Assembly: GCF_017876755.1 (NCBI RefSeq)
Contig: NZ_JAGIOO010000001.1
Coordinates: 3,767,786 to 3,831,785 of the forward strand
Reading direction: 5' to 3'
DNA: 64,000 nucleotides
Source of the DNA: Crossiella equi
GTDB taxonomy: Bacteria; Actinomycetota; Actinomycetes; Mycobacteriales; Pseudonocardiaceae
A model generated the notes under the pieces. It did not search any database, had not been told where the DNA came from, and saw only the letters and a program-made list of their open reading frames with translations. Below, piece after piece: positions 1-64,000 of the stretch. Made by a program: the position numbers and the translations under genes. Position 1 is the first letter of the stretch. Each line of letters opens with the position of its first letter.

Positions 1-951
1 GACTCGCGCCGCGGCACGTTCGTGCAGCGGCACGCGGTGCTGATCGACCGCAAGACCGGCAAGGAGTACACCCCGCTCCAGAACCTGTCCGACGACCAGG
101 CCAAGTTCCTGGTCTACGACTCGGCGCTGTCGGAGTTCGCCGCGCTCGGCTTCGAGTACGGCTACTCGGTGGCCAACCCGGACGCGCTGGTGCTCTGGGA
201 GGCGCAGTTCGGCGACTTCGTCAACGGCGCCCAGTCGATCATCGACGAGTTCATCTCCTCCGGCGAGGCCAAGTGGGGCCAGCGCTCCGACGTCGTGCTG
301 CTGCTGCCGCACGGCCACGAGGGCCAGGGCCCGGACCACACCTCCGGCCGCATCGAGCGCTTCCTCCAGCTGTGCGCCGAGGGCTCGATGACCGTCGCGG
401 TGCCGTCCACCCCGGCCAGCTACTTCCACCTGCTGCGCCGCCACGTGCTCGACGGCATCAACCGCCCGCTGGTGGTCTTCACCCCGAAGTCCATGCTGCG
501 CCTCAAGGCCGCGACCAGCCCGGTCGAGGACTTCACCGAGAGCAAGTTCCACTCGGTGCTGGCCGACCCGGTGGTGGCCGACCCGAACAAGGTCGACCGC
601 GTGCTGCTGTGCAGCGGCAAGATCAGCTACGAGCTGAACGCCGAGCGCCAGAAGCGCGGGGCGAACAACGTGGCGATCGTGCGCATCGAGCAGCTGTACC
701 CGGTGCCGCACAAGAAGCTGGCCCTGGTGCTCGACAAGTACCCGAACGCCAAGGACATCCGCTGGGTGCAGGAGGAGCCGGCCAACCAGGGTGCGTGGCC
801 GTTCCTCGGCCTGAACCTGCCGGAGCTGCTGCCGGAGCGGCTGTCGGGCCTCAAGCGGGTCTCCCGCCGGGCCATGGCCGCCCCGTCGGCCGGTTCCAGC
901 AAGGTGCACGAGGTCGAGCAGGCGGCGCTGATCGCCCAGGCCTTCGACTGA
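1..951 (+). CDS. kgd: 2-oxoglutarate dehydrogenase E1 / multifunctional 2-oxoglutarate decarboxylase, C-terminal part (5' truncated by window)
   Basis: The reading frame is already open at base 1 and gives 316 codons before TGA. The residues are the C-terminal transketolase-type domain of the thiamine-dependent E1/KGD enzyme: [11 protein letters not shown] at the start, then [32 protein letters not shown], the [11 protein letters not shown] strand and RIEQLYPVP. In actinobacteria this protein usually also carries the succinyltransferase (E2-like) domain at its N-terminus, which would lie outside the window, so the full architecture cannot be confirmed. It catalyses oxidative or non-oxidative decarboxylation of 2-oxoglutarate in the TCA cycle, in the cytosol. 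A hairpin terminator follows 16 bp after the stop. Confidence 0.95.
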
Positions 952-966
952 TCTGTTGAGAGTGTC

Positions 967-1008
967 CCGAGCCGCCAGGTCCACCACGGGCCTGGCGGTT
1001 CGGCTTTG
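967..1008 (+). terminator. Rho-independent-type terminator after kgd
   Basis: A 13-bp stem (967-979 with 991-1003, one G:T wobble) encloses an 11-nt loop and is followed by CTTTG. It lies between the kgd stop and the small DUF6104 gene, so it probably ends kgd transcripts. The T tract is short, as is usual in high-GC genomes. Confidence 0.6.
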
Positions 1009-1024
1009 TCCCGCGGAGGAACCC

Positions 1025-1210
1025 GTGTACTTCACCGACCGAGGCATCGAGGAGCTGGAGAACCGGCGCGGCGAGGACGAGGTCACGCTGGGCTGGGTGG
1101 CCGACCGCCTGCGCGCGTTCGTCGACCTGAACCCGGACTTCGAGACCCCGATCGAGCGCCTGGCCACCTTCCTGGCCCGCGACGACGAGGACGACGAGCT
1201 GGAGGACTAG
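1025..1210 (+). CDS. Small acidic protein, DUF6104 family
   Basis: This encodes 61 residues starting MYFTDRGIEELENRRG and ending in a strongly acidic tail (ARDDEDDELED). I chose GTG 1025 because GCGGAGGAA lies about 4-8 nt upstream; the frame is open further upstream but only through the terminator. The sequence resembles the short actinobacterial DUF6104 proteins that are commonly found just after kgd. No function is established. The stop overlaps the stop of the convergent WYL regulator by four bases (1207-1210). Confidence 0.8.
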   Translation: MYFTDRGIEELENRRGEDEVTLGWVADRLRAFVDLNPDFETPIERLATFLARDDEDDELED

Positions 1211-2160
1211 GTCAGCCGGGCCCGGGCCGCCGCGAGGTCGGCCCGGGTCGGCTCGTCCGCCTCGGTGATCGTCATCGGGGCGCCGACCGCGGCCAGCATC
1301 GCCAGGTCGCGCACCACATCGCGCGGGGAGTCCGCGCCCAGCCGCACCTCGCAGCCGCCCGCCACCTCGGTGACGCGGGTGGGCAGCAGGTGCAGCACCC
1401 GGGCCAGCACCTCGGTCGGGGCCGCCCCGATCCGCACCACCGCCGTGTGCCGGTACGGCGCGGAGGCCAGCACGCGGTTGAGGTAGGCGGCGGAGTCCTG
1501 TTCCGGCAGCTCCCGGGGTGGGACGCGGCGGCCGGTGGGCACCGGGGCGGTGATCCGGTCCACCCGGAAGGTGCGCCAGTCCGCGCGGTCCGGGTCGTAG
1601 GCCAGCAGGTACCAGAGCCGGTAGCCGGTGACCAGGCGGTGCGGTTCGACCCGCCGCTCCCCCGGGCTGCCGTCGCGCCGCCGGTAGCCGAAGCGCACGA
1701 CCTCCCCGTCGCGCACGGCCGCGCCCAGCACCGCCAGCACGCCCGGGTCCACCCGGGCACCTTCGGCCGGGCGCACCGGGTCGGTGGCCTGGGCCAGGGC
1801 GGCCACCCGGTGCCGCAGCCGCGAGGGCAGGATCTGGGTCAGCTTCGCCAGCGCCCGCACCGAGGTCTCCGCGACGCCGTCGACCCCGCTGCCCGCGGCC
1901 GTGAGCAGGCCGGTGGCGACCGCGACGGCCTCCTCCTCGTCCAGGGCCAGGGGCGGCAGGTTCCGGCCGGAGACGAGCCGGTAGCCGCCCGCGGTACCGG
2001 TCGCGCCGGTGACCGGGTAGCCCAGCTCGCGCAGCTTCTCCACGTCGCGGCGGACCGTGCGGTCGGAGACGTCGAGGCGGGCGGCCAGCTCCGCGCCGGA
2101 CCACTCGCGGCGGGCCTGCAACAGGGACAGCAGCCGCAGGACTCGGGCCAGGGGGCTCAT
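1207..2160 (-). CDS. YafY/PafC-type transcriptional regulator with HTH and WYL domains
   Basis: The protein has 317 residues from ATG 2160; the frame runs on upstream but MSPLARVLRLLSLLQ is the normal start of the family. Residues about 5-60 are a winged HTH of HTH_11 type (WSGAELAARLDVSDRTVRRDVEKL). Residues about 135-205 form the WYL ligand-binding domain, with YRLWYLLAYDPDRADWRTFRVDRI, followed by a WCX-type C-terminal region. It is a cytosolic DNA-binding regulator whose ligand is unknown. It is divergent from an FAD oxidoreductase 64 bp away, with a perfect inverted repeat between them, so it most likely controls that gene and itself. Confidence 0.88.
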   Translation of the reverse strand: MSPLARVLRLLSLLQARREWSGAELAARLDVSDRTVRRDVEKLRELGYPVTGATGTAGGYRLVSGRNLPPLALDEEEAVAVATGLLTAAGSGVDGVAETSVRALAKLTQILPSRLRHRVAALAQATDPVRPAEGARVDPGVLAVLGAAVRDGEVVRFGYRRRDGSPGERRVEPHRLVTGYRLWYLLAYDPDRADWRTFRVDRITAPVPTGRRVPPRELPEQDSAAYLNRVLASAPYRHTAVVRIGAAPTEVLARVLHLLPTRVTEVAGGCEVRLGADSPRDVVRDLAMLAAVGAPMTITEADEPTRADLAAARARLT

Positions 2161-2184
2161 GCCGTCCAGAATCGCACGCCGTTG

Positions 2185-2201
2185 CGGACAGGAGCTGTCC
2201 G
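2185..2201. promoter_or_regulatory. Putative operator between WYL regulator and FAD oxidoreductase
   Basis: A perfect 7-bp inverted repeat, CGGACAG-GAG-CTGTCCG, sits in the 64-bp divergent promoter region. It lies 24 bp from both start codons. It is the only clear dyad there, so it is the best candidate binding site for the adjacent WYL-domain regulator. No binding data were used. Confidence 0.5.
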
Positions 2202-2224
2202 GAAGGGTTTCTAACCTCGGCCGC

Positions 2225-3388
2225 ATGACGAGCTACCAGACCTTCTCCACCTACCGCCCGGCCCGCGTCGCCGAGGTCGGCTCCGCACAGGACGTGCGCG
2301 CGGCCGTCCGGCAGGCGGTGGCCGAGGGCCTGCCGGTGGCGGTGCGGGCCACCGGGCACGGCCTGCCCCCGTACGGCCGCTCCGGCGTGCTGGTGGACAC
2401 GAGCGGCCTGCGCGGGCTGACCGTGGACCCGGTGGCGCGGCTGGCCCGTGCCGAGGCGGGTGTGCGCTGGGCCGAGGTGGTCGCGGCGGCGGCCCCGCAC
2501 GGGCTCGCGCCGCTGTCCGGCAGCGCCCCGCGGGTGGGCGTGGTCGGCTACACGCTCGGCGGCGGGCTGAGCGTGCTGGGCCGCACGTTCGGCTGGGCCG
2601 CCGACCGGGTGCGCGCGGTCGAGGTGGTCACCGCCGACGGCGAGCTGCGGCGCACCGGGCCGGGTGAGGAGCTGTTCACCGCCCTGCTCGGCGGCGGGGT
2701 GGGGCTCGGCGTGGTCACCGCGATGACGTTCGAGCTGGTCGAGGTGCCGGAGCTGTGGGGCGGGCGGCTGGTCTTCCCGGACGCGGCGGCCGTGCTGCCC
2801 GCCTGGGTGGCGTGGACGAGGTCGCTGCCGGAGAGCTTGACCTCGGCGTTCGTCGTGCTGCCCACGCCCGGGCCGCGCCACGCGCACGTGCGCGTGGCGC
2901 AGGTCGGCCCGGGTGGTGCGGACCTGGTGGCGCCGCTGCGCGCGCTGGGCCCGGTCGGGGACACGCTGCGGCCGCTGCCGCTGACCGAGGTCGGCTCCAT
3001 CGCCGACGACCCGACCGAGCCCGCCCCGTTCTCCTCCTCGCACCGGCTGCTGCGGGCCGTGGACGAGGTGGCCGTGCGGCGGATCCTGGCGCACCTGCCC
3101 GCCGGTCCGCAGGTCCTGGAGCTGCGGCACCTCGGCGGGGCGCTGGCCAAGCCCGGGGGCAACGCCGTCCCGGCCCGGGAGGCGGCCTACCTGGTGGGCC
3201 TGACCACGATCGCGCCCACGCCGGAGTCACTCGCGGCCCGGGACGCCCTGCTGGAGGCCCTCGCGCCGTGGGCGGATCCCCGGCGGCTGCGCACGTTCGA
3301 GACCGACCCGGCCCGGGCGCGCCCGTCCCGCGCGGTGCTGGACCTGCGGGCGCGCCTGGACCCGGAACGGGTGTTCGGTCAGGAGTGA
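2225..3388 (+). CDS. FAD-dependent oxidoreductase of the PCMH/BBE-like family
   Basis: The protein has 387 residues from ATG 2225. Residues about 20-180 form the FAD-binding PCMH domain: VAVRATGHG, in which the His is the usual 8-alpha covalent FAD attachment point, then DTSGLRGLTVDP and VGYTLGGGLSVLGRTFGWAADRV. The Cys that forms a second covalent bond in berberine-bridge enzymes is replaced (SGSAPRVGVVG), so flavin would be singly linked at most. The C-terminus ends with LDPERVFGQE, a degenerate form of the BBE tail. Substrate is unknown. It is divergent from the WYL regulator, which probably regulates it, and overlaps the convergent aldo/keto reductase by 10 bp. Confidence 0.85.
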   Translation: MTSYQTFSTYRPARVAEVGSAQDVRAAVRQAVAEGLPVAVRATGHGLPPYGRSGVLVDTSGLRGLTVDPVARLARAEAGVRWAEVVAAAAPHGLAPLSGSAPRVGVVGYTLGGGLSVLGRTFGWAADRVRAVEVVTADGELRRTGPGEELFTALLGGGVGLGVVTAMTFELVEVPELWGGRLVFPDAAAVLPAWVAWTRSLPESLTSAFVVLPTPGPRHAHVRVAQVGPGGADLVAPLRALGPVGDTLRPLPLTEVGSIADDPTEPAPFSSSHRLLRAVDEVAVRRILAHLPAGPQVLELRHLGGALAKPGGNAVPAREAAYLVGLTTIAPTPESLAARDALLEALAPWADPRRLRTFETDPARARPSRAVLDLRARLDPERVFGQE

Positions 3389-4350
3389 CCGGCGATGGCG
3401 TGCGGGGCGTAGGGCGCCTCCAGGCGGGCGATCTCCTCCGGGGTGAGCTCCAGCTCGACCGCGGCGACCGCGTCCGCCAGGTGGCGCGGCTTGGTGGCCC
3501 CGACGATCGGCGCGGTCACCAGCGGGTTGGCCGCGACCCAGGCCAGCGCCACCTGCGCGCGCGGCACCCCGCGCTCCTTCGCCACGGCGGCCACCTCGTC
3601 CACGATGGCCCGGTCGCCGTCCTGGTAGAGCGTCTTGCCGAAGTTGTCCGTGCCGGAGCGCTCGGTGGCCTCGTCCCAGTCGCGGGTGAGGCGGCCGCGG
3701 GCCAGCGGGCTCCACGGGATGACGCCGATGCCCTCCTCCGCGCAGAGCGGCAGCATCTCGCGCTCCTCCTCGCGGTAGATCAGGTTGTAGTGGTTCTGCA
3801 TGGACACGAACCGCGTCCAGCCGTTGAGGTCGGCGACGTAGAGCATCTTCGCGAACTGCCAGGCCGACATCGAGCTGGCCCCGAGGTACCGGGCCTTGCC
3901 CGCCTTCACCACGTCGTGCAGGGCCTCGAGGGTCTCCTCGACCGGGGTGTGCGGGTCGTAGCGGTGGATCTGGTACAGGTCGACGTAGTCCGTGCCCAGG
4001 CGGCGCAGGCTGTGGTCGATCTCGGCGAAGATCGCCTTGCGGGACAGGCCGCGCCGGTTCGGGCCCTCCCCCATCTGCCCGTGCACCTTGGTGGCCAGCA
4101 CCACCTCGTCGCGCCGGGTGAACTCCTTCAGCAGCCTGCCGGTGATCTCCTCGCTGGACCCCGCCGAGTACACGTTCGCGGTGTCGAAGAAGTTGATCCC
4201 CAGCTCCACGGCCCGCCGGAAGAACGGGCGGCTGGCGTCCTCGTCGAGGGTCCACGCGTGCGGTCCCTGGTCGGAGACGCCGTAACTCATGCAGCCGAGG
4301 CAGACCCGGGAGACGTCCAGGCCGGTCGCGCCGAGCTTCACATACTCCAT
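3379..4350 (-). CDS. Aldo/keto reductase
   Basis: The protein has 323 residues from ATG 4350 (MEYVKLGATGLDVSRVCLG). It is a TIM-barrel NADP(H)-dependent reductase. The catalytic tetrad is visible as DTANVY (Asp and Tyr), ATKVHG (Lys) and YQIHRYD (His). The C-terminal coenzyme-binding stretch APIVGATKPRHLADAV is typical. The sequence resembles the YajO/Tas-like AKR subgroup, whose substrates are generally unassigned aldehydes or ketones. It is convergent with the FAD oxidoreductase and divergent from the P-loop kinase gene. Confidence 0.92.
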   Translation of the reverse strand: MEYVKLGATGLDVSRVCLGCMSYGVSDQGPHAWTLDEDASRPFFRRAVELGINFFDTANVYSAGSSEEITGRLLKEFTRRDEVVLATKVHGQMGEGPNRRGLSRKAIFAEIDHSLRRLGTDYVDLYQIHRYDPHTPVEETLEALHDVVKAGKARYLGASSMSAWQFAKMLYVADLNGWTRFVSMQNHYNLIYREEEREMLPLCAEEGIGVIPWSPLARGRLTRDWDEATERSGTDNFGKTLYQDGDRAIVDEVAAVAKERGVPRAQVALAWVAANPLVTAPIVGATKPRHLADAVAAVELELTPEEIARLEAPYAPHAIAGHS

Positions 4351-4419
4351 GCGGCCGAACCTACGCCGATCCTGAATCGCCGCCAGCGCTTTCCCGCGTG
4401 CTGGGCCATCATCGGGGGC

Positions 4420-4971
4420 ATGAGCGAGCCCAGGTCCCCCGGACAGGTCATCGTGCTCACCGGTCCCCCCGGCGCGGGCAAGAGCACCGTCGCGCGCCTC
4501 CTCGCCGACGAGCTGACGCCGAGCGTGCACCTGCACACCGACGACTTCTACCACTTCATCCGCCAGGGCGCGGTGGCCCCGTACCTGCCCGAGGCGCAGG
4601 CGCAGAACGAGACCGTGATGGAGGTGCTGGCCGGGGCCGCGTTCGGCTACGCCACCGGCGGGTACGACGTGGTCGTGGACGGCGTCATCGGACCGTGGTT
4701 CCTGGACGTCTTCCGCAAGTCCGGGGACGGCGTCGCCCTGCACTACGTGGTGCTGCGGCCCAACGAGGCGATCACCATCGGGCGCGCGGTGGACCGCAGG
4801 CACCCGGGCGCGCTCACCGAGGTGGCACCCATCCGGCACATGTACCAGCAGTTCAAGGAGCTCGGCGAGCTGGAGCCGCACGTGGTGGACTCCGGGCACC
4901 TGGACGCCGAGGACACCACCACGGCCGTGCTGCACGGCATCGCGCGCGGGGCGTACCGGCTCACCCGGTAG
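4420..4971 (+). CDS. AAA family P-loop ATPase/small-molecule kinase-like protein
   Basis: The protein has 183 residues from ATG 4420. Residues about 10-22 are a Walker A motif (LTGPPGAGKSTVA). HTDDFYHFI and DVVVDGVIGPWFLDVF follow, with a distal HYVVLRPN and an Arg-rich lid-like segment (GRAVDRRHPG). This is the pattern of small nucleoside/aminoglycoside-type kinases and zeta-toxin-like P-loop proteins. No partner antitoxin is present, so a toxin role is not supported. Substrate is unknown. It lies upstream of a two-component pair in the same orientation, 60 bp away. Confidence 0.75.
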   Translation: MSEPRSPGQVIVLTGPPGAGKSTVARLLADELTPSVHLHTDDFYHFIRQGAVAPYLPEAQAQNETVMEVLAGAAFGYATGGYDVVVDGVIGPWFLDVFRKSGDGVALHYVVLRPNEAITIGRAVDRRHPGALTEVAPIRHMYQQFKELGELEPHVVDSGHLDAEDTTTAVLHGIARGAYRLTR

Positions 4972-5031
4972 ACCGAAAATCGACCGAAAGAGGTCCGGCG
5001 ATCCGCGTGGCGCGCGGATACCTTCGGTCGG

Positions 5032-5697
5032 GTGCGTTTGCTGATCGTGGAGGACGAGGCCGACCTGGCCGGTGCCGTGCGGACCGGGCTCGGCTATGCC
5101 GGGTACGCCGTGGACATCGCGACCACCGGTGCCGAGGCGCTGGCCAAGTCCGAGGTGCACGACTACGACCTGGTCATCCTCGACCTGAACCTGCCCGATG
5201 TGGACGGTCTGGAGCTGTGCCGGCGGCTGCGGGCCAACCGCGGGGTGCGCATCCTGATGCTGACCGCGCGCTCCAGCCTGGCCGACCGGATCCGGGGCCT
5301 GGACCACGGCGCCGACGACTACCTGGTCAAGCCGTTCGCGCTGGCCGAGCTGGCCGCCCGGGTGCGCGCGGTGCTGCGCCGGGACGGGGACCCCGGGGAG
5401 CCGGTGCTGCGCGCGGCGGGCCTGGAGCTGGACCCGGCCAGCGGGGTGGTCACCCGGGACGGGGTGCCGATCGCGTTGACCCGCAAGGAGTTCGGCGTGC
5501 TGCGGTACCTGATGACCCGGCCGGGGCGGCTGGTGCCCGCCGAGGAGCTGCTGGAGCACGTGTGGGACGAGCACGCCAACCCGTTCACCGAGACCGTGCG
5601 GGTGACCGTGGGCACGCTGCGCCGCAAGGTGTCCACTGTGGACCTGTCGCCGATCCAGACCGTGATCGGGCGCGGCTACCGGCTGGTGGAGTCGTGA
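5032..5697 (+). CDS. OmpR/PhoB-family response regulator
   Basis: The protein has 221 residues from GTG 5032. The receiver domain (1-115) carries the acidic pocket VEDEAD, the phosphoacceptor Asp in YDLVILDLNLPDVDG, Thr in MLTARS and Lys in DYLVKPF. A winged-helix Trans_reg_C domain (about 125-220) contains LTRKEFGVLRYLM and ENVR-like TVRVTVGTLRRKV. It overlaps the downstream kinase by GTGA, so the two are translationally coupled. A palindromic GTCCACTGTGGAC with a rare ACT codon lies in it at 5631-5643. Confidence 0.95.
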   Translation: MRLLIVEDEADLAGAVRTGLGYAGYAVDIATTGAEALAKSEVHDYDLVILDLNLPDVDGLELCRRLRANRGVRILMLTARSSLADRIRGLDHGADDYLVKPFALAELAARVRAVLRRDGDPGEPVLRAAGLELDPASGVVTRDGVPIALTRKEFGVLRYLMTRPGRLVPAEELLEHVWDEHANPFTETVRVTVGTLRRKVSTVDLSPIQTVIGRGYRLVES

Positions 5698-6896
5698 CCA
5701 GGACGATCCGCTTCCGGCTCACCGTGTCCTACTCGCTGTGGGTGTTCCTGATCGGCGCGCTGCTGCTGGCCGCGGTGTACTTCGCGGTGCAGGCCAACCT
5801 GGCCCCGCTGGAGGGTGCGAAGACCGACACCCTGCAGATCCTCCAGTCCGAGGACGGTGCCACCGCGTTCGTCACCAAGCAGAACGCCCTGGACGACTTC
5901 GAGCACAAGGTGCAGGTCCAGGCGGTGACGCTGCTCGGCGAGTACTCGGCGTTCGCCCTGTCCGGCCTGTTCCTGGTGAGCCTGGCGGTTGGCTGGTGGC
6001 AGTCCGGGCGGGTGCTGCGGCCACTCCGCGAGATCACCTCGCGGGCCCGGGAGATCGGCGCCACCGACCTGTCCCGCCGCATCAACCTCGGCGGCCCGGC
6101 GGACGAGCTGCGCGGCCTGGCCGACACCCTGGACGAGATGTTGGCCCGCCTGGACGAGGCCTTCACCGACCAGCGCCGCCTGCTGGGCGATGCCAGCCAC
6201 GAGCTGCGCAACCCGCTGGCCATCATCCAGGCCAACGTGGACGCGGTGCTCGCCCACCCGCTGGCCACCCCCACTGACCGCGCCGAGGCCGGTGCGGTGG
6301 TCCACCGCGCGGTCACCCGGATGACCGGCCTGGTGGACGACCTGCTGGCCACCGGGCGCCGCGACTCGGGCGCGTTCACCGACACCGAGGACGACCTGTC
6401 CCGCATCGCGGCCGAGGCCGCCGAGGACCACGTCCGCCTGGCCGAGGAACGCGGCCTGACCCTGGACCGCCGCCTGACCGAGGGCCTGACGGTGATCGGC
6501 GACCACGACGCCCTCAAACGCGCGGCGGCGAACCTGCTGGCCAACGCCCAGCGCTTCGCCCCGGACGGCAGCGCGGTGGAGCTGGCCACCGGCCGCTGGG
6601 CGGGCTGGTGCTGGCTGGCGGTGCGGGACACCGGCCCGGGCATCAGCGAGGCCGACCAGCGGCACGTCTTCGACCGCTTCTGGCGAGCCGGGGGCAAACC
6701 GGACAGTGGCCACAGTGGACTCGGTCTGGCCATCGTGCGCCAGATCGTGGAGGGCCACGGCGGCCGGGTCGCGGTGCACAGCACCCCGGGCGAGGACTGC
6801 ACCTTCGTGCTGTGGCTGCCGGAGCACGGCAAGTCCTACCGCGCCCCGGCGCCCACCCACAATCCGGTGGCCGCCCACACCACCGGCCGCCGCTAG
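5694..6896 (+). CDS. Sensor histidine kinase paired with the OmpR regulator
   Basis: The protein has 400 residues from GTG 5694, which overlaps the regulator stop. A first transmembrane helix lies at about 10-35 (YSLWVFLIGALLLAAVYFAV) and a second at about 85-105, enclosing a short extracytoplasmic sensor of roughly 50 residues. Next come a HAMP domain (about 105-155), the H-box DASHELRNPLAI, the N-box NLLANAQRF, G1 DTGPGIS, F-box FDRFWR and G2 GLGLAIV. The signal is unknown. The short sensor resembles intramembrane- or envelope-sensing kinases. Its C-terminal 20 residues are a His/Pro-rich tail of no known role. Confidence 0.94.
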   Translation: MTRTIRFRLTVSYSLWVFLIGALLLAAVYFAVQANLAPLEGAKTDTLQILQSEDGATAFVTKQNALDDFEHKVQVQAVTLLGEYSAFALSGLFLVSLAVGWWQSGRVLRPLREITSRAREIGATDLSRRINLGGPADELRGLADTLDEMLARLDEAFTDQRRLLGDASHELRNPLAIIQANVDAVLAHPLATPTDRAEAGAVVHRAVTRMTGLVDDLLATGRRDSGAFTDTEDDLSRIAAEAAEDHVRLAEERGLTLDRRLTEGLTVIGDHDALKRAAANLLANAQRFAPDGSAVELATGRWAGWCWLAVRDTGPGISEADQRHVFDRFWRAGGKPDSGHSGLGLAIVRQIVEGHGGRVAVHSTPGEDCTFVLWLPEHGKSYRAPAPTHNPVAAHTTGRR

Positions 6897-6900
6897 GGCG

Positions 6901-7209
6901 TCACTTCTTGACGCAGACGGCCTTGAGCTGCGAGAAGGCCTCGAACCCCTTGTCGATCTTGCGGATCTCCACGGAGTTCCCGTCCGGCTTGCACTTCACC
7001 TGCTTCTCCTTCTCGAAGTCCGCGAGCCCCTTGAGCACGTCCTTCTGCGCGGCGTCAACGGCCTTCTGCACGGTCGGCCCCTGGCCCACGGCGGCGATCA
7101 GCACGTTGATGGGCTTGCCCACCTCCGCCGCCGACGCGGTACCCGCCACGGCGACCGGCAGCCCGAGGGCGAGGGCACCAATGACGATGGCCTTCTTCAG
7201 CGACTTCAT
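6901..7209 (-). CDS. Small exported protein of unknown function
   Basis: The protein has 102 residues from ATG 7209, with AGATCTCCTCG-type purine-rich RBS complement upstream. A Sec signal peptide is clear: MKSLKKAIVIGALALGL followed by a TASA-AE cleavage site near residue 28, leaving about 74 mature residues. The mature part has two cysteines (QVKCKPDG and KAVCVKK) that could form one disulfide. I do not recognise the family. It lies between the convergent histidine kinase and hutI, and is transcribed towards the kinase gene. Confidence 0.75.
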   Translation of the reverse strand: MKSLKKAIVIGALALGLPVAVAGTASAAEVGKPINVLIAAVGQGPTVQKAVDAAQKDVLKGLADFEKEKQVKCKPDGNSVEIRKIDKGFEAFSQLKAVCVKK

Positions 7210-7259
7210 GGAGATCTCCTCGTGTTGGTTGAGCGAACACGAGAAGTGAACCGAAAGAG

Positions 7260-7283
7260 GGGGAAAACCAACCGAAAGCGGTT
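7260..7283 (-). terminator. Probable terminator of the hut operon
   Basis: On the minus strand, a 5-bp stem AACCG-CTTT-CGGTT begins at the hutI stop codon and runs into GGTTTTCC. The stem is short, so strength is uncertain, but its place right after the last hut gene supports the call. Confidence 0.45.
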
Positions 7284-8440
7284 CAGACGACCCGCAACCC
7301 GTTGCGCCACACCGCGTGTGTCAACGGCACCCCCGGCCGGTACGCCAGGTGCGTGACCGACGGCGCGTTGAGCACGTGCACGTCCGCCCGCGCCCCCGGC
7401 CGCAGCACACCGACCGCGCCGTCGCCGGTCTCCCGGCCCAGGGCCCTGGCCCCGCCCCAGGTGGCCGCGCGGACGGCCTCGGCGACCGTGAGGCGCATCT
7501 GGAGGACCGCGGTGGCCACGCAGAAGGCCATGGAGCTGGTGTAGGAGGAGCCCGGGTTGCAGTTGGAGGCCAGGGCGATCGTGGCGCCCGCGTCCAGGAG
7601 CCTGCGGGCCTCCGGCAGGGGCTGGCGGGTGGAGAGGTCGCACGCGGGCAGCAGGGTGGCCACGGTGTCCGAGCCCGCCAGCGCGTCGATGTCCGCGTCG
7701 GTGAGGTAGGTGCAGTGGTCGACGCTGGCCGCGCCCAGCTCGACCGCCAGGCGTACTCCCGGGCCCGCGCCCAGCTGGTTGCCGTGCACGCGCAGGCCCA
7801 GGCCCTTGGCCTTGGCCGCTTGCAGGACCGCCCGGGACTGGTCCTCGTTGAAGGCGCCCGTCTCGCAGAAGACGTCGGCCCAGCGCACGTGCGGGGCCAC
7901 CGCGTCCAGCATCGGGCCGGTGACCAGCTCCACGTACTCGTCGGCGGTGCTGCCCGGCGGGACCAGGTGCGCGCCCAGGAAGGTGACCTCGTCGGCCAGC
8001 TCCGCCGCGATGCGGGCCGAGCGCAGCTCGTGCTCGACGGACAGGCCGTAGCCGGTCTTGGTCTCCAGGCAGGTGGTGCCCTGGGCGGTGGCCTCGGCCA
8101 GGTGCTTGCGCAGGCCCTCGGCCAGCTGCTCGTCGGTGGCCTCGCGGGTGGCGTTCACGGTGACCGCGATGCCGCCCGCCTGGTAGGGCTGACCGGCCAT
8201 GCGCGCGGTGAACTCGGCCGTGCGGTCGCCCGCGAAGAGCAGGTGGGTGTGGCTGTCCACCCAGCCCGGCAGCACCGCCCGGCCCCGCACGTCGACGTGG
8301 TTGTCCGCGGCCGGGGCGTCGTCGGTGCGCCCGACCCAGACCACCCGGTCGCCGTCCAGGACCAGCGCCGCGTCGGTGAGCTGGCCCAGCTCCTCGTCGT
8401 TGGTGGTCAGCTCGCCGATGTTCGACAGGAGAACGCTCAC
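7283..8440 (-). CDS. hutI: Imidazolonepropionase
   Basis: The protein has 385 residues from GTG 8440, chosen because that GTG overlaps the hutF stop as GTGA; another in-frame GTG lies two codons upstream. It hydrolyses 4-imidazolone-5-propanoate to N-formimino-L-glutamate, the third step of histidine degradation. It is an amidohydrolase: the HxH metal motif is in [12 protein letters not shown], with ETKTGYGL, later His ligands in HGNQLGAGP and DHCTYL, and [13 protein letters not shown] near the end. It is the last gene of the hutH-U-M20-F-I operon. Confidence 0.95.
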
Positions 8441-9747
8441 GCCCACACCTCGTGGATGGCCTTGGCCAGCAGCGGACCGACCGCGCCCAGGCGGAGGTGC
8501 TCCCCGCCCTGCACGATCAACCGCCCGCCGCTGACCACCGCGTCCACGTCGGAGGCGGTGGCGGACAACAGGACCTGCTGCGGGCGCGAGCCCGCGGTGC
8601 GCACGGTGTCGAGCCGGATGGCCACCAGGTCGGCGGTGTACCCGGGCGCGATCACCCCGGCGTCCGGCCAGCCCAGCGCCCGGTGGCCGTCCACAGTGGA
8701 CGCCCGGAGCAGCTCCTCAGGGCTGAACCGGCCGCGCTGGCCGGTGCGCAGACGTTCGTTGTGCTCCAGCGCCCTGGCCTCCAGCAGCGGGTCGGCCACC
8801 GCGTGCTGGTCGCTGCCCAGCGAGAGCGGGCTGCCCGCCTCGTGCAGCTCCCGGGCGGGCCCGATGCCGTCGGCCAGGTCGGCCTCGGTGGTCGGGCAGA
8901 AGCAGGCCCCGGTGCGCGCGCCGCCGAGCAGCGCGATGTCGCCGGGGGTCAGGTGCGTGGCGTGCACGGCCGTGGTGCGCTCGGACAGCGCGCCCGCCTC
9001 GTGCAGCAGCTCGGTCGGGGTCAGGCCGTGGGCCTGCCGGCAGGCCTCGTTCTCGGCGGGCTGCTCGGACAGGTGCACGTGCAGCGGCCGCCCGGCCGCG
9101 GCGGAGACCACGTCCGGGATCTGGTCGCGGGGCACCGCGCGCACCGAGTGCACGGCCGCGCCGACCCGGGTGTTCGCGTCCTCGGCCAGCCCGTCCACGC
9201 GTGCCGCCCAGCCCGCCGCGTCCCCGTCGCCGAAGCGCAGCTGCTCGGGCGTGAGCGGGCTGCCGAAGCCGGAGGACAGGTAGCAGGTGTCGAGCAGCGT
9301 GAGCCGGACCCCGGCCTCGGCCGCCGCCTCGCGCAGCGCCTCGCCCATCACGTTCGCCTCGGCGTACGGCTTGCCGCCGGGCGCGTGGTGCACGTAGTGG
9401 AACTCACCGACGCTGGTGACCCCGGCCAGGGCCATCTCGGCGTACACCGCGCGCGCCAGCCGCAGGTAGTTGTCCGGGGTGAGCTTGGCGGCCAGGGTGT
9501 ACATGCCCTCGCGCCAGGTCCAGAACGTGCCGCCATCGCCGTGCGTGCGCCCGCGCAGCGCCCGGTGGAAGGCGTGCGAGTGCGCGTTGGCGAACCCGGG
9601 CAGCACCACCCCGCGCAGCCGCCGGGCGCCCAGCGGCGGACGCTCCGCGGTGGTCACCTCGGTGATGGTGCCGTCGGCCGTGCGCACCAGCACGCCCGAG
9701 GTGACGCCGTCGGGCAGCCAGGCGTGCTCGCACCAGAACGTGCTCAT
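8437..9747 (-). CDS. hutF: Formimidoylglutamate deiminase
   Basis: The protein has 436 residues from ATG 9747. It deiminates N-formimino-L-glutamate to N-formyl-L-glutamate and ammonia. As an amidohydrolase-superfamily enzyme it shows the zinc HxH in [29 protein letters not shown], a His in HATHL, and the late Asp in [12 protein letters not shown]. Its presence indicates the two-step HutF route rather than a one-step formiminoglutamase (HutE/HutG type). It overlaps both neighbours by four bases. A GTCCACAGTGGAC palindrome lies at 8689-8701. Confidence 0.94.
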
Positions 9748-10946
9748 CGCGTCAGCGATTCGACGACCTGGGCGAGCGCGTGGACCCCGGCCTCGCAGTC
9801 AGCCGGTTCGGCGTGCTCGGCGGGCGCGTGGCTGACCCCGGTGGGGTTGCGCACGAACAGCATCGCGGTGGGCACCTTGGCGGCCAGGATGCCCGCGTCG
9901 TGGCCCGCGCCGGTGGGCAGGGCGGGCACCCCGCCGAGCTGGGCGGACAGCTGGTCGCGCAGCGCCGGGTCGAAGACCACCGTGTCGCCGTAGGACTCCT
10001 CGGTGACCGTGACCTGGCAGCCCTCGGCCTCGGCGGCGTCCTTGGCCTGCGCGGTGATCTCGGCGACCACGTTGCGGGTGACCTCGTCGGTGGCGGCGCG
10101 GGCGTCGAGCCACACGTCGACCGCGGAGGCGATGACGTTGGTGCCGCCGGGGTTGGGGATGAGCTTGCCGACGGTGGCGCGGGCGCCGTCCACGGCCCGG
10201 GCGGCCGCGCGGGCGGCCACCACGAGCTGGGCGGCGGGCAGCATCGGGTCGGTGCGGTCGCCGATGAGCGTGGCCCCGGCGTGGTTGCCCTCGCCGGTGA
10301 ACCGGTACCGCCAGCGCCCGTGGGCGAGGATCGAGCTGGCCACGCCGACCGGCGCGTCCAGGTCGACCAGGCCCTTGCCCTGTTCCACGTGCAGCTCGAC
10401 GAAGCAGCCGATGCGGTCCAGCGCCTGCTGGTCGGGACCGAGCCGGGCCGGGTCGAGCCCGGCCTTGGCGACCGCGTCGGCGAAGGTGGTGCCGTCGAGG
10501 TCGGTGAGGCGGCGGGCGGCGTCCGGGTCGATCGCGCCCGACATCAGCCGGGAGCCGAGGCAGGCCACGCCGAACCGGCCGCCCTCCTCCTCGGCGAAGA
10601 CGGTGACCGCGAACGGCCTGCTGGGCGTGAAGCCCCTGGCCTGGAGCTCGTCGACCGCGGCCAGCGCCGAGACGACCCCGAGGGGGCCGTCGAAGGCGCC
10701 GCCGCCGGGCACCGAGTCGAGGTGGCTGCCGGTGATGACCGCGTCCCGGCCAGGCGCGCCCCACCAGGCCCACAGGTTGCCGTTGCGGTCGCACTCCACC
10801 CGCAGGCCGCGCTTCTCGGCCTCCGCGGTGAACCACTCGCGCAGCTCCAGCTCCACGTGGTCGAACCCGTGCCGGGAGTACCCGCCACGCTGGCGGTCGG
10901 TCCCGACGCCGCTGATGTCCGCCAGCAACCCCGTCGCAGTGCTCAT
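9744..10946 (-). CDS. M20-family amidohydrolase (annotated elsewhere as allantoate amidohydrolase), likely N-formylglutamate deformylase role
   Basis: The protein has 400 residues from ATG 10946. It belongs to the M20 hydantoinase/carbamoylase family, with two-metal ligands visible as [11 protein letters not shown] (His and Asp), [10 protein letters not shown] (catalytic Glu and ligand), [10 protein letters not shown] (His) and GAGHDAGIL (His). Family members cleave N-carbamoyl or allantoate amide bonds. Here it sits between hutU and hutF, overlapping both, and no HutG-type formylglutamate amidohydrolase is present. I therefore infer that it removes the formyl group from N-formyl-L-glutamate. 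This assignment rests on context only. Confidence 0.85.
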
Positions 10947-12616
10947 ACCTTCTTTGTTACCCCTTCCATGGGCACTCGGACACCGCGTTCGGCGGCAACC
11001 TCGTCGGCACGGCTGTACCCGGCGTCCACGTGCCGGATGACGCCCATGCCCGGGTCGTTGGTGAGCACGCGCTCCAGCTTCTGCGCGGCCAGCGGGGTGC
11101 CGTCGGCGACGGTGACCTGACCGGCGTGGATGGAGCGGCCGATGCCCACGCCGCCGCCGTGGTGGATGGACACCCAGGTGGCGCCGGAGGCGGTGTTGAC
11201 CAGGGCGTTGAGCAGCGGCCAGTCGGCGATCGCGTCCGAGCCGTCGGCCATGGCCTCGGTCTCCCGGTACGGGGAGGCGACCGAGCCGCAGTCGAGGTGG
11301 TCGCGCCCGATGACGATGGGCGCGGACAGCTCGCCGCTGGCGACCATCTCGTTGAACTTCAGGCCCGCCAGGTGGCGCTCGCCGTAGCCGAGCCAGCAGA
11401 TGCGGGCGGGCAGGCCCTGGAACTCCACGCGCTCCTGCGCCATGGTGATCCAGCGGCGCAGCGCCTCGTTCTCCGGGAACAGCTCCAGGATGGCGCGGTC
11501 GGTGGCCTCGATGTCCTTGGGGTCACCGGAGAGCGCGGCCCAGCGGAACGGGCCCTTGCCCTCGCAGAACAGCGGCCGGATGTAGGCGGGCACGAAGCCG
11601 GGGAAGTCGAAGGCGCGGTCGTAGCCGCCGAGCTTGGCCTCACCGCGGATGGAGTTGCCGTAGTCGAAGACCTCGGCGCCCCGGTCCATGAACCCGACCA
11701 TGGCCTCGACCTGCTCGGCCATGGACTCGCGGGAGCGGTCGGTGAACTCGTCGGGCTTCTTGGCCGCGTAGTCGTGCCAGTCGGCCAGCGCCACGCCCTT
11801 GGGCAGGTAGGCCAGCGGGTCGTGGGCCGAGGTCTGGTCGGTGACCACGTCGATGGCGACCTCGCGGCGCAGCAGCTCCGGGAAGATCTCGGCCGCGTTG
11901 CCGATGACCGCGACCGAGAGCGCACGGCCCTCGCTCTTGGCCTTGAGGCAGCGCTGCACCGCGTCGTCCAGGTCGTCCGCGATCTCGTCGAGGTAGCGGG
12001 TCTCCAGGCGGCGGCGGGCACGCTCCGGGTCGACCTCCACGCACAGCGCGACACCCTCGTTCATGGTGACCGCCAGGGGCTGGGCGCCGCCCATGCCGCC
12101 GAGGCCGCCGGTGAGGGTGAGGGTGCCCTTGAGGCTGCCGCCGAAGCGCTTGTTGGCCACGGCCGCGAAGGTCTCGTAGGTGCCCTGCAGGATGCCCTGG
12201 GTGCCGATGTAGATCCAGGACCCGGCGGTCATCTGGCCGTACATGGTGAGGCCGAGCTGCTCCAGGCGGCGGAACTCCGGCCAGGTGGCCCAGTCGCCGA
12301 CCAGGTTGGAGTTGGCGATGAGCACACGCGGCGCCCATTCGTGGGTGCGCATGACGCCGACCGGGCGGCCGGACTGCACGAGCAGCGTCTCGTCCGGGGC
12401 GAGGTTCTGGAGCTCGCGGCTGATGGCCTCGAAGCTGTTCCAGTCGCGGGCGGCCTTGCCGGTGCCGCCGTAGACGACCAGGTCGTCCGGGCGCTCGGCC
12501 ACCTCGGGGTCGAGGTTGTTGTGGAACATGCGCAGCGCGGCCTCGGTGGACCAGTCACGTGCGGACAGCTCGGTGCCTCGTGCGGCACGCACCGGGCGGG
12601 GGCCTGCGGTGGTCAC
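10943..12616 (-). CDS. hutU: Urocanate hydratase
   Basis: The protein has 557 residues, the normal family length. I chose GTG 12616 because GGAGGG lies four bases upstream, inside the end of hutH. It converts urocanate to imidazolone propionate with tightly bound NAD+. The dinucleotide site [13 protein letters not shown], the conserved Cys segment [16 protein letters not shown] and the [15 protein letters not shown] block near the C-terminus are all present. Upstream and downstream overlaps place it in the hut operon. Confidence 0.96.
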
Positions 12617-12617
12617 G

Positions 12618-14168
12618 TCACCCTCCATTGGTGGTGGACTTGAGGTGGGGCTCGACCGCGGCCAGCAGCGCACCGGAACGCACCACGCGTTCGGCGGCGG
12701 CGATCTCCGGGGCGAGGTGGCGGTCGGGGCCCGGGCCCGCGGTGTGCTCGCGGAGCACCCGCAGCGCGGCGGCGGTGGCCGGGGCCGGGTTGAGCGGGGC
12801 GCGCATCTCCAGCGCACGTGCCGCGGTGAGCAGCTCGATGGCCAGCACGGTGGTGAGCCCGTCGACGGCCTTGCGCAGCTTGCGCGCCGACGACCAGCCC
12901 ATGGACACGTGGTCCTCCTGCATGGCCGAGCTGGGGATGGAGTCGACCGAGGCCGGGTTGGCCAGCCGCTTGAGCTCCGACACCACGGCCGCCTGGGTGT
13001 ACTGGGCGATCATGTGGCCGGAGTCGACCCCGGGGTCGTCGGCGAGGAACGGGGGCAGCCCGTGCGAGCGGGCCACGTCGAGCAAACGGTCGGTGCGGCG
13101 CTCGGCGATGCTGGCCACGTCGGCCACCGGGATGGCCAGGAAGTCCAGCGCGTACGCCACCGGGGCGCCGTGGAAGTTGCCGTTGGACTCCACGCGGCCG
13201 TCGGCGAGCACGACCGGGTTGTCCACGGCGGCGGCGAGCTCGCGGTCGGCGACGGTCTCGACGTAGGCAAGGGTGTCGCGGGCCGCGCCGTGCACCTGGG
13301 GCGAGCAGCGCAGCGAGTAGGCGTCCTGCACGCGGGTGCAGTCGGGTCCGCGGTGGCTCTCGACGATGGCCGAGTCGCGGAGCGCGGCGTACATGCGGGC
13401 GGCGGAGACGGCCTGGCCCGGGTGCGGGCGCAGGGCCTGGAGCTCGGGCGCGAACGGCCGGTCGGTGCCGAGCAGCGCTTCCACGCTCATGGCCGCGGTG
13501 AGGTCGGCGGTGTCGAGCAGGCGGTGCAGGTCGGCGGCGGCCAGCACGAGCATGCCGAGCATGCCGTCGGTGCCGTTGATGAGGGCCAGGCCCTCCTTCT
13601 CGGCGAGCTTGACCGGCTGGATCTTGTGCTCGCGCATGGCCTCGGAGGCGGGGCGCAGCACGCCGGACTCGTCGCGCACCTGGCCCTCGCCCATGAGCGC
13701 GAGGGCGACGGCGGACAGCGGCGCGAGGTCGCCGGAGCAGCCGAGCGAGCCGAACTCGTGCACCACCGGCAGCAGGCCCGCGTTGAGCAGGGCGGCCATG
13801 GTGGCGGCGGTCTTCGGCCGGATGCCGGTGTGCCCGCTGGTGAGGGTGCGCAGGCGGAGCAGCATGAGGGCGCGCACGACCTCGGGCTCCACCTCGGGCC
13901 CGGCACCAGCGGCGTGCGAGCGCACCAGGGAGCGCTGCAGCTGGGCCCGTTTCTCCGGCGGGATGTGCCGCACGGCCAGCGCCCCGAACCCGGTGGAGAC
14001 ACCGTAGGTGGGGGTGGTCGCCTCGGCCAGGGCCTCGATGTGCGCCCGGGTGGCCGCCATGGCCTCCTGGGCCTCCGCGGTGATCTCCACGGACGCGCCG
14101 CCACGCGCCACCGCGACGACCTGGTCGCGGTGCAGCGGCTTGATGCCGACGGGTACCGGTTGCTGCAT
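12618..14168 (-). CDS. hutH: Histidine ammonia-lyase
   Basis: The protein has 516 residues from ATG 14168; ATG 14177 is an in-frame alternative, and neither has a strong RBS. It deaminates L-histidine to urocanate. The MIO cofactor site is C144-S145-G146 within [13 protein letters not shown] Cys-Ser-Gly triad in place of the common Ala-Ser-Gly is, as far as I know, normal for actinobacterial HutH. YGVSTGFG near residue 55 and the late [12 protein letters not shown] are further signatures. It is the first gene of the operon, 88 bp from the divergent IclR regulator. Confidence 0.95.
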
Positions 14169-14223
14169 GCCACCCATCAGAACCTGTGCCGGGGTGGCAC
14201 GGCTATCCCGGTTGGAGTGAGAC

Positions 14224-14241
14224 TGTCTGGTATTCCAGACA
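14224..14241. promoter_or_regulatory. Putative HutR-type IclR operator in hutH/iclR divergent promoter
   Basis: TGTCTGG-TATT-CCAGACA is a perfect 7-bp inverted repeat located 56 bp upstream of hutH and 16 bp upstream of the iclR start. From memory, the HutR (IclR-type) site in Corynebacterium resistens is TCTGwwATwCCAGA; this site matches it at all but one position. It is therefore a good candidate binding site for the adjacent regulator. Confidence 0.65.
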
Positions 14242-14256
14242 TCCAGGAGGCACCCG

Positions 14257-15039
14257 GTGGGCCAGAGCAGCGACATCCCGGCGCTGCGCCGGGGCTTGGC
14301 GGTGCTGCGCCTGCTGGCCCAGCGCGCGGGCCCGGTGTCGGCGGCGGCCATCGCGAGGGACCTCAAGCTCCCCCGCTCGACCACCTACCACCTGCTGACG
14401 GAGCTGGTCAGCGCCGGTTTTGTCACCCACCTCGCCGAGGAGCGCCGCTACGGCCTGGGCGTGGCCACCTTCGAGCTGGGCTCGGCCTACCTCCGCCACG
14501 ACCCCCTGGAACGCCTGGCCCGTCCCCTGCTGCGCCGCCTGGTCGACCGGGTGGAGACCACCGTGCACCTGGGCGTGCTGCACGGCGCGGAGGCCCTGTA
14601 CCTGCTGAAGGAGCAGCCACCGCGTCCGCAGAGCCTGGTGACCGACATCGGCGTGCGCCTGCCCGCCCAGCTCACCGCCTCGGGCCGGGCCATCCTGAGC
14701 GGGCTGCCCGCACCGCAGGTCCGGGCGCTGTTCCCGTCGGCGCGGGCGTTTGTGGACCGCACCGGCCGGGGCCCGCGGGACCTGCCCGCGCTGCGGCGGC
14801 TGCTGACCGCCGAACGGCAGCGCGGCTGGTCGGTCGAGGACGGGCACGTGACGCCGGGCTACGCGTCGGTGGCGGTGCCGGTCTTCGACCACGGCGGACG
14901 GCCGGTGGCGGCGATCAGCGTCACCGTGCGGCACGAGTGCGAGCCGGAGTGCGGGCAGACCTGGCCGGAGCTGGCCGCCGAGGCGGTCACGGCGGCGGCG
15001 GGCCTGACCTCCCGCATCGGCGGCCGCTCCGGGGGCTGA
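14257..15039 (+). CDS. hutR: IclR-family regulator of histidine utilisation
   Basis: The protein has 260 residues from GTG 14257 with AGGAGG 8 bp upstream. Residues about 7-65 are the IclR winged HTH (VSAAAIARDLKLPRSTTYHLLTELVSAGFV). Residues about 80-250 are the IclR effector domain, with LPAQLTASGRAILSGL and a C-terminal GYASVAVPVFDHGGRPVAAISV. It is divergent from hutH and faces a palindromic operator, so regulation of hut by histidine or urocanate is likely. The symbol hutR is by context and analogy. Confidence 0.88.
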   Translation: MGQSSDIPALRRGLAVLRLLAQRAGPVSAAAIARDLKLPRSTTYHLLTELVSAGFVTHLAEERRYGLGVATFELGSAYLRHDPLERLARPLLRRLVDRVETTVHLGVLHGAEALYLLKEQPPRPQSLVTDIGVRLPAQLTASGRAILSGLPAPQVRALFPSARAFVDRTGRGPRDLPALRRLLTAERQRGWSVEDGHVTPGYASVAVPVFDHGGRPVAAISVTVRHECEPECGQTWPELAAEAVTAAAGLTSRIGGRSGG

Positions 15040-15044
15040 ACGCC

Positions 15045-15079
15045 GACAGCCGCCACGGGGAGAGCCCGCAGCGGCTGTC
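15045..15079 (+). terminator. Terminator-like hairpin after iclR
   Basis: A perfect 9-bp stem (GACAGCCGC with GCGGCTGTC) and a 17-base loop follow the iclR stop by 5 bp. No T tract follows. It probably ends iclR transcription. Confidence 0.45.
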
Positions 15080-15103
15080 AGTGATGATCGTTGCCACCGG
15101 CGT

Positions 15104-15258
15104 GGTGTGGCGCCGAAGGCGACACCCCCGCCCCCAGCTGGCCGTTGTGTTTTCGCGTAACCTCGCCGCGGTCTCGACACGCCGAAGCTTGCTTCGCGCG
15201 TGGCGGGACCGCGGCGAGGTCACTCCCCCAGCGAAAACACCCGCGCGCGGAGCGCGCC
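15104..15258. repeat. Highly structured intergenic palindromic element
   Basis: This intergenic stretch is almost entirely dyad. A GGTGT/ACACC hairpin starts it (15104-15127). A nested structure follows: GTGTTTTCGC (15147-15156) pairs perfectly with 15231-15240, a 14-bp arm at 15160-15173 pairs perfectly with 15207-15220, and CACGC-CGAAGC-TT-GCTTCG-GCGTG forms the inner hairpin (15178-15202). It ends with GCGCGC-GGA-GCGCGC (15243-15257). Such density suggests a dispersed repetitive palindrome; I found no second copy in this window. It may also terminate the convergent iclR and osmoprotectant transcripts. Confidence 0.6.
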
Positions 15259-15264
15259 AATGTC

Positions 15265-16158
15265 TCAGCCCGCGTTCTGCTTCACGAAGTCGGCCGCGAC
15301 GTCCACGGGGTTCTCCTTGTCGACCTCGATGCGCTTCACCGCGGCCGCCAGCTTCTCCGTGGTGATCTTCTTGGAGATCTGGTTCAGCGCGAGCTTGGCG
15401 GCGTCGTTGAGCTTGCCCGTCTTGGCCAGCGGCACGATGTTCTGGGCCGGGTACATGTTCTTCGGGTCGGCCAGCGGGACGAAGCCGTTGGAGGTGATCG
15501 AGGAGGCCGTGGTGAACAGGTTGGCCACCTGGGCGGTGCCCGACTTGATGGCGTCCAGGGTCACCGGGCCGCCCGCGTCGGTGGACTTGATCTCCTTGAA
15601 GGTGCAGCCGTAGAGCTGCTTGATCTTGGCTTCCCAGCGGGTCTTCCACTCACCGGCCGCGGCCAGGGTGAGCTGGGCGCACTTGGGGCCCAAGTCGTTC
15701 AGGGACTTCAGGTTCTGCTGCTGGGCGGTCTGGGCGGTGACCACCAGGACGTCCTTGTCCTCGCCCGGGGCCTGCTCCAGGACCTCCAGGTCCGGGCCCG
15801 TCTTCTGCTTCAGGGCCGCGTAGATGTCCTCGGACTTGGTCAGCGTGTTCTGCGGGTCCAGGGCCTGCAGCAGGTTGCCGCTGTAGTCCGGGACCAGGGT
15901 GAAGGAGCCGTCCTTGAGACCCTTCAGCACGACCTCGCGGGCCGAGACCGCGGCCTGGACCTTGACCTCCGCGCCCGCGTCCTCCAGGACCGCCGCGTAG
16001 ATCTCGGCCAGGAGCCTGTTCTCCGGGAAGTCCACCGCGCCGATGTGGATGGTCTTCTCCGTGACCGGGGCGCCGTTCTTCAGCGGGTCCGAGGGGGCCC
16101 CGCACGCGCTCACCGCGGCCACGACCGCCACGGCCACCACCGCGAGTTTCCGGTTCAT
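15265..16158 (-). CDS. Glycine betaine/osmoprotectant ABC transporter, substrate-binding lipoprotein (OpuAC/ProX-like)
   Basis: The protein has 297 residues from ATG 16158. A lipoprotein signal ends in AAVSACG (lipidated Cys near residue 20). The OpuAC-type domain follows: TIHIGAVDFPENRLLAEIYAAVLEDAG, then LVPDYSGNLLQAL, which in this family lines the quaternary-amine pocket, and VTLDAIKSGTAQVANLFTT. It captures betaine, choline or a related solute outside the membrane. It overlaps the preceding permease by ATGA and is last in the four-gene operon. Confidence 0.93.
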   Translation of the reverse strand: MNRKLAVVAVAVVAAVSACGAPSDPLKNGAPVTEKTIHIGAVDFPENRLLAEIYAAVLEDAGAEVKVQAAVSAREVVLKGLKDGSFTLVPDYSGNLLQALDPQNTLTKSEDIYAALKQKTGPDLEVLEQAPGEDKDVLVVTAQTAQQQNLKSLNDLGPKCAQLTLAAAGEWKTRWEAKIKQLYGCTFKEIKSTDAGGPVTLDAIKSGTAQVANLFTTASSITSNGFVPLADPKNMYPAQNIVPLAKTGKLNDAAKLALNQISKKITTEKLAAAVKRIEVDKENPVDVAADFVKQNAG

Positions 16159-16910
16159 CACTTCGTCCTTCCAGCGACACCGGACGCGGTCGCCCGGTTC
16201 TCGGTCTTCACCCGGGGGCGTGTCGCGCCCCGGGCGATGGCGGCAGCCCGCGCGGCGACGCGCAGCCCGCGCGGCACCACGATCCGCTGCACCCCGGCCA
16301 GCAGCAGGTCGAGCACGACGGCGAGCAGCGCCACCGCGAACGCCCCGGCCACCACCTTGGGGTAGTCGTAGATGCGCATCCCGTCCAGCAGCACGCGGCC
16401 CAGGCCGCCCAGGCCGACGTAGGCCGCGACCGCGGCGGTGGCCACCACCTGGAGCATCGCGTTGCGCAGGCCGCCCAGCAGCAGCGGCAGCGCGTTGGGC
16501 ACCTCGACCTGCCACAGCCGCTGCCAGCCGGTCATGCCCATGCCGCGCGCCGCGTCGACCACGCCCGCGTCGGTGTCCTGCACCCCCGCGTACGTGCCGG
16601 CCAGGATCGGCGGCACCGCGAGCACGATCAGCGCGATCAGCGTGGACACCTGCGAGCCACCGCCCAGCAGGAACAGGAAGGTGACCAGGCCGAGCGTGGG
16701 CAGGGCGCGCATCGCGTTGGACGCGCCGACCAGCACCACGCCCCCGCGCCCGGTGTGCCCGACGAACAGGCCGAGCGGGATGCCGATGGCCGCGGCGCCG
16801 AACACCGCGATCAGCGTGTAGTACAGGTGCTGCCCGAGCCGCGTGGGCAGCCCGTCCGGGCCCTGCCAGTGCTCCGGGTTGGACAGCCACTCGATGAGCT
16901 GCTGGATCAC
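16158..16910 (-). CDS. Osmoprotectant ABC transporter permease (second)
   Basis: The protein has 250 residues from GTG 16910, with GAGGAG 4-9 bp upstream. It has five to six transmembrane segments of the OpuC/ProW class, among them LIAVFGAAAIGIPLGLFVG and LIALIVLAVPPILAGTY. The EAA-type loop, which contacts the ATPase, is AARGMGMTGWQRLWQVEVPNALPLLLGG. The N-terminal 40 residues lie before the first helix. The Arg-rich C-terminal tail is unusual but of no known function. It overlaps both neighbours by four bases. Confidence 0.92.
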   Translation of the reverse strand: MIQQLIEWLSNPEHWQGPDGLPTRLGQHLYYTLIAVFGAAAIGIPLGLFVGHTGRGGVVLVGASNAMRALPTLGLVTFLFLLGGGSQVSTLIALIVLAVPPILAGTYAGVQDTDAGVVDAARGMGMTGWQRLWQVEVPNALPLLLGGLRNAMLQVVATAAVAAYVGLGGLGRVLLDGMRIYDYPKVVAGAFAVALLAVVLDLLLAGVQRIVVPRGLRVAARAAAIARGATRPRVKTENRATASGVAGRTK

Positions 16911-17578
16911 GGGGCTCCTCCGACACCGACGCGGGTCCACGGGGTGAGCAGCCTCCGCAGCGCGACCCAGCCGAGGTCGACCAGCGCGGCCAGCAGCAGG
17001 GTGAGCACGATGCCCACGACGATCGGCGGCAGGTACTGCACGCTGAAGCCGTTGGTGAACAGCACGCCGAGCCCGCCGACACCGATCAGGGCGCCGACGC
17101 TGACCAGGCTGATGTTGCTGACCGAGGCCACCCGCACCCCGGCGGTGAGCACCGGCACGGACAGCGGCAGGTCGACGGTGAAGAACCGGTGCACCGGCCG
17201 GAAGCCGATGGCGGTGGCCGCCGCGAGCACGGGGGTGGGCAGCGCGTCCAGCGCCTCGATCACCGGCCGCACGAGCAGCGCGGTGGTGTACACGGTGAGC
17301 GCCACCACGACGTTGACCGGGTCGGTGATGCGGGTGCCGATCAGGCCGGGGATCACCACGAACAACGCCAGCGACGGGACCGTGTAGACGATGTTGGCGG
17401 TGCCCAGGAACAGGGTGCGCAGCACCCGCGTGCGCTGGGCGACCCAGCCGAGCGGGATGGCCAGCAGCAGGCCGATCAGCACCGGGACCAGCGACAGCAG
17501 CACGTGCTGGAGCAGGCCGTAGAGCACTTCCTCCTGGTTGGCCGGGCTGCTCAGGTACTTGCCCAGGTCTCCGAACAC
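16907..17578 (-). CDS. Osmoprotectant ABC transporter permease (first)
   Basis: The protein has 223 residues from GTG 17578, two bases after the ATPase stop. It is the partner permease, with helices such as HVLLSLVPVLIGLLLAIPLGW, and the coupling loop AAATAIGFRPVHRFFTVDLPLSVPVLTAG. Together the two permeases form the heterodimeric channel for import of compatible solutes. Length and hydropathy fit the OpuCB/ProW-like family. Confidence 0.92.
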   Translation of the reverse strand: MFGDLGKYLSSPANQEEVLYGLLQHVLLSLVPVLIGLLLAIPLGWVAQRTRVLRTLFLGTANIVYTVPSLALFVVIPGLIGTRITDPVNVVVALTVYTTALLVRPVIEALDALPTPVLAAATAIGFRPVHRFFTVDLPLSVPVLTAGVRVASVSNISLVSVGALIGVGGLGVLFTNGFSVQYLPPIVVGIVLTLLLAALVDLGWVALRRLLTPWTRVGVGGAP

Positions 17579-17580
17579 GC

Positions 17581-18675
17581 TCAGACCCTGCCCGTCTCCT
17601 GCTCGCGCCGCTGCTCCAGCAGGTCGAGCACCTGCTGGGCGGTGACCACACCCGAGTAGCCGCCCCGCGCGTCGACCACCACACCGAGACCGGCGGGCGA
17701 GGACAGCGCCGCGTCCAGGGCGCCGCGCAGCGCGGTGCCGTGCACGTGCAGCGAGCCGCCCGGGACGAGCGAGCCCTCGGCCACCTCGCCGTCGGCGATG
17801 GACTCCGGCGGCAGCCACCCGCGCGGGTGGTTGTCCGCGTCCAGCGCGAGCGTCCAGCCAGTGCCCGCGCGACGCTGCTCGCCGACCCGCACGGTGTCCA
17901 CGGCGCCCAGCGCGAGCGCGCCGTCCTCCACAAAGGACAGACCGCGGTAGCCCCGGTCCTTGCCGACGAAGGAGGCCACGAAGTCGTTGGCGGGGCGGGT
18001 CAGCAGGTCCGACGGGGAGGCGTACTGCGCGAGCACCCCGCCCTGCCGGAACACCGCGATCTTCTCGCCGATGCGCACGGCCTCGTCGATGTCGTGGGTG
18101 ACGAACACGATGGTCTTGTCGAGCTCGGCCTGCAGCCGCAGCAGCTCGTCCTGGAGCCCTTCGCGCACAACGGGGTCGACCGCGCTGAACGGCTCGTCCA
18201 TGAGCAGCACGGGCGGGTCGGCGGCGAGCGCGCGGGCCACGCCGACGCGCTGCTGCTGACCGCCGGACAGCTGTGCCGGGTACCGCTTGCCGAGCTCGGC
18301 GGGCAGCCCGACGGTCTCCAGCAGCTCGGCCGCGCGGGCGCGGGCCTTGCGCCGGGTCCAGCCGGACAGCAGCGGCACGGTGGCCACGTTGTCCAGGACG
18401 GTGCGGTGCGGGAACAGGCCCGCCTGCTGGATGACGTAGCCGATGCCGCGGCGCAGCTTCGCCGGGTCGGCCGCGCGCACGTCCTGCCCGTTGACCAGGA
18501 TCGTGCCCTCGGTGGGCTCGACCATGCGGTTGACCATGCGCAGCGACGTGGTCTTGCCGCAGCCGGATGGCCCGACGAACACAGTGATCGTGCCCGCCTC
18601 CACCGAGAGGTTCAGCTCGTTGACAGCGGTGGTGCCGTCGTCGAAGCGTTTGGTCACGGCCTGGAACTCGATCAC
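17581..18675 (-). CDS. Osmoprotectant ABC transporter ATP-binding protein (OpuCA/ProV-like)
   Basis: The protein has 364 residues from GTG 18675, preceded by GGAAGGGG. Walker A is GPSGCGKTTS, signature LSGGQQQRVG, Walker B VLLMDEPFSAVD and the switch His lies in FVTHDIDEAV. After the ABC domain (about 1-240) comes a C-terminal region ending in VVVDARGGYSGVVTAQQVLDLLE, which looks like a diverged CBS module. In OpuA-type systems CBS modules sense ionic strength or c-di-AMP; whether this one does is unknown. It is the first gene of the operon. Confidence 0.93.
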   Translation of the reverse strand: MIEFQAVTKRFDDGTTAVNELNLSVEAGTITVFVGPSGCGKTTSLRMVNRMVEPTEGTILVNGQDVRAADPAKLRRGIGYVIQQAGLFPHRTVLDNVATVPLLSGWTRRKARARAAELLETVGLPAELGKRYPAQLSGGQQQRVGVARALAADPPVLLMDEPFSAVDPVVREGLQDELLRLQAELDKTIVFVTHDIDEAVRIGEKIAVFRQGGVLAQYASPSDLLTRPANDFVASFVGKDRGYRGLSFVEDGALALGAVDTVRVGEQRRAGTGWTLALDADNHPRGWLPPESIADGEVAEGSLVPGGSLHVHGTALRGALDAALSSPAGLGVVVDARGGYSGVVTAQQVLDLLEQRREQETGRV

Positions 18676-18780
18676 GCGAGCCCCTTCCGGTCGTGACGGC
18701 CACTGACCGGCCGCCGCCTGAGCAATCGACCTTAGCCCGATGGTCTGACAACGGCGAGGTGAACGCGCAGTACGCGGGCC

Positions 18781-18791
18781 TTTACAGTAAA
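18781..18791 (+). promoter_or_regulatory. Small palindrome with candidate -10 element
   Basis: TTTAC-A-GTAAA is a rare AT-rich dyad in this GC-rich divergent region. TACAGT within it would be a -10 element placed for a leaderless start at GTG 18798 of the polyamine-synthase-like gene. No convincing -35 is seen. Confidence 0.35.
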
Positions 18792-18797
18792 CGTTTT

Positions 18798-20336
18798 GTG
18801 ACCTCCGCAGCGCCGCTGGACGCCGTCTCCGCACTGCTCGCCTCGGCGGGCCCCGCAAGCCTGGCCCAGCGCCGTGTGCTGGCCCTGCTCGCCGGGGGCT
18901 GGCAGCCCCAGACCGAGCTGATCCGCAGGCCAGCCGTCCCCCGGCGCACGGTCGAGGAGCTGATCACCGCGCTGGGCGCGGACGCGGAGTCCGAGGGCGG
19001 CAGGCACCGCCTGCGACCGGAGCGCGCCGAGGAGTACACGAAGGCCTTCGGGCTGGCGGCGCTGCCGGAACCGGCCGACCCCCTCGCCGGGGCTGTGAGC
19101 CACCACACAGAACTGCTGTCCACGATCCGGGCCGACATCGCCGCGAACCCGCCGCCGCTGCCCGCGCTGGACCACGTGCCCGCCACCGCGGATTCGGTGC
19201 TGCGCCGCGCGCTGTGGCTGGCGGAGAGCTACCACCTGGCGGGCGCCCACGTGCTGTGCCTGGGTGACCACGACCTGACCTCGTTGGCGCTGTGCGCGGT
19301 GCACCCGGGCCTCCAGGTCACCGTGGTCGACCTGGACGAGCGCCTGCTGGCCTTCCTGGACGGCGTGGCCCGCGAGCGCGGCTTCAACCTCCGCTGCCTG
19401 CACGCCGACCTCCGCTTCGGCCTGCCCCCGGCCGCGGCCGAGTGCGCCGACCTGGTGTTCACCGACCCGCCGTACACCCCGGAGGGCATCGGCCTGTTCG
19501 CCGGGCGCGCGGTGGAGGCGCTGCGCGACCCGGCCACCGGGCGGATCCACATCGCCTACGGCTTCTCCGAGCGCACCCCGGCCCTGGGCTGGAAGGTGCA
19601 GCAGGAGCTGGTGTCGATGGGCCTGGTGCTGGAGGCGCTGCTGCCCGGCTTCGACCGCTACGACGGCGCGCAGGCGGTGGGCAGCGCCAGCTCGCTCTAC
19701 GTCTGCCGCCCCACCGCCAAGGCCCGGAAATCCGTTGCCCAGGGCGGCATCTACACGCACGGCCCGCAGTCGGTCGAGGCGGGCCGGGCCGACCGCACCG
19801 CCGAGCTGCATGGCATCGCGGCCAAGGGTGGCCTGGATGTCGTTGTGCGCCAACCGGGTTGGGCAAAGCCGGTGAGCGCCCGGGGCGCGGTGGTCATCGA
19901 CACCACCCCCGACCCGGGCCCGTGGGCGCTGCGGCACCTGCTGGCGGTCTCGGCCGAGCGCGTGGTGCTGCTGGTGTCCAACAACCACCCGGACACCACG
20001 AGCGAACGCGGTCAGCGCGAGCTGGCCGACCTGGTCTCCGCGCGCTACCGGCTGCGCTTCCTGCGCAGCACCCCGGACCCGAAGTCGGCGGTCGTGGTGG
20101 CCGACCGGATCGTGGAAACCCCGGAGTCCCAACGGGTTGAGCGCGCGCTGCTGGACCGGGCGCACGGCAAGCCGGGCAACACCTGGCGCGAGGCGCTGAC
20201 CGCGACCGGCCTGACCAAGAACGAGGCCCGCGCGCTGATCGCCGAACGAGCCGGGCACCTCGACCTCGGTCCCCGGCTCGTCGACCTGCCCCGGCACCAG
20301 GTGGCGGAGCTGCTGGCGGCGGTCAGGCTCGGGTGA
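18798..20336 (+). CDS. Bis(aminopropyl)spermidine synthase (BpsA)-like protein with extra C-terminal domain
   Basis: GTG 18798 gives 512 residues; GTG 18693 is an in-frame alternative with 35 extra residues and no RBS. Residues about 10-90 look like a winged helix (RRVLALLAGGWQPQTELIRR). Residues about 100-305 match the branched-chain polyamine synthase family: HVLCLGDHDLTSLALCA, VVDLDERLLAFL and FTDPPYTPEGIGLF. BpsA adds aminopropyl groups to spermidine in thermophiles; the real activity in actinobacteria is not established. Residues about 310-512, beginning QGGIYTHGP, are an additional domain I do not recognise. It overlaps the convergent protease gene by 14 bp. Confidence 0.75.
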   Translation: MTSAAPLDAVSALLASAGPASLAQRRVLALLAGGWQPQTELIRRPAVPRRTVEELITALGADAESEGGRHRLRPERAEEYTKAFGLAALPEPADPLAGAVSHHTELLSTIRADIAANPPPLPALDHVPATADSVLRRALWLAESYHLAGAHVLCLGDHDLTSLALCAVHPGLQVTVVDLDERLLAFLDGVARERGFNLRCLHADLRFGLPPAAAECADLVFTDPPYTPEGIGLFAGRAVEALRDPATGRIHIAYGFSERTPALGWKVQQELVSMGLVLEALLPGFDRYDGAQAVGSASSLYVCRPTAKARKSVAQGGIYTHGPQSVEAGRADRTAELHGIAAKGGLDVVVRQPGWAKPVSARGAVVIDTTPDPGPWALRHLLAVSAERVVLLVSNNHPDTTSERGQRELADLVSARYRLRFLRSTPDPKSAVVVADRIVETPESQRVERALLDRAHGKPGNTWREALTATGLTKNEARALIAERAGHLDLGPRLVDLPRHQVAELLAAVRLG

Positions 20337-21837
20337 GCGCGCAGCCCGGCCGGTCCAGGGCCAGCCCGGTGCCCTTGAGGCAGGCGGCGATCCCGCTGAC
20401 CTGCTGCCCGTAGGAGCGCCCCCGCACCGCGGTCACCGCGCCGTCCCGGTCCACCTCGCACGGGTTGTCGTCGGTGCACCGCTGGCCGTCGACGTTGTGC
20501 GTGTTGTGCACACCGACGACCGTGTCGCCGTCGCGGGACAGCAGCGCGGACCCGGACATGCCCTGCCAGGGCGCGCAGTCCGGGCTGGTGGTGTACCGGA
20601 TCGCGTTGTCCTGCTGGTAGCCGCCCTCGCGCAGGTGCGGCACCACGGCCTCGGCGGTACAGGCGAGGCGGTGGCTGGGGTAGGCCAGGGACAGCGGGTC
20701 ACCGGCGCGCACCGGGCGGGTGGCGAGCTGGAAGACCTTCGCCCCGCGCAGCTGCGCGTAGGTCTTGTCCAGGCGGAACAGCGCGAGGTCGGTGCCGGTC
20801 ATGGTGGCGTAGACGAGCCGGGTCACCTTGGCGGTGGCCTTCGGGTAGCCCTGCCGGTCGGCGATGTCGACCTGGCGCTCAGCGGGCTGGTCCACCAGCG
20901 CCTTGCCCGGGGCGGGCCGGTCGCCGGGTACGCAGTGGCCGTTGGTCAGCAGCAGCGCCTGGTCCTGCGGCCGGGCGCCGGGCGGGCGGACCACCGAGCC
21001 CACGCAGCCGCCCAGGTCGACCGCGCCCTCCACGTTCGGGATCACGTCGTCCGGGGGCACGTGGGTGCCACTGATGATCCCGTTGATCCACTCCGTGTGC
21101 CGGGTCACGTCGGTGAACAGCGTCGGGGCGTTGTCCCCGCCGGGACCGCTGACCACCCCGGCCACCGCCCACTCGCCGTTCTCGCGGACCAGCACGGGCC
21201 CGCCGGAGTCCATGTTGCCCACCGCCACGCTGCCGTCGCGGCTGCCCACGCACAGCTCCTGGTCCTTCGGGTCGGCCGACGGGCACGCGGACAGCGGCTG
21301 CACGACGGTGTCGGCCTCGCGCAGGCGGGTCGGGTAGCAGTCGCCCCAGTCGCAGGTCATGCCCCAGCCGAGGATGCGCACCGCGGTGCCGTCGGCGGGC
21401 CGGGTCGTGGCCAGCCGCACGGGCTTGGCCTTGACCGGGGTCCTGAGGTGCATCAGGGCCACGTCGCGGCCCCAGAAGCCCTCCTTGTTGGTGGCCAGCC
21501 GGTAGTAGTGGTCGACCTCGACGAGCTCCCCGCCGCCGGTGGTGTCCGGGGACCCGATCCGGAGCCGCCAGCCCTTCGGGACCCCGTTCTTGGCCCCGGT
21601 CGGGTTCTTGCCCGCGCAGTGGCTGGCGGTCAGGACCCATTGCGGCGCCAGGACTTCCACCCCGCAGCCGTGCCCGTCCGGCCGGGGCGGCCGAGGGGCG
21701 GCGGGTTGGAAGGAGCCCATGAACGAGTACGCCTGGGTGGACTCGGTGCCGCCGATGATGGCCTGCGCGGGCAGGGCGCCCAGCACCGGCGCGGCCAGGG
21801 CGAGCACCACCACGCCCAGCAGAGAACGACTTCGCAT
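20323..21837 (-). CDS. Secreted serine protease with two tandem trypsin-like domains
   Basis: The protein has 504 residues from ATG 21837. A Sec signal (MRSRSLLGVVVLALAAPVLG, cleavage after PAQA) is followed by a mature IIGGTES terminus. Domain 1 (about 28-265) has His in TASHC, Asp in RDVALMHL and Ser in GNMDSGGP. Domain 2 (about 280-490) has its own triad: LLLTNGHCV, GTDLALFRL and WQGMSGSALL, more like trypsin_2/V8-type enzymes. In domain 1, Met replaces the usual Gly two residues before the nucleophile. Both domains appear catalytically complete. Targets are unknown. Confidence 0.88.
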   Translation of the reverse strand: MRSRSLLGVVVLALAAPVLGALPAQAIIGGTESTQAYSFMGSFQPAAPRPPRPDGHGCGVEVLAPQWVLTASHCAGKNPTGAKNGVPKGWRLRIGSPDTTGGGELVEVDHYYRLATNKEGFWGRDVALMHLRTPVKAKPVRLATTRPADGTAVRILGWGMTCDWGDCYPTRLREADTVVQPLSACPSADPKDQELCVGSRDGSVAVGNMDSGGPVLVRENGEWAVAGVVSGPGGDNAPTLFTDVTRHTEWINGIISGTHVPPDDVIPNVEGAVDLGGCVGSVVRPPGARPQDQALLLTNGHCVPGDRPAPGKALVDQPAERQVDIADRQGYPKATAKVTRLVYATMTGTDLALFRLDKTYAQLRGAKVFQLATRPVRAGDPLSLAYPSHRLACTAEAVVPHLREGGYQQDNAIRYTTSPDCAPWQGMSGSALLSRDGDTVVGVHNTHNVDGQRCTDDNPCEVDRDGAVTAVRGRSYGQQVSGIAACLKGTGLALDRPGCALTRA

Positions 21838-21962
21838 GGCCCACACCCTGCCGAGCCGATGTCCGGGTCCCTCGATCACCGCGTCACAGCTGTGTGACAG
21901 CAGTTCTTACCGAAGGCTGACGGCCCCGCGCCGACCCCGCCGAGCGGGGCTAGCGTCGAGCC

Positions 21963-22724
21963 GTGATCGGAAGACGGACCTTCACCCTCGGCGCCCTGAC
22001 CGCGCTGGGCACCCTCGGCCTGGCGGGCACCGGGACGGCCGCACCGGGCCCGCGCGTCCGCAACGTGGTGCTGGTGCACGGCGCCTACGCCGACGGCTCC
22101 TCCTGGGCACCGGTGGTGACTCGCCTCCAGCAGGCGGGCCTGCGCGTCACCTCGGTGCAGAACCCGCTGACCTCGCTGGCCGAGGACGTCGCCGCCACCA
22201 CCCGCGCCCTGGACCGGCAGGACGGCCCGACCGTGCTGGCCGGGCACTCCTACGGCGGCATGGTGGTCTCCCAGGCGGGCGGGCACCCCCGCGTGGCCTC
22301 GCTGGTCTACGTGGCCGCCCGCGCTCCCGAGGCGGGCGAGGACTACCCGGCGCTGGCCGCCCGCTTCCCCACCCCGCCCGCGAACGCGGGCATCGTGGAA
22401 CGCGCCGGGTTCCGGCAGCTCAGCCAGGAGGCGTTCCTGCGCGACTTCGCCAACGGCCTGCCCCGGCACAAAGCCCTGGCGCTGTACGCGGCGCAGGGCC
22501 CGGTGGCCGCCTCGCTGTTCACCACCCGCACCACGGCCGCGGCCTGGCACGAGCACCCCACGTTCTACGCGGTGTCCCGGCGGGACCGCACCACGTCCCC
22601 GGAGCTGCAACGGTTCCTGGCCGGGCGCATGGGCGCGCACACGGTCGAGCTGGACTCCGGGCACCTGTCGATCCAGACCCACCCGGACGAGATCGCCCGC
22701 CTGGTCCTGGCCGCGGCGCGTTAG
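21963..22724 (+). CDS. Secreted alpha/beta hydrolase with Tat signal
   Basis: The protein has 253 residues from GTG 21963. The N-terminus MIGRRTFTLGALTALG is a twin-arginine signal (RRTF) with cleavage near GTAA. The hydrolase core shows the oxyanion motif VLVHGAYADGSSW, nucleophile Ser in AGHSYGGMV and the catalytic His in DSGHLSIQ. It is the EstC/salicylate-esterase-like group of alpha/beta hydrolases. Substrate is unknown. The stop overlaps that of the convergent hypothetical gene by four bases. Confidence 0.88.
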   Translation: MIGRRTFTLGALTALGTLGLAGTGTAAPGPRVRNVVLVHGAYADGSSWAPVVTRLQQAGLRVTSVQNPLTSLAEDVAATTRALDRQDGPTVLAGHSYGGMVVSQAGGHPRVASLVYVAARAPEAGEDYPALAARFPTPPANAGIVERAGFRQLSQEAFLRDFANGLPRHKALALYAAQGPVAASLFTTRTTAAAWHEHPTFYAVSRRDRTTSPELQRFLAGRMGAHTVELDSGHLSIQTHPDEIARLVLAAAR

Positions 22725-23245
22725 ACCGGCCGGTACTCGCGCGGTGGCTCGCCGAAGAGCAACCCGTTCTCGTCCATGGCGTTCTCCACCGCGAAGGCCC
22801 CGCCGTCGAGCACGAACTGGAAGGCCACCGAACCGTGGTCCAGGTCCGCCCCGCGCCGCTGCTTGTCGTTGCGCCACACCAGCAACCGCACCTCGTGCAC
22901 GGTGCCACCGGCGAGCGCGGCCAGCTCGGGCAGCGGGTCGGCCCGCCACTCCAGCCGTCCGGGCTCCTCGGGCAGCCAGGTGTTGGGCAGCGAGCGGTCG
23001 GCCGCGTTCCAGGTCACCGAGACCTCGTCGAACTTCCAGTGGTTGATCTCCACCTGGTCCGCGCCGAAGTCCAGCAGCACCGGGGCGTCGGACCACCAGC
23101 TGCCGTCCTCGGTGTCCCACAGCAGCCACACGTGGTGCAGCACGCGCCCGTGCAGGGCCGCCAGCCGCTCGCCCAGCTCCGCGCGGATCTCGCGGGCCCC
23201 GCTCAGCCAGTGCGGCCGGTAGCCCGGAATGCCGAAGTCGAACAC
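22721..23245 (-). CDS. Hypothetical protein
   Basis: The protein has 174 residues from GTG 23245, which immediately follows the TAG of the cyclic-di-GMP gene, so the two are probably co-transcribed. It is Trp-rich (HVWLLWDTEDGSWW, VSVTWNAADRSLP) with a predicted beta-rich middle. There is no signal peptide, no membrane helix and no motif I recognise. Its tight linkage to the GGDEF/EAL gene hints at a related role, but this is only context. Confidence 0.65.
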   Translation of the reverse strand: MFDFGIPGYRPHWLSGAREIRAELGERLAALHGRVLHHVWLLWDTEDGSWWSDAPVLLDFGADQVEINHWKFDEVSVTWNAADRSLPNTWLPEEPGRLEWRADPLPELAALAGGTVHEVRLLVWRNDKQRRGADLDHGSVAFQFVLDGGAFAVENAMDENGLLFGEPPREYRPV

Positions 23246-26200
23246 CTACACCCCGGAGTCGGCCCTGGGCACGTGCAGGCGCCCCAGCGACAGCACCGCG
23301 CGGAACTCCCGGGGCGGCACCGCCCGGGAGAACAGCCAGCCCTGGTAGGCGTCCACCCCCACGCCCTGGAGGATGTTGAACTGGGTGGCGGTCTCCACGC
23401 CCTCGGCCACGCAGCTGCGGCCCATGGCCCGGGCCATGTCGACCACCGCGCGGGCCACCGCGAAGTCCGACGGGTCCTTGCCCACCCCGGAGACGAACCG
23501 CCGGTCCACCTTGATGATCTGCGCGGGCAGGTCCTTGAGGCGGGCCAGCGAGGAGTAGCCGGTGCCGAAGTCGTCGACGGCGAACCGCACGCCGCGCTCG
23601 ACCAGCTCGGCCATCACCGCCCTGGTCTTGGACGGCAGGTCGACCAGGCTGGTCTCGACCAGCTCCAGGATCACCCGGTCCCAGTCGATGCCCGCCTCGG
23701 CCACCGCGGTGGCCACCACGTCCACGAAGTCCGGGTCGCCGGGCAGCAGCCCGGCCAGGTTCACCGCGACGCCGGGCGCCTTCTGGCCGTTGGGGGCGGG
23801 CCAGTTGGCCGCCTCCTTCAGCGCGGCGCGCAGCACCCAGCGGTCCAGCTCGCGCAGCAGGTCGCCCTGCTCGGCCACCGGCAGGAACACATCCGGGGAG
23901 AGCAGGCCCCGGTCCGGGTGCGGCCAGCGCACCAGCGCCTCGGCCGTGGTGACGATGCCGTTGGAGTCGACCACCGGCTGGAAGTGCAGGGCCAGGCCGT
24001 CCCGGGCCAGCGCCTCGCGCAGCTGGCCCTCCAGGTGCACCTGCCAGTCGGCCGAGGCCATCAGCGCCGCGCTGGCCAGCGAGACCCGGCCCGCACCCCG
24101 GCGCTTGGCCTCGAACATGGCCGCGTCGGCGAAGCGCAGCAGGTCATCGCCGGTGGCGCGGGAGCCGTTGGGCACCGCGGCACCGATCGAGGCGGAGATG
24201 CGCACCAGCTGGCCGTGCACCGGCACCACCGTGCGCAGCAGGCTGGACACCTTGGTGGCCAGGGCGTCGACGCCGCCGACCTCGTCGATGTTCTCGCAGA
24301 TGATCACGTACTCGTCGCCGGAGAGCCTCGCGGCGGTGCAGCCCTTGGGCAGCCCGCCCTCCAGCCGCCGGGCCAGCACCACGAGCAGCTCGTCGCCCGC
24401 GTCGTGGCCGAGGGAGTCGTTGACCCGCTTGAAGTTGTCGATGTCGCAGAACAGCACCGCGACGCCGTGCGGGTGGTCGCCGTGCAGCAGCCCGGCCAGC
24501 AGCTCCTTGACCGCGGCGCGGTTGGGCAGGCCGGTGAGGTCGTCGTGGGTGGCCTGGTGCTTGAGCGCCTCGGCGGTGCGGCGGCGCTCGGTGATGTCCT
24601 GGAAGACCACCAGGGAGAACCGGCGGCCGTCGTCCTGCACGGACAGCGCCACGTGCAGCTCGCAGTAGACCGGCTCGTTGTCCGAGCGCAGCAGGATGCG
24701 CTGCGGGATCTTGAAGCTCTTCTGGTCCTCGGCGTCCATCATGGCGCCGATGGACAGCTGCTCGGCGGGCTCGTCCGGGTGCGTGAGCTGCTCGGCGGTC
24801 ATGCCGCGCAGCTGTTCCAGGTCGAAGCCGAGCAGCTCGCACAGCGCGTCGTTGGCGTCGACCAGGCGCTCGCTGTCGTCGAAGATGCCGATGCCGACCG
24901 GGGTGACCGAGACCAGGTCGGCGAAGCGCTGGCTGGAGCGCTGCATGCGCGTCTCCACCACCCGCTGCTCGGTGATGTCCTGGGCGGTGCCGACCATGAC
25001 CGTGCGGCCGTCCGGCAGCGCCACCGCGGCGCCGTGGCAGCGGAAGACCCGCACCGCGCCGTCGCCCCGGACCAGCCGGTGCTCGCACTCCACGGGCTGC
25101 TCGTCGGCGGCCAGCTGGTGCCACAGCTCGTCCACCCACTGCCGGTCCTCGGGGTGCACGAGGTTGAGGTAGTCCTGGTAGGTGGTGCGCTGGCCCTGCG
25201 GCACGCCGTAGAGCTCGAAGAGCATCTCCGACCACACGGTCTCACCGGTGGAGGGGTACCACTCCCAGGTGCCCAGGCGGGACACGCGCTGCGCGTCGTC
25301 CAGGCGCCGCCGCTCGCGCAGCAGCTGGCGTTCCAGCGCGCGCTGCTCGGTGACGTTCTGCACGGTGGCCTGCAGCCGGGCGACCGCGGCGTCCTCGCCG
25401 TGCTCGGCGCGCACCCGCAGCATGTAGACCTTGTCGCCGAGCTCGCCCCTGAACTCGGTCTCGGCGGTCTCGCCGTGCTCGGCGGTGAGCAGCCGGTCGC
25501 GCAGGTCGGCCAGCGCCTGCAGGTCGTTCGGGTGCACGCCGGAGAGGATGTCGTTGTCCGGAACCGACCCGACCTCGTCGAAGAGCTCGATCAGCGCCTC
25601 GGAGCGGTAGATGGTGCCCGCCGCGACCTCGTAGGTCCAGCTGCCCATGCGGGCGATGCGCTGGGCCTCGAGCAGCCGGACGCGCTCCTTGGCCAGCTCG
25701 TTCTCCACCCGCCACTGCTCGGTGATGTCCCGGATGTACCCGGTGATGCGCAGCAGCCTGCCCTGCTCGTCGCAGTGCGACTTGGCCTCGCCGCGGATGC
25801 GCCGCATCTCGCCGTCCGGGCGGATGACCCGGTACTCGATGTCGATGGAGTCGCCGGACTGCTTGTGGTCGGTCCAGTAGGCGGCCACCAGCTCGCGGTC
25901 CTCGGGGTGGGCGAGGTCGAGCACCGCCTGGGCACCCGGAGTGACCGAACCGGGCTCCAGGCCCAGGAGCTCGTAGTGGTTGGCCGACCAGACGGTCACG
26001 CCGGTCTCCGGGTCGAACTCCCAGGAGGCGATGCCCGCCACGCGCTGCACGTCGTTGAGCCGCCGCTCCTCCTCGCGGAGGGCCTGCGCGGCGCTGGCCA
26101 GGTCGGAGATGTCGACCAGCAGCACGACCTGGCGGCCCACCCCCGGCGCGGGCAGCCGGACCACGCGCACCGGCACCTCACCGCCGCCGGGGCGGCAGAG

Positions 26201-26473
26201 CCGGGTGTCCGGCTCGGCGCCGACCAGCAGCGCGCCCAGCTCCAGCCCGACCAGCTCCCCGGGGGTGGCCCCGGCGAGGTCGGCGGCGGCCTTGTTGGCC
26301 TTCACCACATAGGTGTTGGCGTCACAGAGCAGCGCGGGGGCGTCCGGGAAAGCGATCTCCAGGCACTCGGCCTGGTCGGCCTGGTCACCGTTCTGCGGGC
26401 ATGGCTGAGCGGACTCCGACGGTTCGAGCACATGCGGCCCCCGCCTCGTCCGCTGGACCTGCTCGGTCACCAT
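23246..26473 (-). CDS. Multi-PAS GGDEF-EAL cyclic-di-GMP turnover protein
   Basis: The protein has 1075 residues from ATG 26473 with GGAAGGGTG upstream. It has four to five PAS/PAC units (DITEQ repeats near 270, 405, 530 and 655), then a GGDEF domain whose signature is RLSGDEYVI, and an EAL domain. The EAL part keeps the catalytic set: EALVRW, LELVETSL, DDFGTGYSSL, KVDRRFV, AEGVET and YQGWLFS. The GGDEF signature departs from GGDEF at two positions, so cyclase activity is uncertain, while phosphodiesterase activity looks intact. No transmembrane segment is seen, so it is a cytosolic sensor with unknown PAS ligands. Confidence 0.92.
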   Translation of the reverse strand: MVTEQVQRTRRGPHVLEPSESAQPCPQNGDQADQAECLEIAFPDAPALLCDANTYVVKANKAAADLAGATPGELVGLELGALLVGAEPDTRLCRPGGGEVPVRVVRLPAPGVGRQVVLLVDISDLASAAQALREEERRLNDVQRVAGIASWEFDPETGVTVWSANHYELLGLEPGSVTPGAQAVLDLAHPEDRELVAAYWTDHKQSGDSIDIEYRVIRPDGEMRRIRGEAKSHCDEQGRLLRITGYIRDITEQWRVENELAKERVRLLEAQRIARMGSWTYEVAAGTIYRSEALIELFDEVGSVPDNDILSGVHPNDLQALADLRDRLLTAEHGETAETEFRGELGDKVYMLRVRAEHGEDAAVARLQATVQNVTEQRALERQLLRERRRLDDAQRVSRLGTWEWYPSTGETVWSEMLFELYGVPQGQRTTYQDYLNLVHPEDRQWVDELWHQLAADEQPVECEHRLVRGDGAVRVFRCHGAAVALPDGRTVMVGTAQDITEQRVVETRMQRSSQRFADLVSVTPVGIGIFDDSERLVDANDALCELLGFDLEQLRGMTAEQLTHPDEPAEQLSIGAMMDAEDQKSFKIPQRILLRSDNEPVYCELHVALSVQDDGRRFSLVVFQDITERRRTAEALKHQATHDDLTGLPNRAAVKELLAGLLHGDHPHGVAVLFCDIDNFKRVNDSLGHDAGDELLVVLARRLEGGLPKGCTAARLSGDEYVIICENIDEVGGVDALATKVSSLLRTVVPVHGQLVRISASIGAAVPNGSRATGDDLLRFADAAMFEAKRRGAGRVSLASAALMASADWQVHLEGQLREALARDGLALHFQPVVDSNGIVTTAEALVRWPHPDRGLLSPDVFLPVAEQGDLLRELDRWVLRAALKEAANWPAPNGQKAPGVAVNLAGLLPGDPDFVDVVATAVAEAGIDWDRVILELVETSLVDLPSKTRAVMAELVERGVRFAVDDFGTGYSSLARLKDLPAQIIKVDRRFVSGVGKDPSDFAVARAVVDMARAMGRSCVAEGVETATQFNILQGVGVDAYQGWLFSRAVPPREFRAVLSLGRLHVPRADSGV

Positions 26474-26755
26474 GTCCACCCTTCCGCGTCGACCGCCGCG
26501 GCGCAGGGTGGCCCGGCTCCGCGGCTGTCTCAGCAGTGCACCCGAGTCGGGGTGGCTAAGCCAACCCCCACCCGGATGCCTACCTGAACGAGTGAAGGTA
26601 GTGGGTAGGCCCCGGTTGGCCCACCCCCCAGAGTCGGCAATTCGCGGACATCTTGGCAACGGCCGCGAGCTGCGAGAACTGTCTTCACTTGGTCAGTGTT
26701 CGCTGTGAGTAGCCGGAACGCTCGGTAACCCGGTGAACCTTGTGCCCCGACCCTT
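26474..26755 (-). other. Leader/intergenic region of the cyclic-di-GMP gene
   Basis: This 282-bp stretch has no supported gene. Reading for the minus-strand transcript, CTACCT (26580-26585) can pair with AGGTAG (26596-26601), or the overlapping GCCTACC (26578-26584) can pair with GGTAGGC (26604-26610). The two hairpins exclude each other, so an RNA switch is conceivable. I see no known riboswitch consensus. Confidence 0.35.
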
Positions 26756-27937
26756 TCAGGCTACCCCGTCCGCACGCGCGGCTTCAGCAACCGCGGCGGC
26801 GACCTCGACGGCGACCCGGGGGTCCAGGGCACTGGGCACGATCCGGTCCACGGCCAGGTCCTCGGCCGCGACCTGGAAGATGGCCTCGGCCGCGGCCAGC
26901 TTCATGTTCTCGGTGATCCGGCGGGCGCCGGAGTCCAGCGCGCCCCGGAACACACCGGGGAAGGCCAGCACATTGTTGATCTGGTTCGGGAAGTCGCTGC
27001 GCCCGGTGGCCACCACCGCGGCGTGCTGCGCGGCGAGCTCCGGGTGGATCTCCGGGTCCGGGTTGGACAGCGCGAACACGATGCTGTCCGGCGCCATGGT
27101 CCTGATCTGCGCCAGGCCCACCTGGGAGGAGGACAGGCCGATGAAGACGTCCGCACCGGCCAGCGCGTCATCCAGCGAGCCGGTGACGCCGCGCGGGTTG
27201 GTGAGCTCGGCCAGCTCGACCTTGACCGGGTTCAGCGCCTCGCGGCCCTTGCTGATCACGCCGCGCGAGTCGATCACCACGACGTCCTTGACCCCGGCCG
27301 CGAGCAGGATCTTCGAGCAGGCCACGCCCGCCGCGCCCGCCCCGGAGATGACGACCTTGAGCGGCTCCAGCTCCCGGCCCAGCGCGGCCGCGGCACCCCG
27401 CAGCGCGGCGAGCACGACGATGGCGGTGCCGTGCTGGTCGTCGTGCATGACCGGGCAGTCCAGGGCCTCGATCAGCCGCTGCTCCAGCTCGAAGCAGCGC
27501 GGTGCGGCCACGTCCTCCAGGTTCACCGCGCCGAAGGACGGGCGCAGGCGGACCAGGGTCTCCACGATCTCGTCGACGTCGGTGGTGTCCAGCACCAGCG
27601 GGATCGAGTCCAGGCCGCCGAAGGTCTTGAACAGCGCGGACTTGCCCTCCATCACCGGCAGGGAGGCTCGCGGGCCGATGTCGCCGAGGCCGAGCACGGC
27701 GGTGCCGTCGCTGACCACGGCCACCAGGCGGTGGGTCCAGGTGTAGCGGGCGGCGAGGCCCGGGTCGGCGGCGATGGCCTTGCTGACCCGCGCCACCCCG
27801 GGGGTGTAGGCGATGGACAACGCGCGCGGGTCGGCGAGTGATGCGGTCGCGGCGATCGACAGCTTGCCGGCCTCGTGCGCGGAGAAGATCTCCTCATCGG
27901 TGAGCTGGCCGGTGGTCTGGTCGTCCACGGTGGTCAC
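26756..27937 (-). CDS. NAD(P)-dependent malic enzyme (short, bacterial type)
   Basis: The protein has 393 residues from GTG 27937, with GGAGGGA 5-11 bp upstream; the frame is open for 106 codons further but without a good start. It decarboxylates L-malate to pyruvate. Signatures are SIAYTPGVARVS (catalytic Tyr), VVSDGTAVLGLGDIGP, the metal-binding CPVMHDDQHGTAIV and the dinucleotide fold VVISGAGAAGVACSKIL. The length fits the small malic enzymes lacking a phosphotransacetylase-like domain. Confidence 0.95.
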   Translation of the reverse strand: MTTVDDQTTGQLTDEEIFSAHEAGKLSIAATASLADPRALSIAYTPGVARVSKAIAADPGLAARYTWTHRLVAVVSDGTAVLGLGDIGPRASLPVMEGKSALFKTFGGLDSIPLVLDTTDVDEIVETLVRLRPSFGAVNLEDVAAPRCFELEQRLIEALDCPVMHDDQHGTAIVVLAALRGAAAALGRELEPLKVVISGAGAAGVACSKILLAAGVKDVVVIDSRGVISKGREALNPVKVELAELTNPRGVTGSLDDALAGADVFIGLSSSQVGLAQIRTMAPDSIVFALSNPDPEIHPELAAQHAAVVATGRSDFPNQINNVLAFPGVFRGALDSGARRITENMKLAAAEAIFQVAAEDLAVDRIVPSALDPRVAVEVAAAVAEAARADGVA

Positions 27938-27970
27938 GGCGTCCCTCCTGGAGGGGGCGAGAGTGTGGGC

Positions 27971-27986
27971 GTGCCCGAACGGGCAC
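27971..27986. promoter_or_regulatory. Perfect dyad upstream of the malic enzyme gene
   Basis: GTGCCCG-AA-CGGGCAC is a perfect 7-bp inverted repeat, 33 bp upstream of the malic enzyme start. It may be an operator or a 5'-leader hairpin. The rest of the 320-bp region up to the epimerase gene has two further dyads: CCCTGA/TCAGGG at 28151-28170, and the one listed at 28179. Confidence 0.4.
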
Positions 27987-28178
27987 GTGACGCGGCGCGG
28001 CAGGTGCTGTCGCACCGGCACCGTGCGCGGGATCAGCGGATCCGCCAGCGGACTGGTGGGTGGTAGTCCACTGACTGGGATCGCTGCGGTGCGCACAGTG
28101 TGGCACCAGTGTCCGATCGTGTCTGCGGTGGGGATCACAGTTATCCAAATCCCTGAAGCCCTGGTCAGGGCCGGTTTT

Positions 28179-28200
28179 ACAAGACGTCCATACGGCTTGT
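28179..28200. promoter_or_regulatory. 22-bp dyad upstream of the orphan epimerase gene
   Basis: Arms ACAAG-n-CGT and ACG-n-CTTGT surround a CCAT centre, giving 8 of 9 paired positions. It lies 57 bp upstream of the RmlC-like gene. The spacing and symmetry look like a TetR- or GntR-type operator, but no regulator gene is adjacent. Confidence 0.4.
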
Positions 28201-28257
28201 TGGACCAATTGGCGGTCCTCCGCAGGTCGCGGGACTCAGGACGTAGGCTCAGCACCC

Positions 28258-28866
28258 ATGCAGGTGCGGAAATTGACGATCCCGGACACGTACGAATTCA
28301 CCCCGAAAGTCTTTCCGGACGACCGGGGGCTGCTCGTGGTCCCCTTCTCTTCCTCGGTTCTGGCGGAGACCATCGGCTACGAGTTCCCGCTCGCCCAGAC
28401 CAACCACTCGGTGTCCCGCCGAGGGGTGATCCGGGGCGTGCACTACGCCGACACCCCGCCGGGGCAGGCGAAGTACGTCTACTGCGCGCGGGGCGCCCTG
28501 CTCGACGTCATGGTCGACATCCGCGAGGGCTCGCCGACCTACGGCCAGTGGCAGGCGGTGCGGCTGGACGCGGAGAGCTACAACGCGCTCTACATCGCCG
28601 AGGGCATCGGCCACTCGTTCCTGGCCCTGACCGACGACACGGTCATGAACTACCTCTGCTCCACCGGCTACGCCCCGGCCCGCGAGCACGGCATCAACCC
28701 GATGGACCCGGCCCTGGGCCTGCCGTGGGCCGAGTACCTGGACGGTGCCGAGCCGGTCCTGTCCGACAAGGACCGCGGCGCCCCCACACTGGCCGAGGCC
28801 GAGGCGGCGGGCGTGCTGCCGAAGTACCAGACCTGCGTGGACTTCTACGCCAGCCAGCGCGCCTAG
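28258..28866 (+). CDS. dTDP-4-dehydrorhamnose 3,5-epimerase family protein
   Basis: The protein has 202 residues from ATG 28258. It is an RmlC cupin: FTPKVFPDDRGLLVVPF, NHSVSRRGVIRGVHY (catalytic His), QAKYVYCARGALLDVMVDIREGSPTYGQW, and YIAEGIGHSFLAL, ending with GLPWAEYLDG. Such enzymes epimerise NDP-4-keto-6-deoxysugars. No other deoxysugar gene (RmlA, B or D) is in the window, so it stands alone. Many actinomycete homologues serve natural-product sugars. Its stop overlaps that of the convergent SodX gene. Confidence 0.88.
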   Translation: MQVRKLTIPDTYEFTPKVFPDDRGLLVVPFSSSVLAETIGYEFPLAQTNHSVSRRGVIRGVHYADTPPGQAKYVYCARGALLDVMVDIREGSPTYGQWQAVRLDAESYNALYIAEGIGHSFLALTDDTVMNYLCSTGYAPAREHGINPMDPALGLPWAEYLDGAEPVLSDKDRGAPTLAEAEAAGVLPKYQTCVDFYASQRA

Positions 28867-29216
28867 TCGTTCTCGACGGGGCTGGTCCTGGCGGGCACCC
28901 GGCCCGGCCGGGGCCACAGGCGCCAGCGCACGACCCCGAGCACCTCAGCGGGCCCCAGGACGGCCGAGTCGGTGGATCCGAAGGTGTTGTCCCCGAGCAC
29001 CCACCAGCCGGTGTCCTGGGCCCGCACGGCACGTTTGACGGACAGCTGCCCGGGCCGGGCGGCCCACCGGACCAGCACGACCTGCCCGGCGCGGGGCCGG
29101 GCGCCCAGCCGCACGAGCACCACGTCCCCGTCGCTGAGGGCGGGTGCCATGGACGGCCCGCGCACCCCCAACCGCCGAACCGGCAGAAGCCGTTCCCACA
29201 AGACGATCACCTCCAC
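28863..29216 (-). CDS. sodX: Nickel-type superoxide dismutase maturation protease (S26-like)
   Basis: About 117 residues are read from GTG 29216; GTG 29210 is an alternative, and the start is uncertain because neither has a good RBS. It is a minimal signal-peptidase fold: Ser nucleophile in RGPSMAPAL, Lys general base in SVKRAVR, and the GDN motif VLGDNTFGSTDS. In nickel-SOD loci this protease removes the N-terminal extension of SodN so that His1 is exposed. It is divergent from sodN, 67 bp away, which supports the assignment. Confidence 0.88.
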   Translation of the reverse strand: MEVIVLWERLLPVRRLGVRGPSMAPALSDGDVVLVRLGARPRAGQVVLVRWAARPGQLSVKRAVRAQDTGWWVLGDNTFGSTDSAVLGPAEVLGVVRWRLWPRPGRVPARTSPVEND

Positions 29217-29283
29217 CTGCCGCCCGAGATCGTCCGGAGTAGGGTCCTCCGCGTCGGAGTATCCACCTGTCCAGGAGGAAATC

Positions 29284-29694
29284 ATGCGACTGCTGTCGCG
29301 GATCCTCGCCCCGAGCATGGAGGCCACCGCGCACTGCGACCTCCCCTGCGGGGTGTACGACCCGGCCCAGGCCCGCATCGAGGCCGAGTCGGTGAAGGCG
29401 ATCCAGGAGAAGTTCCAGGCCAACGAGGACCCGGAGTTCCGCCAGCGCGCCATCGAGATCAAGGAACAGCGCTGCGAGCTCGTCAAGCACCACCTCTGGG
29501 TGCTGTGGACGGACTACTTCAAGCCGCCGCACTTCGAGAAGTACCCGGACCTGCACGACCTGTTCAACAAGGCCACCAAGGCCGCGGGCGCGGGCGGTGC
29601 CAAGGGCTCCACGGACCCGAAGACCGGCGCCGAGCTGCTGGACTACATCGAGCAGATCTCGACCATCTTCTGGGAGACCAAGAAGGCGGCGTGA
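29284..29694 (+). CDS. sodN: Nickel superoxide dismutase
   Basis: The protein has 136 residues from ATG 29284 with AGGAGGA upstream. A 16-residue leader precedes the nickel hook HCDLPCGVY: His17, Cys18 and Cys22 become His1, Cys2 and Cys6 after processing. The mature chain of 120 residues is the usual four-helix SodN. It disproportionates superoxide in the cytosol. The divergent gene encodes the maturation protease. A strong bidirectional terminator follows. Confidence 0.96.
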   Translation: MRLLSRILAPSMEATAHCDLPCGVYDPAQARIEAESVKAIQEKFQANEDPEFRQRAIEIKEQRCELVKHHLWVLWTDYFKPPHFEKYPDLHDLFNKATKAAGAGGAKGSTDPKTGAELLDYIEQISTIFWETKKAA

Positions 29695-29706
29695 CCTCCT
29701 CGCGCC

Positions 29707-29738
29707 GACGCCCCGTCCACTCCGGTGGGCGGGGCGTC
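29707..29738. terminator. Bidirectional terminator between sodN and lipoprotein gene
   Basis: A 14-bp stem (29707-29720 with 29725-29738, one G:T wobble) has a 4-nt TCCG loop. It lies between two convergent genes and can serve both. Confidence 0.65.
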
Positions 29739-29747
29739 GTCGTGGGG

Positions 29748-30527
29748 TCAGACGAGTGCCCAGAGGCAGCCGCCGGAGGCCTCGAAGAACTCGTTCTTCT
29801 TCACGGTCACCGAGCCGGGGCCGTCGATGTTGTTGTTGGCGATGATGGCCGAGGACTCACCGGAGTCGTTGCGCAGCCGGGCCCAGTAGCAGCCGCCGGA
29901 GGACCCGGCGGTCTTGTAGCGGCCGGGCTTGATGTCCTCCCCGACGTGGTGGACGCCGTTGCCGAACTCGCTCGCCGGGCCAGGGGGCGGCGGGGGCGGC
30001 TCGGTGGTCGGCGGCGTGGTGGCAGTGGTCTGGGTGCGCAGGGACTTGGGGTCGCCGAGGGTCTTGGCACACGTGGTGAGCGAGCCCGCCCCGGTGCCGG
30101 TCGTGCTGTGCTCGACCACCCCGTCCACCACGATCCGGCAGGCCACCCGGTCGTGCGCCCCGGCACCACCGGTCACCCGGAGTTCCAGGAAGGTCAGCGA
30201 GGTCTTCGCCGAGCTGGGCAGCCACACCTGGCGGCGCCAGGTCCGCTCGGGTGCGCCGACCACCTCATGCGCGTAGTTCTCACTGGTGAACAGGTCCCGT
30301 GCGTCGAGCTCCACCTTGCCCGGCCCCGCCGTGGCGACCAGCTCGAAGGTGACGTTGTACCGAGCCGGGTCGCTCTGCCGGGCGGTGAGCGGGAGCTCCG
30401 GGAAACCCAGCTCGGTGGCAGGCGCCGAGGTGGGCTCGCCGGTCACCGGCGTGCAGCCGGTGAGCGCCAGGGCGAGCGCGGCACCGAGGGCGACGCGCCA
30501 CGGTGTGCTGGTGCTGGACTGGGTCAT
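29748..30527 (-). CDS. Lipoprotein with C-terminal Cys-containing beta domain
   Basis: The protein has 259 residues from ATG 30527. A lipobox LALTGC gives Cys25. Residues about 55-150 look like an MmpS-type beta-sandwich (YNVTFELVATAGPGKVELDA). A Pro/Thr linker (TTEPPPPPPGP) follows. The C-terminal 75 residues (VGEDIKPGRYKTAG, GCYWARLRN, NNNIDGPGSVTV, FFEASGGCLWAL) are a module seen in many actinobacterial exported proteins without assigned function; its two Cys probably pair. No partner RND transporter is nearby. Confidence 0.78.
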   Translation of the reverse strand: MTQSSTSTPWRVALGAALALALTGCTPVTGEPTSAPATELGFPELPLTARQSDPARYNVTFELVATAGPGKVELDARDLFTSENYAHEVVGAPERTWRRQVWLPSSAKTSLTFLELRVTGGAGAHDRVACRIVVDGVVEHSTTGTGAGSLTTCAKTLGDPKSLRTQTTATTPPTTEPPPPPPGPASEFGNGVHHVGEDIKPGRYKTAGSSGGCYWARLRNDSGESSAIIANNNIDGPGSVTVKKNEFFEASGGCLWALV

Positions 30528-30665
30528 GGCGGCTCCCTGCTCCGGTGCGGCGACTTGCCAGGGACGTCCGCGACTACGCCGTCCGCGTTAACGGCCGTGA
30601 CCCAAACGGAGCCATCCCGCTCCCCGAACCGGAATGCGCCGCACCCCCGGTGAGTTGTCCCAGGC

Positions 30666-31265
30666 ATGGCCGACAAGCGTGATCCGCTCCTGTTCCTGCT
30701 CCGCCACGGCGAGACCGAGTGGTCGGTGTCCGGGCAGCACACCGGGCGCACCGACATCCCCCTCACCGAGCGCGGGCGGGCGCAGGCCAAGGCGGCCGGG
30801 GCGACGTTGGCGGGCGAAGGGGTGGAGCGGCCGCTGGTGCTGGCCAGTCCCAGGCAGCGGGCGGTCGTGACGGCCGAGCTGGCCGGGCTCGGGGTGCCCT
30901 CGGAGGTGACCGAGGACCTCGGGGAGTGGGACTACGGCGACTACGAGGGGATCACCACGCCCCAGATCCGGGAGACCGTGCCCGGGTGGACGGTGTGGAC
31001 GCATCCGATGCCCGGTGGGGAGTCCGCGGCGCAGGTGGCCGCGCGCGCCGACCGCGTGCTGGCCAAGGCCCGTGAGGGGCTGGTCGAGCGGGATGTGGTG
31101 CTGGTCGGGCACGGGCACTTCAGCCGGGTGCTGGTGGCCCGGTGGCTGGGGCTGCCCGCGGCGGCCGGGGTGCACTTCCAGTTGGGCACCGCGGGGGTGG
31201 CCGTGTTGGGATTCGAGCGGGGGGTGCCGCAGGTGGTGCGGCTGAACCTGCCCCCGGCAGTCTGA
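30666..31265 (+). CDS. Histidine phosphatase family protein
   Basis: The protein has 199 residues from ATG 30666. The phosphate pocket is LLRHGETEWS at the N-terminus, with SPRQRAVVTAEL, acidic GEWDYGDYEG and the second catalytic His in VGHGHFSRVLVARWL. It is a branch-1 acid phosphatase/phosphoglycerate-mutase-like enzyme. Substrate is unknown. It lies 16 bp from the GNAT gene and may be co-transcribed with it. Confidence 0.9.
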   Translation: MADKRDPLLFLLRHGETEWSVSGQHTGRTDIPLTERGRAQAKAAGATLAGEGVERPLVLASPRQRAVVTAELAGLGVPSEVTEDLGEWDYGDYEGITTPQIRETVPGWTVWTHPMPGGESAAQVAARADRVLAKAREGLVERDVVLVGHGHFSRVLVARWLGLPAAAGVHFQLGTAGVAVLGFERGVPQVVRLNLPPAV

Positions 31266-31281
31266 GCAGAGGAGAATCCCC

Positions 31282-31785
31282 TTGGCCGACCAGCGGATCC
31301 GACGGATCGAACCGTCCGATGTGGACGCGGTGGTGCAGCTGGTGCACGACCTGGCCCGCTACGAGCGCGCCCCCGAGCAGTGCTTCATCACCTCGGCGCA
31401 CCTGCACGAGGCGCTGTTCTGCGAGCGGCCCGCGCTGTTCGGGCACGTGGCCGTGGTGGACGGCGTGGTGGTCGGCTGCGCCCTGTGGTTCCTGAACTTC
31501 TCCACCTGGCACGGCAAGCACGGCATCTACCTCGAAGACCTCTACGTCACCCCGGAGCAGCGCGGGTCCGGCCTCGGCCGCGCCCTGTTGCAGACCCTGG
31601 CCGAGGAGGCCGTGCGGCGCGGGTACGCCCGGTTCGAGTGGTCGGTGCTGGACTGGAACACCCCGGCCATCGACTTCTACCGCAAGCTCGGCGCGGTCGG
31701 CATGGACGAGTGGACCGTGCAGCGCCTCGACGGCGAGGCCCTGGCCGCGCTGGGCAAGGGCGCCGCCGCCCAGGACACGCCCTAG
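31282..31785 (+). CDS. GNAT acetyltransferase, diamine/thialysine (SSAT-like) type
   Basis: The protein has 167 residues from TTG 31282, chosen because AGGAG lies 8 bp upstream. The acetyl-CoA loop is RGSGLGRALL. The pattern FLNFSTWHGKHGIYLEDLYV and VLDWNTPAIDFYRKLGA is the hallmark of the spermidine/spermine N1-acetyltransferase and thialysine acetyltransferase group. It probably acetylates a small amine. The stop overlaps that of the DinB gene by four bases. Confidence 0.88.
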   Translation: MADQRIRRIEPSDVDAVVQLVHDLARYERAPEQCFITSAHLHEALFCERPALFGHVAVVDGVVVGCALWFLNFSTWHGKHGIYLEDLYVTPEQRGSGLGRALLQTLAEEAVRRGYARFEWSVLDWNTPAIDFYRKLGAVGMDEWTVQRLDGEALAALGKGAAAQDTP

Positions 31786-32303
31786 GTCAGCAGCGGGTCG
31801 CCCGCAGCCGCCACCAGCTCGAAGGAGGTGGCGCCGTCGAGGGACTCGCGCAGCAGGTCGGCGTGCCCGGCGTGCTGCGCGGTCTCGCTGACCAGGTGCA
31901 GCAGCACCCAGCGGACCGTGCGCACCTTGCCCACGACCAGCGGGTGGCCCAGCAGGCCCAGGTCCACCTCCCGGTCCAGGTCCAGGCCGTCGAGCAGCTC
32001 GTCGGTGGAGGCGGCGACCGCCGCGTACTCGGCCAGCGCGTCCTCGACCGTCTCGCCCTCGGCCAGCTCCTGGCCCGGCCGCCCCTGGTCGTTGTGCACG
32101 CCCCGGATCACGCCGGTCCAGTTGCGCTCGACCGTGGCCAGGCGCTTGACCAGCCCGGCCAGGGTCAGCGCGCTGGCCGTGGGCCGTTCGACGGTCCGCG
32201 CGTGGTCCAGGCCCAGCACCGAGCGGCGCACGTTGGCCCGCGCCTCCGCCAGGAAGGCGCGCAGCGCGTCGTGTTCACCGCGGGCGTCGCGGACCATGGC
32301 CAT
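31782..32303 (-). CDS. DinB/DUF664 family protein
   Basis: The protein has 173 residues from ATG 32303. It is a four-helix DinB-like protein of the group that includes mycothiol- and bacillithiol-dependent transferases. The distal metal motif HLVSETAQHAGH is present. In the proximal helix, however, LVKRLATVERNW has Arg where DUF664 proteins usually have a His ligand, so metal binding may be altered. It follows the CDPS-like gene by 48 bp on the same strand and may be co-transcribed with it. Confidence 0.85.
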   Translation of the reverse strand: MAMVRDARGEHDALRAFLAEARANVRRSVLGLDHARTVERPTASALTLAGLVKRLATVERNWTGVIRGVHNDQGRPGQELAEGETVEDALAEYAAVAASTDELLDGLDLDREVDLGLLGHPLVVGKVRTVRWVLLHLVSETAQHAGHADLLRESLDGATSFELVAAAGDPLLT

Positions 32304-32351
32304 GGCGGGACCTCCTCTGCCTCGGCCCCGATCCTGGCAGCCCGGACGGGC

Positions 32352-33047
32352 TCAGCCCGCCGATTTCACGCTGGGCGAAACGGGGCGGTCGTGCTCCGGC
32401 CGCGGCGTCCCGAGCGCGACCGGCTGCCCGGGCCGCCGGTGCAGCTCCGGCGGCGCGGTGGCCAGCACGTCGGACAGGTCCGGCGGCGCGATCTGGCAGC
32501 GCACCGACTCCGGCACGCCCAGGATCCCGGCGCCGTCCAGCAGCACCGGCAGCTCGGCGAGCAGCCCGTGCACGGCCGTCTGCACCTGGCCCTTCGAGCA
32601 CAGCACGCCCGGTACCCGGCGCACCAGCTGCGTGGCGGCCGCGGACTGGCAGGCCGCGCGGAAGTCCGGGCTGGTCTCGTACGCCCCGCGCACCTGCTCG
32701 GCCAGCACCCGGTAGCGGTACCGGGCCACCAGCTCGGCCCAGCCCACCAGCGTCTCCGGGGCCAGGCGCAGCGCGTGCAGCGCCCGCCGCACCCGGTTGG
32801 TCAGGCGGCGGCCCTCGCTGCGCGCCTTGTGCAGCGCGCGGTGGGTCTTGTAGCCGACAGCGCGGTAGGTGTGCACCGCGGGCAGGTCCAGCACGAGCAC
32901 GTGCAGTGCCTCGTGGTGGTGCGCGGCCCAGGCGAGGTGCCCGGTGAGCTCCTCCTCGGCACCGTCGAAGATGCCCAGCACGACCAGTGCGTGCGCGCCG
33001 CTCTTCCCGGCGGGCCGCGGTCGTGGGATCCGGCCGTCAGTGGTCAT
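32352..33047 (-). CDS. Divergent cyclodipeptide synthase (CDPS)-like protein lacking canonical catalytic residues
   Basis: The protein has 231 residues from ATG 33047, with GGGGTGA 8 bp upstream. By recalled alignment to AlbC and Rv2275 it follows the CDPS fold throughout: GAHALVVLG, LDLPAVHTYRAVG, EGRRLTNRVRRAL, then TSPDFRAACQ, LLAELPVLLDGAGILGVPESVRC. Length also fits. The catalytic Ser37 of AlbC corresponds to Gly25, Tyr178 to Gly161 and Tyr202 to Gln185, while Glu182 is kept as Glu165. It therefore looks unable to form the aminoacyl-enzyme in the normal way. No oxidase or P450 tailoring gene is nearby. Homology is fairly sure; function is unknown. Confidence 0.7.
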   Translation of the reverse strand: MTTDGRIPRPRPAGKSGAHALVVLGIFDGAEEELTGHLAWAAHHHEALHVLVLDLPAVHTYRAVGYKTHRALHKARSEGRRLTNRVRRALHALRLAPETLVGWAELVARYRYRVLAEQVRGAYETSPDFRAACQSAAATQLVRRVPGVLCSKGQVQTAVHGLLAELPVLLDGAGILGVPESVRCQIAPPDLSDVLATAPPELHRRPGQPVALGTPRPEHDRPVSPSVKSAG

Positions 33048-33137
33048 GGCAGCGCTCACCCCGTGGTTGTCCCCGAAACACCCACGGCCCATTCCAGCAC
33101 GACACGCGCGGGCTCTCCCAGTCCCCGGTCCGAGTGA

Positions 33138-34061
33138 TCAACCCAATGGCGCAGGAGCGGTGTCCCGTTCGGCCCAGTGCCCGCGCAGCGCGGCCACCGC
33201 GACCGAGATCGCGGGCCGCCTGGTGGCCTGCCGCCGCCACACCGCGAACAGCCGCCGCGTCGGCGTCGGCACCAGCGGCAGCACCACCACCCCCGGCGGT
33301 ACCGGCCCGCGCCCGAGCCGGGGCAGCAGGCACGCGCCGAGCCCCCGCGCGGCCAGCGCGAGCTGCGAGGAGTACTCGGTGACCTGGTGCGCGAGCACCG
33401 GCTCCACACCGTCGCCGCGCAGCGTGCGCACCAGCCAGTCGTGGCAGATCGAGCCGGGCGGCTGGCAGATCCAGCGGGTGCTCGCCAGCTCCTCCGGCCG
33501 CACCTCGGCGCGGGCGGCCAGCGGGTGCGTCTCGTGCACCAGCACGTCGGCCACGTCCACGCCCAGCGCCTGCCGGGCCAGCCCGTCCGGTACCCCGATC
33601 GGGGTGTTCTCCCAGTCGTGCACCACGGCCAGGTCCAGTTCGCCGCGCACCACCAGCTCGATGGACAGGTGCGGGTCGAGCTCGGTCAGCCGCACGTCCA
33701 GGTCCGGGTACTCGGCCGCCAGCCCGGCCAGCGCGGCGGGCAGCAGACCGCGCGCGGCGGTGGCGAAGGAGCCGACGGTGAGCCGCCCGACCGGCCGTCC
33801 GCGCTGCTCCTCCAGCCGCACCTCGGCCTGCTCGACCAGCGCGAGCACCTCCCGCGCGGTCAGCGCCAGGCCCTCGGCCGCGTCGGTGAGCACCACGCCC
33901 CGGCCCCGGCGCTCCAGCAGCACGGTGCCGGTCTCGCGCTCCAGCTTGGCCAGCTGCTGGGACACCGCCGAGGGCGTGTAGCCGAGCGCAGTGGCCGCGG
34001 CGTTGACCGAACCGTGCGTGGCCACCGCGTGCAGCGCGCGGAGGCGACCGAGATCCAACAT
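33138..34061 (-). CDS. LysR-family transcriptional regulator
   Basis: The protein has 307 residues from ATG 34061. Residues 1-60 are the LysR winged HTH (RLRALHAVATHGSVNAAATALGYTPSAVSQQLAKLE). Residues about 90-290 are the substrate-binding effector domain. It is divergent from an EamA transporter with a 15-bp TAGCG/CGCTA dyad between them, so control of that exporter is likely. Confidence 0.92.
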   Translation of the reverse strand: MLDLGRLRALHAVATHGSVNAAATALGYTPSAVSQQLAKLERETGTVLLERRGRGVVLTDAAEGLALTAREVLALVEQAEVRLEEQRGRPVGRLTVGSFATAARGLLPAALAGLAAEYPDLDVRLTELDPHLSIELVVRGELDLAVVHDWENTPIGVPDGLARQALGVDVADVLVHETHPLAARAEVRPEELASTRWICQPPGSICHDWLVRTLRGDGVEPVLAHQVTEYSSQLALAARGLGACLLPRLGRGPVPPGVVVLPLVPTPTRRLFAVWRRQATRRPAISVAVAALRGHWAERDTAPAPLG

Positions 34062-34085
34062 GTAGCAATCCTAAATGGATCCTCG

Positions 34086-34100
34086 TAGCGGATTTCGCTA
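34086..34100. promoter_or_regulatory. LysR-type operator candidate
   Basis: TAGCG-GATTT-CGCTA is a perfect 5-bp dyad in the 72-bp LysR/EamA promoter region. LysR sites are short A/T-ended dyads of this size. It lies 33 bp upstream of the transporter start. Confidence 0.5.
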
Positions 34101-34133
34101 GTGCTTAACTCTCGGACGGCTCACGCTGAAGCC

Positions 34134-35069
34134 GTGAAGCCCTCCCACGTCCTGCTCGCCCTGCTGACCGCCCTCGTGTGGGGGCTCAACTTCGTGCTCA
34201 TCGAGATCGGCCTCGGCGAGTTCCCGCCCCTGCTGTTCTCCGCGCTGCGCTTCTTGGCCGCCGCGCTGCCCGCGCTGTTGTTCGTCGGCTCGCCCCGGGT
34301 GGCCTGGCGCTGGGTGCTGCTCATGGGGTTCGGCCTGGGCGTGGTGAAGTTCGGCCTGCTCTTCGGCGGCATGCACGCGGGCATGCCCGCCGGGCTGTCC
34401 TCGCTGGTGCTGCAGAGCCAGGTGCTGTTCACGGTGCTGTTCGCCGCGCTGCTGCTCAAGGAGCGGCCGACCCCGATGCGCCTGGTGGGCACCGGGATCG
34501 CGGTGGGCGGCATGGTCCTGGTCGCGGTCGACCACGGCACCACCAGTCCCCTGGGCGCGCTGCTCATGGTGGTGGGCGCGGCGGCCACCTGGAGCCTGAC
34601 CAACATCGTGCTGCGCAAGGCCGCGCCGCCGGACATGCTGCGCTTCATGGTCTGGGTCAGCGCGGTGCCGGTGCTGCCGCTGTTCGCGTTGTCGGCGGCC
34701 TTCGAGGGCGTGGACACCGGTCTGGCCGCGCTGGCGCACGTGGACCTGGCCGGGGTGGGCGCGGTGCTCTACGTGGCCTGGGCCGCGACCCTGCTCGGCT
34801 TCGGCATCTGGGGCTTCCTGCTGCGCGTGTACCCGGCGAACCTGGTCGCGCCGTTCTCGCTGCTGGTGCCGGTGTTCGGCATGTCCTCGGCCGCGCTGTT
34901 CCTGGGCGAGCGGCTGACCGCCCTGCGCGTGGGCGCGGCCGTGCTGGTGATCCTCGGGGTGGCGCTGGCCTCCGGGGTGCTCCGGCGGCCGGGGGCGGCC
35001 CGGTCGGCGCCGGAGCAGTCCCGGGAGGCGGTTCTCAGCGCTTCTTGCCCCGAGTTGGCTCCTCGCTGA
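34134..35069 (+). CDS. EamA/DMT-superfamily transporter
   Basis: The protein has 311 residues from GTG 34134; GTG 34101 is an in-frame alternative. It has ten hydrophobic helices in two EamA repeats, with the conserved GLNFVLIEIGL and APFSLLVPVFGMSSAALFLGE segments. It is an inner-membrane metabolite exporter of the EamA/YdcZ kind; the substrate is unknown. The divergent LysR gene is the likely regulator. Its 3' end overlaps the convergent PRC-barrel gene by 35 bp. Confidence 0.9.
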   Translation: MKPSHVLLALLTALVWGLNFVLIEIGLGEFPPLLFSALRFLAAALPALLFVGSPRVAWRWVLLMGFGLGVVKFGLLFGGMHAGMPAGLSSLVLQSQVLFTVLFAALLLKERPTPMRLVGTGIAVGGMVLVAVDHGTTSPLGALLMVVGAAATWSLTNIVLRKAAPPDMLRFMVWVSAVPVLPLFALSAAFEGVDTGLAALAHVDLAGVGAVLYVAWAATLLGFGIWGFLLRVYPANLVAPFSLLVPVFGMSSAALFLGERLTALRVGAAVLVILGVALASGVLRRPGAARSAPEQSREAVLSASCPELAPR

Positions 35070-35832
35070 TCTCGACCTGCTCCTTGCGGACCTGGCCGGA
35101 GACGGTCTGTTCCTCGGTCACCGTCTCCTTGGCCAGCCGCACGCGTTCCACCGGCACGGCCTCGGTCCGCACCACGGGCCGCTCGGCGTGCAGCACGACC
35201 TCCTGCTCGGCCTCGCCGATGCGCGCCCGCCCGGCCGTGCGGTCCGCGTCGGTGATCGGCTCGCGCTCCAGGCGGACCTCCTCGTGCCGCACCGGCACGG
35301 TGACCTGCTGCTCCTCGGTCACCACGTACTTGCGCAGCCGCACCCGGCCGGTCTCCCGGGTCTCCGCGCCGACCTTGAGCCGCTCCTCGGACCGGGTCAT
35401 CGACTCGCCGTGCTCGTGCCCGGCGTGCTCCCGGCCCGCCCCCTCGCGCATCTTCTGCTGCTTGGCCCGGGCCATCTCACCGGGTCCGGCGGTGTCCTGC
35501 CGCTGCTGGGGAACCCCGGGGTGGCGCATGCCGTAGTAGGCGTAGAGCTGCTGCTCCTCCTGGCTGCTCAGCCTGCCCTGGGCGTCGATCCGGGGCGCGT
35601 CGCCGACCTGGTCCTTGGTCACGCCGACGCGCAGCACGTCCCCGTCCAGACTGGCCGACTCCAGCGGCACGAAGCTCTCCTTCATGCCGAACAGCCCGGT
35701 GCGCACAGTGGCCCACACCGGCTTGCCGGTCACCTCGTCCAGGTACACCTGACCGACCTTGCCGATCTTGGTTCCCTCGCGGTCGCAGACCTCGTCGCCG
35801 AACAGCTTCGGCACCATCTGCTCGCTGATCAT
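35035..35832 (-). CDS. PRC-barrel and DUF2382 domain stress protein
   Basis: The protein has 265 residues from ATG 35832, preceded by GGGAGGACC. Residues about 1-90 are a PRC-barrel (VCDREGTKIGKVGQVYLDEVTGKPVWATV). Residues about 145-260 are DUF2382, with charged repeats such as RLRKYVVTEEQQVTVPVRHEEVRLEREP. Such proteins are common in actinobacteria and cyanobacteria and are linked to stress, without known biochemistry. The antisense 35-bp overlap with the EamA gene is notable. Confidence 0.88.
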   Translation of the reverse strand: MISEQMVPKLFGDEVCDREGTKIGKVGQVYLDEVTGKPVWATVRTGLFGMKESFVPLESASLDGDVLRVGVTKDQVGDAPRIDAQGRLSSQEEQQLYAYYGMRHPGVPQQRQDTAGPGEMARAKQQKMREGAGREHAGHEHGESMTRSEERLKVGAETRETGRVRLRKYVVTEEQQVTVPVRHEEVRLEREPITDADRTAGRARIGEAEQEVVLHAERPVVRTEAVPVERVRLAKETVTEEQTVSGQVRKEQVEISEEPTRGKKR

Positions 35833-35963
35833 CGCTGGTCCTCCCGTTGGCGGTTCGCCGGACGGGAGACGAACTGCCCGCACCACACCACCCGAACCCG
35901 GCGAAGGGGCCGGACCACCGGGCCGGGTTACCGCGGGGCCACCCGGTCGAGGGAAGCCGGGTT

Positions 35964-36383
35964 TCAGGCCGCGGGCTCCTCGGACTCCTCGTACGGGCCG
36001 ATGCCGAGCACCCAGGCCCTGGCGTGCGTGGTGAACAGCAGCACGAGCACGGTCAGGCAGTAGAGCGCGGCCAGCGAGCCGACGAACCAGCGACCGGAGG
36101 GCCCGAGGGTGTACCAGGCGACACCGAGCAGCAGCAGCTCCACCACGACCGCGGGCGAGCGCGCCCAGCGCCTGCCCCGGAGCAGACCGACCGCGGCGGC
36201 GATGACACCGGCGGTGAGCACCGCGAAGTACCCGGCCTCACCGAAGACGTCGCCGGGCTTGGGCGCGCCGGAGAGCGCGCGGACCACGAGCGCGAGCACC
36301 AGGACGACGCCCGCGAGGCCCTGCAGACCGACCAGCAGACCGGCCACCCGAACCGAGGTCGGGGCCTTGACGGGGGTAGACAC
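35964..36383 (-). CDS. Small integral membrane protein
   Basis: The protein has 139 residues from ATG 36383. Four hydrophobic segments are visible, the first two being VAGLLVGLQGLAGVVLVLAL and YFAVLTAGVIAAAVGLL, then AVVVELLLLGVAWYTLG and SLAALYCLTVLVLLF. The C-terminus is short and acidic. It resembles widespread actinobacterial small membrane proteins of unknown function. Confidence 0.75.
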   Translation of the reverse strand: MSTPVKAPTSVRVAGLLVGLQGLAGVVLVLALVVRALSGAPKPGDVFGEAGYFAVLTAGVIAAAVGLLRGRRWARSPAVVVELLLLGVAWYTLGPSGRWFVGSLAALYCLTVLVLLFTTHARAWVLGIGPYEESEEPAA

Positions 36384-36394
36384 GTTGACAGGCT

Positions 36395-36556
36395 AGGGCG
36401 TGCCCGGTGGCTCGTGTGCATGGGCTTCCTGGCCCAGGCCGTTCCTGGCAAGGCGCCGGGGCAGCCGCATGCCGGCCCGTATGTGGTTGCCTCGGCAACG
36501 CCGCCAGGGACGGCCTGGGTCTGAAGACCGTGTGCACGAGCCACCGGGCACGCCCT
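36395..36556. repeat. 162-bp nested palindrome (possible MITE or structured RNA)
   Basis: The 22-bp ends (36395-36416 and 36535-36556) are perfect inverted repeats, extended 4 bp by pairs and wobbles. Inside, a 17-bp arm (36433-36449) pairs with 36503-36519 with one wobble, and GGCG/CGCC (36452-36455, 36499-36502) continues it. The 43-nt apical part holds TTGCC-TC-GGCAA (36487-36498). It fills half of the 321-bp region between the membrane-protein gene and the lipid-kinase gene. It encodes no protein. No target-site duplication is evident. Confidence 0.75.
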
Positions 36557-36704
36557 CCATAACTCGAATGGGTCACCGAAGGACCTCACGGACGTGACTT
36601 CCACCGCACTCGTTTGCGCACACAGGCGTCGGACCAGCGTCTGAAGACCCCTATCGGGTCGGGGGTGGTCAGCGAGAGGTCACGGGCTGTCATACGCTCT
36701 GCCC

Positions 36705-37619
36705 GTGCGCGCACTCCTCGTGGTCAATCCCCAGGCCACCGCCACCTCGGCGGCGGGGCGCGACGTCATCGCCCACGCACTGGCAGCCGACGTCAAGCTG
36801 GACGTCGTCGAGACCAGCTACCGGGGCCACGCCGCGGACGCCGCGGCACAGGCCATGGGTGACGGGTTCGACCTGGTGGTCGCGCACGGTGGAGACGGCA
36901 CGGTCAACGAGGTCGTCAACGGACTGCTGTCCGAGGGCGTCCGGGACGACGTGCCGGTGTTGGGTGTGGTGCCGGGCGGATCCGCGAACGTCTTCGCGCG
37001 CGCCCTCGGCCTCCCGGTGGACCCGGTTGAGGCGACGCATCGCCTTCTGCAGGCGATCGAGACCGGCGCGCGGCGCCGGGTGGGGCTGGGCCGGGCGGAT
37101 GACCGCTGGTTCACCTTCAACGCGGGGATGGGCTGGGACGCGGACGTGGTCGCCGGAGTGGAGCGACACCGCGTCAAGAAGGCCACCCCGATGCTCTACG
37201 CGCGGATGGCCGCGACCAGCTACCTCCAGCTGGACCACAGGCACCCGAAGCTCACCGTGCAGGTGTCGGGCGAGGACCCGGAACCGGGCATGCACCTGGC
37301 GTTCGTGTCCAACACGGACCCGTGGACATACCTGGGTGAGCGGCCTTTGCGCATCAACCCGAAGTCGTCTTTCGAGGACGGACTCGGGGTGTTTGCTCTC
37401 CGTAGCGTCGGGGTACCCACCGTCGTGAAGCACGCCTGGCAGATCCTGCGCCCGGGGGGCGACCCCCAGGGCGGGAATTTGTTGAGGCGCGACGACGTTG
37501 AGTGGATTAGAGTGACCTGCGCGGAGCCGGTCCGACTCCAGGTAGACGGTGATCTCCTGGGCGAGCGGACCGATGTGCGGTTCATGTCCGTGCCGACGGC
37601 ACTGACCGTCGCGGTGTGA
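36705..37619 (+). CDS. Diacylglycerol/sphingosine-kinase-like lipid kinase (YegS/DagK family)
   Basis: The protein has 304 residues from GTG 36705. The catalytic glycine loop is VAHGGDGTVNEVVNGL, preceded by LLVVNPQA and followed by LGVVPGGSANVFARALGLP. The second, beta-rich domain (about 140-300) is typical. It phosphorylates a lipid, probably diacylglycerol or a phosphatidylinositol-related substrate. The same gene precedes whiB1 in mycobacteria, and the order is kept here. Confidence 0.92.
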   Translation: MRALLVVNPQATATSAAGRDVIAHALAADVKLDVVETSYRGHAADAAAQAMGDGFDLVVAHGGDGTVNEVVNGLLSEGVRDDVPVLGVVPGGSANVFARALGLPVDPVEATHRLLQAIETGARRRVGLGRADDRWFTFNAGMGWDADVVAGVERHRVKKATPMLYARMAATSYLQLDHRHPKLTVQVSGEDPEPGMHLAFVSNTDPWTYLGERPLRINPKSSFEDGLGVFALRSVGVPTVVKHAWQILRPGGDPQGGNLLRRDDVEWIRVTCAEPVRLQVDGDLLGERTDVRFMSVPTALTVAV

Positions 37620-37764
37620 CCTGTGCGTGATCGGGTCGTCACCTGGGCGTGACTGTCGCGGAGCGCGAGTAGTCACCCTTTGAAACCGCAGGACAAGTGT
37701 GTGTCGATCTTTCGGGTGAGTTGCCTCACCGGTTTGGATCGGACCTCTTGACTTTGGCGTAGTT

Positions 37765-37780
37765 CGTGAAAGCATTCACA
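37765..37780. promoter_or_regulatory. CRP/GlxR-type binding site upstream of whiB1
   Basis: CGTGA-N6-TCACA is an almost perfect CRP consensus (TGTGA-N6-TCACA). It lies 66 bp upstream of the whiB1 start. In M. tuberculosis the whiB1 promoter is a known CRP (Rv3676) target, so the site is probably functional. Confidence 0.65.
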
Positions 37781-37846
37781 AGCACCCACAAACACCCCGA
37801 ACCGACTATCGGCGCTATCGCTGCGCCTAGCGAGGAGCAAGTCACC

Positions 37847-38101
37847 ATGGACTGGCGCCACCGCGCGACCTGCCGCGACGAGGACCCCGAACTGTTCTTC
37901 CCCGTTGGGAACAGTGGTCCTGCGTTGCTTCAGATCGCCGAGGCGAAGACCGTCTGCCGCCGGTGCCCCGTGATGTCCGAGTGCCTGACCTGGGCACTTG
38001 AGTCTGGACAGGACGCGGGAGTCTGGGGCGGCATGAGCGAGGACGAGCGTCGTGCGCTGAAGCGGCGCAACGCCCGCACCCGGGCACGCACCACTGCCTG
38101 A
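37847..38101 (+). CDS. whiB1: WhiB-family iron-sulfur regulator, WhiB1 type
   Basis: The protein has 84 residues from ATG 37847 with GAGGAG upstream; the longer frame is not used. Four Cys at 9, 37, 40 and 46 match the [4Fe-4S] ligands of WhiB1. FFPVGNSGPA and the GVWGGM beta-turn, followed by the basic tail KRRNARTRART, complete the family pattern. WhiB1 binds the primary sigma factor and reacts with NO. The upstream CRP-type site and the neighbouring lipid-kinase and pdtaS genes match mycobacteria. Confidence 0.97.
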   Translation: MDWRHRATCRDEDPELFFPVGNSGPALLQIAEAKTVCRRCPVMSECLTWALESGQDAGVWGGMSEDERRALKRRNARTRARTTA

Positions 38102-38124
38102 GAGGGTCGCAGCCTCCGAACGGC

Positions 38125-38170
38125 CAACTGACCGGCACTCGCGCGAACGAGTGCCGGTCAGTTGCTATTT
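38125..38170 (+). terminator. Strong terminator of whiB1
   Basis: A perfect 17-bp stem (38125-38141 with 38148-38164) and a 6-nt loop are followed by CTATTT. It is the best intrinsic terminator of the region. Confidence 0.8.
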
Positions 38171-38215
38171 ACGACCGTTCACCGAAAACCACTAACCATT
38201 CACCGATATCCTCTC

Positions 38216-38235
38216 TAGAGAACACTTGTTCTCTA
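38216..38235. promoter_or_regulatory. Perfect 20-bp AT-rich palindrome with SOS-box-like core
   Basis: TAGAGAACA-CT-TGTTCTCTA is a perfect 9-bp dyad. Its core GAAC-ACTT-GTTC fits the LexA box form GAACRNNNGTTC, but the flanks differ (AGAGAAC rather than TCGAAC). It lies 5 bp past the pdtaS stop in a convergent intergenic region, so it may instead be a pdtaS terminator stem. Confidence 0.4.
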
Positions 38236-38240
38236 ATGGG

Positions 38241-39743
38241 CTAACGACGTCGTTGCAGCGGTACGCGCAACACGGCCTCGGTGCCCTTGACGCCCTGGCG
38301 GCGGCGCAGGCTCAGCGAGCCGCGCAGTTCCGACTCCACCAGCGTGCGCACGATCTGCAGCCCGAGCCGGTCGGTGCGCTCCAGCGAGAACCCCTGCGGC
38401 AGGCCCTTGCCGTCGTCGGTGATGACCACGTCCAGCCACTTCGCCGACCGCTCGGCGAGCACCACCACCTCGCCGCGCTCGCCCGGGGTGTAGGCGTGCT
38501 CGAAGGCGTTCTGCACGAGCTCGGTCAGCACCATCACCAGCGGGGTGGCCAGCTCCGCGGGCACCACGCCGAACTTGCCCTCGCGGCGCACCACCACCCG
38601 CGTCTCCGCGGTGGCCACGTCGCTCATCATCGGGATCACCTGGTCGACCACGTCGTCCAGGGACACCCGCTCGTCCACCGACATGGACAGCGTCTCGTGC
38701 ACCAGCGCGATCGAGGTGACGCGCCGGACGGACTCCTCCAGCACCTGGCGGGCCTCGACGTTGTTCGTGCGCCGGGCCTGCAGGCGCAGCAGCGCGCCCA
38801 CCGTCTGCAGGTTGTTCTTCACGCGGTGGTGGATCTCGCGGATCGTGGCGTCCTTGGACATCAGCGCGCGGGCGCTGCGGGTCACCTCGGTGACATCGCG
38901 CACCAGCACCAGCGCACCGGCCGCCTTGCCCCGGGGCCGCAGCGGCAGGGCGCGGAAGAGCACGGTCGCGCCCCGGGCGTCGGCCTCCACGCGGGTGCTC
39001 GGGTTGCCGTCCAGGGCCGAGCGCATGCGCTGGGCGACCTCGGTGGCGTCGAACGGGTCGGAGACCAGCGAGCGGGTCAGCGGCGCGAGCGCCACCCCGA
39101 CCAGGTCGGCGGCGTGGCCCATGCGGTGGTAGGCGGACAGGGCGTTCGGGCTGGCGAAGACCACGGACCCGGCCGCGTCCAGGCGGATCAGCCCGTCCCC
39201 GACACGCGGGCTGGTGTGCGCGCCGGGCGAGGGCTCGGGCGCGGGGAAGGTGCCGTCGGCGATCATCTGGCACAGGTCGGCGGCCGAGCCGAGGTAGGCG
39301 ATCTCCAGCGGGCTGGGCACGCGCGGCACGGCGAGGTTGATGTCCCGGCTGAGCACCGCCACCACCCGGCCGCCGTAACGCACCGGGATGGTCTCGCGGC
39401 GCACCGGGACGCCAAGGTGCCAGCGGGGGTCCTCCTCGCGGCAGATGCGCTCCTCGACCACCGCGCGGCGCAGCTGGGGGTGGTCGGGTGCGGCCACCAC
39501 CGTGCTGACCATGTCCTCGGGATGTGCCGTGGGCGCGGTCTGCGGCCGGGCCTGCGCGACGCACAGGAAGCGCTCCTCGGCCACGCCCTCGGCGGTCGCG
39601 GCCTCCAGCGGCACCCACATGAGGAAGTCGGCGAAGGAGAGGTCGGACAGCAGCTGCCATTCCCCGACCACCAGCTGCAGGTGGTCGACGGCGGCGCCCG
39701 GCAGGCGGGTGTGCTCGGCGAGCAGCTCACTCAGAGTGGACAC
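38241..39743 (-). CDS. pdtaS: PdtaS-type sensor histidine kinase
   Basis: The protein has 500 residues from GTG 39743. A GAF domain (about 1-150) and a PAS domain (about 185-300) precede a HisKA_2 domain with the phospho-His in REIHHRVKNNLQTV, then HATPase_c (VLTELVQNAFEHAY, DDGKGLP, LGLQIV). It is cytosolic. In mycobacteria PdtaS phosphorylates the ANTAR RNA-binding regulator PdtaR, which is not in this window. Position next to whiB1 is conserved. Confidence 0.94.
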   Translation of the reverse strand: MSTLSELLAEHTRLPGAAVDHLQLVVGEWQLLSDLSFADFLMWVPLEAATAEGVAEERFLCVAQARPQTAPTAHPEDMVSTVVAAPDHPQLRRAVVEERICREEDPRWHLGVPVRRETIPVRYGGRVVAVLSRDINLAVPRVPSPLEIAYLGSAADLCQMIADGTFPAPEPSPGAHTSPRVGDGLIRLDAAGSVVFASPNALSAYHRMGHAADLVGVALAPLTRSLVSDPFDATEVAQRMRSALDGNPSTRVEADARGATVLFRALPLRPRGKAAGALVLVRDVTEVTRSARALMSKDATIREIHHRVKNNLQTVGALLRLQARRTNNVEARQVLEESVRRVTSIALVHETLSMSVDERVSLDDVVDQVIPMMSDVATAETRVVVRREGKFGVVPAELATPLVMVLTELVQNAFEHAYTPGERGEVVVLAERSAKWLDVVITDDGKGLPQGFSLERTDRLGLQIVRTLVESELRGSLSLRRRQGVKGTEAVLRVPLQRRR

Positions 39744-39875
39744 AGCGGTCCATCATCCCCGAGCCGGCGGCCCGGAGGAGTTGGGGCGGGCCAGGCGTGT
39801 CAAACTGGTCGGAGGCAAGCCAGGCTTCCGGCGCCCCGGCGCGGAGGCTGACCACCCCGGATCGAGGAGAACGCG

Positions 39876-39950
39876 ATGTCCAAGCGCGCCCGCAAGAAGC
39901 GCGACCGCAAGAAGCGCGGCGCCAACCACGGCAAGCGTCCGAACGCCTGA
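39876..39950 (+). CDS. Ribosomal protein bL37
   Basis: This is a 24-codon gene, ATG 39876 to TGA 39950, with GAGGAG upstream. The product starts MSKRARKKRDRKK and ends ANHGKRPNA, which closely matches the short basic bL37 seen in mycobacterial ribosomes. About half of its residues are Lys or Arg. It lies between pdtaS and rshA, as in mycobacteria, and is followed by a strong terminator. Confidence 0.92.
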   Translation: MSKRARKKRDRKKRGANHGKRPNA

Positions 39951-39981
39951 CCGTGGTCTGCCGGGTCGACCCCGGCAGTCG

Positions 39982-40018
39982 AAAAAGCCCCCAGGACCTT
40001 TGGTCTTGGGGGCTTTGT
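39982..40018. terminator. Terminator of bL37 gene, also facing rshA
   Basis: A 15-bp stem with one mismatch or wobble (AAAGCCCCCAGGACC, TTT loop, GGTCTTGGGGGCTTT) with A tract on one side and T tract on the other can act in both directions. Confidence 0.8.
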
Positions 40019-40030
40019 GCTGCTCAGGGC

Positions 40031-40378
40031 TTACTCCGGGTGCTGGACCTCCACCCGGGTGGCGCGCAGCGAGACCTCGACGGTCTTGCCGTCCGGGCCG
40101 CACTCGACGGTGACCTCGGCCTGCTCCAGCACGGTCTTGCGGATCGAGTCGCGCAGCCGCTGCTTGAGCGTGTCCGGCGCCGCCTCGCCACCGCACTTGC
40201 GGGCCAGCAGCAGCTTCAGGTGCTCGTCGATGCCGTACTGCTCCAGGCACGGGCTGCACTCGTCCAGGTGCTGGCGGAGGAGCTCGCGACGGGCCTTGTC
40301 GCACTCCTGGTCCAGGAACATCCAGACCTCGGCGAGCACGTCCCCGCAGTTCGTCTCGTGCGCGTCGTCGCAGTTCAC
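40031..40378 (-). CDS. rshA: Anti-sigma factor of SigH/SigR (zinc-binding, redox-sensing)
   Basis: The protein has 115 residues from ATG 40378, overlapping the sigma gene by ATGA. The ZAS motif HLDECSPC (His-x3-Cys-x2-Cys) near residues 37-44, with an upstream Cys in CDDAHETNC, is that of RsrA/RshA. Oxidation of the Cys pair releases zinc and frees the sigma factor. The C-terminal 45 residues (beta-rich, [23 protein letters not shown]) are an extension of unknown role. Confidence 0.94.
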
Positions 40379-41001
40379 GACCCCGCCACCTCCTTGGCGC
40401 GGCCCCGGAGGAAACCCCGGTCCTTCGCCACGTCGGTGAGCAGGTCCTTGAGCTGGCGGCGGCCGCGGTGCAGCCGGGACATCACGGTGCCGATGGGCGT
40501 GCCCATGATCTCGGCGATCTCCTTGTAGGCGAAGCCCTCGACGTCGGCCAGGTAGACGGCCATGCGGAAGTCCTCAGGCAGCTGCTGGAGCGCGTCCTTG
40601 ACGTCGCTGTCCGGCAGGCGGTCGAGGGCCTCGACCTCGGCCGAGCGCAGACCGGTGCTGCTGTGGCGCTCGGCCTGGGCCAGCTGCCAGTCGGCGATCT
40701 CGTCGGTCGGCGACTGCTGCGGCTGCCGCTGCTTGCGGCGGTAGCCGTTGATGTAGGTGTTGGTGAGGATGCGGTACAGCCACGCCTTGAGGTTGGTGCC
40801 CTCGGAGAAGGAGGAGAAGGCGGAGTACGCCTTCAGGAACGTCTCCTGCACGAGGTCCTCGGCGTCGGCCGGGTTGCGCGTCATGCGGAGCGCGGCCGCG
40901 TACAGCTGGTCGAGCAGGGGCATCGCGTCCCGCTCGAACCGCAGGGCGCGCTCGTCGGCGGACTCCTCCGCCGGGGTGGCTTCTGGCGAGGTGCCTGGCA
41001 C
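40375..41001 (-). CDS. sigH: ECF sigma factor SigH/SigR of the thiol-oxidative stress response
   Basis: The short form has 208 residues from GTG 41001 with GGGAG about 5-9 bp upstream. Region 2 contains [17 protein letters not shown] and [23 protein letters not shown]; region 4 contains [41 protein letters not shown]. It directs thioredoxin, mycothiol and protease genes after thiol oxidation. The frame stays open upstream: ATG 41157 gives a 260-residue form lying 15-25 nt after a SigR-type promoter, as with Streptomyces SigR'. It is translationally coupled to rshA. Confidence 0.95.
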
Positions 41002-41178
41002 CTGGCTCCCTTCCCGCACGCCTCGGCGTGGGCTGGGGGACGTGGCAACGGTCACCGGCAGCTCCACCACGGGAAATGTCGGCGACGGCACAGAGGATAC
41101 GCCTCGGAAAGCGCCTCGGCTGGGTCGCGCGGCCGCCGTGCGGGGCGGGCAGGTCATCTCGGTTCCCACGGCCGGTAG

Positions 41179-41205
41179 AACGCGCCCGCCCGGGCAGGCA
41201 TTCCC
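41179..41205 (-). promoter_or_regulatory. SigR/SigH-type promoter of sigH
   Basis: On the minus strand GGGAAT (41205-41200) is followed by exactly 18 bases and GTT (41181-41179), the SigR consensus GGAAT-N18-GTT. The start site should lie near 41172. This predicts positive autoregulation of the sigH-rshA operon. Confidence 0.8.
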
Positions 41206-41224
41206 CGATCTAGTCTCTTCGGTC

Positions 41225-41701
41225 ATGGCAGGACGAGGCACCCCGGCGACCGCGCTGCTGGCGAAGCGGAACATCAAGCACAGCCTGCACTCCTACGAGC
41301 ACGACCCCCGGCACGAGTCCTACGGCCTGGAGGCCGCGGAGGCCTTGGCCATCGCCCCGGAACGCGTGTTCAAGACGCTCGTGGCCGAAGTGGACGGGCG
41401 GCTTTCCGTCGGTGTGGTTCCGGTCACGGCCCAGCTGGACCTCAAGGCGCTGGCCGCCGCGCTGGGTGGCAAGAAGGCCAAGATGGCCGCGGTCCCCGAC
41501 GCCGAGCGGGCCACCGGCTACGTGGCCGGGGGCATCTCCCCGCTCGGCCAGAAGAAGCGCCTGCCGCTGGTGCTGGACGCCTCCGCGAACGGCTTCGAGA
41601 CGATCTTCTGCAGCGCGGGCCGCCGGGGCCTGGAGGTCGAGCTCTCCCCCGCCGACCTGGCCGGGCTCACCCAGGCCGTGGTCGCGCCGATCGCCGGTTA
41701 G
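41225..41701 (+). CDS. ybaK: Cys-tRNA(Pro)/Cys-tRNA(Cys) deacylase YbaK/EbsC
   Basis: The protein has 158 residues from ATG 41225. The editing-domain pattern is complete: [33 protein letters not shown] with the catalytic Lys, [17 protein letters not shown] and [15 protein letters not shown]. It hydrolyses mischarged Cys-tRNA(Pro). TAGTCT (41211-41216) is placed as a -10 for a leaderless transcript. The gene is divergent from sigH. Confidence 0.93.
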
Positions 41702-41711
41702 CGCGGACCGC

Positions 41712-42323
41712 TCAGTCCAGGGGGCGCAGCACCCGTGGCAGCCACTCGGTGACCGCGCGGTAGACGCCCTCCACGTCGGCCTTGAGGCCGTGGTCCCCGG
41801 CCAGGGTGACCAGCTCGCGGTGCGGTGCCGCCTCGGGCATGCCGAACGGGTCCCGCTCGCCCTGCACGACCAGTACGGGCACGGTGACGCCGTCCAGCTC
41901 GGGCAACCGCGACTTCTCCGGCTTGCCCGGCGGGTGCACTGGGAAGGCCAGGCACAGCACGGCCGCGGCCTGGCCCTGGGCGGCGGTCCGGCAGGCCACC
42001 CGGGCGCCGGAGGAGCGGCCGCCGAAGACCATCGGCAGGCCGTCGCACCAGCTGGTGGCCAGCTCCTCGGTGACCGCCAGCCAGGCGGTGTCCAGCTGCT
42101 TGGCCGGTGCGGGCGCGCGGCGCCCCGCCACCCGGTAGGGCTGTTCGACCAGCACCACGTGCACCCCCGCGGCGGTGGCGCCCCGGGTGGCGGCGACCAG
42201 GTCCGGGGCGTCGATGCCGCCACCCGCGCCGTGGCCGAGCAGCAGCACCGCCCGGCCCTCGGTCGCGCAGTGCAGCTCCGCCCGCGCCGGACCGTGCGGG
42301 GTGGCCAGCTCGCGGCTGGTCAC
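41712..42323 (-). CDS. Alpha/beta hydrolase of the KANL3/Tex30 type
   Basis: The protein has 203 residues from GTG 42323, which overlaps the SRAP gene stop as GTGA. LLLGHGAGGGIDAPDL is the oxyanion region, FGGRSSGARVA holds the nucleophile Ser, VLVVQGERDPFG the acid and AGDHGLKAD the catalytic His. These dienelactone-hydrolase-like proteins have no firm function. It is the downstream partner of the SRAP gene. Confidence 0.87.
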   Translation of the reverse strand: MTSRELATPHGPARAELHCATEGRAVLLLGHGAGGGIDAPDLVAATRGATAAGVHVVLVEQPYRVAGRRAPAPAKQLDTAWLAVTEELATSWCDGLPMVFGGRSSGARVACRTAAQGQAAAVLCLAFPVHPPGKPEKSRLPELDGVTVPVLVVQGERDPFGMPEAAPHRELVTLAGDHGLKADVEGVYRAVTEWLPRVLRPLD

Positions 42324-43135
42324 GGGAGCTCGAAGAGGGCGTCGCCGGAGTCCTGCCGGTCCTTCTTGCGGGCCGGGGCCTTGCGCTGGGGCGGGGCGTC
42401 CAGCTGCACCGCGCCCGGTTCGACGCGGTCCATCAGGCCCGGCTCGTTGTTGCGCACGTTGTTCACCGCGGTCGAGACCGGGCGCAGCTCCAGGCCCGCG
42501 ATGACCTCGGGCGCGGGCGGGAGCAGCAGCTCGGCCACGTCCTCGCGGTCCGGGTCCAGCCAGTCCGCCCACTTCTCCCGGGGCAGCAGCAGCGGCATGC
42601 GGTGGTGGATGCCCGCCAGCGGCCCGAACGCGTCGGTGGTGAGCACCGCGCAGGTGACCAGCGGCGACTCCTCCGGCGCGCCCGGACGGCGCCAGGTGGC
42701 CCACAGCGCGGCCATGGCCAGGCTGGCCCCGTCCGGGTCGGTGACGTAGAACGGCTGCTTGGTGCCGCCCTCCTGCTGCCACTCGTACCAGCCCGCGGCG
42801 GGCATCAGGCAGCGGTACTTCTTCACCGACGTGCGGTAGGCGGGTTTCTCCGCGGCCGTCTCGGACCGGGCGTTGATCATCTTGGCGGCCACGCCGGGAT
42901 CCTTGGCCCAGCTGGGCACCAGACCCCAGCGCATCACGCGGATGGTGCGCTCGGTGGTGTCCGGGTCGGGGTTGCCCTCGGCGTCGCGGGGGTGGCGCTG
43001 CACCACCGCGGCCACCGCCTTGGTCGGCGCCACGTTGTAGTCCGGCGCGCTGAGCTGACCGCCCGTGGCGTCGATGGCCTCGAACTCCTCCACCAGCCGC
43101 GCCGGGTCCTTCACCGCCGAGTACCGACCGCACAT
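42320..43135 (-). CDS. SOS-response-associated peptidase family protein (SRAP, YedK/HMCES type)
   Basis: The protein has 271 residues from ATG 43135. Cys2 in MCGRYS forms the thiazolidine cross-link with abasic sites in ssDNA. The rest of the active site is present: NVAPT, INARSET (Asn and Glu region), AAGWYEWQ (Glu) and GIHHRMPLLL (His). It shields abasic sites. The C-terminal 40 residues are a charged tail (KKDRQDSGD). The same gene lies near aroA in mycobacteria. Confidence 0.95.
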   Translation of the reverse strand: MCGRYSAVKDPARLVEEFEAIDATGGQLSAPDYNVAPTKAVAAVVQRHPRDAEGNPDPDTTERTIRVMRWGLVPSWAKDPGVAAKMINARSETAAEKPAYRTSVKKYRCLMPAAGWYEWQQEGGTKQPFYVTDPDGASLAMAALWATWRRPGAPEESPLVTCAVLTTDAFGPLAGIHHRMPLLLPREKWADWLDPDREDVAELLLPPAPEVIAGLELRPVSTAVNNVRNNEPGLMDRVEPGAVQLDAPPQRKAPARKKDRQDSGDALFELP

Positions 43136-43154
43136 GCCGCCTACCGTACGGCGG

Positions 43155-44270
43155 TCAGTCCGCCCGCCGCACGCGGTGGGCGGCCAGCAGTGGCAGGACG
43201 ACCACGAACAGCAGGCCGAGGCCGCGCCGCGTGGTCTGGTCGGCGGGCACCCAGAACGGCGTGGGCGCCAGGGCCCCGGCCGGGACGGCCAGCGCGCGGT
43301 CGGCATCCACGTTGGCCATCGCCCAGCGCTGGCGCTCGACCGGGTCCTGGGGCACCTCCGAGGCCGGGCGCACGGTGCCGTTGGACCGGGTGTCCAGCTG
43401 GGCGAGCATGCTCACCCCGACCGGCGCGCACAGCACCGCGGCCACCACCAGGACCTTGGTCAGCGTGGGCAGGCCGGGCCGGGCCGCCGCCAGCGCACCG
43501 GCGGCGAGCAGCACCGCGGCCACCACCAGGGCCACCACGAGCATCGGCGTGCGCACGACCTCGTTCACCGGACCGTCGAGGGCGGCGCCGGAGAGCATCA
43601 GCGCGGCGGCCAGGCCGACGCACGGGGTCAGCAGCAGGGCCGCCGCGGTGAGGCCGGGCAGCGGGGCGGTGTCCGGGCGGCGCAGGCGCAGGCCCGCCAG
43701 CACCGGCAGCCCCAGGCCGAGCAGCAGCATCGCGAACTGGCCCAGTGCCGTGGTCCACGGGTCGGTGGCCCAGACGACCTGGTGGAACCGGCCGCCGTCC
43801 AGCGGCAGGTCGTGTGTGGTCTGGCGGAACTGGAAGACCTTGTCCAGGATGCCGCCCAGCCCGGCCAGCGGCGGGGCCAGCGCACCCGTGGCCCCGAGGA
43901 CCCTCGCGCCCGCACCGGCACCGGAGCGCAGCACGAGCACCAGCGTGGTCACCGAGGCGAGCACGAGCACGGTCATGGTCAGCAGGCCCGGCGGCATCGA
44001 CGGGATGAGGAAGAGCACCCCGGTCAGCGGCAGCAGGAACAGCGCCTTCGCGGCCAGTTCCCGTTGCGGGGTCAGCGCGGGCACGCCCTCGGCGGCCACG
44101 ATCTCGGCCGGGTCGCCGAGTCGGGAGACGATCTCCTCCTCGCCCACGCCCTCGGCGCGCAGTGCCTCCAGGTGCTCGACCAGCTCCTCGCGCAGTTCGG
44201 TGCGGCGCGGCTGGGGCAGCACGGCGGCGGCGCGGTCGTAGCGCGCCAGCCAGTCCTCGGCGACCTTCAC
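43155..44270 (-). CDS. HAAS-domain multi-pass membrane protein, partner of PadR regulator
   Basis: The protein has 371 residues from GTG 44270, overlapping the padR stop as GTGA, with GGAGGGAGA upstream. Residues about 1-60 are the cytosolic HAAS domain (LREELVEHLEALRAEGVGEEEIVSRLGDPAEIVA). Roughly seven transmembrane helices follow. HAAS genes are usually coupled to PadR regulators, and the operon here fits. The role is unknown, perhaps membrane stress. Confidence 0.85.
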   Translation of the reverse strand: MKVAEDWLARYDRAAAVLPQPRRTELREELVEHLEALRAEGVGEEEIVSRLGDPAEIVAAEGVPALTPQRELAAKALFLLPLTGVLFLIPSMPPGLLTMTVLVLASVTTLVLVLRSGAGAGARVLGATGALAPPLAGLGGILDKVFQFRQTTHDLPLDGGRFHQVVWATDPWTTALGQFAMLLLGLGLPVLAGLRLRRPDTAPLPGLTAAALLLTPCVGLAAALMLSGAALDGPVNEVVRTPMLVVALVVAAVLLAAGALAAARPGLPTLTKVLVVAAVLCAPVGVSMLAQLDTRSNGTVRPASEVPQDPVERQRWAMANVDADRALAVPAGALAPTPFWVPADQTTRRGLGLLFVVVLPLLAAHRVRRAD

Positions 44271-44605
44271 TTGTCTCCCTCCAGAACCTGGTCCACCGCG
44301 GCGCTGAAGCTGCGCCAGTGGCGGCGGAACCCCTCCAGTGCGGTGCGGCCTTGTTCGGTGAGCTCGTAGTAGCGGCGTGGGGGCCCCTGGTCGGAGGGCT
44401 GCCAGCTGGTGTCCAGCAGGCCGTCCTTCCGCAGGCGGGAGAGCAGCGGGTAGATCGTGCCCTCCGTGGTGCCCAGGCCTTCGACGGCGGCGAGCGCGCG
44501 CACCAGGTCGAAGCCGTACCGGGGCCCCCGGTCCAGCAGGGCCAGCACGCAGTGCTCGATCACTCCTCGGCGGAGCTGGGCGAGCAGCTGGGCGTCGGTG
44601 TTCAT
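44267..44605 (-). CDS. PadR-family transcriptional regulator
   Basis: The protein has 112 residues from ATG 44605. The PadR winged HTH is clear: LRRGVIEHCVLALLDRGPRYGFDLVRAL, EGTIYPLLSRLRKDGLL and RRYYELTEQGRTAL. A 16-bp perfect palindrome directly upstream is the likely autoregulatory operator. It is the first gene of a padR-HAAS operon. Confidence 0.93.
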   Translation of the reverse strand: MNTDAQLLAQLRRGVIEHCVLALLDRGPRYGFDLVRALAAVEGLGTTEGTIYPLLSRLRKDGLLDTSWQPSDQGPPRRYYELTEQGRTALEGFRRHWRSFSAAVDQVLEGDK

Positions 44606-44608
44606 GTA

Positions 44609-44634
44609 CGCAAGGTACCTTGCGTCGCAAGGTA
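44609..44634. promoter_or_regulatory. PadR operator candidate with extra half-site
   Basis: CGCAAGGTACCTTGCG (44609-44624) is a perfect 16-bp palindrome ending 3 bp before the padR start codon. A further half-site CGCAAGGTA (44626-44634) follows as a direct repeat, which could allow a second dimer. Confidence 0.65.
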
Positions 44635-44710
44635 GCCCCGCGAGCGGGGTCCACTGACCGCTGTCGGGCCTGTTCAGGGGCGGTTCAGGCCGATGGGGGA
44701 CGATGTGCGG

Positions 44711-46006
44711 GTGAACGCAACCGTGAGCACCCCCTGGTCCGCGCCGGTCGCCGACGGCCCCGTGCGCGCGACCGTCGCCATCCCCGGCTCGAAGTCGATC
44801 ACCAACCGGGCGCTGGTGCTGGCCGCGCTCGCCGACGGCCCGTCCACCATCACCGCCCCGCTCCGCAGCCGCGACACGCTGCTGATGGCCCAGGCGCTGC
44901 GGTCGCTGGGCGTCGAGGTGGCCGACGGGGTCGAGGACGGCTCGTGGCGGGTCACCCCGGGGGCGCTGCGCGGTCCGGCCGAGGTGGACTGCGGGCTCGC
45001 GGGCACGGTCATGCGGTTCCTGCCGCCCGCCGCGGTGCTGGCCGAGGGCGAGGTGCGCCTGGACGGCGACGAGCACGCGCGGGTGCGCCCGATGCACACC
45101 GTGCTGGACGCACTGCGCGCGCTGGGCGCGGAGATCACCGGCGACCGGCTGCCGTTCACCGTGCACGGGCAGGGCGGGCTCGGCGGTGGTGAGGTCACCA
45201 TCGACGCGTCCGGGTCCTCGCAGTTCGTCTCCGGCCTCCTGCTGGCCGGTGCCCGCTACGACCGCGGCGTGATCGTGCGGCACAGCGGCAAGCCGGTGCC
45301 CTCGCTGCCGCACATCGAGATGACCGTGGCCATGCTGCGCGCGGCCGGGGTCATCGTGGACACCGCCACGCCCGACACCTGGACCGTGCTGCCGGGCGCG
45401 GTCAACCCGGTGGACCTGGTGGTCGAGCCGGACCTGTCCAACGCCACGCCGTTCCTGGCCGCCGCGGCGGTCACCGGCGGCGAGGTCACCGTGCCGCATT
45501 GGCCGGCCCACACCACGCAGGCCGGGGACGGCATCCGCGACCTGCTGGCCCAGATGGGCTGCGCGGTCGAGGTGGGCCCGGCCGGGCTGACCGTGCGCGG
45601 GCCGGAGCGGTTGCGGGGCATCGACGTCGACCTGCGCGATGTCTCCGAGCTGACCCCGACCGTGGCCGCGATCGCCGCGCTGGCCGACGGCCCCTCGCAC
45701 CTGCGCGGGGTGGCGCACATCCGCGGCCACGAGACCGACCGACTGGCCGCGCTGCGCACCGAGCTGGTGGCCCTGGGCGGCGACGTGGACGAGACCGAGG
45801 ACGGCCTCGTCATCCGCCCGCGCCCGCTCAAGGGCGGTCCGTGGCGGGCCTACGCCGACCACCGGATGGCCACCGCGGGCGCGATCCTCGGCTTGGTCGT
45901 GCCGGGGGTGGAGGTCGACGACATCCTGTGCACCACCAAGACCATCCCGGACTTCCGGGGGATGTGGTCGACCATGCTCGGCCGGACCGTCGAGGTCGCC
46001 GGGTGA
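44711..46006 (+). CDS. aroA: 3-phosphoshikimate 1-carboxyvinyltransferase (EPSP synthase)
   Basis: The protein has 431 residues from GTG 44711. PEP- and shikimate-site motifs are [30 protein letters not shown] (LxAGTxMRFL form), [14 protein letters not shown], and [13 protein letters not shown]. It makes EPSP in the aromatic amino acid pathway. It is followed by rsgA after 13 bp, the same order as in mycobacteria. Confidence 0.97.
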
Positions 46007-46019
46007 CCGGGGGCGCGCG

Positions 46020-47042
46020 GTGAAGCGGGGCTGGCGCAACCTGGACGAGTCCGACGTCCGGGTCCGTCCCGGCAAGGGCACGCGGCCGCGCAGCAAGCAG
46101 CGGCCCAAGCACGCCGACGCCGAGCAGGCCCTGGTGGTCACGGTCGACCGGGGCCGCTGGACGTGCGCGATCGGCGGCGACCCGGAGCGCAAGGTCGTCG
46201 CCATGCGGGCCAGGGAGCTGGGCCGCACACCGATCGTGGTGGGCGACCAGGTCGACCTGGTCGGCGACACCACCGGGCAGACCGACACGCTGGCGCGCAT
46301 CGTGCGGGTGGCCGAGCGCAGCAGCGTGCTGCGCCGCACCGCCGACGACACCGACGACACCGAACGCGTGGTGGTGGCCAACGCGGAGCAGCTGGTGATC
46401 GTGGTGGCGCTGACCGATCCCCCGCCCCGCCCGGGTTTCATCGACCGCTGCCTGGTGGCGGCCTACGCGGGCGGCCTGGACCCGGTGCTGTGCCTGACCA
46501 AGGCCGACCTGGCCAAGCCGGAGACCCTGCTGGCCGCCTACTCGGGCCTGGACCTGCGCGTGGTGGTGACCCGCTTCGACGAGGAGCCCGCCGAGCTGCG
46601 CGAGCTGCTGGCCGGACACGTCTCGGCACTGGTGGGGCATTCCGGGGTCGGCAAGTCCACCCTGGTCAACAAGCTGCTGCCGGGCGTGGACCGGGCCACC
46701 GGCGAGGTCAGCGGCGTGGGCAAGGGCCGCCACACCTCCACCAGCGCGGTCGCCCTCCCCCTGCCTGTGGACGTCGGCGGCTGGGTGGTCGACACCCCGG
46801 GCATCCGCTCCTTCGGCCTGGCCCACATCAGTCCGGACGACCTGGTCAAGCACTTCGACGACCTGGCCGAGATGGCCGAGGAGTGCCCGGTCAACTGCGG
46901 CCACCTGGGCCCACCGGCCGACCCGGACTGCGCCCTGGAGAACCTGGTCGCCGAAGGCGGCCCGACCGCCGACCGCATCGCCTCGCTGCGCCGCCTGCTG
47001 CTGTCCAAGGCGGGCAAGGACGAACAGGCTGACGCCCACTAG
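46020..47042 (+). CDS. rsgA: Ribosome small-subunit-dependent GTPase RsgA
   Basis: The protein has 340 residues from GTG 46020. An OB-fold (about 35-115) is followed by a circularly permuted GTPase: G4 CLTKADLA, then G1 GHSGVGKSTLVN, then G3 DTPGIRSFG. The zinc domain is CPVNCGHLGPPADPDC. It matures the 30S subunit. Its TAG stop lies inside the CTAG target site of the IS element that follows, so insertion left the reading frame intact. Confidence 0.96.
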   Translation: MKRGWRNLDESDVRVRPGKGTRPRSKQRPKHADAEQALVVTVDRGRWTCAIGGDPERKVVAMRARELGRTPIVVGDQVDLVGDTTGQTDTLARIVRVAERSSVLRRTADDTDDTERVVVANAEQLVIVVALTDPPPRPGFIDRCLVAAYAGGLDPVLCLTKADLAKPETLLAAYSGLDLRVVVTRFDEEPAELRELLAGHVSALVGHSGVGKSTLVNKLLPGVDRATGEVSGVGKGRHTSTSAVALPLPVDVGGWVVDTPGIRSFGLAHISPDDLVKHFDDLAEMAEECPVNCGHLGPPADPDCALENLVAEGGPTADRIASLRRLLLSKAGKDEQADAH

Positions 47043-47973
47043 AGCCTGTCCTGTAAGTCATCGGAGCCAGAGCGTGATGGCGGCGATGGTGAGTTCGGCC
47101 TGGTAGTAGGCGGCCCGCTTGGCATAGCGGGTGGCAAGGTCGCGGAACTGTTTGAGCCGGTTGAAGCAGCGTTCGACCACGTTGCGCTGCTTGTAGAGCT
47201 CGACGTCGAAGGCTGGTGGCCGCCCGCCGCGTGCACCCTTGGCCGCGCGCTGAGCGATCTGGTCGGTGCGTTCCGGGCTGACGAAAGTGATCCCTCGCCG
47301 TCGCAACGCCTTCCTGGTCGAGGGGTGCGAGTAGGCCTTGTCCGCGATCACGGCATCCGGTCGTGATCGCGGACGGCCCGGCCCGTCGCGCCGGATGCGG
47401 ATACCGTCGAGCAGGGGCAGGAGCTGTGGGTTGTCCCCGGCCTGCCCGGCGGTGAGCAGCACCCGCATCGGCAGACCACGCCCGTCCACCGCGAGGTGGA
47501 TCTTGGTGCTCAGTCCTCCACGGGAGCGGCCGAGTCCTTCCCCCTCGACCGCGAGGGCTTCGACTTCGGGGCCGCAGCCCCCTTTTTCCGGGCTCCGGCC
47601 GAGTGCTGATGGGCCCGCACCACGCTGGAGTCCACGCTGACCACCCACTCCAGAGCGCCGACGGAGTCGTCCTTGACGATCACCTCGTCCAGGATCCGCG
47701 CCCAGGTGCCGTCCTTGGTCCACAACCGCAGCCGTTCATGCGCGGTCTTCCACGGCCCATACCGCTCAGGCAGGTCACGCCAGGGCGCGCCGGTACGCAG
47801 CTTCCACAGGATCGCGTTGATCACCTGCCGGTGATCACGCCACCGCCGCCCACCACTGGCCACTGGAGGCAGCAACGGCTCGATCACCGCCCACGCCCGA
47901 TCCGTCAACTCACCGCGACCCACCACGACACACAAATACCAGACGCCCAGATCAACGACTTACAGGACAGGCT
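47043..47973 (-). mobile_element. IS5-family insertion sequence (IS427-like), 931 bp
   Basis: Perfect inverted repeats (AGCCTGTCCTGTAAGTC at the left and its complement at the right) bound the element. Both sides are flanked by CTAG (47039-47042 and 47974-47977), a YTAR-type target typical of IS427-like elements. The exact ends are ambiguous by up to four bases because the repeat extends into CTAG. It encodes one transposase in two frames. It looks intact, so it may be active. Confidence 0.9.
47058..47935 (-). CDS. IS5-family DDE transposase, two overlapping frames joined by -1 frameshift
   Basis: Frame A (47935-47510) has the DUF4096-type start GELTDRAWAVIEPLLPP and the first Asp in VVSVDSSVVRAH. 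Frame B (up to about 47585, ending 47058) has DAVIADKAYSHPSTR (second Asp) and RNVVERCFNRLKQFRDLATRY (Glu). B is in the -1 frame relative to A. The A AAG GGG heptamer at 47585-47579 fits the X XXY YYZ slippery form. The fused protein would be about 292 residues, a full DDE transposase. Confidence 0.88.
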
Positions 47974-48042
47974 CTAGCCGCCGGGCCGACGCCGCGGCTA
48001 GTTCGACGACAGCGAGGCGTCAGCGGATCCCCTTAAGTTGTT

Positions 48043-48191
48043 CTCAGGGGGAAGAACTGGGGGAACAGCTCGCCGGGCAACCGGCTGCTGGGGGGAGGGT
48101 GGCGGTACGGCGCCTGGTGGCCAGGGGGGACATCACGGCGTCGTACTGCACGCCTCTTGCGCGTCCAGGACTTTTCCTGGACGCGCTTTTT
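48043..48191 (+). ncRNA. Candidate structured leader RNA or attenuator with strong terminator
   Basis: There is no supported gene between the IS element and the lipoprotein. The stretch shows GTTCT/AGAAC (about 48040-48058), AGC-GCCGG-GCAA-CCGGC-GCT with a GNRA-type loop, a GGCGT/ACGCC hairpin, and finally a perfect 12-bp stem (48159-48170 with 48175-48186) followed by five T. That is a textbook terminator only 19 bp before the lipoprotein start. It is either an independent small RNA or an attenuator for that gene. I match no riboswitch family. The 5' end is a guess. Confidence 0.45.
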
Positions 48192-48209
48192 CATGTCTCA
48201 AGGGGAATG

Positions 48210-49052
48210 ATGTCTCGCAAGGTTCTCGTCGCGGGTAGTGCCGCGCTGTTGCTGGTCCTGGGCGCGTGTGGCGGTCAGGCCGCCGCACCGCAAGCCCCGT
48301 CCGGGGGTGCGACCACCTCCGCGGCGGCCGCCACCGACACGAAGTTCACCTCGGCCGACCAGCTCAACAAGGCCATCTTCGCCGCGATGAAGGCCAAGAA
48401 GACGGTGTCCTACCGCGCCACCGGCACGGTGGAGGGCAAGCCGGAGCAGGCCATCAACTCCACGGGCGCGCTCGAGTACGGGGCGGATGGTGTCTCCGCC
48501 ACCATCAACAACAAGAGCGAGGGCAAGGACCAGATCGTCACGATCACCCCGAAGGGGATCTACCTGAAGCTGGGGGCTGAGACCGGTGACCCGGCCAAGC
48601 CGTGGGTGAAGATCACCCCGGGCGGCGAGGACATCTTCTCCAAGCTGATGGGCGCGGTGGTCAGCGCGGTGCAGACCCAGGCCGACCTGTCCAAGCAGCT
48701 GGAGAACATCAAGTCCGGCGGCACCATCACCAGCACGGGTGAGGACACGGTCAACGGCGAGAAGGTCACCAAGTACGCGGTGAGCGTCGACGTGAAGAAG
48801 GTCGCCGAGGCCCAGACCGACCCCTTGGCCAAGAAGGCCATGGAAGCCCTGGTCAAGGCGGGCGCGAGCACCTCGGAGCAGGTGCTCTACGTCAAGGGCG
48901 ACCTGCTGGTGCGCCAGGTGGTCACCCAGACGCTGCCGGTGGGCAAGCTGAGCTTCACCAACGACTACTCCGGCTGGGGCGAGCCCGCCGAGATCATCGT
49001 GCCCAAGGACGGCGAGGTCGCCGAGGCGCCGAAGCTGCCCGGCCTCAACTGA
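48210..49052 (+). CDS. LolA-fold-like lipoprotein (first of two)
   Basis: The protein has 280 residues from ATG 48210, with AAGGGG upstream; ATG 48207 is an alternative. A lipobox LVLGAC is followed by an Ala/Thr-rich linker. The rest is a beta-rich domain resembling LppX/LprG-type lipid-binding lipoproteins (SYRATGTVEGKPEQ, YLKLGAETGDPAKPWVKI, GEKVTKYAVSVDVKK). It is preceded by a strong terminator hairpin and followed by a related gene. Confidence 0.82.
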   Translation: MSRKVLVAGSAALLLVLGACGGQAAAPQAPSGGATTSAAAATDTKFTSADQLNKAIFAAMKAKKTVSYRATGTVEGKPEQAINSTGALEYGADGVSATINNKSEGKDQIVTITPKGIYLKLGAETGDPAKPWVKITPGGEDIFSKLMGAVVSAVQTQADLSKQLENIKSGGTITSTGEDTVNGEKVTKYAVSVDVKKVAEAQTDPLAKKAMEALVKAGASTSEQVLYVKGDLLVRQVVTQTLPVGKLSFTNDYSGWGEPAEIIVPKDGEVAEAPKLPGLN

Positions 49053-49062
49053 TCCAGATCAT

Positions 49063-49103
49063 GGAGAGCCGCCGTGTCCCGTCCCCGGGCTCGGCGGCTC
49101 TCC
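49063..49103 (+). terminator. Hairpin between the two lipoprotein genes
   Basis: A perfect 11-bp stem (GGAGAGCCGCC with GGCGGCTCTCC) with a 19-nt loop follows the first lipoprotein stop by 10 bp. No T tract follows, so read-through into the second gene is possible. Confidence 0.5.
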
Positions 49104-49133
49104 GCCTGTACCGCCCACCCCAGGGGGAAAACC

Positions 49134-49901
49134 ATGCGCACCATCCTGCTCGCCTCGGCGAGCCTGCTCGTGCTGACCGCCTGCACGAGCGCACCACCTC
49201 CCGGTCCGACCGTGCCGGAGCTGCCGAAGGCGGGCAGCGTCCAGGAGCTGGTGACCAAGCTCAACGAGGGCATCCAGGCCAAGAAGTCGGCCAGCGTGCA
49301 GAGCTTCTGGGAGGTCAAGGGCCGCGAGGGCGGCCCCAGCCACACACGAGCCGAGGGCATCCTGCGCGCGGACGGCGGGGACCGGGTCTCCCGGAAGGTC
49401 GAGGCGCATGGGGATACCGGGCTGGAGCTGCCGGAGGGCATCTTCTTCAAGAGCGCGGAGGCCGAGGGCAAGCCCTGGGAGCGGCTGGACCTCGCGAACA
49501 AGGAGTCGGCCACGAACCTGGTGGCCGTGCGAGGCCTCGTGGCGATGAACGATCCGACCCGCACGGCCGAGGTACTGCAGCTCGGCGGGAAGATCGACTC
49601 GGCTGCCCAGGAGGAGATGAGCAACGTCCAGACGGTGAAGTACCAGGTCAGCGTGGACCTTGCCAAGGCTCGAGACCTGAGCGAGGACCCGATCACGAAG
49701 GCGATGCTCAAGACCAGGACGGCCAAGGAGCGGTCCACCGCGGTGCACGAGATCTGGCTGACCGCCGACCACGTGCCGGTGCGCTGGAAGGTCACCGAGC
49801 TCGCCAAGGACGGCAAGGGCGAGATCGTCGACTCCGTCTACACCGACTGGGGCCGGACCTTCGACCTGGCGCCACCTCCGGCCGACCAGATCCAGAAGTG
49901 A
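49134..49901 (+). CDS. LolA-fold-like lipoprotein (second, paralogue of the first)
   Basis: The protein has 255 residues from ATG 49134, with AGGGGGA upstream. The lipobox is VLTAC. It aligns with the upstream gene (AKKSASVQSFWEVKG, GKPWERLDL, VKYQVSVDLAKARDLSEDP, WGRTFDL), so the pair arose by duplication. Sequence identity looks low, which suggests different ligands. A terminator follows three bases after the stop. Confidence 0.8.
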   Translation: MRTILLASASLLVLTACTSAPPPGPTVPELPKAGSVQELVTKLNEGIQAKKSASVQSFWEVKGREGGPSHTRAEGILRADGGDRVSRKVEAHGDTGLELPEGIFFKSAEAEGKPWERLDLANKESATNLVAVRGLVAMNDPTRTAEVLQLGGKIDSAAQEEMSNVQTVKYQVSVDLAKARDLSEDPITKAMLKTRTAKERSTAVHEIWLTADHVPVRWKVTELAKDGKGEIVDSVYTDWGRTFDLAPPPADQIQK

Positions 49902-49903
49902 CC

Positions 49904-49936
49904 GAAGGGCCCGCCGCGACTCGCGACGGGCCCTTC
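49904..49936. terminator. Terminator between lipoprotein gene and pruA
   Basis: A perfect 10-bp stem GAAGGGCCCG / CGGGCCCTTC with a 13-nt loop lies between two convergent genes. Confidence 0.65.
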
Positions 49937-49949
49937 GTCAGTACGGAGA

Positions 49950-51578
<1,629 letters not shown>

Positions 51579-51694
51579 GGTGTGGCGCCTCCTTGCGCGA
51601 GACATGGGACGGGTCGGTACGGCCCATCCTCGCATCCGTACCGACAGGTAACCGCCCACGACGGCGTGAGATTCGCCGCCCGCCCCGGCTCGGG

Positions 51695-52198
51695 CTACAT
51701 CAGCTCCAGCAGGAACGGCAGCTCCTGCGTGGCGTACCACTGGAGCTCGTGGTCCTCGGCCTCGCCGAGCAGGAACTCCGCGTCGGCATCGCCCAGGTCG
51801 GCGGCGTCCACGACCCCGGAGGCGTCGCGCACGGCGTCCTCGGCGTCCCCGCTGTCCACGTGCACCGCGGCGATGGCGGCCATGGCCACCGGACCCGCCA
51901 GCTTGACCACCGCGTAGTCCAGGTCGGGGCGCATGGTGGCGTCCTCGACGTCGGCGGAGACCACCGCGCGGCGCAGCGGCGGCTTGTCCCCGTTCTCCAG
52001 CTCGGCCGCGAGCAGCCGCAGCGACGCGCGCGCCGCCTCGGTCATGGCCGCGTACTCCAGCTCCTCGGTGTCCCCGGCCGCGTAGGACTCGCGCAGCATC
52101 GGGGTGAGCGCGAAGGCGGTACCGCCGACGGCCTTGATCTCGCCGGTCTCGACCAGCTTGCGCAGCATCGGCACCGTGGCCGGGATGTAGACCCTCAT
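51695..52198 (-). CDS. DUF6912 family protein (Rv3231c-like)
   Basis: The protein has 167 residues from ATG 52198, overlapping the WS/DGAT gene by ATGA. It starts MRVYIPATVPMLRKLVETGEI and ends LQWYATQELPFLLELM. It is acidic, with no signal or membrane segment. The same pair (this gene with a WS/DGAT gene) is found in mycobacteria. Function is unknown. Confidence 0.85.
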   Translation of the reverse strand: MRVYIPATVPMLRKLVETGEIKAVGGTAFALTPMLRESYAAGDTEELEYAAMTEAARASLRLLAAELENGDKPPLRRAVVSADVEDATMRPDLDYAVVKLAGPVAMAAIAAVHVDSGDAEDAVRDASGVVDAADLGDADAEFLLGEAEDHELQWYATQELPFLLELM

Positions 52199-53592
52199 GC
52201 CGAGATCGCTCCCACAAGTTCCTCCAACGATTCCTCGACCATGCTCGCGAGCACGTCCACATCCGACATGGCGTCCCGGTCGGCGTTGAGTCCGAAGTAG
52301 ACACCGCCGTCGTAGGAGGTGACTCCGATCGACAGTGCCTGGTTCATCGCCAACGGGACGACCGGGAACATCTCCATCATCCTCGCTCCGGCCGCGTACA
52401 GGGGGACCTGCGGCCCCGGCACGTTGGTCACGACCAGGTTGAAGATGCGCCGCGAGAACGAACTGGCCGCCCGTGCCCCCAGCGCGTGCAGCGTGGGCGG
52501 GGCGAACCCGGACAGCCGGACCAGCGCGTCCGCGGCCACCGACTGCCCGGACTCCTGGTGGGCGCGCATGGCGTGGCTGACGTGGTGCAGCCGGACCACC
52601 GGGCTCGGCTCGCCGACCGGCAGGTCCAGCAGGTAGGAGGAGACCTTGTTGCCGGGGGCGGCCTCACCACCGTCGGCCTCGCGCACCGACACCGGCACCA
52701 TCGCCCGGACGGTGGTCGAGGAGGTGACCGCCTCGCCCCGGGAGAGCAGCCAGTTGCGCAGCGCACCGGAGAGCACGGTCAGGATCACGTCGTTGACCGT
52801 GCCGCCATGCCGCCGCCGCACCGCCCGGTAGTCCTCCAGCTGCGTGCGGGAGACCGCGTAGCGCCGCTGGGTGCCGATGCGGGCGTTGAGCGGGCTGCCC
52901 GGCGCGGGCCGGTAGGCGGTGCCCAGCGCGCTGGCCAGGCCGCCGACCGCGTCGGTCACCTTGCGCACGGTGGCCGCGGCGTCCAGGGCGGCCGAACGCG
53001 CGTTCTCCACCAGCACCCCGGGCCGCTGCACGATCTCGGCCATCGCGTCCAGCACCAGCTGCGCGGTGCTCGGCTCCGGCTGCGGCATCCACAGGTCCTC
53101 GCCTGCCGGGCGCGGGGACGGGGAGACGTCCAGGATCACCTGGGTCAGGTCGATCGCGCCCGCCCCGTCGACCATGGCCTGGTGGGTCTTGGTGATCACC
53201 GCGGCCCGGTTCTTGGCCAGGCCCTCGACCAGGTAGACCTCCCACAGCGGGCGGGTGTGGTCCAGCGGGCGGGACATCAGGCGCGCGACCAGCTCGTGCA
53301 GCTGCGCCTCACTGCCCGGTTTGGGCAGGGCCGAGCGGCGCACGTGGTAGGTGATGTCGAAGTCCGGGTCGTCGGTCCACACCGGCCGGGCCAGGCGGCC
53401 GGGCACCTGGGTGACGCGCTGCCGGTAGCGGGGCACCAGGCCCAGCCGCTGCTCGATCAGGCCGACCAGGCGGTCGTAGTCGAAGCCGGAGCGGGGGCGG
53501 CGGAAGACGGCCACGCCCCCGACGTGCATGGGCGTCGTCGAGTCCTCCAGGTAGAGGAAGGACGCGTCCAGGGCTGACAGTCGGTCCGGCAT
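52195..53592 (-). CDS. Wax ester synthase/diacylglycerol acyltransferase (WS/DGAT) family protein with altered active site
   Basis: The protein has 465 residues from ATG 53592. The family frame is clear: LSALDASFLYLE, RPLWEVYLVEGL, TVNDVILTVLSGALRNWLL and the C-terminal NLVVTNVPGPQ. The active-site motif HHxxxDG reads HQAMVDG, so the second His, normally the catalytic base, is Gln. Acyltransfer may be lost or changed. It lies upstream of the DUF6912 gene and is coupled to it. Confidence 0.9.
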   Translation of the reverse strand: MPDRLSALDASFLYLEDSTTPMHVGGVAVFRRPRSGFDYDRLVGLIEQRLGLVPRYRQRVTQVPGRLARPVWTDDPDFDITYHVRRSALPKPGSEAQLHELVARLMSRPLDHTRPLWEVYLVEGLAKNRAAVITKTHQAMVDGAGAIDLTQVILDVSPSPRPAGEDLWMPQPEPSTAQLVLDAMAEIVQRPGVLVENARSAALDAAATVRKVTDAVGGLASALGTAYRPAPGSPLNARIGTQRRYAVSRTQLEDYRAVRRRHGGTVNDVILTVLSGALRNWLLSRGEAVTSSTTVRAMVPVSVREADGGEAAPGNKVSSYLLDLPVGEPSPVVRLHHVSHAMRAHQESGQSVAADALVRLSGFAPPTLHALGARAASSFSRRIFNLVVTNVPGPQVPLYAAGARMMEMFPVVPLAMNQALSIGVTSYDGGVYFGLNADRDAMSDVDVLASMVEESLEELVGAISA

Positions 53593-53667
53593 GTCAGCGA
53601 TCCTGACACACCCGCGCCCCGGTACGGGCCGGTGATCGGATCTGCTGAACGCGTAACCTGTCGCCTC

Positions 53668-54426
53668 GTGCAGCAGCCCGTCTCGCCGAAGGACCGCTTC
53701 GTCACCGTCTACGGCCGCAAGCCCGTGCTGGAGGCCCTGGCCGACGACCGGCTCGAGGTCGACAAGGTCGTGCTCGCCGACAACGCCCGGGGCCCGGCCG
53801 CGCAGGAGATCCTCTCCGCCGCCGCCCAGCGGGGCGTGCCGGTGCAGCGCGCCACCCCGCACCGGGTGAAGGTGCTCGCGGGCAACGGCAAGCAGGACCA
53901 GGGCGTGCTGGCCGACGTGGTGGCCACCCGCATGCGCCCGCTGACCTCGGCGCTGTCCACCGGCAGGCTGCCCGAGTCGGTGCTGCTGCTGGACGGCATC
54001 ACCACCCCGGCGAACGTGGGCATGATCCTGCGCGCGGCGACCGCGGCGGGCATCGGCGGCATCGTGGTGCCCCGGCGCGGTGTGGCGGGCATCGACCCGC
54101 TGGTGGTCAAGGCCTCGGCGGGCGTGGCCTTCCACGCGCCGATCCTCAAGGCGGCCACCGCCGGGGAGGCCGCCTCCGACCTGCGCGATGCCGGGTACAA
54201 GCTGTTCGGCATGGACGCCAGCGCCCGGGACACGCTGTTCACCGCCGAGTTCCCGCGCCGGGTGGCCTTCGTCATGGGTGGGGAGACCGCGGGCCTGTCG
54301 CCGGAGGTGGCCCGGCAGGTGCACGGCTGGGTGTCGATCCCGATGGCGGGCGGCGTGGAGTCGCTGAACGTGGCCACCGCGGCGGCCGTGCTGTGTTTCG
54401 AGCTGGTCAGACGGGGATCTCACTGA
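53668..54426 (+). CDS. 23S rRNA (2'-O)-methyltransferase, TrmH/RlmB (SPOUT) family
   Basis: The protein has 252 residues from GTG 53668; TAACCT 10 bp upstream suggests a leaderless start. An N-terminal L30e-like substrate-binding domain (about 10-95) is followed by the SPOUT knot: LLLDGITTPANVGMILRAA, FVMGGETAGLSPEV and IPMAGGVESLNVATAAAV. It methylates a ribose of 23S rRNA or tRNA with SAM; the exact site is not defined by sequence. Confidence 0.92.
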   Translation: MQQPVSPKDRFVTVYGRKPVLEALADDRLEVDKVVLADNARGPAAQEILSAAAQRGVPVQRATPHRVKVLAGNGKQDQGVLADVVATRMRPLTSALSTGRLPESVLLLDGITTPANVGMILRAATAAGIGGIVVPRRGVAGIDPLVVKASAGVAFHAPILKAATAGEAASDLRDAGYKLFGMDASARDTLFTAEFPRRVAFVMGGETAGLSPEVARQVHGWVSIPMAGGVESLNVATAAAVLCFELVRRGSH

Positions 54427-54447
54427 GCACCACCTACCGTGGGTCGG

Positions 54448-55086
54448 GTGCGAGCGAGCCGTGAACTGCTGACCGCCCTGGTACCCCTGGCCGTGGCCGG
54501 TGTGGTGCTCGCTGGCTGCATGAACGTCATCCCGGGCACCGCCGAGCTGCCGGACAACGTCGCGCTGGGCACCACCCGCGGCACCGCCACGGCCACTCCG
54601 ACGGGCATCCAGGGCCCGCCGCCCTCGGTGCTGCCGCAGACGCTCAGCTCGGTTCCGCTGGTCACCGGTGTGGTGGCCGATGAGTGCCTGCTCTCCGCCG
54701 AGGAGTTCACGGCGATGATCGACCAGCCCACCCGCACCGGCCGCAACGGCGTGGTCGAGCTGGAGGGGCAGGGCCCGGCGCGCAGCTGCTACTACGACGA
54801 GGCCGACGGCGACCGGTACAGCGGCTGGATCAACATCTACGGCTCGGCGGGCCCGACCACGACCGACCTGGTCAAACGCATCAACAAGAACGTGCAGATC
54901 AGCCGCGACCTGCCCGGGGTGGGCCTGGCGGCGGTCTACCACCCGGCGGCCCAGATCCTGGACGGCGGCACGATCTACGTGGCCACCGAGAAGTACCTGG
55001 TGGAGATCCGCCTCAAGCGGGTGATCGGCGACGACCAGAAGCTGGTGACCGCGGCCAGGCAGGCCCTGGTGCGGCTACCCGCCTAG
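54448..55086 (+). CDS. DUF3558-like lipoprotein
   Basis: The protein has 212 residues from GTG 54448; GTG 54439 is an alternative, and TACCGT just upstream looks like a -10 for a leaderless start. The lipobox is VVLAGC. After a Pro/Thr linker, DECLLSAEEFTAMIDQP, SCYYDE and GWINIYGS resemble the DUF3558 lipoproteins frequent in Pseudonocardiales. Function is unknown. The 3' end overlaps the convergent HAD gene by 12 bp. Confidence 0.75.
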   Translation: MRASRELLTALVPLAVAGVVLAGCMNVIPGTAELPDNVALGTTRGTATATPTGIQGPPPSVLPQTLSSVPLVTGVVADECLLSAEEFTAMIDQPTRTGRNGVVELEGQGPARSCYYDEADGDRYSGWINIYGSAGPTTTDLVKRINKNVQISRDLPGVGLAAVYHPAAQILDGGTIYVATEKYLVEIRLKRVIGDDQKLVTAARQALVRLPA

Positions 55087-55494
55087 CGGCACGTCGAAGA
55101 GCACCTCGAGCTCGGCCACGGTCGTCTCCACCCCGGTGTGGTGCACGCCGACCATGCCGGTGGCCACCGCGCCCCGGATGTTCACGGCCAGGTCGTCGAC
55201 GAACACGCACTCCTCCGGCGCCAGGCCCAGGCGCTGCGCGGTGAGGCGGTAGATGTGTTCGTCCGGCTTGGCCACGCCGACCTCGCCGGAGAGCACCAGG
55301 ATGTCGAAGAGCCGCCCGAACGCGCTGTCCGGATCGGGCCCGGGCCCCTCCGCGTTGGACAGCAGCGCGGTGCGCAGCCCGGCCTGCCGGGCCCGCCGCA
55401 GCACCTCGAACAGCGGCGGCTCCCCCGTCGCCGGGCCGGGGCCGAAGTCGGTGAGCACCCCGCCGTAGTCGACAAGCAGCGCCTTGAGGTCCAC
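55075..55494 (-). CDS. Small HAD-family hydrolase
   Basis: The protein has 139 residues from GTG 55494. Motif I is LLVDYGGVLTD, with Gly where the general acid/base Asp is usual; many HAD-IA proteins with DxGGV are like this. Motif II is ALLSNAEG, motif III AKPDEHIY and motif IV CVFVDDLAVNIRGA. It lacks a cap domain, so it is shorter than most relatives. Substrate is unknown. Confidence 0.85.
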   Translation of the reverse strand: MDLKALLVDYGGVLTDFGPGPATGEPPLFEVLRRARQAGLRTALLSNAEGPGPDPDSAFGRLFDILVLSGEVGVAKPDEHIYRLTAQRLGLAPEECVFVDDLAVNIRGAVATGMVGVHHTGVETTVAELEVLFDVPLGG

Positions 55495-55539
55495 GCACGT
55501 CAGCCTACGGGTGTCGGTGGGGTGCTCTAGCGTGCCGGT

Positions 55540-55881
55540 ATGACCGTCGACCTGTTCGCGGGCATCCCCGTCCGCGACTACGAGACCGCCGTGGCCTGGT
55601 ACTCCCAGCTGCTGGGCGGCCCGCCCGCCTTCCTGCCCAACGACGTGGAGGCGGTGTGGGAGCTGGCCGAGCACCGCTACCTCTACATCGAGCTCAAGCC
55701 TGCCCACGCCGGGCACGCCATGCAGACGGTCTTCGTCAGTGACCTCGACGACCGCCTGGCCGCGATCGCCGACCGCGGGCTGACCCCGGCCGAACTCGAG
55801 ACCTACGACAACGGCGTGCGCAAGGCGATCTTCCGCGACCCGGACGGCAACGAGTTCGGCATCGGCGGCGGCCCCGCCTGA
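55540..55881 (+). CDS. VOC (glyoxalase/bleomycin resistance) family protein
   Basis: The protein has 113 residues from ATG 55540. The single-domain VOC fold is visible in FAGIPVRDYETAVAWYSQLLG, YLYIELKP and KAIFRDPDGNEFGIG. Metal ligand candidates are Glu in IELKP and Glu in GNEFG. Substrate is unknown. Confidence 0.88.
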   Translation: MTVDLFAGIPVRDYETAVAWYSQLLGGPPAFLPNDVEAVWELAEHRYLYIELKPAHAGHAMQTVFVSDLDDRLAAIADRGLTPAELETYDNGVRKAIFRDPDGNEFGIGGGPA

Positions 55882-55940
55882 GGTATCACCGGCCTGGGTG
55901 ACCTGGGTATCACCGCCCCGGGCCCCCGGTTCTGTTCGCC

Positions 55941-56393
55941 ATGCTCAGTGAGAGACAGCTCGGCGGACCACCGGTCGGCGAGCCCCGGCTCGGCCAGCCC
56001 CGGCTGCGCGTCGTGGTGCCCCGCCCGCGCCCGCCGGAGGACCCCGACCAGCTCACCCTGGACCTGTGGGCCGAGGCCGCGCCGCCGCTGCGGTCGCCGC
56101 AGCACCGCATCGCCTGGCGGCTGTTCACCGTGTTCCTGGAGGTGCTCGGTGGGTTCCGGCCCCTGGGCCAGCTGCGGCCGCTGGTCTCCCGGCGGGTGTT
56201 CGAGGCCGTCCGGGCCAAACCGCCCGGGGGTCCGCTCGGGCAGCGGGTGCGGTCGGTGCGGATGTGCCTGCCCACCGAGCACGCCATCGAGGCCAGCGCC
56301 ACCGTGCTGTGCGGGACCCGGGTGCGGGCCATGGCCGCGCGGCTGGACCGGGTGGAGGGGCGGTGGCTGTGCACCGCGCTGGCCCTGCTCTGA
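55941..56393 (+). CDS. DUF6459-like (Rv3242-region) small protein adjacent to secA
   Basis: The protein has 150 residues from ATG 55941. A Pro/Arg-rich start (PRPRPPEDPDQLTLDL) leads to a conserved C-terminal half: RLFTVFLEVLGGFRPLGQLRPLVSRRVF, RVRSVRMCLPTEHAIEASATVLCGTRVRAMAARLD. This matches the actinobacterial proteins often found beside secA. No membrane segment or signal is seen and the function is unknown. It ends at the secA terminator. Confidence 0.75.
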   Translation: MLSERQLGGPPVGEPRLGQPRLRVVVPRPRPPEDPDQLTLDLWAEAAPPLRSPQHRIAWRLFTVFLEVLGGFRPLGQLRPLVSRRVFEAVRAKPPGGPLGQRVRSVRMCLPTEHAIEASATVLCGTRVRAMAARLDRVEGRWLCTALALL

Positions 56394-56400
56394 ACAGACC

Positions 56401-56433
56401 GACGGCGCCCGGTCACGAGGACCGGGCGCCGTC
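56401..56433. terminator. Bidirectional terminator shared with secA
   Basis: A perfect 14-bp stem (56401-56414 with 56420-56433) with a 5-nt ACGAG loop sits between convergent genes, 13 bp past the secA stop. Confidence 0.75.
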
Positions 56434-56446
56434 GGGGTGGTTCAGG

Positions 56447-59254
<2,808 letters not shown>

Positions 59255-59434
59255 CCGAGGTCAACCTCACTAGCTGTTCGTGACGCGCCCCTGGGCAGGA
59301 CACCTTCTTGACGTCATCGTAGGCAACCGGCGGGTACCGGCTGCCACGAACTCCAGAAAACCAGAAACCCGCCTGCCTGCCCAGAGTCCGTCAATACGGT
59401 GATCAGCGCCCTGCCCTCGAGGGGTGTACAAGAG

Positions 59435-59471
59435 GGCGGCCCCGCCCGGCATTCAGCCGAACGGGGCCGCC
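59435..59471 (-). terminator. Terminator of hpf
   Basis: GGCGGCCCCG pairs perfectly with CGGGGCCGCC around a 17-nt loop. It lies downstream of the hpf stop, before the secA promoter region (59255-59434, where I see no other clear element). Confidence 0.6.
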
Positions 59472-59504
59472 AGCGCTTCCTGCTGGCTGGTGTGGGGAGG
59501 GAGG

Positions 59505-60188
59505 TCAGGCCAGGCGGATCACTCCGTAGTCGAAGGCGCGGCGGCGGTAGACCACACTGGGGCGGCCGCTGTCGGCGCAGGAGAACAGGTAGAAATCGTG
59601 TCCGACCAGCTCCATCTCGGAGAGGGCCTCGTCGACGGTCATGGGCTTGGCGGGATGCTCCTTCTGCCTGACGATGCGTCCGGGCAGGTCGTCCTCGAAC
59701 GAGTCGCTGTCCCAGCGCTGCTCGGGTACCTGTGCGTCACCGGAGGGGAGGTCGGCGGCCTCGAGCACCGCGGTCCGCATGCCCTGCATCTGGCCGTTGC
59801 CGACGGAGTGGTCGATGTCGTGGACGAGGTTCGCCGCGGTGGCTGCCGTCGCCTCGGCGACGGACTTCGGCGCGTGGCGGCCGTGGTGCACACGGCGCCG
59901 GTCGTGCAGCTTGCGGAGACGGCCTTCCAGCTTGCTGACGGCAGCGTCGAGGGCTGCGTAGAAGTCACCGGCACACGCCTCGGCCCGGATGACGGGCCCT
60001 CGGCCCTTACCGGTAATCTCGACCCGCTGGCAGTTCTTCATCTGCCGTCGGTTAGGCTCATGAAAGAGCTCGACGTCGAAGCTGATGACCTTCCTGTCGT
60101 AACGTCCGAGCCGGGCGAGCTTGTCTGCCACATGCTGCCGGTAGTGTTCGGGCACCTCGACGTTACGGCCCTTGACGACGATGTCCAT
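59505..60188 (-). CDS. hpf: Long ribosome hibernation-promoting factor
   Basis: The protein has 227 residues from ATG 60188, with GGGAGG upstream. Residues about 1-105 are the ribosome-binding HPF/RaiA domain (MDIVVKGRNVEVPEHYRQHVADKL). The C-terminal dimerisation domain (about 170-225) has KEHPAKPMTVDEALSEMELVGHDFYLF and the YRRRAFDYGVIRL end. It forms 100S ribosome dimers in stationary phase. Position upstream of secA is the same as in mycobacteria. Confidence 0.95.
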   Translation of the reverse strand: MDIVVKGRNVEVPEHYRQHVADKLARLGRYDRKVISFDVELFHEPNRRQMKNCQRVEITGKGRGPVIRAEACAGDFYAALDAAVSKLEGRLRKLHDRRRVHHGRHAPKSVAEATAATAANLVHDIDHSVGNGQMQGMRTAVLEAADLPSGDAQVPEQRWDSDSFEDDLPGRIVRQKEHPAKPMTVDEALSEMELVGHDFYLFSCADSGRPSVVYRRRAFDYGVIRLA

Positions 60189-60239
60189 ACACGACCTCCC
60201 TTGCGTCGCGTGGGTGTTGCAAGAAGAACAGGTCATTGC

Positions 60240-60283
60240 GGCGCCGATAACTGACGGAGGAAAGTCAGCTCCCTGCCGGCGCC
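60240..60283 (-). promoter_or_regulatory. 5'-leader hairpin of hpf with CCTCC in the loop
   Basis: GGCGCCG/CGGCGCC forms an outer stem and CTGAC/GTCAG an inner one. As minus-strand RNA the loop reads UUUCCUCC. CCUCC could pair with the hpf SD (GGGAGG) about 40 nt downstream, so it may affect translation. The remaining intergenic region to 60610 has no other gene I can support. Confidence 0.4.
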
Positions 60284-60610
60284 AGGTCCATGGGCTGTTC
60301 GCCTCCTCCCCAAAGCCCGGAGTCGCTGATAGCGGAGCACGTTAGCCCGGCTTCTCCGACGGCAACAGCCCCCTGTACGGAGGACGTCAATCGCCCGGCT
60401 GCTGTCACTGTCCGCGACCAAACAGGGGCCAGAGCAGGACAGCGGCTGTCATCGAAGATCACCCAAGTGATCGTCAAACCCCCCTCACCATCACTCGATC
60501 GGGCGATGGGGTTGCAGACCGTTGTCTGAAGTCCCCCTGCTCCGAACGGGGTGCGCATCGGGCTCATACCTGGCGAACGAATCACGCCTCCCCTGGGTTC
60601 CCCAACGCTG

Positions 60611-61381
60611 CTACCAGCTGCTTTTTCTCAGGATTTTCTTGGTGTCCAGCTCCGGTTCAAGCCTGCCCGCTGGCCCGGTGAGCGCGAGCAAACCGAGCAC
60701 GCGAAGCCCGCTACCGCGCAGTAACCCTGCGCACACGGCGGCGGTGGCGCCCGTCGTGACAACGTCGTCAACGAGCAGCACCGGACTGCCCTCGGGCAGA
60801 CCCCGTCGCTCTGTCAGGTGTACCCCACGACGCAGGTTGGCCAACCGCTCATCCGCCTTGAGCCCAACAGAGTCTTGCGCCCGGTTGTCGAGTCCCAGGA
60901 GGTGGGCACTTCGCGCACTTTCGAGGCGCCCGGTGACGCACCGGGTCAACCGGGCGACGTGTGGCCCACCCCGTTGCCGCGCCGCGCTCCGCCGAGAGGG
61001 TGCGGGCACCAGCCACAGCGGCGCCCCGGCGCCGAGCCGCCGCACGCCGGGCAGCTCCGCCACCGCGAGCGCCAGCACGAGGCCGAGCCCGGCGGCCAAG
61101 TCGTGCCGCCGCCGTTCCTTGTAGGCGAGCACCACCTGCCGGGCCACCCCGGAATATTCGGCCAGCGCGTGCACGGGTGGGGTCCCGGTGAGGCTGGTGC
61201 GCACCCGCCGCGGGCCGCCGAAGACCGCGCGGCAGGGCGGGCACCAGCCGGTGCCCGGGCGGTCACAGCCCGCGCAGTGCCTGGGGAGAACCAGGTCGAG
61301 AAGGGCCGCCAAGCGGCTGGATGTGGGGCGCACGGGCAGATCTTCGCGCAGGTCAGCGACCGGGTGCGCAAATTTGTCCAC
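60611..61381 (-). CDS. ComF-family phosphoribosyltransferase-like protein
   Basis: The protein has 256 residues from GTG 61381; later in-frame GTGs are possible. A zinc ribbon (CAGCDRPGTGWCPPC) is followed by a PRTase fold with VLLVDDVVTTGATA, the PRPP loop, and NRAQDSVGLKADERLANL. It is the ComFC-like protein found beside secA and lpqB in actinobacteria. Role in DNA uptake is unproven. Confidence 0.9.
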   Translation of the reverse strand: MDKFAHPVADLREDLPVRPTSSRLAALLDLVLPRHCAGCDRPGTGWCPPCRAVFGGPRRVRTSLTGTPPVHALAEYSGVARQVVLAYKERRRHDLAAGLGLVLALAVAELPGVRRLGAGAPLWLVPAPSRRSAARQRGGPHVARLTRCVTGRLESARSAHLLGLDNRAQDSVGLKADERLANLRRGVHLTERRGLPEGSPVLLVDDVVTTGATAAVCAGLLRGSGLRVLGLLALTGPAGRLEPELDTKKILRKSSW

Positions 61382-61401
61382 AGGACGGGGAGTTATCCAC
61401 A
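61374..61401 (+). promoter_or_regulatory. Two DnaA boxes at the comF-like gene start
   Basis: TTGTCCACA (61374-61382) is the actinobacterial DnaA box consensus, and TTATCCACA (61393-61401) is the classical one. They face the same way, 19 bp apart. The first overlaps the proposed GTG start of the comF-like gene. No AT-rich unwinding region or dnaA/dnaN genes are present, so this is not oriC. Confidence 0.55.
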
Positions 61402-61571
61402 GACGGCCCGGGCGGCTTGACCGGCGGCTGCGGGCGCGGCTACCGGCCCGACGTCACCCGGAGTGCGCAGCCCAGACCGTCGGATCGCATGCCGTGCCCG
61501 CTCGGGCGTCCGATCGGGCGTCGCCCGCGTCCGGAAGCGGTCACCGGGTCCACCCCGGCGCCGCAGCGGTC

Positions 61572-63305
61572 TCACCCCGGGTAGAAGGGCACGATCGCCG
61601 AGGCGTTGACCAGCGGGCTGGTGATGACCTGGCTCCACAGCTCGTCCGGGCCCTGGCTCTGCCAGATGCCCCGCTGGTCGGTGACCAGCACCGGGCGCCC
61701 GGGGGCGGCGGTGAGGGCCGTGAACGGCGGGGACAGGTTGGTGGCCGAGAACTTCTCCCAGCTCTGCCCGTCGGCCTGGATGCGGTACACCGCGTTGATC
61801 GGGTCGTTCGCGGCCACCACCATGGTGTCGGCCGAGTACCAGTCCAGGCCCACCAGGCTGCTCAGCAGGCCCGCCCCCACCTGGCGCACCGCGCGGATGC
61901 TGGTGGTGCCGCCGTCGTTGACCACCGAGCCCACCCACAGCGTCTGGTTGGCCGCGATCGCGGCCACCCGCACGCCGTCGCGGGACAGGCGCAGCTCGCG
62001 CACCAGCGAGACCTTGTTCAGCAGCTCCTCGGCGTTGACCCTGACCGGCTGCCAGTTGCCCTTGCCCTGGTCGACGAACTTCTGCACGGAGGTGTGGTCG
62101 ACCACGGTCCACACCTCCTTGCCGTCCAGCCGCCAGGTGGGGCGGCTGAGGTCGGAGGCGGTGGCGGCCACGTACAGCTCGCGCGGGCCGCCGATGCGCA
62201 GGTTCACGTTGTTGCCCGCCCGGGCGACCACGGCCAGCGGGCCGTCCTTGGTCGGCGACTGCGAGGCGGTGACCACGGACAGCTCGCCGCTGCCCGCGGC
62301 GCCCGGGATGCGGCCGTCGTTCTCGGTCAGCAGGTAGCGCACCGTGTTCTGCACGACGGCCATGTCCTTGGCCTCCGGGCTCGGCGAGGTGCGCGCCTCG
62401 TACTTGGCCACGTCGCCCGCACGCCAGTCCTGCTGCGGCGGCAGCAGCGGCACGCCGTCGCTGAGCAGCCGGATGCGGCTGTTGGACACCGTCTGGAGCG
62501 ACAGCACGACCTGCGCGGCGATCAGCTGGCGGGTCTCGGTCAGCACGTCGGCCAGCCCGGTCAGGTTGACCCCGACCGCGCCGTCGGTCAGGTCGGTGAC
62601 GTTGTTGACCAGGTTGGCCCCGCCGGGCAGCGCGGTGCGGACCGCGTTGCGCAGCGCCTGGGACGGTCCCTTGATCAGCAGGTCCATCGTGCGCTGCGGC
62701 AGCGTGCTGGTCGGGCGCAGCGAGATGTAGCGCAGGTCCCGGACCACGGTGGGGCTGTCCGGGGCGAGGAAGGCCAGGCGCACCGGCTTGTAGTTGTGGT
62801 CCATGCCGGTGCGGGTGACCAGCACCTCCTGCGGCGGCGTGACGATGCGCCACTGGGAGCCGGAGCGGCGCACCGGCACCGACAGGTCGAGCTCCTTGTA
62901 GTCCGGCGTGAAGTCGCCGTCCTGGCCGAGCGTGCCGATGCGCTTGCCGCGCACGGACACGGTCTGGTTGTCGCTGTCGCCGCCGGAGCTGACCAGGGTG
63001 GCGAAGTCGTCGTCGATGACGGTGAGCTGCTTGCGGTCGTCCCAGGACTTCTGCAGCTCCGGCACCAGGTACTGCCGGGCCTCGCTGCGGCTGGACTCGG
63101 GCTTGGCCGAGGCGCCGACGAAGTTGCGGACCATCACCGCCGGGTCCTCCAGGCCCTTCGGCGCGTCCACCGTGCTGGCGCGGCCCGGTTCCCCCGCGCT
63201 GGTGGGGATGGCCTTCAGCTCGGTGTTCTCGGGGATCGCGGCACAGGCCGCGGCGGTCAGCACGACACCGACGGCGCACAGCGCCCGCAGTCCTCGCCTC
63301 TTCAT
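61572..63305 (-). CDS. lpqB: Lipoprotein LpqB (GerMN and beta-propeller domains)
   Basis: The protein has 577 residues from ATG 63305, overlapping mtrB by ATGA. The lipobox is LTAAAC (Cys21). A GerMN domain (about 200-310, [22 protein letters not shown]) precedes a beta-propeller (about 320-577). In mycobacteria LpqB binds MtrB and modulates MtrAB signalling. The mtrB-lpqB order is the same. Confidence 0.96.
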
Positions 63306-64000
63306 TCCAGCGCTTCCTCGTCTCCTGCGGGCCCCGCGGTGACCGACACGGCCGCGGGCGGCTGGTCGGCCTTGGGGTTCGGGGGCGGCAGCGGCAGCGG
63401 GCTGCCGTGCAGCTCCACGTCCTGGGTCCGAGGCAGAGTCAACCGGAAGCAGGCACCCTTGCCCAGCTCGCCCCAGGCTTCCAGCCAGCCGCCGTGCAGC
63501 CGGGCGTCCTCGATGCTGATCGAGAGCCCGAGCCCGGTGCCGCCGGTCTGCCGGTCGCGCGAGGGGTCGGCACGCCAGAACCGCGTGAACACCAGCTCGG
63601 CCTCGCCAGGGCGCAGGCCGACACCGTGGTCGCGCACCGTGAAGGCGATCGCGTGCTTGTCGGCGGCGAGCTGCACCTGCACCGGCTGGCCCTCGCCGTG
63701 GTCGATGGCGTTGGCCAGCAGGTTGCGCAGGATGCGCTCCAGCCGCCGGGCGTCCACCTCGGCGGTGACCTCGTGCTCGGGCAGGTACAGCTCCACCGGC
63801 ACGCCGGCCTTGCCGGAGATGACGCGCGTGGTGTCGACCGCGCGGCCCACGATGCCGCGCACGTCGATGGTGTCCAGGGACAGGTCGGCCACGCCCGCGT
63901 CCAGGCGGCTGATCTCCAGCAGGTCGGCCAGCAGCGCCTCGAACCGGTCGAGCTCGGCGACCAGCAGCTCGGTGGAGCGGGCCAGGCCCTGCGGGAACTG
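63302..64000 (-). CDS. mtrB: Sensor histidine kinase MtrB, C-terminal part (5' end outside the window)
   Basis: The frame is open to the window edge and gives 232 codons. The visible part runs from the dimerisation helix end ([25 protein letters not shown]) through the ATPase domain: N-box [12 protein letters not shown]1 DHGVGL, F-box FTRFWR and G2 GTGLGLSI. The C-terminus is a Pro-rich tail. The phospho-His lies beyond base 64000. MtrB pairs with MtrA to control cell division and wall genes. Confidence 0.95.

Follow-up and report, generated by a model that had tools for sequence, protein, structure and literature searches.

A cyclodipeptide synthase homologue of Crossiella without most of its catalytic residues: a candidate tRNA-binding pseudoenzyme

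A gene of Crossiella equi (Pseudonocardiaceae) encodes a member of the cyclodipeptide synthase (CDPS) family that may be a pseudoenzyme, one that attaches to the acceptor arms of tRNA but yields no cyclodipeptide; the chance that this reading is right is put at roughly one half. It is founded on the loss of three of the four residues of the catalytic mechanism in a protein that has kept helix alpha4 and has a more basic one than its relatives. From the sequence comparisons, tRNA binding without cyclisation is the best-supported function. CDPSs are known as enzymes that divert aminoacyl-tRNA from translation. The gene lies within a stretch of 64,000 nucleotides, here termed the window, and orthologues are found in all five Crossiella genomes compared.

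Gene and family membership

32352..33047, minus strand: gene of the putative CDPS-family pseudoenzyme, 231 aa from ATG (MTTDGRIPRP...); PF16715, TIGR04539; orthologues in 5/5 Crossiella

The window protein scores 115.2 bits against the Pfam CDPS profile PF16715 (profile positions 15-214 of 220; curated cut-off 27 bits) and 123 bits against NCBIfam TIGR04539, with nearly the whole profile covered (cut-off 45 bits). It thus belongs to the CDPS family by homology, both cut-offs being exceeded over most of its length. Its sequence also matches those of the solved CDPSs YvmC, AlbC and Rv2275, both by phmmer and by a profile of five sequences, and the end-to-end likeness to CDPSs claimed in the initial annotation is confirmed. 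An AlphaFold model built from three sequences is of low quality (mean pLDDT 59). Foldseek lists 50 PDB matches for this weak model, of which the first 48 are CDPSs, with TMq values of only 0.22-0.37. Because of the quality of the model, only the family match is used here and no statement on the pocket is based on it.

Loss of the active site

Positions were mapped by phmmer with AlbC, by profile-profile alignment and by MAFFT (74 rows), and all three agree. They were compared with 154 other CDPS rows: 153 genomic matches, from searches of relatives, the family, the class and one other genus, plus AlbC. Gly37, Asp40, Arg200 and Gln202 occur in none of these 154 rows, which were drawn by similarity and include many close kin. 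Residues are numbered below first in the window protein and then in AlbC.

32973..32975, minus strand: Gly25 codon, in the place of catalytic Ser37; Gly in 5/5 orthologues and 0/154 other rows
32964..32966, minus strand: Asp28 codon, in the place of Asn40; Asp in 5/5 and 0/154 other rows
32565..32567, minus strand: Gly161 codon, at the Tyr178 position; the four other species have Ser
32553..32555, minus strand: Glu165 codon, equivalent to Glu182, the sole catalytic residue kept; Glu in 5/5
32499..32501, minus strand: Arg183 codon, P1-pocket position 200; Arg in 5/5 and 0/154 other rows
32493..32495, minus strand: Gln185 codon, in the place of Tyr202; Gln in 5/5 and 0/154 other rows

The replacement of Ser37, Tyr178 and Tyr202 by Gly25, Gly161 and Gln185, with Glu182 retained, had been proposed in the initial annotation, and the three concordant alignments uphold it. 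Two losses go beyond that first reading, Asn40 to Asp28 and His203 to Ile186. All five Crossiella proteins have Gly37, Asp40, Glu182 and Gln202. The window protein has Gly at position 178 and Ile at 203, where the other four species have Ser and Pro, respectively. Among the residues of a functional CDPS, therefore, Ser37, Tyr178 and Tyr202 are absent and Glu182 is present in 5/5. The Asn40 and His203 of the NYH subfamily are likewise replaced, and descent from NYH enzymes is shown instead by the tree and the locus. The XYP pattern (X40, Tyr202, Pro203) does not fit either, with Gln at 202 and Pro203 in only four of the five. The protein is thus, by its profile scores and its residue losses, a non-canonical member of the family, as the initial annotation had it.

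It was asked whether another alignment might recover a catalytic Ser or Tyr. Ser, Thr and Cys are all missing from residues 14-36 of the four orthologues, and residues 151-167 and 176-190 are free of Tyr in all five Crossiella proteins. The window protein does have Ser16 and Thr35, and neither is common to the orthologues. The active site is therefore not rescued by realignment, and the losses stand. That the protein still functions as a CDPS, with its nucleophile at another position, would agree with the retention of Glu182 and the family profile, but with three of the four catalytic residues as well as Asn40 and His203 gone, and no nearby replacement in the four orthologues, this is very improbable.

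The catalytic residues of CDPSs are S37, Y178, E182 and Y202, and in Nbra-CDPS the equivalents of S37, Y178 and Y202 contact A76 of the tRNA (PMC13062777, in part). CDPSs are inactivated when the nucleophilic Ser is changed to Ala, and a mutant of this kind served for the complex with Phe-tRNA (PMC7566563, in part). Given these published mutants and the losses read from the sequence, the window protein should be unable to form an aminoacyl-enzyme, and hence should make no cyclodipeptide. The losses are not a matter of chance, since they are common to all five Crossiella species in a gene that is open and constrained.

Orthologues and conservation of the locus

The orthologues of the other four Crossiella genomes are 61-63% identical to the window protein, and the five form a clade with support of 100/100. 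Whether the Gly/Gly/Gln form is a clade had been raised as a question; there is a clade, but the form itself is confined to the window, and the other four species have Gly/Ser/Gln. A family search with a profile built from the five orthologues themselves gave matches in 86 of 390 genomes; the orthologues reached 426-481 bits, as against 116 for the best of the rest. In a set of 394 genomes sampled from the class, the top score beyond Crossiella was 95 bits. A scan of named genomes found two Crossiella strains with the alignment as query and no match with the single protein.

The gene belongs to a block whose synteny holds throughout the five species: malic enzyme, epimerase-like, NiSOD, histidine phosphatase, GNAT, mycothiol-S-transferase (MST), CDPS, LysR, EamA, diacylglycerol-kinase-like and WhiB genes, the names being taken partly from Pfam scans and partly from reading the translations. 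A PRC gene beside EamA is present in only two of the other four Crossiella. Recent transfer or carriage on a mobile element is rejected on this synteny and on the phage and plasmid records: none of the phage records gives a match, and the four plasmid records that do are Streptomyces CDPSs of ∼35% identity. A viral scan with a CDPS alignment found no match.

The four other Crossiella species have a second, canonical CDPS with the P1 residues CGFPSLFF. In the genome of the window (98.66% complete, one contig) only one CDPS, the present one, was found. This bears on whether the protein is a regulatory or structural partner, i.e. a pseudoenzyme subunit, of the canonical enzyme. Such a role would agree with the presence of both genes in 4/5 Crossiella genomes, but the window's genome keeps the one without the other, and in the two single-contig genomes with both kinds (G002 and G003) the genes are ∼300-370 kb apart. 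The partnership is improbable. Since no canonical CDPS was found in the window's genome, the divergent protein does not depend on one and is not merely its helper.

Origin from a catalytic CDPS at the same locus

In a careful tree of 74 rows the stem leading to the Crossiella clade measures 1.55 changes per column, and the sister of the clade is a seven-row clade of the genus g27 (support 94/82), although the tree program warns that long branches meet at this join. The sister relationship is supported, despite the long branches, by synteny. At all four g27 loci examined (L109, L110, L111, L161) the CDPS gene has as neighbours the WhiB, diacylglycerol-kinase-like, 36k and histidine phosphatase genes of the Crossiella locus. 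Within the stretch compared, not one of these four neighbours is found at any of 19 other CDPS loci, which include that of the canonical CDPS of one Crossiella species. The shared chromosomal place makes the g27 gene the orthologue of the Crossiella gene, and tree and locus together rule out a paralogue derived from the canonical Crossiella CDPS.

The g27 enzyme has a full active site in 7/7 rows, and these rows come from seven of the eight g27 genomes with a match in the family search. Its motifs are LGLAWIGC (P1) and (I/V)AYHRLA (P2), one row having D at the second P2 position. The same motifs are printed for the CDPS labelled F/G in Table 2 of a 2018 survey (PMC5816076, in part), and in Table 1 of that survey CDPS 78 of Kibdelosporangium aridum (cFG 100%, <0.1 mg/L) is the only enzyme with that product. 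By the motif match and the shared family, g27 is inferred to be Kibdelosporangium. As the orthologue at the same locus in g27 is catalytically intact, the sequences indicate that catalysis was lost in place, on the Crossiella stem, by an orthologue and not by a transferred paralogue.

Selective constraint

Amino-acid change in the CDPS gene, in four species pairs, is 0.30, 0.33, 0.51 and 0.52 of the neutral expectation, as measured against four-fold degenerate sites of the syntenic genes, where codon bias may slow change. Of 12 other genes, 11 show 0.00-0.38 of neutral, and the MST gene alone (0.47-0.56) is as fast. The CDPS gene is under constraint, though weaker constraint than most of its neighbours. 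A simple count gave dN/dS values of 0.36-0.72; this was replaced by the neutral expectation because high-GC third positions inflate it.

Change faster than in 11/12 genes would also fit a weak function. It might further suggest that the gene is being lost, as an orphan CDPS that drifts slowly now that its product has ceased to be required. The loss of catalytic residues points the same way, as does the sister enzyme which, if it is CDPS 78, is barely active in E. coli (<0.1 mg/L; PMC5816076, in part). However, the gene is open in 5/5 species without a frameshift, the same replacements are found at positions 37, 40 and 202 in all five, and 21 consecutive residues are invariant. With the rate of change at about a third to a half of neutral, plain decay is disfavoured, and a gene in the course of being lost is an unlikely explanation.

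Helix alpha4 and the re-lined pocket

32802..32888, minus strand: residues 54-82, the most conserved stretch, which extends into basic helix alpha4 (first half; DLPAVHTYRAVGYKTHRALHKARSEGRRL); invariant in 27/29 columns

Invariant columns in the Crossiella clade number 27/29 in residues 54-82 vs 96/179 elsewhere (Fisher p 1.8e-5), the stretch having been picked after the alignment was viewed. Residues 54-66 precede alpha4, and the second half of the helix is less fixed. The longest invariant run, 21 residues, was equalled in 8 of 20000 shuffles. Mean conservation of the stretch vs the rest is 0.99 vs 0.86 in the Crossiella proteins, 0.99 vs 0.95 in the canonical Crossiella CDPS, 0.54 vs 0.50 in all canonical rows and 0.85 vs 0.93 in g27. 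Since the canonical Crossiella enzymes and the canonical rows as a whole also favour residues 54-82, the pattern is in part common to canonical enzymes.

The charge of the helix (AlbC columns 80-112) is +8 net in 5/5 of the Crossiella proteins, vs +2 to +3 in g27, +5 in the canonical Crossiella enzyme and +4 in AlbC. The 154 other rows average 4.28 (sd 1.37), and two of them reach 8 and 9 (L226, L218). NYH enzymes bind their first substrate, a tRNA, at the positive alpha4 helix (PMC13062777, in part). The Crossiella proteins have this basic helix, and a role in tRNA binding is predicted for it, though a basic, conserved alpha4 could instead bind other RNA, DNA or protein.

The pocket presents a different picture. 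The g27 residue is retained throughout the five Crossiella at just two of the 15 pocket positions (L33, W119), and on this ground the protein may read no amino acid at all. Perhaps it is a new enzyme, which takes aminoacyl-tRNA and uses Glu165 with Asp28, Arg183 and Gln185 for another reaction, such as deacylation or transfer to a small acceptor. These four residues are invariant in 5/5, with the Asp, Arg and Gln found at those positions in 0/154 rows, and so odd yet fixed a polar set in a former active site would suit a new chemistry; the GNAT, MST and EamA neighbours could tailor or export a product. Against this, the residues that hold A76 are lost, Ser37 has no replacement nucleophile, position 161 alternates between Gly and Ser, and pocket positions 35, 65, 67, 156, 159, 185, 186, 204, 206 and 207 vary within the clade, while the neighbouring genes are not specific to CDPS pathways. 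The use of a different chemistry, one of the options of the initial annotation, is not supported, and a new enzyme is considered unlikely.

The preferred explanation is that of a tRNA-binding pseudoenzyme, and the steps leading to it may be pictured as follows. The stem lineage of Crossiella would have had a resident CDPS gene with a full active site and, judging from the sister orthologue, a cyclo(Phe-Gly)-type pocket. On this stem the nucleophile Ser37, Asn40, the A76-holding Tyr178 and Tyr202, and His203 were lost. The gene was kept under selection, with the stretch that runs into alpha4 nearly fixed and the helix more positive than in relatives. The protein may dock by alpha4 on the acceptor arm of a tRNA, charged or uncharged, with its pocket emptied and re-lined. 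It would act by binding: it may withhold or present certain tRNAs, or sense tRNA charging.

Neighbouring genes

31782..32303, minus strand: mycothiol-S-transferase/DinB-superfamily gene, downstream (PF04978, 113.8 bits); possibly co-transcribed
33138..34061, minus strand: LysR-type regulator gene, upstream (PF03466/PF00126), on the same strand as the CDPS gene
34101-35069, plus strand: EamA transporter gene (PF00892), divergent
33097..33126, minus strand: 30-bp block in the intergenic region from LysR stop to CDPS start, almost unchanged across the five species (compared by eye)

Six flanking genes were scanned (histidine phosphatase, GNAT, MST, LysR, EamA and PRC/DUF2382). None of the six is a cyclodipeptide oxidase, a P450 or a methyltransferase, so that the absence of oxidase and P450 neighbours is borne out and the locus does not have the make-up of a biosynthetic cluster. 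The DinB gene does lie 48 bp downstream, as first described, and does belong to the DinB superfamily, but it is more exactly of the mycothiol-S-transferase kind. Co-transcription with the CDPS gene receives a divided answer. The gaps in the five species are 48, 91, 326, -26 and -26 bp. In two species the genes overlap by 26 bp, which speaks for coupling in those two, but they are 326 bp apart in G002. Similarly, the MST gene stays adjacent to the CDPS gene, but the whole surrounding block is syntenic in any case. As a functional partner it is a weak candidate: there are 9-13 MST-like matches per Crossiella genome, i.e. 8-12 relatives elsewhere, and the spacing is not kept. The undescribed multi-gene system that had been envisaged does not emerge, as nothing found points to a partner; the CDPS gene is intact in G003, whose adjacent LysR gene seems to be frameshifted.

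The 30-bp block upstream is possibly the promoter or leader of the CDPS gene. No match to a sigma-70 promoter was found in its region. In the species of the window the CDPS start codon is 37 bp further from the block.

Several other features of these loci may be mentioned. In G003 the LysR gene (L034 8651-9586) seems to be frameshifted after residue 173, with the CDPS gene intact; this is possibly a sequencing error. The MST/DinB protein of the window has Arg at residue 54 (32142-32144, minus strand), and its four orthologues have His (LVKRLA vs LVKHVA/LVKHAV); the His is presumably a metal ligand, possibly lost in the window. In the 326-bp CDPS-MST gap of G002 (L033) the other strand appears, by eye, to carry a short open reading frame.

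Other CDPS homologues with altered catalytic residues

Of the 154 audited rows, for which 30 loci of the other genus (27 of them new to the set) were taken rather than every match, 147 have S37, Y178, E182 and Y202. The remaining seven are S37A in G418 and G405, S37R with Y202F in G812, Y202H in G417, and three broken frames (L215, L220, L226) in which the reading frame stops early or shifts. In a quick tree of 153 rows that include the Crossiella five, the state 'not Ser' requires three changes, of which well supported branches alone force one. Thus Ser37 was probably lost independently in two further groups besides Crossiella.

The two S37A rows (L165 of G418 and L167 of G405, genus g25) are 95% identical to each other and have Asn40, Tyr178, Glu182, Tyr202 and His203 intact, a natural counterpart of the laboratory S-to-A mutant. 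Among five scanned neighbour genes of the g25 S37A CDPS, no tailoring enzyme was recognised. The homologue with S37R and Y202F (L096/L219, G812) is from genus g93. Of the other matches in the 246 genomes of this genus, the nearest to it is that of G1256 (L220), 59% identical, where Ser37 is kept and the C-terminal end appears out of register. In L202 (G417) Tyr202 is replaced by His, and the remaining catalytic residues are intact.

Significance and comparison with known systems

A conserved CDPS without its chemistry, and with a probable grip on tRNA that has been reinforced, would separate binding from catalysis in nature. No structural data with substrate are available for NYH enzymes (PMC13062777, in part), and the Crossiella protein would offer a ready test of how these enzymes recognise tRNA. 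If the reading is true, the S37A protein of g25 (two species) and the S37R/Y202F protein of g93 (one genome) would be further cases, and point to a recurring switch from consuming tRNA to binding it. Among the open-access papers listed in the searches, there was no description of a Crossiella CDPS, nor of a CDPS pseudoenzyme from any source. It is proposed, only tentatively, that this may be the first recognised tRNA-binding pseudoenzyme derived from a CDPS, with a strengthened alpha4, which would regulate or sense aminoacyl-tRNA instead of consuming it.

Compared with the NYH CDPSs (AlbC/Snou-CDPS, PF16715, TIGR04539), the Crossiella protein is alike in profile, length, Glu182 and basic alpha4, and its weak model finds these folds by Foldseek. 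It differs in the lack of S37, N40, Y178, Y202 and H203 and in the re-lined pocket, and no cyclodipeptide is expected of it. The comparison with CDPS 78 of Kibdelosporangium aridum (PMC5816076, in part) is through the same-locus sister. The g27 CDPS, which is 36-37% identical to the window protein (tblastn, g27 loci), has the printed F/G pocket motifs, which by product fit only that enzyme, and, unlike the Crossiella protein, an intact active site. The 2018 survey, in the parts drawn on here, set aside CDPS homologues without the serine (PMC5816076), and a protein such as that of Crossiella would therefore have been dropped. The Crossiella protein has the missing Ser in common with those excluded homologues, and the discarding of such sequences is suggested to have hidden a protein class.

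A general class is known of aminoacyl-tRNA synthetase paralogues and pseudoenzymes whose action consists in tRNA binding. The families differ, and the Crossiella protein resembles them by analogy, as a case in which the fold of a tRNA enzyme may have outlasted its catalysis.
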